A DNA stretch of 23,768 bases from positions 1-23,768 of the IMG/VR virus record IMGVR_UViG_3300032050_000821; one strand, written 5' to 3'. Below the pieces are notes generated by a model that was not told the DNA's origin, made no database searches, and saw nothing but the letters and a program-made list of their open reading frames with translations. Of this stretch, positions 1 through 23,768 are shown piece after piece (the stretch's first letter is position 1; each line of letters begins with the position of its first letter). The stretch comes from a virus. A program made the translations under genes and the position numbers.

Positions 1-1614
1 ACAAATGGTGTTTATTTGCCGTCAGCAAATAACGTAGCTCTCGCCACCAATAGTACTCAGCGCCTGCTTATCGAAGCTGATGGCGACATAAGTATTGATA
101 GCGGCGGTGTGTTTTATGACGCTACTAATAACCGCCTAGGAATCGGCACCACGAGTCCTGACTCTTTGCTACATACCACTGGATCCAGAGACTACACAGG
201 CTCAACCCCTAGCTTGAGTTCGTACGACGTCAATTTTCAATCAGGAACTGCATATGTAGCTATTGGTCAGTCCAATGGAATTCCCACAATCCAAGGGCAT
301 GGAACAGGAACTTCTTACAACTTGGCTTTGTGCCCCAACGCTGGAAAAGTTGGTATTGGTACCACTACGACAAATGCAGCTCTTACTGTCAAAGCGGAGA
401 CTAGCGTAGCTCCCGTTACCATTAGCGGGCCAAGCAGTGAGTTTGCTCGTATTGACAGCTCCGGCAGGCTAGGTCTGGGGACTAGTGCGCCGAGCGTAAA
501 ACTTGAAGTAAAAAGTCCCAGCAGTGCAACAAATGTTCTACAGGTAACCCCAACTACAGGAAGCGGTTATTTCAGGGTTAGAGAGACAGGCGGAAATGAT
601 ATAGACGTTCGGCTTGCAGATGCCGCCGGTACGGAGTCTGTTCTTATCAATTCCGATGGCTCGTCTTATTTCAACGGAGGCAACGTAGGGATTGGCACTA
701 CGAGTCCTGGAGCAAATTTAGATATTGCAGGCGCAACTTTTGCAAACCTTTTTCTTACTGATATTGCCGCGGGTGCTAGTGCGGCTATTTATGGAGATGG
801 AGGATCTATTGATTTAAGGGCTAACAACAGCAGTGACAACTCTTTTCTTATTACGTCTGATTCGCACAGATTTCGGGTTTCAGGCAGTGAACGCGCCCGC
901 ATCGACAGCTCCGGCAGGTTGTTAATTGGCACGTCTAGTGCATACACAATCGGTTCATCTGCAAGTTGGTCTATTCAAGCAGCAACGGCAGGAATTTCTG
1001 CAATAAGACCATCCAATGATACCAACCCGGCAACATTAACTTTAGCTAAAACAAGATCGACATCTCTTGGCTCATTTTCCATTGTTCAAAATAACGATAG
1101 TATCGGTATTGTTGATTTTGCTGCTGATGATGGCACGGATTACGCAACTTCGGCGGCAAGAATTACTTGCCAAGTAGACGGCACCCCCGGCGCTAACGAC
1201 ATGCCGGGCAGGCTTGTGCTGTCGGTCACCTTGGACGGTGCCTCCTCGCCCACCGAAGCTCTCCGCATCACCAACGACCGGGTTGTTGCCTACAACCAGC
1301 CCGATGTCACCAGTAAGAGCGCCGCCGCAACCCTGACGGTGGCTGAGCTGAAAACCGGCATCATTCAGTACACCGGTGCTGCTGCCACACTCACCCTCCC
1401 CACCGGAACCCTTACCGAGGGTGGCTTCAACGGCATCTACACCAACATGACCTTTGAATGGTCTGTGATCAATACGGGCTCCGGCACCTGCACCATCGGT
1501 GCGGGCACTGGTCACACCATTGTTGGTAGCACCACTGTTGCGGCTGGCGCATCTGGGCGCTTTGCCTCACGGCGTACAGCAGCGAATACGTTCGTGACCT
1601 ATCGCTTGAGTTAG
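1..1614 (+). CDS. Tail fibre / receptor-binding structural protein (5' end cut by window)
   Basis: The frame is open from the first base of the window, so the N-terminus lies outside; a TTG at 16 is only an internal codon. The protein is built of repeated short modules ending in G-x-G-T-T-x-P followed by a hydrophobic strand (for example NRLGIGTTSP, GKVGIGTTTT, GRLGLGTSAP, GNVGIGTTSP, GRLLIGTSS), alternating with ARIDSSGRL-type segments. Such beta-rich repeats are typical of trimeric phage fibres. The last ~100 residues (LTLPTG, FEWSVINTGSGT, TGHTIVGS, ending FVTYRLS) resemble a C-terminal domain seen in many phage virion proteins. It should sit on the virion and contact the host surface. The DNA changes from about 43% GC in the repeats to about 65% GC after ~1180, suggesting a mosaic gene. 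Fibre identity is likely; the exact receptor is unknown. Confidence 0.8.
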   Translation, partial: TNGVYLPSANNVALATNSTQRLLIEADGDISIDSGGVFYDATNNRLGIGTTSPDSLLHTTGSRDYTGSTPSLSSYDVNFQSGTAYVAIGQSNGIPTIQGHGTGTSYNLALCPNAGKVGIGTTTTNAALTVKAETSVAPVTISGPSSEFARIDSSGRLGLGTSAPSVKLEVKSPSSATNVLQVTPTTGSGYFRVRETGGNDIDVRLADAAGTESVLINSDGSSYFNGGNVGIGTTSPGANLDIAGATFANLFLTDIAAGASAAIYGDGGSIDLRANNSSDNSFLITSDSHRFRVSGSERARIDSSGRLLIGTSSAYTIGSSASWSIQAATAGISAIRPSNDTNPATLTLAKTRSTSLGSFSIVQNNDSIGIVDFAADDGTDYATSAARITCQVDGTPGANDMPGRLVLSVTLDGASSPTEALRITNDRVVAYNQPDVTSKSAAATLTVAELKTGIIQYTGAAATLTLPTGTLTEGGFNGIYTNMTFEWSVINTGSGTCTIGAGTGHTIVGSTTVAAGASGRFASRRTAANTFVTYRLS

Positions 1615-1631
1615 TAGTCCTGCTCACTTCT

Positions 1632-1877
1632 GTGTCTGAACTTTCACTCGCCGCACAGGCAACATACGATGCCTTCAACCGCATTGGACTGTACAACGAA
1701 CCCTCGTTTGAAACCGACAGCAAGGCACTCGCCTCCGCCTTGCGTGCTGCAGTAAAACACTGCACATGTAACGATGGCAAAGATTATTGGATCTACGGTC
1801 CAAATATCCTTGCTATCGCTGACGAATTAGAAGGTGTTAAATACGGCACTTACCGTTGCGACCTCAAAACCCAATAG
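1632..1877 (+). CDS. Small protein, SPAAQ/ALRAA family
   Basis: An 81-residue protein starting at GTG, 17 bases after the tail fibre stop. It begins MSELSLAAQATYDAF, has a central ALASALRAAV helix and ends with an LAIADELEG segment. The same order (SELS-AAQA, AAALRAAAD, LLAIATEIE) occurs in the gene at 12747-12977 of the minus-strand block, so the two are paralogues. The family is familiar to me from marine cyanobacteria and their phages but has no known function. Two cysteines (CTC) lie mid-protein. No membrane segment or signal peptide is seen. Position between fibre and other late genes suggests late expression only. Confidence 0.72.
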   Translation: MSELSLAAQATYDAFNRIGLYNEPSFETDSKALASALRAAVKHCTCNDGKDYWIYGPNILAIADELEGVKYGTYRCDLKTQ

Positions 1878-1958
1878 TCACCTTCACTAAAGGGTGAGCA
1901 GCCGACCCTTCCCAACTGGCTGCAACACGATTACTCTGTACCAGTCTGGTTCTTCATC

Positions 1959-2267
1959 ATGGCCACCACCTTTACGTGGGGTATCAACACCCTTGAGCGC
2001 GAAACCGACGACGGATTCGTGATGACTGCGCATTACACCGTTAATGCCGACGACGGCACCTATTCATCTGGTGCATACGGCAGCGTAGGTTTCCAGCGTC
2101 CCGAAAACTTGATTCCGTACAACCAGCTCGATGAGCCCACCGTAATCGGCTGGGTCCAAGAAGCCCTTGGCGGCGACGAAAAAGTTGCCGAAATTGAAGC
2201 TGCCTTGCAAGCGCAAATTGATGAGCAGCACGCACCGACTAAAGCCGCCGGTGTGCCTTGGGGTTGA
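1959..2267 (+). CDS. DUF7936-like conserved phage protein
   Basis: A 102-residue protein with an ATG start. It opens MATTFTWGINTLERETDDGF, then a predicted beta strand TAHYTVNADDGTYSSGAYGSVGF, and ends with an acidic helix (EEALGG-type, VAEIEAALQAQIDEQ). The 'FTWGI...LERE..DGFV..AHY.V.A.DG' pattern matches my memory of the small DUF7936 family found in late regions of cyanophages. Its function is unknown; a minor structural or assembly role would fit the position next to the fibre. A short hairpin with weak T-rich tail lies just after its stop. I cannot verify the family assignment without a profile search. Confidence 0.75.
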   Translation: MATTFTWGINTLERETDDGFVMTAHYTVNADDGTYSSGAYGSVGFQRPENLIPYNQLDEPTVIGWVQEALGGDEKVAEIEAALQAQIDEQHAPTKAAGVPWG

Positions 2268-2281
2268 TGCCAATAGTCTGG

Positions 2282-2304
2282 TAAACCGCAGTAAAGTCGG
2301 TTTA
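2282..2304 (+). terminator. Weak hairpin, possible terminator
   Basis: TAAACCG (2282-2288) and CGGTTTA (2298-2304) pair perfectly over 7 bp around a 9-base loop, followed by ACTTTCT. It lies 15 bases after the stop at 2267. The T-tract is broken, so termination would be weak. Confidence 0.4.
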
Positions 2305-2321
2305 ACTTTCTACATTTCGGC

Positions 2322-2459
2322 GTGGCTGTAAAGGCAAAAACAGGTACAGGGCGCTTAGAGCATCAAGCCGGGCGCCCCAAAACCACAAGTCAAGGCATGG
2401 GGCAGCACAGCCGTCCACGTCGTCGCGGCAAGAAAAAACTGGTGGGTCAAGGACGCTAA
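2322..2459 (+). CDS. Tiny basic protein ending in GQGR
   Basis: A 45-residue GTG-started frame: it begins MAVKAKTGTGRLEHQ, continues RPKTTSQGMGQHSRPRRRG and ends KKKLVGQGR. It is very basic and has no hydrophobic segment. Short proteins with a PKKTS-G-RSKP core and a GQGR/GQGK tail occur in the late regions of many cyanophages, which is why I accept so small a gene. A nucleic-acid or capsid-interior role is plausible from the charge but is only inference. The next gene starts 32 bases after its stop. Confidence 0.6.
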   Translation: MAVKAKTGTGRLEHQAGRPKTTSQGMGQHSRPRRRGKKKLVGQGR

Positions 2460-2490
2460 CCTATAAAAAAGGTCGGCAGTATGCCTCGCA

Positions 2491-2739
2491 ATGGATCATC
2501 ACGACGAGGCAATCACCGCCAAACCCCCCGATAACCCCTTCAACCAAATCGTTCCGGCGTTGTTGACTGCTGCAGTAGTTGGCTTAGCCGGTCTTTTTAT
2601 GCAAGTCGCCAAGCTGGACCAATCCGTCAACACAGTCGCTGCCGATATTCAAGAACTCAAAAACGATTCCAAAGAAAGGCTTAGTGACCTCGAAACCAGA
2701 GTGCGTCAAATTGAGATGCACCTCGGCCCCAAAAAATGA
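2491..2739 (+). CDS. Small membrane protein with coiled coil (holin- or spanin-like)
   Basis: An 82-residue protein with a short charged N-terminus, one membrane helix at about residues 20-41 (IVPALLTAAVVGLAGLFMQV), then a long charged helix with heptad spacing (LDQSVNTVAADIQELKNDSKERLSDLETRVRQIEMHL). This one-helix-plus-coiled-coil plan is common in phage proteins of the lysis region, such as hemolysin-XhlA-like or holin-accessory proteins. It overlaps the next gene by four bases (ATGA). The endolysin lies 740 bases downstream. A lysis role is inferred from topology and position only. Confidence 0.7.
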   Translation: MDHHDEAITAKPPDNPFNQIVPALLTAAVVGLAGLFMQVAKLDQSVNTVAADIQELKNDSKERLSDLETRVRQIEMHLGPKK

Positions 2740-2921
2740 GCGTCGTCCACACCACTGACTACGGCAACGGCTTCAGTCTGGACCAACTGGAGAACGAACG
2801 GGGCGAGCTGTACTACCGCGCCTGCAAAGGTAGTGTCTGCCGCTACGCCGAGGACCACTACATCGCCATGATGTACCTCGAAGGCATGGGCTGGGACCCT
2901 AAGCAACAAGCCCCTCAGTAA
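2736..2921 (+). CDS. Small hypothetical protein
   Basis: A 61-residue acidic and aromatic-rich protein (YYRACKGSVCRYAEDHY, MMYLEGMGWDP). Its ATG overlaps the stop of the preceding membrane protein gene in an ATGA, which argues for translational coupling and so for a real gene. Two cysteines are spaced C-x4-C. Its 3' end overlaps the 3' end of the oppositely oriented HNH gene by 23 bases. I do not recognise the family. Confidence 0.6.
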   Translation: MSVVHTTDYGNGFSLDQLENERGELYYRACKGSVCRYAEDHYIAMMYLEGMGWDPKQQAPQ

Positions 2922-3219
2922 TCCACGCAATAATCGCGTCCTCGCGGTGGGGCTCCCAAAACGGCTGGTCCCTGTACCACTCCAGCCAGTCCTCCGCTGA
3001 CTTGGAGATATTGCAGGCAAAGCAGCAAGCCACCAAATTCTGCTGGTGCGTATGACCACCCCGAAATTTCGGGTGCACATGGTCCAGCGTGGCTGACCTA
3101 CCTAAATCCACTCCGCAATAAGCGCACGAGTTGTTCCAGTGATTAAGAATTGATTGTCTAAACCGCGCCTTTGCTTCTTTTTTGTTTAAGTATTCGCCAT
3201 CCTCGATGCGATGGTCCAT
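2899..3219 (-). CDS. HNH endonuclease (free-standing)
   Basis: A 106-residue protein with a compact HNH nuclease core. CxxC pairs at C32/C35 and C66/C69 bind a structural zinc; LDHVHP (D46, H47, H49) supplies the catalytic His and metal ligand; RGG and HQQN lead to the final CN (N70) and K73. This is the McrA/HNH pattern. The length and the lone position, antisense within a plus-strand late module, suggest a homing-type or selfish endonuclease, although HNH proteins also assist packaging in some phages; those usually sit beside terL, which this one does not. A 6-bp hairpin (3231-3247) lies upstream of its start. No strong ribosome binding site precedes the ATG. Confidence 0.88.
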   Translation of the reverse strand: MDHRIEDGEYLNKKEAKARFRQSILNHWNNSCAYCGVDLGRSATLDHVHPKFRGGHTHQQNLVACCFACNISKSAEDWLEWYRDQPFWEPHREDAIIAWITEGLVA

Positions 3220-3318
3220 ACCCGGCAGTGGCTACACGGAATGTAGCGGTAGAAACTATTACGTGCGCAGGAACTCTTCTCTAGTACAGCTAAACTTCAG
3301 TAAGTCTCTTGGATCCAT

Positions 3319-3462
3319 ATGACCGAGCAGCACATAGCGATCATCGCCATCATCATTGCCGCTGGTTCCGAAATCATCGGTATGAGCAGCCTGCGTTCCA
3401 ACAGCTGGGTCCAGCTGGTGCTGCAGGTACTGCGCCTCACCTTCCCCAAAAAGCGCCGCTGA
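3319..3462 (+). CDS. 47-residue membrane protein, holin candidate
   Basis: The frame begins ATG at 3319 and encodes MTEQHIAIIAIIIAAGSEII, then GMSSLRSNSWVQLVLQVLRL and ends TFPKKRR. One hydrophobic helix (residues 5-21) is followed by an amphipathic helix and a basic tail. I recall a nearly identical plan (AIIAIVVAAGSEIIG...SNS-VQLVLQ) in many cyanophages. It ends 18 bases before the endolysin start, so a holin or holin-like role is a reasonable inference. It has no paralogue in the window. Confidence 0.75.
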   Translation: MTEQHIAIIAIIIAAGSEIIGMSSLRSNSWVQLVLQVLRLTFPKKRR

Positions 3463-3480
3463 TTTGCGTGGAGCCTTGTC

Positions 3481-4608
3481 ATGACGACCAACAAAATCCG
3501 TCTTAACGACCTGTTTCGTTTTTACAAGGCTCTGCCCCATCAGATGGCGGCGATTACAGAGCTGGAGCAGGCGATCAATAAGGCGAATCCCAACATCTTG
3601 GGCCGCGACCAAGGCTGGTTCAAGACCTGGAGCGTGGCGGGTAAACAGACTCAGTTCCCAAACAGTTGGGAAGGCATCCTTGAAGCCGCTCGTGTTGCCG
3701 GCGCCAAATTCCCAGAACTCGTAGCCGCCCAATGGGCACTGGAATCCAACTACGGCAAGCTTGTTTCAGGCCGCAATAACTTTTTTGGCTTAAAAGGCGA
3801 AGGTAGCGACAAGAAAACACAAGAATTTATTAACGGCCAGTGGATAACAATTACAGACAGTTTTATTGATTTCCCAGATCTACTGTCCTGCGTTATTTAC
3901 CTAGTCGACCACTGGTACAAAGATTACAAAAACTACAAAGGCTGCAACAACGCCGCGACCCGCGAAGAAGCCGCTAAGTGGCTACATAAGGAAGGCTACG
4001 CAACAGATCCCAACTATCCCGGCAAGCTGATTCAGCTAATGGAACAACACGCTGGAGCTAAACCTGTCGTCCCACCTGATCAAAAATTATTGAAAGTTCC
4101 ATACGAGTACCAGCTAGGTGCTGACGACGGCGCCACCGGCTATCGCCAATGCTTTAGCTCCAGCTGCGCGATGGTTGCCAGGTACTACGGAAAAATAAGC
4201 GGGGACTACGAATACAACCGCCTTCGCGCCCGTTTCGGTGACACCACTGACCCAAAAGCGCAAATAGCAGCGCTCAAAGCATTGGGGCTGACCGCCACCT
4301 TTGAGATGGATGGCACAGTCGAAGACTTAGAAACTGAAATAGCTAACGGGCACCCGGTTCCAGTCGGCTGGCTCCACAAAGGCCCCGTCTCTAATCCCAG
4401 CGGCACTGGCCACTGGACAGTCGTAGTTGGATATACCCCGACACATTTCATCCACAACGACCCTTTTGGTGAAGCCGACCTGATCAACGGCGGTTACGCC
4501 AGCAACAAGGGGGGAGCCGGCATCGCCTACTCCAGAAAGAACTGGCTGCCTCGCTGGCTCATCGAAGGCAACGACACAGGCTGGTTTTTCAGAATTCGCA
4601 AGAACTAA
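3481..4608 (+). CDS. Two-domain endolysin: glucosaminidase plus C39-like peptidase
   Basis: A 375-residue protein. Residues ~60-195 match the FlgJ/LYZ2 glucosaminidase fold: AAQWALESNYGK with the catalytic Glu E88, then NNFFGLKG and a YATDPNYPGKLIQL finish. Residues ~205-370 match the C39-like cysteine peptidase family (Peptidase_C39_2): GYRQCFSSSCAM with probable nucleophile C224, GHWTVVVGY with H311, and FIHNDP with D327. Together they would cut the glycan strand and peptide parts of peptidoglycan at lysis. There is no signal peptide, so export would depend on a holin; the 47-residue membrane protein just upstream is the candidate. GGAG lies about 10 bases before the ATG. It could alternatively be a virion-associated wall hydrolase; the neighbours favour lysis. 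Confidence 0.87.
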   Translation: MTTNKIRLNDLFRFYKALPHQMAAITELEQAINKANPNILGRDQGWFKTWSVAGKQTQFPNSWEGILEAARVAGAKFPELVAAQWALESNYGKLVSGRNNFFGLKGEGSDKKTQEFINGQWITITDSFIDFPDLLSCVIYLVDHWYKDYKNYKGCNNAATREEAAKWLHKEGYATDPNYPGKLIQLMEQHAGAKPVVPPDQKLLKVPYEYQLGADDGATGYRQCFSSSCAMVARYYGKISGDYEYNRLRARFGDTTDPKAQIAALKALGLTATFEMDGTVEDLETEIANGHPVPVGWLHKGPVSNPSGTGHWTVVVGYTPTHFIHNDPFGEADLINGGYASNKGGAGIAYSRKNWLPRWLIEGNDTGWFFRIRKN

Positions 4609-4610
4609 CC

Positions 4611-4832
4611 ATGCGTCCCATCGAACACACCCCCGAGTCCAGCTTCCACAAGGCAGCCACGGACCAGTGGTTAGTCGGCCTGTTCAACAAGCAGGACTAT
4701 CGCGGCCTCCTAGAAGCCGCCCTTGTCTTGAATACGCTCCACCAGCTGGAACGCACAAAATCGGCCTGGGCTATCCGCGAAGCCGCAGATAACCTGGCCG
4801 ATCAGTTTGGAATGGACCGCGACTCCGCCTAG
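4611..4832 (+). CDS. Small helical protein downstream of endolysin
   Basis: A 73-residue protein whose ATG follows the endolysin stop by two bases, so it is probably co-translated. The body is helical: YRGLLEAALVLNTLHQLERT then WAIREAADNLADQFG. No signal, membrane segment or metal-binding motif is visible. I have a sense of similar 'LLEAALVLNTL...REAADNL' proteins in cyanophages but no function. Its stop overlaps the stop of the convergent minus-strand gene by four bases, marking the end of the late module. Confidence 0.65.
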   Translation: MRPIEHTPESSFHKAATDQWLVGLFNKQDYRGLLEAALVLNTLHQLERTKSAWAIREAADNLADQFGMDRDSA

Positions 4833-4999
4833 TTGGCGGTGTATTTGCGATACAGCCCGGTATAGGTGCTGTGGAACGGGTGATCCTTTTTGTCTCGCCC
4901 GTCCCAGAAGTAGAGCTTGTCCAGAAGGTCAGCGCGATTTTGGTCGACAATGACCTCACCCCAAGACTGGCGTGCCCAGTCAGCGATTGGTTGACTCAC
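4829..4999 (-). CDS. Small hypothetical protein
   Basis: A 56-residue protein starting at GTG (4999). The start is chosen because GGAG lies nine bases upstream, and because a longer reading would run deep into the upstream gene. It begins MSQPIADWARQSWGEVI and ends TYTGLYRKYTAN, rich in Trp and Tyr. It overlaps the upstream gene by 20 bases and is the last gene of the minus-strand block. I do not recognise it. Confidence 0.62.
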   Translation of the reverse strand: MSQPIADWARQSWGEVIVDQNRADLLDKLYFWDGRDKKDHPFHSTYTGLYRKYTAN

Positions 5000-5303
5000 C
5001 TTTTTTCTCCACGAGTTTGAGACGCCTGCGGGCCGTTTCTCGCGGCCCATTTTTGGCACGAGCCAGCTTAGGTTTTTTCGCTGCCGTTGCCGGCACCTCC
5101 ACCTTGCACTTCGGGTAGCGATTCTGCGCAAACTCAATCGCCTGCTGGAGCGACTGCGCCCGCACCAGATCCCGCATAGCTCCCTGACCTGGCAACCAAA
5201 TCTTCAACTCGAACAGCTCAGATTTTTCTGCACTGGTGCGTGAGCGACCCTCACCGAGCCTCAGTTCGGGATCCTGCTGCTCCTGGAATGGCGTCACTTC
5301 CAT
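4980..5303 (-). CDS. Small basic protein with beta-beta-alpha-beta core
   Basis: A 107-residue protein. After a charged N-terminus comes FELKIWLPGQ, VRAQSLQQAIEFAQNRYP and KCKVEVP, a likely strand-strand-helix-strand unit, then a basic Lys/Arg/Ala tail (residues ~68-107). The 58-residue gene at 6112-6288 has the same plan (YRVTMWPRHG, EAPDAYTAREYAMRLCP, QKVIGI). Its ATG overlaps the end of the upstream gene by 10 bases. The basic tail suggests nucleic-acid contact, but no known family is recognised. Confidence 0.68.
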   Translation of the reverse strand: MEVTPFQEQQDPELRLGEGRSRTSAEKSELFELKIWLPGQGAMRDLVRAQSLQQAIEFAQNRYPKCKVEVPATAAKKPKLARAKNGPRETARRRLKLVEKKGESTNR

Positions 5304-5509
5304 GATTCGGGGTAGGCGGGTTCATCAACGCAATGCACAGCAGCATCGCAGTTACAAGACTGAGCAACAGTTCTCGCCGCAGCGACAGCTCGTTCGTATG
5401 TGACCCACGAGGATGCGTCCTCCTTGGATCGGGTGAAACCGATTCCTTTACCAGAGTCGTAAACCGCCGTAACCCAGCGATCTTCGACCATGACGACATA
5501 GCGCGTCAT
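5294..5509 (-). CDS. Small conserved hypothetical protein
   Basis: A 71-residue protein: two short strands (MTRYVVMVEDRWVTAVYD), a KEDASSW turn, a helix YERAVAAARTVAQ and a conserved-looking end VHCVDEPAYPESWK. The final residues are encoded across the start of the next gene. A copy of a 12-base motif (GTGACTACTGTG) lies nine bases upstream of its ATG. I think similar 'ASSW..YERAVAAAR..VDEPAYPESW' proteins occur in related phages, but the role is unknown. Confidence 0.65.
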   Translation of the reverse strand: MTRYVVMVEDRWVTAVYDSGKGIGFTRSKEDASSWVTYERAVAAARTVAQSCNCDAAVHCVDEPAYPESWK

Positions 5510-5518
5510 TGCTCTTAA

Positions 5519-5535
5519 GTGACTACTGTGTAAGG
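5519..5535. promoter_or_regulatory. GTGACTACTGTG / TACTGTGTAAGG motif, copy 1
   Basis: The 12-mer GTGACTACTGTG (5519-5530) recurs at 11899-11910, its core GACTACTGTG recurs inverted at 5896-5905, and the overlapping 12-mer TACTGTGTAAGG (5524-5535) recurs at 16643-16654. All four lie outside genes. This copy is just upstream of the minus-strand gene starting at 5509. A protein-binding site is the simplest reading. Confidence 0.4.
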
Positions 5536-5586
5536 TTACAGCCTACGCCCAGCCCGCTGCGGTATATAACGAAACACAACTGAGTC

Positions 5587-5856
5587 TCATGCGTCAGTTT
5601 CTGACACTTTGCCTTCGGCCTTGGAACGCATCCGCCCCTCAACCCGCCGCTTGACTGAATCCCTCCAAGCAGCCTCATCCGCTTCTTGCGCCTTCGTGTA
5701 CTCCGACGACCGCAGCGCCAACCCCGCGTAAACCAGCTCCCGCAGATACGCCGTAACCTTCTTGCCCTCCTGGGACGCAAGATTCTCCGCCAGCTTGTAA
5801 CGGTTGGGGTCAATCAACAGCTGACAGTAGTACTTGTTTCCGTGGTTCAGGGGCAT
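5587..5856 (-). CDS. Ribbon-helix-helix DNA-binding protein
   Basis: An 89-residue protein. The N-terminus KYYCQLLIDPNRYKLAENLA, then EGKKVTAYLRELVYAGL fits the ribbon-helix-helix plan: one beta strand, helix A, a short turn, helix B. A charged helical tail follows (AWRDSVKRRVEGRM). RHH proteins dimerise and bind short inverted or direct repeats, often near their own promoters. A GACTACTGTG motif (inverted) lies ~40 bases upstream of the start and is a candidate operator; that link is inference. A TGCTATTGT extended -10-like element lies in the same upstream stretch. Confidence 0.72.
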   Translation of the reverse strand: MPLNHGNKYYCQLLIDPNRYKLAENLASQEGKKVTAYLRELVYAGLALRSSEYTKAQEADEAAWRDSVKRRVEGRMRSKAEGKVSETDA

Positions 5857-5895
5857 GGCCTGCGGTCTAGTCTGCTACACAATAGCATACTGCGT

Positions 5896-5905
5896 CACAG
5901 TAGTC
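5896..5905. promoter_or_regulatory. GACTACTGTG motif, inverted copy
   Basis: CACAGTAGTC on the plus strand is the exact inverse of the 10-base core found at 5521-5530 and 11901-11910. It lies in the short gap between the minus-strand gene ending at 5906 and the RHH gene starting at 5856. Confidence 0.4.
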
Positions 5906-6115
5906 TTACCAGCGTACGTCCTCGTCGACACGCTTCCGCCACGCATTGGCCTGCGCCACCCGCGCCCCACCCCTCTGCTTGGCACAACCCTTTCGTACAT
6001 CTCGCGCCCACTCCAAAAACGCCGCAGCCCGCTGCAAATCCGCCGTTCTCGCCGCACGAATTTCCCGATTCAGCCATTCGAGCACCAGTTCACGACCAGT
6101 CTTGGGCCGACTCAT
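5906..6115 (-). CDS. Small basic helical protein
   Basis: A 69-residue protein, rich in Arg and Ala: GRELVLEWLNREIRAARTADLQRAAAFLEWARDVRKG, then a basic end. Two helices are likely. Its ATG overlaps the stop of the preceding gene in an ATGA, which supports translation. The opposite strand also carries long open frames here, caused by the high GC content, but those lack coupling. Function unknown. Confidence 0.6.
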   Translation of the reverse strand: MSRPKTGRELVLEWLNREIRAARTADLQRAAAFLEWARDVRKGCAKQRGGARVAQANAWRKRVDEDVRW

Positions 6116-6288
6116 GCCAGCCCGTCTTTTTTTAGGTCTTCAATTCGCCGAATACCGATCACCTTCTGGTCCGGGCACAACCGCATCGCATACTCCCGTG
6201 CCGTATAGGCATCTGGAGCTTCGAGGTAGAGGTTGTGCGTGGGACCGTGGCGAGGCCACATGGTTACGCGGTATTCGGTCAGTTCCAT
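6112..6288 (-). CDS. 58-residue protein between polymerase and downstream genes
   Basis: The frame begins MELTEYRVTMWPRHGPTHN, continues LYLEAPDAYTAREYAMRLCP and ends with GIRRIEDLKKDGLA. Its ATG shares one base with the polymerase stop (TAATG) and its stop overlaps the next gene's ATG (ATGA), so it is tightly coupled on both sides. The strand-strand-helix-strand pattern resembles the first part of the protein at 4980-5303. No known function. Confidence 0.68.
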   Translation of the reverse strand: MELTEYRVTMWPRHGPTHNLYLEAPDAYTAREYAMRLCPDQKVIGIRRIEDLKKDGLA

Positions 6289-8114
6289 TACTTGGCCTCT
6301 TGCCAGCTATCTCCGACCTTAGCGTCAGCTAGAGCAGGGATTCCATCTAACCAACGTTCTTCAGATTCTTCCATCACAGCTTTAAGTTGTGCTGCCCAGG
6401 TTTCAGCATGTTCTTCTTTAACTAAAAGGATACATTCGTCGTGGACAACTCCGGCTAAGCGGACAACATCCTCGCCGTCTGCTTTGAGCAATGGCCACAA
6501 CTTTCCGAGCGTGAGCTTAAGCACTGCTGCGCCAGCCGACTGGATCGGATTGTTGCACCGGGTTGTGAGTTTATTGTTCTCACCCGGAAGAAACCGCCGG
6601 AACCCCGAAACGCGGGTGAAGATCGCAGGATTTGACGAAGCCGCATCAGCCGCTGCAGCATTTTGGCGCTGCCATGCGGAGATCCCTTTATATGCAGCAT
6701 GGAACTTTTGCCGCACCTCCGCAGCCTCATCAAGATCCATCCTGATACCCATGGCTGCTGCATAGTTACGTAAGCCCTTTGCTCCAGAGCCGTACAGAAG
6801 CCCGAAATTAGCCGACTTCGCCACTTGACGCTGCTCTTTTGTGACTTCATCCTCCGCGACCCCATAGATCTGCATCGCTGTCAGCGTATGAAGGTCCTGC
6901 CCCTCCTGGAACGCTTGGATCATTAAGGAATCCTTCGCTTCCGCCGCCGCAAGTCTCAATTCCATTTGAGCGTAGTCTGCTACAACAAATTTCCACCCTT
7001 GTGGAGCTTGTACACATAAACGAAAACGAGGATCTCTAGGTACTTGCTGGAGATTTGGGGAAATACATGACATACGTCCGGTATCTGCACCTAACTGTAA
7101 ATAACTAGCTTTGATAAACCCATCGTCGCTCAAATTCTTTAGCAAAGTCTCGGCCATCTGCCGCCGCTTTTCTACTTTTTTCCACCGTAAGTAGTCAGCA
7201 ACAACATGATGATCACCCACATATTCCTGGAGCGCGGAACGACTAGCACTAGGCTTCCCGTTCTTCATATCCATCGGCGGCTCACCCAACAAAGCAGTGA
7301 ACTTTTTGAGCAACTGCGCCGGACTATTGAGGTTAAAGACATTCGGGTTTGGCTTCTTCCCTTTCGGACCCGGCTTCGTCTGGTACAACAACTTCCCGTC
7401 AAGCCCCCGATGGAGCTTGTGTTCTGGCGGAAGCGCTGTATCGAAATCCTCGATGAACTTTTCACCGACCTCAACATTTTCAATATCGAGATCCTCAATC
7501 AGCTGCTCCAGCATCTTCTTATCGAATGGCAGCCCGGTGCGCCACAGCTGCGCCATTGCCGGAAGCGCCTTGCACTCAAGCTCCCACGCTGGCATCAACG
7601 CGCCAGTAGCCATCCTTTTGGTAATCGGCTCCCATAGCTGGGTCAACACCACTACGTCCTTAGCCGCGTATTCGATCTGTTCAACGCGCAGATCACCGGA
7701 CCAATCGCTCTTCTGCTCTTCCTTAGAAATCTCTTGGCCGAGGTAGCGGTGAACAACGTGCTGGAGCCCATGCTTCAAATTCGGCAGCCCGTTCGTCAGG
7801 ATCCGACTGGCCAGCATCGAGCAGTAAACCTTGCCTTCTGGATAGATCTCGTGCTCCTGCAACCAGCCGAGATCGAACACAGCGTTGTGCGCCAACCACT
7901 GCCGTGGAACGCTGCAAAACTCTTCGAGCGTGATCCAGTCCTCATCACTAAAGCTCCAGCAATCCAGCACTACTGGAGACTTACCGAATGTTGCCAACTG
8001 CAAAAGGCGAAGACCACCGAACTTCGGCTGAAGCCCAGTGGTCTCAACGTCAAACGCAATAAACGAAGCGTCATCGAGCGTGTGGAGATGCTCGATGCCT
8101 TGGAGGATTTCCAT
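6288..8114 (-). CDS. DNA polymerase, family A (3'-5' exonuclease plus polymerase)
   Basis: A 608-residue replicative polymerase of the phage PolA type, lacking the 5' nuclease domain of bacterial Pol I. The proofreading domain has the DEDDy motifs: FDVET (D22, E24), HNAVFD (N77, D81) and YAAKD (Y149, D153). The polymerase domain has motif A VVADYAQMELR (D380), motif B RQVAKSANFGLLYG (K433, F437, Y441) and motif C VHDE (H558, D559, E560). F437 corresponds to E. coli F762, a position whose residue has been linked to phage lifestyle. It works with the primase-helicase and SSB encoded in this window. A 6-bp hairpin (8120-8137) lies directly before the ATG. The DNA around motif A is noticeably more AT-rich than the exonuclease part. 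Confidence 0.97.
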   Translation of the reverse strand: MEILQGIEHLHTLDDASFIAFDVETTGLQPKFGGLRLLQLATFGKSPVVLDCWSFSDEDWITLEEFCSVPRQWLAHNAVFDLGWLQEHEIYPEGKVYCSMLASRILTNGLPNLKHGLQHVVHRYLGQEISKEEQKSDWSGDLRVEQIEYAAKDVVVLTQLWEPITKRMATGALMPAWELECKALPAMAQLWRTGLPFDKKMLEQLIEDLDIENVEVGEKFIEDFDTALPPEHKLHRGLDGKLLYQTKPGPKGKKPNPNVFNLNSPAQLLKKFTALLGEPPMDMKNGKPSASRSALQEYVGDHHVVADYLRWKKVEKRRQMAETLLKNLSDDGFIKASYLQLGADTGRMSCISPNLQQVPRDPRFRLCVQAPQGWKFVVADYAQMELRLAAAEAKDSLMIQAFQEGQDLHTLTAMQIYGVAEDEVTKEQRQVAKSANFGLLYGSGAKGLRNYAAAMGIRMDLDEAAEVRQKFHAAYKGISAWQRQNAAAADAASSNPAIFTRVSGFRRFLPGENNKLTTRCNNPIQSAGAAVLKLTLGKLWPLLKADGEDVVRLAGVVHDECILLVKEEHAETWAAQLKAVMEESEERWLDGIPALADAKVGDSWQEAK

Positions 8115-8119
8115 GCCTG

Positions 8120-8137
8120 GTAGGGCGTGTACCCTAC
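8120..8137 (-). promoter_or_regulatory. Hairpin in front of the polymerase start
   Basis: GTAGGG (8120-8125) and CCCTAC (8132-8137) form a 6-bp stem with a 6-base loop. It includes the stop codon of the upstream gene and ends five bases before the polymerase ATG, so it would cover the ribosome binding region in the mRNA. A role in limiting or coupling polymerase translation is inference. Confidence 0.35.
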
Positions 8138-8412
8138 TACTCTAGCAGGTCGTCAACCTCCCTGGCGGAGCAAAGCACAGCCGCCGCGAGTGTCCCACCC
8201 TCGGGAAACCCAAGCAAGCACCGCGCCTTCCAGTGAATGCAGTTCTTGCATGGACCGCCGTCAGGCTGGGGTTTGTAACCCTGGCGCAACCGCTCCAAGC
8301 GCAGCTCCTCCCTTCCAGCCGGACTGGTGCGATAACACTTCATGCACAGCACCGGGTTTGTCGTCTGTGTACCGCAGCCCTGGCACGCTCTGCTGTTGAT
8401 CGTGATTGCCAT
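8137..8412 (-). CDS. Cysteine-rich putative zinc-binding protein
   Basis: A 91-residue protein with two cysteine clusters. The first, CxxC-x9-CxxC (C10, C13, C23, C26), is a zinc-ribbon-like pattern. The second, C55-C58-x6-C65-x15-C81 within CKNCIHWKARCLLGFPEGG, matches the C-terminal end of the next protein upstream (CRDCAHWWQKRCSLDVPEAG). Its ATG overlaps the upstream stop in TAATG. DNA- or RNA-binding is plausible from the clusters; no named family is recognised. Confidence 0.7.
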   Translation of the reverse strand: MAITINSRACQGCGTQTTNPVLCMKCYRTSPAGREELRLERLRQGYKPQPDGGPCKNCIHWKARCLLGFPEGGTLAAAVLCSAREVDDLLE

Positions 8413-8915
8413 TACTCATCAACTTGATAGAAGGAACATTCGATGGCAAAAGTTCCACCCGCTTCTGGAACATCCAAGCTGCACCGCTTCTGCCACCAGT
8501 GCGCACAATCTCGACACGTAATTTTTGTACTGCGAATAGTCGGCACAGACCCTAAAGCTTTAACTTGTGCAGCCCGCCGTGGAAGTTCCGGCCACAAATC
8601 CTTGTACGCCCGCCCTGTCCTGATCTGACTAACCGACTGGGGCACAACACCTAATAGCCGCGCCAACTTCACGTTGTCACGCTTATCGGTAAGGATCAGC
8701 TTGACCTCCTCAGGCGTCAGCTTTCTTGTCTCCAGTGGCTTGTTGTCCGATCTGCGCGTTGGGACAACTTCCCGCTTGAGTTTTTTGTCGTAGTAGACAT
8801 TCCATCTGTACCCGCAACACTTACAGCGGAAGCGATACGAGCGGATCGTCGACCCATTTCTCCAGTTGTACGTGTTGATGATTCTGCGAAAACTGTGAGT
8901 GCAATAGTTAGCCAT
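8412..8915 (-). CDS. Zinc ribbon / helix-turn-helix DNA-binding protein
   Basis: A 167-residue protein in three parts. Residues 1-42 hold a Cys cluster (C5, H7, C31, C33, C34) next to basic and aromatic residues (SYRFRCKCCGYRWNVYY). Residues ~66-105 form a helix-turn-helix: LTPEEVKLILTDKRDNVKLA then RLLGVVPQSVSQIRTGRAYK, of the kind found in phage regulators and in DNA-binding tails of homing endonucleases. Residues 134-160 carry the four-cysteine PEAGG module shared with the downstream neighbour. A phage transcription regulator is the likeliest role. It overlaps both neighbours by a few bases. Confidence 0.75.
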   Translation of the reverse strand: MANYCTHSFRRIINTYNWRNGSTIRSYRFRCKCCGYRWNVYYDKKLKREVVPTRRSDNKPLETRKLTPEEVKLILTDKRDNVKLARLLGVVPQSVSQIRTGRAYKDLWPELPRRAAQVKALGSVPTIRSTKITCRDCAHWWQKRCSLDVPEAGGTFAIECSFYQVDE

Positions 8916-9072
8916 TCCAGTGCCGAATAACTCCTGCGCAAATGAAAATGTTTGTAGTCATGTAAGCCAGCAAGATGCAAAAACGCACCAGTGCAACCTG
9001 ATCAGCGATCCGATTGTGCTGGTGCGCCTTCTCGCCCAACGCCTTGGCGACAATCCGCCACCAGTGCCGCAT
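8908..9072 (-). CDS. Small membrane protein
   Basis: A 54-residue protein. I place the start at the ATG at 9072, which overlaps the upstream stop as TGATG. A basic N-terminal half (MRHWWRIVAKALGEKAHQHN) precedes a hydrophobic segment VALVRFCILLAYMTTNIFICAGVI, residues ~27-50. It overlaps the next gene by eight bases. Two consecutive tiny membrane proteins in an early replication operon are unusual; a role in host takeover or superinfection exclusion is possible but unsupported. Confidence 0.6.
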   Translation of the reverse strand: MRHWWRIVAKALGEKAHQHNRIADQVALVRFCILLAYMTTNIFICAGVIRHWNG

Positions 9073-9272
9073 CAATCCAACCGAAGCACATTGGCCAACG
9101 CACAACGCTCTTCAAATGAAAGCCGCTGGAGCGCGTCGCTTGTGGCCTTCAAAAAAGCAACAGCAACGTACCCAGGAAAGAAAAGCGCCAGCAAGCCTAT
9201 AGCAGCGTAAGCCAGACGAATCTGCCACGACATGTTGGCGCCTAGCAAAGCCATCATCTGATTGTCAGTCAT
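9072..9272 (-). CDS. Small membrane protein
   Basis: A 66-residue protein starting MTDNQMMALLGANMSW with one strongly hydrophobic segment, IRLAYAAIGLLALFFPGYVAV (about residues 18-38), then a charged helix. Its ATG overlaps the stop of the DUF3310 gene as ATGACTGA, and its own stop overlaps the next start. It is therefore translated within the dcd-DUF3310 chain. Topology suggests an inner-membrane protein; family not recognised. Confidence 0.62.
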   Translation of the reverse strand: MTDNQMMALLGANMSWQIRLAYAAIGLLALFFPGYVAVAFLKATSDALQRLSFEERCALANVLRLD

Positions 9273-9507
9273 TCTTGTAAGGCTCAGTAGCGAGAGTGTT
9301 AATCAAGCGGTTCAAGTACCAGCGACATTTCATCGCATCTTCCAGCGGATCTTTTTTCAGCCACATCCGACTGAGGTACTTAAGACACTGCCACTGGAGC
9401 GAACCAGTGCGGGCATCAGGCGCATGTTGCACCCAATCCTCCAACACCTCAATTACCTCAGTCTTCCCCGCCGTGTAATGCGAGGGATGGTCAACTGAAT
9501 TACTCAT
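9265..9507 (-). CDS. DUF3310 protein (SaV-like)
   Basis: An 80-residue protein with the family signature: VDHPSHYTAGKTEVIEVLEDW, then LQWQCLKYLSRMWLKKDPLEDAMKCRWYLNRLI. The HPSHY start, the KYLxR-x2-KK-DP core and the xKAxWYLxRLI end are diagnostic of DUF3310, a short phage family sometimes labelled nucleotide kinase-like. The true function is not established. The start at 9507 is chosen because it overlaps the dcd stop as ATGA and leaves the conserved region intact; a longer reading upstream would only add the shadow of dcd. Its pairing with dcd suggests a nucleotide-metabolism role. Confidence 0.9.
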   Translation of the reverse strand: MSNSVDHPSHYTAGKTEVIEVLEDWVQHAPDARTGSLQWQCLKYLSRMWLKKDPLEDAMKCRWYLNRLINTLATEPYKND

Positions 9508-10013
9508 CCTTTGGAAGCCTGAACAGCAGTGTCGCCGTGATAGCGACCAGTAACCGAGTAACTTTTGCCGGGCAGCATCGACATCTTGTGGAACACAATC
9601 TGCGCGATACGCATCCCCGGCCACAACGGAACAGCGTGCATGGACCTAGCGTTTTGCAGTTCCAGCGTTAACCGCCCTTTGTACCCAGGGTCGATGTACC
9701 CGGCAAGAAGATGCTCAATTCCTTCCCTGGCACGACTCGACTTAAGCGCCAGCTGCCCAGCGACACAATCCGGGAAATCAAACTCCTCCATGGTCTCGGC
9801 CAGCACAAATTCGTGGGGCTGGAGCATGAACGGCTTTTCCTTCGTGTGCCCAGCAATGGAGTAAGGCACCAAACTGGTGGTGGTCGGTAACTCCACCAGC
9901 AGATTCTCACCAAGTCTCACATCGAGACTGGCGGGATTAACCAGCTCCTGGAGAAACGGCGAGACCAAGCCTCGCCGCGCCAAGTTATGGATCTCATGAT
10001 CACAATGGATCAT
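9504..10013 (-). CDS. dcd: dCTP deaminase (dUTPase superfamily)
   Basis: A 169-residue enzyme of the dCTP deaminase/dUTPase fold. Conserved segments are NPASLDVRLG (26-35), KSSRAREG (91-98), GYIDPGYKGRLTLELQN with the likely catalytic Glu E118, GMRIAQIVF, and the tail YHGDTAVQASKG that closes over the nucleotide. It converts dCTP to dUTP (or dUMP if bifunctional), the precursor of thymidylate, helping to remodel the host nucleotide pool. The complete LTLEL motif favours deaminase over plain dUTPase. It begins one base into the upstream HTH gene's stop and is coupled to the DUF3310 gene. Confidence 0.92.
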   Translation of the reverse strand: MIHCDHEIHNLARRGLVSPFLQELVNPASLDVRLGENLLVELPTTTSLVPYSIAGHTKEKPFMLQPHEFVLAETMEEFDFPDCVAGQLALKSSRAREGIEHLLAGYIDPGYKGRLTLELQNARSMHAVPLWPGMRIAQIVFHKMSMLPGKSYSVTGRYHGDTAVQASKG

Positions 10014-10423
10014 CAGTCAGCCACCACAACCGGAGTGGGCTGCTGAATCTGGACGTGTTTCCACGTCTTATTCCACTTGATGCAGTTGATCGTGGTGATA
10101 TGGACGCCAAACTCACGGGCAATCGCCGCAACAGACTTCCCACCCGCAGCCAACTGGCGCTTGATCTCAATCACCTTGCCTTCAGTCAGCACCGCATGAC
10201 CGCGCTTGCCCTTGCGGCTAGACACACGAGTCTTACTTTGAGACTTGGCCTTTTGTACGGACGTTGCCCGAACGATTTTTTCGCCAGCGGGCAGGGGGAT
10301 GGTCTGCTTGGGCTTGGTCAGGTCCAGCTGAACGTGCTGGGACGTCTCCAGTGCAAACCGTGCTGCGTCAAGTGCTTTTGAGATTTGGTCGAACTGGGAT
10401 TCGGAGAGAACGTACATGTTCAT
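10013..10423 (-). CDS. Helix-turn-helix putative DNA-binding protein
   Basis: A 136-residue protein. The N-terminal half is helical and linker-like, with a basic stretch KSQSKTRVSSRKGKRGHA. The C-terminal half (residues ~80-122) is a helix-turn-helix: LTEGKVIEIKRQLAAGGKSV then AAIAREFGVHITTINCIKWN. The pattern, with an AIAREFGV turn helix and a recognition helix ending IKWNKTWKHV, is common both in phage regulators and in DNA-binding repeats of homing enzymes. No nuclease motif is present, so a regulator is likelier. It lies between dcd and several small genes. Confidence 0.72.
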   Translation of the reverse strand: MNMYVLSESQFDQISKALDAARFALETSQHVQLDLTKPKQTIPLPAGEKIVRATSVQKAKSQSKTRVSSRKGKRGHAVLTEGKVIEIKRQLAAGGKSVAAIAREFGVHITTINCIKWNKTWKHVQIQQPTPVVVAD

Positions 10424-10456
10424 GAGTAGGAACGTGGGTAGTGTAGTAGAGAAGCC

Positions 10457-10714
10457 TCAGTTTTGAAGCTCTAGCTTGATGGCGGCTTGGAAATAGCCGG
10501 CCACCTTAAGGCGACGGTAGACAGAACCGCCTTCCTCGCTTTGCTTGTTCTCCACTGCGTCGTAGTCACGACGAGCTTCCTCTAGGGAAGCCATTGTCTC
10601 GATGTTGAGCATGTTCAGCTCGCTATCGGACAGCTCGGACAACTTATCGAGGTACACCGTCTTCCCGCCTAGCAGATAGGAGCGGTAGAAGGGCACCATT
10701 GAAGTTTCAGTCAT
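10457..10714 (-). CDS. Small acidic hypothetical protein
   Basis: An 85-residue protein if the ATG at 10714 is used (MTETSMVPFYRSYLLGG); an in-frame TTG at 10729 would add five residues. The middle is acidic and helical (LSELSDSELNMLNIETMASL then EEARRDYDAVENKQ), ending VAGYFQAAIKLELQN. No signal, membrane segment or metal site. I do not recognise a family; its compact position in the early block supports it as real. Confidence 0.65.
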   Translation of the reverse strand: MTETSMVPFYRSYLLGGKTVYLDKLSELSDSELNMLNIETMASLEEARRDYDAVENKQSEEGGSVYRRLKVAGYFQAAIKLELQN

Positions 10715-10731
10715 TCGGGATTGGATCAAGT

Positions 10732-10917
10732 TCAGCCGAAGTAGGCGCGGCGGCGCTCTTCGACCCAGGCATCGTACTCAGCTGGATCAGCAAACCTGTG
10801 CTTGAACACCTCCGGCACCTCAGTCGAGGGTTTGCGTGGAACACTGCGCAGCTCTCGCAGATCGTTGTCGTTGTAGCCCCGCGATTGGCGGTAGTAGTCG
10901 GCGTACCAGTCAGTCAT
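10732..10917 (-). CDS. Small hypothetical protein
   Basis: A 61-residue charged protein: MTDWYADYYRQSRGYNDNDL, then RELRSVPRKPSTEVPEVF and ending EYDAWVEERRRAYFG. Its ATG overlaps the upstream stop as ATGA. High Tyr and Arg content and no hydrophobic core suggest a small adaptor or partly disordered protein. Not recognised. Confidence 0.62.
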   Translation of the reverse strand: MTDWYADYYRQSRGYNDNDLRELRSVPRKPSTEVPEVFKHRFADPAEYDAWVEERRRAYFG

Positions 10918-11240
10918 GCGAAATAGTTGGGATCTTGCTGGCGTATCCGGGTGAGATCCGTGAGTCTCAACTTGAGAATCTCGTGGATCGCCAGCTGTGC
11001 AAGTCGAGTGGAGCTGATGGTGTCGCTGGTGGCGAACACGTAGATGAGGTGGCGGTAAAGCTGGGTCAAGGTGCGAACCCGGACCCAGTGCGTATCCCCC
11101 GGTATGGGCTCTAGACCTACTTCCCAGTCGTCGTAGTCGTCCTGGTTACGTAGGTCACGAGCTTCAGACGTCCCAATCAGACGTGTCGAGTGGAGTCCAG
11201 TCGTCGACGCGATCTGTGAGCATGGCCCGGAGTTCGGCAT
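10914..11240 (-). CDS. Hypothetical protein, start uncertain
   Basis: The frame runs from an ATG at 11240 (108 residues), but this start overlaps the upstream gene by 77 bases, and the first ~28 residues look like shadow sequence. The convincing part begins near RDLRNQDDYDDWEVGLEPIP and continues VRVRTLTQLYRHLIYVFATS and RLAQLAIHEILKLRLTD, a helical C-terminus. No ATG, GTG or TTG lies between 11164 and 11130, so either the long start or a rare start codon is used. It ends as ATGA with the next gene. Function unknown. Confidence 0.58.
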   Translation of the reverse strand: MPNSGPCSQIASTTGLHSTRLIGTSEARDLRNQDDYDDWEVGLEPIPGDTHWVRVRTLTQLYRHLIYVFATSDTISSTRLAQLAIHEILKLRLTDLTRIRQQDPNYFA

Positions 11241-11421
11241 CTGTCGCTGGAATCAAGTCTTCATCTGAAAAGTAGAGGGTGCCTCGGCACAAGGCAGGCC
11301 CCCACTCCGCTGGCTCGAAGGCGGTCTGCGCATAACGCACCACCATGTCGTCAACAACGGCATCGACCACAAGATGGTCACCTTCAAAGCGCAGCTCCTC
11401 AATGCTTTGTACCTGGCTCAT
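11164..11421 (-). CDS. Small acidic hypothetical protein
   Basis: An 85-residue protein with a very good ribosome binding site (AGGAGGT five bases before the ATG), which fixes the start at 11421 even though the open frame extends upstream. The sequence is acidic and beta-rich: IEELRFEGDHLVVDAVVDDM, VVRYAQTAFEPAEWGPALCRG and TLYFSDEDLIPATDAELRAM. The start overlaps the stop of the upstream gene as ATGA. No family is recognised. Confidence 0.7.
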   Translation of the reverse strand: MSQVQSIEELRFEGDHLVVDAVVDDMVVRYAQTAFEPAEWGPALCRGTLYFSDEDLIPATDAELRAMLTDRVDDWTPLDTSDWDV

Positions 11422-11660
11422 TTGACCTCCTGTGCAGTTTCGCTGGGAAGCAGGGAATCCATCCACTGGTCCCAAGACATTTTGAGGAACTGCTCCAACT
11501 CGACCAGCTTTTCTACCTGCTTCTCTTCGTAGCTGGTGTTCAGACCGAGCCCCTTGTAGCGGGTGATCTGCAACTGGAGCGAGTGCTTGGCCCAGCCCAC
11601 GGCGTAGTACCAGGGGCTGAGGTCTGTGTTGGAGACTTTGGCTTGGAATGGTTCGTACAT
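11418..11660 (-). CDS. Small hypothetical protein
   Basis: An 80-residue protein, MYEPFQAKVSNTDLSPWYYA then VGWAKHSLQLQITRYKGLGL, followed by a glutamate-rich helix YEEKQVEKLVELEQFLKMSW. It is the first gene after the 346-base non-coding space and a bidirectional hairpin terminator, so it may start a new transcript. Only a weak Shine-Dalgarno precedes the ATG. Not recognised. Confidence 0.65.
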   Translation of the reverse strand: MYEPFQAKVSNTDLSPWYYAVGWAKHSLQLQITRYKGLGLNTSYEEKQVEKLVELEQFLKMSWDQWMDSLLPSETAQEVK

Positions 11661-11716
11661 TGTTAATCAGTAATGGAGGGCTCGCCGGGGCGGGCTTGCC
11701 CTTAGTGTTGCACACA

Positions 11717-11750
11717 AACAGCCCAACCGCAAGGCTGGGCTGTTGCTTTT
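11717..11750. terminator. Hairpin terminator, usable in both directions
   Basis: AACAGCCCA (11717-11725) pairs with TGGGCTGTT (11736-11744), 9 bp around a 10-base loop. On the plus strand it is followed by GCTTTTCTT; on the minus strand by TGTGTG. For the minus-strand block it would end transcripts that come through the HPITPP genes and the tRNA-like element, before the gene starting at 11660. Confidence 0.6.
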
Positions 11751-11826
11751 CTTCACAACCGCGAAAGCGACTGGGACTGGCTACGCTTTCGGCCCTAGAC
11801 CTTTTTTGAGGGATCTAGGCGGTCCA

Positions 11827-11883
11827 GTAGCAGCCGGCTGCGGGAAACAAGGTGGACACCGCGTGAGGACCCACCACCGGCTA
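11827..11883. other. Nested inverted repeats, possible structured RNA
   Basis: Outer pairing GTA (11827-11829) and GCCGG (11833-11837) with CCGGCTAC from 11877; inner pairing GGTGG (11851-11855) with CCACC (11871-11875); and CAC-CGC-GTG inside the loop. Strand and function are not evident. Confidence 0.3.
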
Positions 11884-11898
11884 CCCTTATTAACGAAG

Positions 11899-11910
11899 GT
11901 GACTACTGTG
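11899..11910. promoter_or_regulatory. GTGACTACTGTG motif, copy 2
   Basis: Identical over 12 bases to 5519-5530. It lies five bases from the 3' end of the tRNA-like element (11915-11985), in the non-coding space upstream of the gene starting at 11660. Confidence 0.4.
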
Positions 11911-11914
11911 CCAA

Positions 11915-11985
11915 GGGTCGTGCCGGAATCGAACCGACTTTCTAAGTGCGTTGTCCGCCTGTCCTTACCAATAGACTACCGACCC
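11915..11985 (-). ncRNA. tRNA-like element 1 (non-canonical anticodon arm)
   Basis: Read on the minus strand, 71 bases. Acceptor GGGTCGG pairs with ACGACCC over 6 bp (position 7-66 is G-A). TA follows, then a D-arm GTCT-ATTGGTAA-GGAC with GG at the normal place. The T-arm is GTCGG-TTCGATT-CCGGC, fully paired with a perfect T-loop. Between them, where an anticodon arm should be, lies AGGCGGACAACGC plus a variable stretch; it forms only GCG-GACAA-CGC, with no 7-base loop or U33. No CCA is encoded. A second element at 13466-13535 is nearly identical and covaries (C5-G68 to U5-A68). It is unlikely to decode; RNA processing signal or tRNA mimic are possibilities. Confidence 0.65.
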
Positions 11986-12006
11986 ATGACAATTTAGTGG
12001 AAGCGA

Positions 12007-12378
12007 CTATTCGTGATCGGGTAAGGATTCAAGCACGGCGCGGATGAGCTTGTAGTTTTGGATGCTCAAATCAGCCTGTTCTTCATCCAAAGCTTCCAGC
12101 GCCTGCTCCTTCAAGCTCGGCGGCTTAGGGCGGCGAGCAATCCAGATGTCTTCGGTTAAACGAACACGGTCACTGGTTTCGTCGATGTAAAAAAGTCCTG
12201 CTCCATCAATGATCTCCATGCGGCAAGCCTCCAACTCCTGATCAGCACCCCATTGGGCAGCGCGGGTGGCAAGGTCTAGATGAAAATTGGACTGGGAAAT
12301 TTTGCCACCAAAATAAGCATCAACCCACTGCTGCACCAGCTCAGTCGGCGGTGGGGTGATGGGGTGTTGTTGTGTCAT
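12007..12378 (-). CDS. HPITPP / RRPKPPSLKE family protein, copy 1
   Basis: A 123-residue member of a three-gene tandem family. Shared blocks are the start MTQQHPITPPP, the middle AAQWGADQELEAC, the RRPKPPSLKEQALEAL segment and the end IRAVLESLPD. I know this family from marine Synechococcus and cyanophage sequences, often in several copies and of unknown function. Between blocks the copies differ in length and sequence. A 44-base stretch covering its first codons and leader is identical to that of copy 2. No catalytic motif is evident; helical, acidic, cytosolic. Confidence 0.8.
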   Translation of the reverse strand: MTQQHPITPPPTELVQQWVDAYFGGKISQSNFHLDLATRAAQWGADQELEACRMEIIDGAGLFYIDETSDRVRLTEDIWIARRPKPPSLKEQALEALDEEQADLSIQNYKLIRAVLESLPDHE

Positions 12379-12391
12379 GGGTGATTAGTGG
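12348..12391 (-). repeat. 44-base exact direct repeat, copy A
   Basis: Identical to 12694-12737. It covers the leader and the first ~10 codons of the HPITPP gene starting at 12378. Identity extends into the untranslated leader, which points to recent duplication or gene conversion rather than protein constraint. Confidence 0.85.
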
Positions 12392-12397
12392 TAATGA

Positions 12398-12724
12398 CTA
12401 CTCGTTGTCGGGGAGCTGCTCAAGAGCGCGGCGGATGGTGTCAACAGATTCGTTGGTGAGGATTGTTTCACCAGTCGTGTACCGCGTCAGCGCAGTTAGC
12501 GCCAGCTCCTTCAAGCTCGGCGGCTTGGGGCGGCGGCACAACATCAGGTCTTCGCCATCAAGACCCCAGTCGTCCATCAGCGCACAGCACGCCTTCAGCT
12601 CTTGGTCTGCACCCCATTGGGCTGCACTGTCAATGAGGTAGTCGTACACGCTGGTGTTCGGCGCTTCGTCAAGCCACTTGTCGCGCAGTTCCTGCGGTGG
12701 GGTGATGGGGTGTTGTTGTGTCAT
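12398..12724 (-). CDS. HPITPP / RRPKPPSLKE family protein, copy 2
   Basis: A 108-residue paralogue of the flanking genes: MTQQHPITPPQELRDKWLDE, then SAAQWGADQELKACCALMDD, CRRPKPPSLKELALTAL and a C-terminal VDTIRRALEQLPDNE. The conserved IRRALEQLP end is shared with copy 3. The leader and first codons match copy 1 exactly. It sits 20 bases upstream (in transcription) of copy 1 and follows the SPAAQ-family gene. Function unknown. Confidence 0.8.
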   Translation of the reverse strand: MTQQHPITPPQELRDKWLDEAPNTSVYDYLIDSAAQWGADQELKACCALMDDWGLDGEDLMLCRRPKPPSLKELALTALTRYTTGETILTNESVDTIRRALEQLPDNE

Positions 12725-12737
12725 GGGTGATTAGTGG
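12694..12737 (-). repeat. 44-base exact direct repeat, copy B
   Basis: Identical to 12348-12391; covers the leader and first codons of the HPITPP gene starting at 12724. Confidence 0.85.
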
Positions 12738-12746
12738 AGATGCCTA

Positions 12747-12977
12747 CTAGGCTTCGATCTCGGTGGCGATGGCGAGGAGGCGATAGCGCACCATCAACAG
12801 GCTCGGAATCATGGCCGGAGATCCCGGCAAAACCTGATCTGCAGCAGCTCGCAAAGCGGCGGCGACATCGGATTTGATCTGGTCAATCGACTTCGGACAG
12901 GCGTAATACGGCACGTCGTAGCGCTTAAGCGTCACGGCATTCAGCACTGCTTGCGCGGCGGGTGAAAGTTCAGTCAT
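12747..12977 (-). CDS. Small protein, SPAAQ/ALRAA family (paralogue of 1632-1877)
   Basis: A 76-residue protein. The start at 12977 is chosen because it overlaps the upstream stop as ATGACTGA and gives the family start MTELSPAAQAVLNAV; a longer reading would only repeat the end of copy 3 out of frame. It continues VAAALRAAADQVLPG and ends LLAIATEIEA. The late-region gene at 1632-1877 has the same three blocks. It is placed between two HPITPP genes. Function unknown. Confidence 0.78.
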   Translation of the reverse strand: MTELSPAAQAVLNAVTLKRYDVPYYACPKSIDQIKSDVAAALRAAADQVLPGSPAMIPSLLMVRYRLLAIATEIEA

Positions 12978-13344
12978 CGAGCTGCTCCAGTGCGCGATGG
13001 ATAATGTCGATGTCTTCAGGCTCAATTTCCATGCGTCCGTCCAATGTGTAGCCGCTTTCAAGAAGCACTCGCATGGCCTGCTCCTTCAAACTCGGCGGCT
13101 TGGGGCGGCGACGCTCACGAATGTGCCGCACCAACATGCTGCGCTGATGCTTGGTCCCGCAAACCGGATCGACCAGCGCAATAGCGCAGCACGCCTCCAG
13201 CTCCTGGTCTGCGCCCCATTGGGCGGCATGTTCGATCACCTGAAGCGTGAGGTCATGAAGAGGGATGACCGAGGGATTCCCGTAGATCTCGTGTACCCAC
13301 TTGGCAGCAAGCTTCGGCGGTGGAGTGATGGGGTGCTTTTCCAT
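12970..13344 (-). CDS. HPITPP / RRPKPPSLKE family protein, copy 3
   Basis: A 124-residue member of the tandem family: MEKHPITPPPKLAAKWVHEI, HAAQWGADQELEACCAIALV, RRRPKPPSLKEQAMRVLLES and the end DIIHRALEQLDD. It is more diverged from copies 1 and 2 than they are from each other, and its leader differs. Its leader contains a perfect AT-rich palindrome (13346-13363) immediately before the ATG, suggesting control of the whole four-gene set. Function unknown. Confidence 0.8.
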   Translation of the reverse strand: MEKHPITPPPKLAAKWVHEIYGNPSVIPLHDLTLQVIEHAAQWGADQELEACCAIALVDPVCGTKHQRSMLVRHIRERRRPKPPSLKEQAMRVLLESGYTLDGRMEIEPEDIDIIHRALEQLDD

Positions 13345-13345
13345 T

Positions 13346-13363
13346 ACATAAAAGTTTTTATGT
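13346..13363. promoter_or_regulatory. 18-base AT-rich palindrome, operator candidate
   Basis: ACATAAAA-GT-TTTTATGT is a perfect inverted repeat ending one base before the start codon of the gene at 13344. Inverted repeats of this type are typical binding sites of small dimeric regulators; two RHH proteins are encoded in this block. It could also fold as an RNA hairpin over the start. Confidence 0.45.
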
Positions 13364-13465
13364 TAGGTACGAAAGCTAGTCGTACCAGTGGATTTGGGGT
13401 GAGGGGCGTACAAAGGTTTATGGGCGAGTCGCGTTTAATGCAGCCCCGACCGAGCTGCACCCCTC

Positions 13466-13535
13466 GGGTTGTGCCGGAATCGAACCGACTGTCTGAAGCG
13501 TTGTCCGCCTGTCCTTACCAATGGACTACCAACCC
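13466..13535 (-). ncRNA. tRNA-like element 2 (non-canonical anticodon arm)
   Basis: Read on the minus strand, 70 bases. Acceptor GGGTTGG/ACAACCC (6 bp plus G-A), D-arm GTCC-ATTGGTAA-GGAC, T-arm GTCGG-TTCGATT-CCGGC. The segment AGGCGGACAACGC is identical to element 1; the following seven to eight bases differ. Relative to element 1 the acceptor pair 5-68 changes from C-G to U-A and the D-stem pair 13-22 from U-G to C-G, so base pairing is conserved while sequence changes. No 5-bp anticodon stem with 7-base loop can be drawn. No CCA is encoded. It lies between the genes at 13567 and 13344. Confidence 0.65.
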
Positions 13536-13537
13536 AG

Positions 13538-13559
13538 CCCGCTGCCGAAGCAGAGCGGG
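13538..13559 (-). other. UUCG-tetraloop hairpin before tRNA-like element 2
   Basis: On the minus strand CCCGC and TGC pair with GCA and GCGGG around a TTCG loop closed by C-G, with a two-base bulge. It lies seven bases after the stop of the gene at 13567 and two bases before the tRNA-like element. No T-tract follows, so it is more likely an RNA-stabilising or processing structure than a terminator. Confidence 0.45.
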
Positions 13560-13566
13560 AACCCTT

Positions 13567-13902
13567 CTATTGTTGCACACCTAAGGCTTCTGGCTCGTAC
13601 TGCGTGAGCACGCAGACGTCAGCGCCCTGGCGCAGCGCCGTCCCAACGATGTAGTGGAACTGGTTCGGGGCGTCGTCCGACTCCTCGATCTGGTACTCCT
13701 CCACCTCGTAAGCCATGCCTTTGCGATACCAGGAAACCCGGACCACAGCCAGCAGGTTGTAGGGGATGTCACCAACGGTGTACCCCAGGATCGGCTTCCT
13801 GGGGCGTTTCGGCTGGGGCGGTTCCGGCTTCACGGGATCTCTCCACAACACCCACGCGGCAACCCGCATGAGCCCTAGGAAAAAGTTAGGCGGGGTGAAC
13901 AC
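13567..13902 (-). CDS. Hypothetical protein with hydrophobic N-terminus
   Basis: A 111-residue protein from the GTG at 13902; an ATG at 13869 would give 100 residues and avoid overlap with the upstream gene. The N-terminus (FFLGLMRVAAWVLW) is hydrophobic enough to be a membrane anchor, followed by a proline-rich linker (KPEPPQPKRPRKP) and a beta-rich domain (VGDIPYNLLAVVRVSWYRKG, MAYEVEEYQI, FHYIVGTALRQGADVCVLTQ). No family recognised. It precedes a tetraloop hairpin and tRNA-like element 2. Confidence 0.65.
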   Translation of the reverse strand: MFTPPNFFLGLMRVAAWVLWRDPVKPEPPQPKRPRKPILGYTVGDIPYNLLAVVRVSWYRKGMAYEVEEYQIEESDDAPNQFHYIVGTALRQGADVCVLTQYEPEALGVQQ

Positions 13903-14092
13903 GAGGGCACTGGGCGTAAATCCGGTCGAGTTCGCAGAGCCGTTCCTCTTCCGTCATTTCTTTTAGGTGACGGTCAATCTCATGGCGCACGAGAAGCGAA
14001 AGAAGATTGGAAGGTTTACGGAGGGTGCGTTTACACAGCCAATCGAGCTGTGCCGATGTCTCATCAGGACACGAAAAAGTGATGCGGCGCAT
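13886..14092 (-). CDS. Ribbon-helix-helix-like protein
   Basis: A 68-residue protein: MRRITFSCPDETSAQLDWLC, then KPSNLLSLLVRHEIDRHLKEM. One N-terminal strand followed by two helices separated by a KPSN turn is the ribbon-helix-helix (CopG/Arc) plan. The C-terminal acidic and Cys-containing tail is short. It follows the primase-helicase gene by 36 bases. It may be a regulator of the early block; specific targets are unknown. Confidence 0.68.
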   Translation of the reverse strand: MRRITFSCPDETSAQLDWLCKRTLRKPSNLLSLLVRHEIDRHLKEMTEEERLCELDRIYAQCPRVHPA

Positions 14093-14128
14093 ACAAAGGT
14101 GTGCAACCGCATCACTTTAACGCCTTTA

Positions 14129-16552
14129 CTACCAGATGTCAGCCTTGTTCAGCATCTCGTTCAGCTCTTCCATGGTGCGATCATCGCTCGCGCGGGGATA
14201 TGTTCCGGCTGTCTCATTCGGGCCAAAACCGTTGCCATTACAGGTTTTTTGAATGGGACACACCTCTTCCAAAAGGGGCGGGTGTCCCATTCGTTCTGTT
14301 CCGGCTTCGTTTGAATGGGACACATCGGCATTTGAGCCTGTGGTGTCCCATTCGTCTTCCGTTCCAGTGCAAGGGTTTTGCTCTGAATGGGACACTTTTA
14401 AACCCTCTCCGCGCGTGTGTGAGAGAACAGCTTGGTAAACCATTGGGGCTTTACCGCCTTTTCCAGTGGGGCGCTCTTCTGCCACCAGCAAGCCCCGTTT
14501 AACAAGCCTGTCGAGGGCTTTACGGATCGCAGCCACAGAACCCCCCAGCAGGGGGTCTTGAACGAGCTGCTGACGGCTGTACCAGCGGGGATAGCCCATA
14601 CGTATGCGCTGGAGCACCTTGTCGGTCTGACTCGCAGGCGTGGTGTCCGCCTGATCCACCTCAGGGGTGTAATCCCGCAGCGAGTAACTCAGGTCCTCTT
14701 CCTGCTTCATCAGGAGCTTGGTGCCGCTGCGCCCACAACGAGATTTTTCGATTGTGATCAAGCGACACTCCTGACCAAGATCACTTTGACCTTGCTGGGG
14801 TTTGGTCAGACTCCATGTCTCACTGACTGCATCTCTGATAGCGGAAGTACCTCTAAAACCCCCAGATTTATTCGCGTGGTGAATAATCATGATCGTTGTT
14901 GCTGGCCAAAGAACACCATTATTTCTTGTAAGCCAGTACAGGGGACTGGCGAAATCAGATTTATTTTCGTCAAAAGCTTTACCTCCAGAACACCCAATTA
15001 GAGAATCAATAACCACCAAAGATGGCTTACGTTTTTTCATAAGATCTTGAAACTGCGCGTAATACTGCAGAGACCAATCTGGTCTCAGTAGAGTTCTATT
15101 ATCTAGCGGATAATCACACTCCTCAAGTTGCTCCACTAAGTCAGCAATAGGCTGGTCGCCGTTAAGGATCACGACTCCACCCTGTTGCACCGGAACAGGT
15201 TTGCCTCTCACTACAAACGGGGTGCCTTCCACAACATGTTTTGCCAAAGTCCACAACGCCATTGACTTACCATCCCCGCCAGCTCCGTAAACGATCACTA
15301 CAGCCGGCTGAGGCAAAACATCAGGAATTAAGTAACTACGTTTAACAGCGTAATCCTTAATTGTATCCAGAGTTAATTCTCCAGGGCTTTCTTTATAGCC
15401 TACGTGATCGACATAAACTTGTTCAAGTTTTGCTTGTTCTCTATAACCAGATTCGATAGCAATCTGGTTAAGTTCATAATTGCGCTTACCTGGATCCTCC
15501 AGTTCCATAGCAGCTGCAGTGCGTTTCATGCTTTCTTCAAACGAAAGCTTTGGCTGTTGAATACGAACAACAGTGTCGCTCTCTGCAGCAGAAACAACCT
15601 TTCGCAGATCCTCCGAAAGCCACATACGGCCCGGAAGCTGTTGGTCCGCCATCCAAAACAGCGTCCCAAGGCTGACTGGCCCTTTCCGAAAGGACTTCCA
15701 GACCTCCTCACAGGGGTTGCCGTCTGCCCAATCCTGTGAAAATTCAGGGTCTTCCGCCGACCAAGCCGACCAAAGCGTCAAACCAAGGTCAGTCGGCAAC
15801 TCCGAGTGGATCGCCATCCCCACCTTCACCCAATGATCCCGGCTGCCATTGCCCTGCCCCGGAATCACCTTCAGCGCCGACTGGATGATCTCAGCCACCT
15901 CAGCTGGGTCTCGATCCGAGAAATCCAGCGCCTTCCGGTTCTTAATGAAGCCACCGTCCTGGATCTCCTTACCGGCGTGATCGCGCATCTCCGCCAGCAG
16001 CCACTCAGGGGCGTCAGGAATCGCCTCCAAGTCCCCTTCAAAGCCGTATTGCCCTTCCGGTGCCTTCCCATCACTGGAGCCCGGATAAGCCCCGTAGATG
16101 ACGCCCTGACGGCCCCAGAGCACCTCATAACCAGCGCCGGTATCCGACAGCCCAAAACCCTTCACCGAGCCCCACAGGGCCTCAGGAACGCGGAAGAGGT
16201 ACTTCGCCGCGTTCGCCTTGGTCGACGTAACGACTGGAGCACCCTCCAGCGAGTCCCCCCACTTCTTTTTGAGACGGCTGAGATTCCGATCCACGTCGAG
16301 AATCACGAGTCCCATGCTGCGACCGCCTGTAAAGACACCCACCGCTTGGAACACATCCGGCTTCCGCTCGATCTGCAGCGCCACATCCGACGGCGCCATC
16401 ACCTGATGGTGACTGCGCTCTAGCGGCGTCTTGCCCTTCGAGATTTTCCCGGACTGGATCGCCTGATCCTTGGCGTAGATCGGCGCATACGCCAGTCCAA
16501 CAGGCAGCTGGCGCACAAAAGCCAGCAGGTCCTGCGTCTTACTTTGCGACAT
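14129..16552 (-). CDS. Primase-helicase (Prim-Pol domain plus RecA-like helicase)
   Basis: An 807-residue replication protein. Residues ~10-190 are a bifunctional primase-polymerase domain, with catalytic Asp pair D86/D88 in GLVILDVD. Residues ~210-305 match a PriCT-type linker (HWVKVGMAIHSEL, WSAWS, VSLGTLFWMA). Residues ~410-620 are a RecA-fold helicase: Walker A GAGGDGKS (K429), Walker B SLVVIDS (D516), IIHHANKSG and RGTSAIRDAV. Residues ~640-710 look like a winged helix. The final ~95 residues are low in conservation and are encoded over a repeat array. It should prime and unwind DNA for the family A polymerase. GC content is high in the primase part and low in the helicase part, suggesting a mosaic. 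Confidence 0.93.
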   Translation of the reverse strand: MSQSKTQDLLAFVRQLPVGLAYAPIYAKDQAIQSGKISKGKTPLERSHHQVMAPSDVALQIERKPDVFQAVGVFTGGRSMGLVILDVDRNLSRLKKKWGDSLEGAPVVTSTKANAAKYLFRVPEALWGSVKGFGLSDTGAGYEVLWGRQGVIYGAYPGSSDGKAPEGQYGFEGDLEAIPDAPEWLLAEMRDHAGKEIQDGGFIKNRKALDFSDRDPAEVAEIIQSALKVIPGQGNGSRDHWVKVGMAIHSELPTDLGLTLWSAWSAEDPEFSQDWADGNPCEEVWKSFRKGPVSLGTLFWMADQQLPGRMWLSEDLRKVVSAAESDTVVRIQQPKLSFEESMKRTAAAMELEDPGKRNYELNQIAIESGYREQAKLEQVYVDHVGYKESPGELTLDTIKDYAVKRSYLIPDVLPQPAVVIVYGAGGDGKSMALWTLAKHVVEGTPFVVRGKPVPVQQGGVVILNGDQPIADLVEQLEECDYPLDNRTLLRPDWSLQYYAQFQDLMKKRKPSLVVIDSLIGCSGGKAFDENKSDFASPLYWLTRNNGVLWPATTIMIIHHANKSGGFRGTSAIRDAVSETWSLTKPQQGQSDLGQECRLITIEKSRCGRSGTKLLMKQEEDLSYSLRDYTPEVDQADTTPASQTDKVLQRIRMGYPRWYSRQQLVQDPLLGGSVAAIRKALDRLVKRGLLVAEERPTGKGGKAPMVYQAVLSHTRGEGLKVSHSEQNPCTGTEDEWDTTGSNADVSHSNEAGTERMGHPPLLEEVCPIQKTCNGNGFGPNETAGTYPRASDDRTMEELNEMLNKADIW
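14251..14395. repeat. Five-copy alternating 11-mer array (origin candidate)
   Basis: GAATGGGACAC occurs at 14251-14261, 14313-14323 and 14385-14395 on the plus strand, and as its exact inverse at 14282-14292 and 14343-14353. Start-to-start spacings are 31, 31, 30 and 42 bases. The array lies within the end of the primase-helicase gene, and the copies are translated in different frames (VSHS, EWDT, RMGH, VCPIQ), so conservation is at DNA level. Replication genes of phages often carry their own origin iterons. Adjacent inverted copies could also form hairpins. Confidence 0.75.
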
Positions 16553-16559
16553 GTTAGAG

Positions 16560-16571
16560 TCTCACATGAGA
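16560..16571. promoter_or_regulatory. TCTCA-TGAGA inverted repeat upstream of primase
   Basis: TCTCACATGAGA (5-bp half-sites, 2-base spacer) lies eight bases upstream of the primase-helicase ATG, in the space between divergent transcripts. Related TCTCA/TGAGA pairs occur at 18857-18900 and 22156-22170. A shared regulator site is inference. Confidence 0.4.
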
Positions 16572-16580
16572 ATGGAATCC

Positions 16581-16614
16581 ACGCCCCCGCAGCTCAGCTG
16601 TAGGGGCGTTTTTT
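16581..16614 (+). terminator. Strong rho-independent terminator between divergent genes
   Basis: ACGCCCC (16581-16587) pairs with GGGGCGT (16603-16609), with an inner CAGC/GCTG stem, followed by six T. It points along the plus strand, though the only gene to its left is transcribed the other way. It may stop antisense transcripts from entering the SSB operon, or act as a leader attenuator. Confidence 0.75.
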
Positions 16615-16642
16615 CATGGTAGCCAAGGGGTCAAGCAGGTGT

Positions 16643-16654
16643 TACTGTGTAAGG
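16643..16654. promoter_or_regulatory. TACTGTGTAAGG motif
   Basis: Identical over 12 bases to 5524-5535. It lies ~40 bases upstream of the SSB start at 16693; TGTTACTGT also resembles an extended -10 element, though no -35 is seen. Confidence 0.35.
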
Positions 16655-16692
16655 CGTTGGCACTCCTGCCGACCACACCAAACACCTAAACC

Positions 16693-17274
16693 ATGGCCTT
16701 TCTTTCAAAATCCGCATCAGCAAACGTCAACGGCGGCAACAGCGGTGGCGGCTACCTCAGCCTCAGCAAACTCCCCGATGGTGGCTCCGTCCGCTTCGCC
16801 CTACTCACTGACGAACCTCTGGAGGGATGGGAGTGCTGGGGCCAAGCAAACGGCACCAACAAGCCTTTCCGCTGGGATTTCGAGCCAACCTATGAAGACG
16901 TGGTTGCCGAAATGGGCGAGTTCGAGCCACGCGAAGGACGCGGCGGCCCCGGCACCGCAGATCTGAAGTTCTTCGTGGCACTTCCCGTATACGTGTACGA
17001 CGCCGGAAAAGTTCAAGTCCTGCAAATCACCCAAAAGTCGATCCTGAAAGAGATCGACGCCATCAGCCAATTAGAGGATTACGCAGATTTGCTGGAGTGG
17101 GACTTCACCATCAGCAAGAAAGGCTCTGGGCTAACCACCGAGTACGCCGTACGTCCTGTACCCCGCAAAAAAGGGAGCCAAGAGCACATTGATTCCGCAT
17201 GGATTGAATCCAAAGCTGAAGGCTTCGATATCTCGCGCTTGCTCACAGGTGGAAACCCGTTTAAGCCTGCCTGA
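16693..17274 (+). CDS. Probable single-stranded DNA-binding protein
   Basis: A 193-residue protein. It begins MAFLSKSASANVNGG, has aromatic-rich beta segments (GWECWGQANGTNKPFRWDF, DLKFFVALPVYVYDAGKVQV), a central ITQKSILKEIDAI helix, and strands ending LEWDFTISKKGSG then TTEYAVRPVP. The order 'K-QVLQITQKSILKEI ... DFTI-KKG-GL-TEY-V-P-P' is seen in gp32/gp2.5-like SSBs of many phages. It would coat single strands for the polymerase and primase-helicase. It starts the plus-strand early operon, diverging from the primase gene, with HNH and exonuclease genes downstream. The C-terminus is not acidic as in classic SSBs, which lowers confidence. Confidence 0.7.
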   Translation: MAFLSKSASANVNGGNSGGGYLSLSKLPDGGSVRFALLTDEPLEGWECWGQANGTNKPFRWDFEPTYEDVVAEMGEFEPREGRGGPGTADLKFFVALPVYVYDAGKVQVLQITQKSILKEIDAISQLEDYADLLEWDFTISKKGSGLTTEYAVRPVPRKKGSQEHIDSAWIESKAEGFDISRLLTGGNPFKPA

Positions 17275-17284
17275 TAGGTAAAAT

Positions 17285-17322
17285 GGTGGGGCAGCGGTGC
17301 TTCCAACACCCTGCCCCCGACC
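17285..17322 (+). other. Large intergenic hairpin before the homing endonuclease
   Basis: GGGGCAG (17288-17294) pairs with CTGCCCC (17311-17317), and GGTG (17296-17299) with CACC (17307-17310), around a 7-base loop with one bulge; GGT/ACC can extend it. No T-tract follows, so it is not a standard terminator. It lies 18 bases before the HNH-AP2 ATG. Confidence 0.6.
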
Positions 17323-17340
17323 ACCTACCTGCAATAGGCG

Positions 17341-17823
17341 ATGGCACGAGCATACAGGTCCCTTCCCTCCACGGCGGAGTTATGGGAGCTGTTTTCGTTT
17401 AACCCTCTCACCGGAGAGCTTTTCTGGCGTGTTCGCCGTAGCTCTCAAACACGCTTGGATGTACCTGCTGGTTTTGTAGACGCCTACGGCTACAGGTCTA
17501 TCAAGCTCGGTAATTTTCAGTTGAGAGCCCATCGCCTTGTGTGGGCATGGGTCACAGGCGCCGATCCAGGTGCTGTGCAGATTGACCACAAAGACCAGAA
17601 CAAGGCAAACAACCGCATTTGGAACCTACGGCTATGTAGTGATGTACAAAACCGCGCCAACATTCTTGGGATGAAAGGTTGGTGCAAGGCAAACGGGCGT
17701 TTCAAGGCTCGCCTTATAACCCAAGGGAAGGCTGTTTACCTTGGCACGTATGACACGCCTGAAGAGGCTCATGCCGCATACCTAAAAGCTAGGAGGCGCT
17801 TGCACGGCGATTTCGCGGCTTGA
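17341..17823 (+). CDS. HNH homing endonuclease with AP2 domain
   Basis: A 160-residue protein of the HNH_3/AP2 type. The nuclease core has GYRSIKLG, AHRLVWAW (H64) and QIDHKDQNKANNRIWNLR (D82, H83, N90/N91), the usual histidine-asparagine-histidine-like metal site. The C-terminal part (FKARLITQGKAVYLGTYDT then EEAHAAYLKARR) is an AP2 DNA-binding domain. Such enzymes spread by cutting intronless or insert-free alleles of neighbours; here it separates the SSB and exonuclease genes, so a free-standing homing element is likely. Composition is more AT-rich than SSB. A stable hairpin lies directly upstream. Confidence 0.92.
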   Translation: MARAYRSLPSTAELWELFSFNPLTGELFWRVRRSSQTRLDVPAGFVDAYGYRSIKLGNFQLRAHRLVWAWVTGADPGAVQIDHKDQNKANNRIWNLRLCSDVQNRANILGMKGWCKANGRFKARLITQGKAVYLGTYDTPEEAHAAYLKARRRLHGDFAA

Positions 17824-17861
17824 CACTTGTACTAGAATCCAGAAGGGAAGTAGTACCTTCA

Positions 17862-18686
17862 ATGCCTAATACACAAGACACACTTGCTGGATTAAGGCGT
17901 TGGAAGCTGGAACGTGACGACGAATCCGACCCCGGCGGCAGAATCTACCGGGACATTAACAGTAACGTGTATCACAGTGTAACTAGAATACTAAAAGAGA
18001 CAAGCGACACCTCCGGACTGGAACGCTGGGCCGCCCGCCTCGGCGAAGTAGAAGCTACCTGCCAGCGCAATGTTGCAGCAAACAGAGGCAACATGACACA
18101 CAATCAAGCAGAGTATCTATTAAAAACCTCAATGCAATTAGCCCGTTCAACAGCAAACAAACGCAACTCTATTCGCTGGGACGAACAAGGCCTGGCGCGT
18201 ATTCCCGTCCCCATCACCCAATGGGCACTCAAAAGGGTACGCCCCAATGTTCCCCCCGTAGGATTCAGCGCAAAAGGTTACGCTCGATCACTATCTGACT
18301 GGATCGCCGATAACGTAACCGAGATATTTGCGAGCGAGTTTAGTATTCACCACCCTGCAGGATTTGCTGGAACAGCAGACGCGCTGCTCACCTTAAAAGG
18401 TAAACAAGGCATTCATGTTGTCGACTGGAAAACTAGCGTGGGACGTAAAACCGACCGCGACGACAGGCTTCCTAGCGGTCATAGCTACATCGACCAGTGT
18501 GGAGCGTATTCACTGGGACTCAAACATTTAACAGGCTTAAAAGCATCCGGCGCCGTGATTGTACTGGCACGTCGCTGTGGCACCCCCAACGTCCATTACA
18601 TGGATGCAGCGGAACTGGAACAGGCAGAAAAGTCATTCATGGAACGCTGCCACAGATACTTCGATGCCATTCAAGTCTTGGCCTAA
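17862..18686 (+). CDS. RecB/Cas4-type PD-(D/E)XK exonuclease
   Basis: A 274-residue nuclease. I prefer the ATG at 17862; an in-frame TTG at 17820 overlapping the HNH stop would add 14 residues. The nuclease core shows E159, then GTADALLT (D173), VVDWKTS (D188, K190) and the RecB-family QxxxY motif (Q212, Y216). This family degrades or processes DNA ends in phage recombination and host DNA breakdown. It lies with SSB in the early plus-strand operon, as recombination exonucleases often do. Residues 1-150 have no recognised domain. Its first two-thirds are AT-rich compared with the terminase genes. Confidence 0.88.
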   Translation: MPNTQDTLAGLRRWKLERDDESDPGGRIYRDINSNVYHSVTRILKETSDTSGLERWAARLGEVEATCQRNVAANRGNMTHNQAEYLLKTSMQLARSTANKRNSIRWDEQGLARIPVPITQWALKRVRPNVPPVGFSAKGYARSLSDWIADNVTEIFASEFSIHHPAGFAGTADALLTLKGKQGIHVVDWKTSVGRKTDRDDRLPSGHSYIDQCGAYSLGLKHLTGLKASGAVIVLARRCGTPNVHYMDAAELEQAEKSFMERCHRYFDAIQVLA

Positions 18687-18702
18687 CGGCCTCGACGAAA
18701 AC

Positions 18703-18748
18703 CCATTCATGACTGGAACGCCATTCATGTATTGTTTCGGCCATTCAT
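18703..18748 (+). repeat. CCATTCAT direct repeats
   Basis: CCATTCAT at 18703-18710, 18721-18728 and 18741-18748, with a partial CCATTCA at 18667-18673 inside the exonuclease gene. Spacings are 18 and 20 bases. Confidence 0.55.
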
Positions 18749-18885
18749 AATGCCAATACTTGGTATTTATTGGCGATCCTGCTAATACTTCCTCCCATGC
18801 TGGGAGTTCCATTGGAACTTGCCTGGCACTCAGCCCTGGGGGGGGGTCTTGGGGTGCGTCTCATGAGTCTCACTGAGAAGGGGAA

Positions 18886-18900
18886 TGAGAATCATTCTCA
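18886..18900. promoter_or_regulatory. Fur-box-like palindrome, copy 1
   Basis: TGAGAATCATTCTCA, a 7-1-7 inverted repeat, embedded in AATGAGAATCATTCTCAA. It resembles published Fur (iron) boxes and is identical to 22156-22170. TCTCACTGAGA and CTCATGAG lie immediately to its left. Confidence 0.5.
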
Positions 18901-18908
18901 AGCCAAGG

Positions 18909-18938
18909 CAAAAGGAACGGCTCCCGTGGTGGGAGCCG
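18909..18938 (-). terminator. Terminator for the RlpA-like gene
   Basis: CGGCTCCC/GGGAGCCG (18918-18925 with 18931-18938) forms an 8-bp stem with a 5-base loop. On the minus strand TTCCTTTTGC follows. It lies 10 bases after the stop of the RlpA-like gene. Confidence 0.65.
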
Positions 18939-18948
18939 GATTGGAGCA

Positions 18949-19266
18949 TCAATGGATGGTGACGGTAGCAGTCCCGTTGATTGGAACACCCAGCCTGTAG
19001 GCAGCACCGGCAGATAGGTCAACGGATCCGCACTCACACCTATCGGTGACTGGTACTGTCAACACTTTCCCTTGGTGTTGGATCCGTAGGCGAGTCCCGC
19101 ACCGCAGAAAGGGATGCGCCGCGCTGATTCCCCAGTGCTGGTACGTTTGTCCACAAGCTGTCGTACGACCGTGATACCAAGGGTGATACACAGTCGCCGT
19201 AACTTGCCTGGCATTGGCTGGGGCATTGGTGGCCGCCAGCAACCACAAAAAGGCAAGCCGTCTCAT
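18949..19266 (-). CDS. Exported RlpA-like double-psi beta-barrel protein
   Basis: A 105-residue protein with a signal peptide (MRRLAFLWLLAATNAPANA, cleavage after A19) and a mature double-psi beta-barrel: VTATVYHPW, GRTTACGQTYQHWGISAAHP, GTRLRIQH, VPVTDRCECGSVDLSAGAAY then RLGVPINGTATVTI. RlpA-like proteins act on peptidoglycan, some as lytic transglycosylases. H51 (AAH) and D75 (TDR) are kept, but the Glu of the usual TASGE segment is Gln (Q40), and three cysteines (C38, C56, C77/C79) suggest disulfides outside the cytoplasm. It could be a periplasmic wall modifier, a lysis accessory or a virion protein. It is followed by its own terminator. Confidence 0.8.
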   Translation of the reverse strand: MRRLAFLWLLAATNAPANARQVTATVYHPWYHGRTTACGQTYQHWGISAAHPFLRCGTRLRIQHQGKVLTVPVTDRCECGSVDLSAGAAYRLGVPINGTATVTIH

Positions 19267-19661
19267 GCTGGCACCTTGCGCGAGGGCTGAGCTTTGCCGG
19301 CGTCTGATCGGGTTTTGCGTGGGGCTCCCGGTGCTGCCTTGGCCCTGGTGGCTGGCGCCTTAGGTGGCTCCGGTGTGCGCGGAAAAAGTCCCGTAGCTTG
19401 TGGAAAAAGTTCTGCCGGGATATCGGCCCCACCGTTAAGGCGCTGACAGTCTCGCCAGTACGGCACAAGCTCCCGCCATAGCTGGAGCGGGCCTTCTTTG
19501 CCGTGGGCTGCCTGCAGAGCCAGCAAATCAGCCCAGTCCGTAGCCTCAATGCTGGAACGTTCCACCGCCCAACGCAGGTCGCGCAGGTGACGCTTCTCAA
19601 GGCGCAACTGTTCGCGCTCAGCCTCCCTGGCGTCTTTACGGTCTCGCTGACTGGTGAACAT
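19263..19661 (-). CDS. Charged coiled-coil protein with Ala/Pro/Lys tail
   Basis: A 132-residue protein. The first half is a charged helix (RDRKDAREAEREQLRLEKRH, then LRDLRWAVERSSIEATDWAD), followed by WRELVPYWRDC and a low-complexity basic tail (KAPATRAKAAPGAPRKTRSD). Its stop overlaps the RlpA-like ATG as ATGA, so the two are co-translated. The tail may be disordered and nucleic-acid binding. A long open frame exists on the same strand in another register (19040-19909), but it lacks these features. Not recognised. Confidence 0.62.
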   Translation of the reverse strand: MFTSQRDRKDAREAEREQLRLEKRHLRDLRWAVERSSIEATDWADLLALQAAHGKEGPLQLWRELVPYWRDCQRLNGGADIPAELFPQATGLFPRTPEPPKAPATRAKAAPGAPRKTRSDAGKAQPSRKVPA

Positions 19662-19707
19662 AGGCTAGGTGTGCCGTACCCTGCGACATTAGCGCAAGGG
19701 TCAACCC

Positions 19708-19735
19708 TTGCCAGCTGGCTCTGATGTAGTATTGT
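19708..19735 (+). promoter_or_regulatory. Sigma-70-like promoter
   Basis: TTGCCA (19708-19713), 16-base spacer, TATTGT (19730-19735), 27 bases before the ATG at 19763, in the space between divergent genes. Confidence 0.5.
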
Positions 19736-19762
19736 GGGGAAGTAACCAAGGCACACCCTGCC

Positions 19763-20620
19763 ATGCAAACCACCACACCCAAAGCCAGCCCTGTTCTCCT
19801 GGAGCGTATTGACCGTCTTGCCGGATGCTCGGGGCATTGGCTGCTGATTCGAGACGGTGAGCCAGAGCGCGACGGTTTCGGCGCCTGGCACCAAACCCCG
19901 GAGCGCCACCTAGAGACCTGCCTAGCTGAGCGCTGGCGCGATGTCTCCCTGGGTTTCGTTCCTTCCTATTGCGGCTGGAGTGATTACGCGAGCACCGGGC
20001 TAGTGGGCAAGGCTAATTTCAACGTCTTGACCGATCCCGCCAGCACACCCGACCCACTAGGTGGAATTCTTACCGTTGGTTACGGCTGGAACGGGTCCGG
20101 CGTTGTGTTGGATCTGCTGCGGGTTCCGGCGAACGTGATCGAGACCGTAGAAGCGCTGGAGTCCTACCCGCTGATCTCTGAAGACGAACACTCCATGTTG
20201 GAGCTGGAAGAGATTGACCGGGCCTGGCAAGACTGCTACGCGTCAGACTGGCGCGACGCAATCCGTGATCAGCTGGCTGCCTACTGCCCCGAAACGGTGC
20301 TGGATCAAAACCAGTACGGTCTGAGCACCGCCAAGTTCTGGGCTGATGACCAGCTGGACTCGCTTCCCGATGATCAGCTGGAGCGCGATCTGCTGGAGCT
20401 TTTCAACGCTTGCCGCGAAATGGCCGGCGAGGAATGGGAAGCGCAGGACCTGAGCACAGGCGCCTACATCAGACTGGAGCGGATCGCCGCAGGAATCGAC
20501 CGCCTGGATCTCGTGGGGCTAACCGGCCTGGCACTGCTACCACTCGATCAAGAATGGCGCCGGGAGTCCTATCCGTGGCCGGACGGCTCCCGCGACGCAC
20601 TGGCGCCGGCCTTGGCTTGA
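19763..20620 (+). CDS. Hypothetical protein
   Basis: A 285-residue acidic protein. It has Trp-rich segments (GHWLLIRDGEPERDGFGAWH, AERWRDVSLGFVPSYCGWSD), a beta-like middle (GGILTVGYGWNGSGVVLDLL), then acidic helices (LISEDEHSMLELEEIDRAWQ, DQLDSLPDDQLERDLLELF). No catalytic motif, signal or membrane segment is seen. It has its own promoter upstream, and a second promoter for the next gene lies within its last codons. It does not match a family I know. Confidence 0.72.
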   Translation: MQTTTPKASPVLLERIDRLAGCSGHWLLIRDGEPERDGFGAWHQTPERHLETCLAERWRDVSLGFVPSYCGWSDYASTGLVGKANFNVLTDPASTPDPLGGILTVGYGWNGSGVVLDLLRVPANVIETVEALESYPLISEDEHSMLELEEIDRAWQDCYASDWRDAIRDQLAAYCPETVLDQNQYGLSTAKFWADDQLDSLPDDQLERDLLELFNACREMAGEEWEAQDLSTGAYIRLERIAAGIDRLDLVGLTGLALLPLDQEWRRESYPWPDGSRDALAPALA

Positions 20621-20646
20621 CGCCGGGCCAGATCCGGTTCTACACT
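20617..20646 (+). promoter_or_regulatory. Sigma-70-like promoter
   Basis: TTGACG (20617-20622), 18-base spacer, TACACT (20641-20646). The -35 box overlaps the stop codon of the preceding gene, and the ATG of the next follows 33 bases after the -10. Confidence 0.65.
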
Positions 20647-20678
20647 CTCACACGAGACCCCACCCATAGGCTCACACC

Positions 20679-21068
20679 ATGATCACAACCACAGAAACCC
20701 ACGCTGCCGCTAACGCCGCTGCATGGTGCGAAACCATCCTGTCCCAGCTGGATCGCCTTAAGGCTGCCTGCCGCGAATCGGACGACGCGTATGAGGCTAT
20801 CCGGCAAGAGATCCAAGAATCACCGCTAAGCCTCTCAGTGCGCAGCCACTGGGTCGACTTGGGCGAACCGCTTAAGCCTGCTCAGTTTTGCATCCTGTTG
20901 AGCACCGGAGGGCCTGGCCTACGTATTGTCGGCGGACTGGGGCGGTTCAACTGTCCGGAGGATGCCCGTATGGAGTATCAGGATTGGGGCACCCCGTGGA
21001 CTGAGTACCGCGCTATCGGTTCTGTGGTGTTGGATTCTTGGGCGGCGCAGTTCTGGTGGGGTGACTGA
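20679..21068 (+). CDS. Conserved phage hypothetical protein
   Basis: A 129-residue protein. The N-terminus is helical (ANAAAWCETILSQLDRLKAA), followed by SVRSHWVDLG, FCILLSTGGPGLRIVGGLGR and MEYQDWGTPWTEYRAIGSVV, ending SWAAQFWWGD. The ILLxTGGPxxRIxG ... QDWGTPWTE pattern is familiar from many phages and prophages, annotated only as hypothetical. It has a clear promoter upstream and a strong terminator downstream, so it is probably a single-gene transcript. Function unknown. Confidence 0.78.
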   Translation: MITTTETHAAANAAAWCETILSQLDRLKAACRESDDAYEAIRQEIQESPLSLSVRSHWVDLGEPLKPAQFCILLSTGGPGLRIVGGLGRFNCPEDARMEYQDWGTPWTEYRAIGSVVLDSWAAQFWWGD

Positions 21069-21090
21069 TTCCGTTACCTACCGATCAACA

Positions 21091-21116
21091 GCCCGGCCTT
21101 AGTGCCGGGCTTTTTT
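21091..21116 (+). terminator. Rho-independent terminator
   Basis: GCCCGGC (21091-21097), loop CTTAGT, GCCGGGC (21104-21110), then six T. It ends the transcript of the gene at 20679-21068. Confidence 0.92.
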
Positions 21117-21117
21117 A

Positions 21118-21146
21118 TTGTTGCGCAGTGGTGGCGCTAGTATTGA
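21118..21146 (+). promoter_or_regulatory. Promoter candidate for terS
   Basis: TTGTTG (21118-21123), 17-base spacer, TATTGA (21141-21146), directly after the terminator and 24 bases before the small terminase ATG. Confidence 0.5.
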
Positions 21147-21170
21147 ACCAAACGGCCAGGGAATCTAACA

Positions 21171-21629
21171 ATGTCGGACAATCCGGAAGCTAACAGCGAA
21201 GCGCCGGAAGTATCGGCGGAAAGTGAAAAGAAGTACTCACGACCGTTCGGTAAGCGTAACCCGAATGCTGTTATAGAAGAGCGCCGGAAGCGGCTTTATA
21301 AGCGGCAGCTGACTGGCTTACCCGTTCGCCAGTTGGTACTAGATCATGCTGATCGTGAAGGTATTGGTGAAGTTACAGCTTGGAGAGATTGGGATGAAGT
21401 GAAAAGGTGGAATGAGGAGGATTGGAGCAAGGATCGCGAGAGCATAGTTTCACGTTTGCAGGCTATGCGCATGAGAGCAATCGACGCTGCTATCCGTAAG
21501 GGGCAGATAGGCTCCGCCCAACTCCTCATGCGGGACCTTGGCGCAGTGGTTGGTGAGGTCGCACCGGAAGCGCAGGCAGCAGCTGCCCCTACGCTCAACA
21601 TCACGGTTGAAGACAAGCGGCAGGGTTAG
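21171..21629 (+). CDS. terS: Terminase small subunit (probable)
   Basis: A 152-residue protein. After an acidic disordered N-terminus comes FGKRNPNAVIEERRKRLYKR, then a helix-turn-helix-like LTGLPVRQLVLDHADREGIG followed by VTAWRDWDEVKRW, a long oligomerisation helix (SIVSRLQAMRMRAIDAAIRK) and GSAQLLMRDLGAVVGE, and a flexible tail. This order (DNA-binding N-terminal domain, helical oligomer region, short C-terminal tail) and the position before terL suit a small terminase that recognises the packaging site. Sequence identity to known TerS is not something I can assert; position is the main support. Confidence 0.68.
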   Translation: MSDNPEANSEAPEVSAESEKKYSRPFGKRNPNAVIEERRKRLYKRQLTGLPVRQLVLDHADREGIGEVTAWRDWDEVKRWNEEDWSKDRESIVSRLQAMRMRAIDAAIRKGQIGSAQLLMRDLGAVVGEVAPEAQAAAAPTLNITVEDKRQG

Positions 21630-21645
21630 GCAGCTGCCCATCCCG

Positions 21646-21654
21646 TGATACAAT
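21646..21654 (+). promoter_or_regulatory. Extended -10 promoter element
   Basis: TGATACAAT (TGn plus TACAAT) lies 26 bases before the ATG at 21681. No good -35 is seen, as expected for extended -10 promoters. Confidence 0.4.
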
Positions 21655-21680
21655 ACGGGGAAGTCCCACCAAGACTCCCC

Positions 21681-21827
21681 ATGAACAACCGCCTTCTCAC
21701 CCTGGCCGCTCTGCTCACCGCTTGCGGTGTGCTCGCCATGGGTGCCGACAATGCAAACCAGCTGGCACGCTGTGAGTCTGCCGGTCGATCGGCTGCTGAG
21801 TGCCGGCTCGTGGTGCTCGGTCGCTGA
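21681..21827 (+). CDS. Small exported peptide, possible lipoprotein
   Basis: A 48-residue protein: MNNRLLTLAALLTACGVLAM is a signal sequence with a lipobox-like LTAC; alternatively signal peptidase I could cut near GADNA. The short mature part, NQLARCESAGRSAAECRLVV then LGR, has two cysteines that could pair. I recall similar C-x-SAG-x-ECR-VLGR peptides in phages. It has an extended -10 promoter. A role in the cell envelope (for example superinfection exclusion or lysis) is only inference. Confidence 0.62.
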   Translation: MNNRLLTLAALLTACGVLAMGADNANQLARCESAGRSAAECRLVVLGR

Positions 21828-21918
21828 GATTGTTACAATGTATGAACCGACCTCTCGCACCTCGCGGCTGGGTCGGTTCTGCGGTTATACTGTAGGAGTC
21901 AACAACGCACACCAAGCA

Positions 21919-22122
21919 ATGACTGCCACCAAGCGCCTGTTCCAGCTGATCATCACCCGCACCGATCGCGCCGCGCTTCCTTCCGGTGCTGCTATCGGAT
22001 TCTCCACTACTGTTTTTGCTGACAACCTGGAGCACGCCGAACAGCAAGCGGCTCAGCTTGTTGCACGCTCCCGCGACGCTGCCCTTCTTTTTGTTGAGCG
22101 CGTCGAAGACGTCACCCCCTGA
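21919..22122 (+). CDS. Small hypothetical protein
   Basis: A 67-residue protein: MTATKRLFQLIITRTDRAAL, then a strand (AIGFSTTVFADNLEHAEQQA) and an alanine-rich helix (AQLVARSRDAALLFVERVED). A beta-alpha-beta-like plan is possible. The ATG at 21919 is chosen because TATACT (21886-21891) upstream may be its -10 and the longer reading from 21839 would include that region. No family recognised. A palindrome-rich non-coding space follows. Confidence 0.58.
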   Translation: MTATKRLFQLIITRTDRAALPSGAAIGFSTTVFADNLEHAEQQAAQLVARSRDAALLFVERVEDVTP

Positions 22123-22311
22123 CCCGCGCGGTTAATACCGCAGCTGCCCCGGGACTGAGAATCATTCTCACCCGGGGTAAGGTTCGAGTTTGGCGGAAGC
22201 TGGGCGCGGCCCAGGGAACCTACTGACATATTCTCAATTTCTTCTTCTGTACTACACCGGGGCAGGGGTTCGATTCCTGTAATACCCTAGAAAGTACCCT
22301 CCTACATAAAA
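22123..22311. other. Palindrome-rich space upstream of terL
   Basis: No gene is seen. It has GCGGT-TAAT-ACCGC (22128-22141), a long imperfect palindrome 22147-22177 with CCCCGGG arms around TGAGAATCATTCTCA, CTGGGC-GCG-GCCCAG (22200-22214), and a T-arm-like GGTTCGATTCC (22267-22277). Candidate roles are packaging recognition (cos or pac) or regulation of terL. Confidence 0.5.
22156..22170. promoter_or_regulatory. Fur-box-like palindrome, copy 2
   Basis: TGAGAATCATTCTCA, identical to 18886-18900. Here it forms the core of a 31-base palindrome whose CCCCGGG/CCCGGGG arms (22147-22153, 22171-22177) would make a stable hairpin with a two-base bulge. Confidence 0.5.
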
Positions 22312-23562
22312 ATGCCCGATTCTGCTGGAGCACTCACCCTTCGCTACGCGCAAGGCGAAGTATTTTCCAGCCGAAAACGCTTCAGAGTGCTGGTAGCTGG
22401 CCGAAGGTTCGGCAAAAGTTATCTGTCATGTATCGAGTTATTGCGTGGGGCGATCGAAAGGCCGGGCGAAACTTTTTTCTATGCCGCGCCTACGTACCGG
22501 ATGGCGAAAGACATTGCCTGGAAGGTAATGAAACGCCTCGTCCCGAAAGCTTGGATCAAAGCAAAGAACGAGACCGACCTCAAGATCGAGCTAGTGAACG
22601 GCTCGACCATCGAACTGAAGGGCACTGAAAACGCAATGGCCCTCCGAGGCCGCAGCTTGGCTGGCGTGGTGCTGGACGAAGCGGCCTTTATGGACGCCGA
22701 GGTCTGGTTCGAGGTAATCCGCCCCGCCCTTGCGGACAAACAAGGCTGGGCACTATTCATCTCCACCCCGGATGGCACCGCCAGCTGGTTTTACGACCTC
22801 TGGTGCTATTGCGAGGAAGGCGATAAGGACTGGCAGCGGTGGCAATTCACCACGATTGACGGCGATAACGTCCCACCGGAAGAAATCGAAGCCGCCCGCG
22901 CCCAACTCGACCCCCGCACCTTCCGCCAAGAATTCGAAGCCAGCTTCGAAAACCTCAGTGGCCTTGTCGCCATTAGCTTCTCGGACGACAACATCGACAA
23001 GACAGTTCAAGATCTCGCCGTGCTACCCCTGCTGATTGGGGTGGACTTCAACGTGGACCCAATGAGCGCGGTCTGCGCAGTCAAAAAAGGCGACGTCTTG
23101 TGGGTCTTCGACGAAATCATCATGACCGGCGGCGCCACCACTTGGGATCTCTGCGAAGAAATCCAATCCCGCTACGGCGTGGAGCGCCGAATTATCGCCT
23201 GCCCTGACCCCACAGGCGGCGCCCGCAAAACCAGCGGCGTTGGCGCCACCGACCACAACATCCTCCGCAAAAGCGGCTTCACGGTCTCTAGCCCCCGCAA
23301 CCCCTGGAAAATCCGCGACAAAATCACCTGCGTCAACACCGCCCTCCTCGACGCATCTGGAACCCGCCGCCTCTTCATCCACCCCAAGTGCAAAGAACTG
23401 ATCAAATCCCTCCGCACCCTCACCTACGCCCCTGGAACGGGCCTCCCCAACAAAAACCTTGGCGTAGACCACGCCTTTGACGCCCTGGGCTACCTATGCC
23501 TCCAAACCTTCAACCTTGCCAAACCAGAGAACCTGGGCAAGACCAACTATCGTGTGTGGTAA
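22312..23562 (+). CDS. terL: Terminase large subunit
   Basis: A 416-residue packaging motor. The ATPase half has Walker A AGRRFGKS (K35), Walker B GVVLDEA (D122, E123) and the coupling motif FISTPDG (about 149-154). The nuclease half has GVDFNVDP (D245, D250), IIACPDPTG (D299) and GVDHAFDALGY (D386, D390), the RNase H-like metal site. It pumps DNA into the prohead and cuts it at a packaging site. Length is within the usual 400-550 range. It has no clear Shine-Dalgarno and lies 189 bases after the preceding gene, behind a palindrome-rich space. Confidence 0.96.
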   Translation: MPDSAGALTLRYAQGEVFSSRKRFRVLVAGRRFGKSYLSCIELLRGAIERPGETFFYAAPTYRMAKDIAWKVMKRLVPKAWIKAKNETDLKIELVNGSTIELKGTENAMALRGRSLAGVVLDEAAFMDAEVWFEVIRPALADKQGWALFISTPDGTASWFYDLWCYCEEGDKDWQRWQFTTIDGDNVPPEEIEAARAQLDPRTFRQEFEASFENLSGLVAISFSDDNIDKTVQDLAVLPLLIGVDFNVDPMSAVCAVKKGDVLWVFDEIIMTGGATTWDLCEEIQSRYGVERRIIACPDPTGGARKTSGVGATDHNILRKSGFTVSSPRNPWKIRDKITCVNTALLDASGTRRLFIHPKCKELIKSLRTLTYAPGTGLPNKNLGVDHAFDALGYLCLQTFNLAKPENLGKTNYRVW

Positions 23563-23575
23563 CAGCGGTAATTTT

Positions 23576-23764
23576 GTGGCTAAAAAACCAACTAAAGCCC
23601 AAAAGAAGGTCGCCAAGGTCATGCGTGAGTACGGCAAAGGCGAACTGCACTCGGGCAGCAAAAAAGGTCCCGTGGTGAAGTCCCGCAAGCAGGCAATCGC
23701 CATCGCCATGAGCGAAGCCGGCATGGCAAAACCCAAGAAAACCACCAAAAAAGGTAAGAAATAA
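23576..23764 (+). CDS. DUF6496 protein
   Basis: A 62-residue basic protein from GTG at 23576. It reads AKKPTKAQKKVAKVMREYGK then GELHSGSKKGPVVKSRKQAI and AIAMSEAGMAKPKKTTKKGK. The core 'KVMREYGKGELHSGSKKGPVVKSRKQAIAIAMSEAG' type pattern is the DUF6496 signature, found in phages and bacteria and of unknown function. A longer reading upstream would overlap terL and look like shadow. The extreme Lys content suggests DNA contact, perhaps in the head. It lies 13 bases after terL. Confidence 0.85.
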   Translation: MAKKPTKAQKKVAKVMREYGKGELHSGSKKGPVVKSRKQAIAIAMSEAGMAKPKKTTKKGKK

Positions 23765-23768
23765 TGGC
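23764..23768 (+). CDS. First bases of the next gene (portal expected)
   Basis: The DUF6496 stop overlaps an ATG as TAATG, and ATGGC runs to the window edge. Phage gene order suggests the portal gene, but nothing of the protein can be read. Confidence 0.3.

Follow-up and report, generated by a model that had tools for sequence, protein, structure and literature searches.

What does a tRNA-shaped element do in a phage genome once its decoding arm has gone? This question was raised by two short stretches of viral DNA, described in the first-pass annotation as tRNA-like elements with normal acceptor, D- and T-arms and no anticodon arm. We analysed them within the whole stretch to which they belong (hereafter the window: 23,768 nt, positions 1 to 23,768 of IMGVR_UViG_3300032050_000821) and among their relatives in other viral genomes.

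Two tRNA-like elements in the window

Re-reading the sequence confirmed the coordinates and the minus strand of both elements, as well as their intergenic placement, both lying in gaps between minus-strand ORFs. The elements, their parts and their neighbours are as follows.

11915..11985, minus strand: tRNA-like element, copy A (71 nt), from the sequence as read; covariance model R1, 95.1 bits
11946..11959, minus strand: mini-hairpin of copy A, GGCG-GACAA-CGC(A)C with the A bulged; minimum-energy fold, two-sided changes at 4/4 pairs among relatives
11951-11955, minus strand: GACAA loop of copy A
11961..11976, minus strand: D-arm of copy A, GUCU-AUUGGUAA-GGAC; 3/4 D-stem pairs invariant (n = 73), G19 covarying with C56
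11922..11938, minus strand: T-arm of copy A, GUCGG-UUCGAUU-CCGGC; two-sided changes at 4/5 T-stem pairs in relatives
13466..13535, minus strand: tRNA-like element, copy B (70 nt); covariance model R1, 83.1 bits
13496..13510, minus strand: mini-hairpin of copy B, AGGCG-GACAA-CGCUU, 5 bp, without the bulge; minimum-energy fold
13501-13505, minus strand: loop of the copy B mini-hairpin
13536..13561, minus strand: small hairpin UUCCCGCUCUGCUUCGGCAGCGGGCU, abutting the 5' end of copy B; probably a neighbouring RNA module
12007..12378, minus strand: small ORF, PHROG 32006 (function unknown), just upstream of copy A; context only
12398-12724 and 12970-13344: PHROG 32006 paralogues of the 12007..12378 ORF

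In full, copy A reads GGGUCG-GUA-GUCU-AUUGGUAA-GGAC-A-GGCG-GACAA-CGC-A-C-UUAGAAA-GUCGG-UUCGAUU-CCGGC-A-CGACCC. Copy B has U-A for C-G at acceptor position 5, C-G for U-G at D-stem position 13, and an altered stretch after the AGGCGGACAACGC block, the block itself being the same in both copies; the first-pass annotation had reported these pair-preserving differences and the shared block correctly. Its "normal acceptor" holds in that an acceptor stem is present, yet this stem has 6 bp, since position 7 and its partner are unpaired. For both copies the minimum-energy fold has four arms, the third of them short, and 7/200 shuffles of copy A and 2/200 of copy B folded as well as the native sequence. 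When the window was scanned with a covariance model of 73 relatives, a training set to which both copies belonged, copy A scored 95.1 bits and copy B 83.1, against 9.9 for the best site elsewhere. The two window elements are far above chance and are genuine members of a large RNA family.

Between the two copies, three PHROG 32006 paralogues stand in tandem (12007-13344), with short spacers carrying TAGTC-N5-CACTAA-like repeats. A module closely resembling the UUCCCGCUCUGCUUCGGCAGCGGGCU hairpin also abuts the element in two otherwise different loci (L101, L114). Elsewhere on the minus strand of the window, positions 9282-9337 match the archaeal C/D-box RNA sR39 (26.6 bits, E 0.0056, family threshold 50), probably by chance, and positions 21089-21178 form a terminator-like hairpin with a weak match to the Xanthomonas sRNA asX2 (21.5 bits, E 3.3), probably owed to the hairpin alone.

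Distribution and fold of the family

A pattern scan found the exact 22-base core in 68 further viral stretches, and looser pattern scans together with BLAST gave at least 191 copies in at least 190 loci. A copy identical to copy A occurs in L018, L033 and L058, and the copy B form also in L028, L037-L039, L052, L055, L057, L058 and L060-L063. Among phage records, BLAST identified the element in the isolates S-CREM1, DSL-LC03, S-PM2, S-RIM32, S-SZBM1 and one S-RIM8 isolate, and in none of these six records is it annotated. The element is thus widespread, being carried by many cyanophages (phages of photosynthetic bacteria); the presence of psbA in 4 of the 28 longer records searched fits cyanobacterial hosts. 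The host of the window itself is judged from the shared element, as the relatives found for its terminase and polymerase are all distant; no DNA-level close relative of the window was found among phage records.

The covariance model matched 28/28 phage records at E <= 2e-24, most of these being in its training set, and served as positive control for a search of 386 cyanobacterial genomes, in which no copy was found at E <= 1e-9. The exact pattern likewise had no match in 84,980 GTDB species genomes. Elements score 78-96 bits with this model, phage tRNAs at most 39.6 and host tRNAs at most 33.6. By these searches, the element is a phage-specific RNA gene; the absence of matches in the 84,980 species and 386 cyanobacterial genomes rules out a host-derived gene or an integration site. 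Its presence varies within one phage group: in S-RIM8 KX349286 it lies within an insertion of ~325 bp between tRNA-Thr and tRNA-Ala, and in S-RIM8 A.HR5 the two tRNAs are adjacent and the element is absent. As most S-RIM8 isolates are without it, the element is dispensable at least in S-RIM8 laboratory hosts. Across the six isolates its mean identity is 0.86 versus 0.74-0.90 for neighbouring tRNAs; it is conserved as strongly as the adjoining functional tRNAs.

For the analysis of the fold, 73 distinct sequences were aligned. The set is redundant, its effective size at 90% identity being ~10 sequences; the counts given here are therefore of sequences and not of events. The tRNA-like structure is paired in 99.4% of cells, and 13 of the 19 pairs, including all four of the mini-hairpin, show two-sided changes; the covariation score is 0.634; shuffling lowers it to 0.191, and sliding the structure along the alignment to 0.169 or less. 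RNAalifold, run independently, returned the same fold minus the outermost hairpin pair. In tRNA, G19-C56 is the tertiary pair that joins D-loop and T-loop at the elbow. A scan of all column pairs recovered it as G-C in 68/73 and A-U in 5/73 sequences, broken in none; the A19-U56 form is found in both acceptor clans, and G18-U55 is kept in 73/73. Three of the four D-stem pairs never vary; as this stem hardly varies at all, its support is conservation and not covariation. Other D-stems were seen in two loci, both of them true relatives; in one, L300, the D-stem includes a G-U pair. Selection on the RNA fold, claimed from the two window copies, is strongly supported by the covariation among the 73 sequences and by the elbow pair, and this comparative evidence has shown that selection maintains a cloverleaf of tRNA shape, including the elbow between D-loop and T-loop. 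A chance resemblance or a decayed tRNA is ruled out by covariation in the helices and the elbow.

The missing anticodon arm turned out to be half of the matter: the decoding arm is indeed gone, but a covarying mini-hairpin with a GACAA loop stands there. Throughout the family this position is a covarying hairpin of 4-5 bp with a near-fixed GAYAA pentaloop, its stems being GGCG, GGCA, GGUG, GGGU, GGGC, CCCC, CCCU, GGUA or AGCA with matching partners, and its closing pair G-C, C-G, A-U or U-A. The loop is GACAA in 88/95 and GATAA in 7/95 sequences of a set selected for GAYAA; the six isolate sequences, obtained by BLAST with the loop unconstrained, have one or the other in 6/6. Only one viral contig combined this D-arm with a loop whose first base is not G (AACAA in L299), and this is also the sole variant that emerged when the same D-arm was sought with a different anticodon arm. 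As the stem of the GACAA hairpin covaries in relatives, the element is better called a tRNA shape with a non-decoding mini-arm than armless. In P22 boxB, a GACAA loop takes a GNRA-like fold with its C turned out (PMC12550061), and the loop position that varies in the family (C or U) is the one turned out there; by this analogy, the GAYAA loop is probably GNRA-like. Pairing of the GACAA loop with TTGTC upstream of copy A was considered and ruled out, the partner missing at other copies.

Because the loop has five bases and sits on a stem with a covarying closing pair, the formation of a 7-base anticodon loop with U33 is excluded, and the element lacks a decoding arm of 5 bp with such a loop. 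The regular anticodon arm with a 7-base loop, named in the first-pass annotation as the observation that would speak against it, was looked for and not found. A consistent set of identity bases (discriminator, first pairs, anticodon) is lacking too: the first acceptor pair is C-G, G-C, A-U or U-A, and the discriminator base is A in 66, T in 42, C in 16 and G in 5 sequences (n = 129). With both varying freely, aminoacylation is unlikely. The loss of decoding is strongly supported by the 5-base GAYAA loop and by ARAGORN anticodons that differ between copies, two features that also rule out an ordinary tRNA; from sequence comparison, it is well supported that the element does not decode and bears no specific amino acid. 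Descent from one tRNA species found no clear winner, the D-arm being nearest to those of His, Glu, Trp and Gln.

Position in tRNA arrays and next to other small RNAs

In 80 of the 191 copies collected, the next tRNA starts 3-7 nt downstream of the element, most commonly 4 nt, and in four loci (L008, L023, L035 and L095) it is flanked by tRNAs on both sides, at 1 nt upstream and 4 nt downstream. Among copies of the GGGUCG, CAACCG and CGACCG types, most have no tRNA nearby. In seven of the records with these types (G006, G010, G013, G016, G018, G020 and G021), combining abiF positions with element positions placed an abiF RNA (RF03085) upstream of the element with a gap of exactly 4 nt, although two of the abiF matches, those of G006 and G016, fall below the family cut-off; in an eighth record, G417, the gap is 5 nt. 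Neither window copy has an abiF RNA neighbour. The 4-nt spacing to the next tRNA, together with the 4-nt gap after the abiF RNA, suggests a tRNA-like maturation of the element. In S-CREM1 and S-SZBM1, an abiF RNA stands 4 nt before an ordinary tRNA; abiF RNAs were also seen in L076 and L078, and most of the abiF RNAs observed in these cyanophages end 4-5 nt before a tRNA or an element.

In C. difficile, the abiF RNA has been proven to act as antitoxin to the AbiF toxin (PMC12373285), and its cyanophage counterparts are possible anti-AbiF decoys. Abi_2 toxins were found in 8/151 host-family genomes; a search of host genomes for ToxN toxins, which had no positive control, gave 0 matches.

A second small RNA, a 37-nt pseudoknot-like module (AGUGGGGACAUAGGUAAAGUCCCCAACACCUACCACA), stands directly 5' of the element in, for example, L002, L078, L081, L084 and L163. 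Of 41 finds, 32 end 1-2 nt upstream of the element and 8 others lie 0-1 nt before an ARAGORN tRNA-His or tRNA-Leu feature, probably the element under another label; since the loci were fetched for holding the element, these counts are no unbiased sample of the association. Its first stem is 100% paired, with two-sided changes in 4/6 pairs, and its loop GGUA can pair with UACC to give an H-type pseudoknot, the second stem being invariant and thus seen as complementarity only. In size and shape the module is like a type III antitoxin. It had no Rfam match in L078 and 0 matches in 399 host genomes.

Further distinct hairpin- or pseudoknot-like modules between tRNAs were observed in the 75 nt upstream of the element in L001, L012, L016, L083, L074 and others, examples of such inter-tRNA modules being CUAGGUAGAUAACCUAGAAAGAGACUACC and GAGUCGGGAUCAUCAUAUCCGACUC. 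The tRNA arrays look like banks of small RNAs.

Possible roles of the element

Our best explanation, put forward tentatively, is a processed non-decoding tRNA mimic that acts in trans, possibly as a counter-defence decoy. The element would be a phage small RNA of ~71 nt cut from longer transcripts as tRNAs are, a well-supported step, with its 5' end made by RNase P and its 3' end by RNase Z or trimming. Both enzymes read the tRNA elbow (PMC11693755), and the retention of elbow, acceptor and T-arm with tRNA-like spacing argues for such maturation; by the same RNase P cleavage, abiF-type antitoxin RNAs that sit beside the element in one transcript may be trimmed at their 3' end. Less firmly, the mature RNA would work in trans: copies between two tRNAs have nothing to release, so the RNA itself is probably the product. 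Conservation is strongest in the D-arm and the GAYAA loop, together with the bulged A and a GA of the variable loop; this invariant face may bind a tRNA-binding host protein, most likely an anti-phage one, the element serving as decoy or antitoxin-like RNA. The abiF antitoxin next to it and the Abi_2 toxins in host-family genomes make a counter-defence decoy the leading guess, at modest confidence; the antitoxin idea rests on location by abiF RNAs, which also adjoin ordinary tRNAs. The suggestion in the first-pass annotation that tRNA mimicry may be aimed at host enzymes is plausible. In its broadest form, which we regard as possible but doubtful, this explanation would make the element a phage counter-defence RNA of a new class. 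It would be a free-standing mimic of tRNA, its anticodon arm rebuilt as a putative protein-binding GAYAA hairpin; host tRNA-processing enzymes would mature it, and it would travel together with antitoxin-like RNAs of the abiF and pseudoknot kinds in "RNA antidote banks" within the tRNA arrays of cyanophages.

The main rival, which we consider unlikely, is that the element serves just as a recognition fold for RNase P/Z, through which polycistronic phage RNA is cut and the small RNAs or mRNAs next to it are released, in the manner of mascRNA at MALAT1. It would account for the 4-nt gap between abiF RNA and element in seven records, for the pseudoknot-like module ending 1 nt upstream in most copies (at loci chosen for the element), for the placement of the window copies between ORFs, and for an elbow pair read by RNase P/Z (PMC11693755) and kept by covariation. 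Yet many copies lie inside tRNA arrays, and in the four loci where the element sits between two tRNAs nothing is left to punctuate; moreover, the D-arm and the GAYAA loop are conserved far beyond what punctuation would need, neither the hairpin nor the invariant D-stem being required for it. Of the RNase P/Z proposal in the first-pass annotation, processing is thus indirectly supported by the tRNA and abiF spacing, but mRNA punctuation fits poorly as the main function; punctuation of mRNAs or neighbours may be a second one.

It is improbable that the element is instead a decoy or substrate for a host enzyme that handles tRNA outside defence (modification, CCA addition, a synthetase, tRNA-dependent pigment synthesis). 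The tRNA elbow and D-arm are kept, the D-arm GUCU/GGAC resembles that of phage tRNA-His, tRNA-Glu, tRNA-Trp and tRNA-Gln, and S-PM2 and S-RIM32 have CpeT genes near the element; but no tRNA species is clearly closest, and the acceptor identity positions are variable. We rate as distinctly improbable a regulatory platform, in which the GAYAA hairpin would be a boxB-like site for a phage protein (e.g. in antitermination) on a tRNA scaffold: the GACAA loop is shared with P22 boxB, GNRA-like with the C looped out (PMC12550061), and the sole varying loop position is that looped-out one, but placement in tRNA arrays with tRNA spacing suggests excision.

An unorthodox working tRNA decoding with the GACAA loop is very improbable. 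ARAGORN, run on at least 191 copies, calls most of them tRNAs, including Val(aac), the counts being Leu(caa) 87, His(atg) 26, unknown 22, Val/Arg/Leu(taa) 8 and nothing 48 (in the window, copy A is "tRNA-Leu(caa)" and copy B is unreported), and L012 passes the Rfam tRNA model (RF00005) at 31.8 bits against a threshold of 29. But the assigned anticodon differs from copy to copy, the flanking pair of the 5-base loop covaries with U33 absent, and discriminator and first pair are unconserved. The Rfam model gives a mixed picture: real tRNAs mostly score 41-78 bits, and beside the one element that passes, seven copies were unreported (both window copies, which gave just sub-threshold tRNA-Sec matches, S-PM2, S-SZBM1, L053, L078 and L038). 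A decayed pseudo-tRNA or integration-site remnant, for which the tRNA-derived look and the gain or loss among S-RIM8 isolates might speak, is scarcely credible, being refuted by compensatory changes in every helix except the D-stem and in the elbow; the lack of a match in the host genomes searched and an identity as high as that of working tRNAs also speak against it.

Known tRNA mimics comprise tmRNA, YrlA, mascRNA and the plant-virus tRNA-like structures. With canonical tRNA (RF00005) the element shares the cloverleaf, the D- and T-arms, the elbow pairs G18-U55 and G19-C56, U8, A14 and the array spacing; it differs in the GAYAA 5-base loop on 4-5 bp, the 6-bp acceptor and the lack of anticodon, U33 and identity bases. 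The mascRNA and menRNA (from MALAT1 and MEN-beta) have a tRNA elbow without decoding, are cut by RNase P and RNase Z and are not aminoacylated (PMC11693755); they are, however, human nuclear RNAs with a reduced D-arm, whereas the element has a full D-arm, a GAYAA hairpin, a phage origin and horizontal spread. YrlA (RF02553), a bacterial RNA with a domain that resembles tRNA in its D, T and acceptor arms (PMC8394870), has 90-150 nt and a long Ro-binding stem, in contrast to the 70-72 nt of the element without extra stem, and its model matched no element examined. The tRNA-like domain of tmRNA is also a mimic without anticodon, but the element has no messenger part or partner sequence and its D-stem is fully base-paired; with RF00023, the S-PM2 element showed an overlap of just 17 nt and 12.5 bits, short of a tmRNA. 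The abiF RNA (RF03085) occurs in the same phages, often ends 4 nt upstream and possibly shares a counter-defence role, yet is a separate 37-nt RNA of different fold. P22 boxB has the GACAA pentaloop on a short stem (PMC12550061), but the hairpin of the element sits in a tRNA scaffold and has a bulged A, with no N protein known. Among the families of Rfam 15 and the open papers searched, none of this architecture was found.

Automatic annotation labels many copies tRNA-Leu, tRNA-His or "unknown" tRNA; with copies miscalled and nothing listed at this place in the isolate records examined, including the model phage S-PM2, a conserved RNA gene of widely studied marine and freshwater phages would be missed. 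The tRNA arrays of cyanophages are usually explained by codon usage. The element, the abiF RNAs and the small modules suggest that these arrays also carry non-decoding RNAs, possibly directed against host defences, and the isolates that carry the element make these ideas directly testable. In one of them, S-PM2 (AJ630128), the element is at 164658-164728, and around it, in 161658-167728, ARAGORN lists tRNAs for Ile, Met, Leu, Thr, Ala, Met, Asn and Leu, eight features that are all missing from the GenBank annotation of this stretch.
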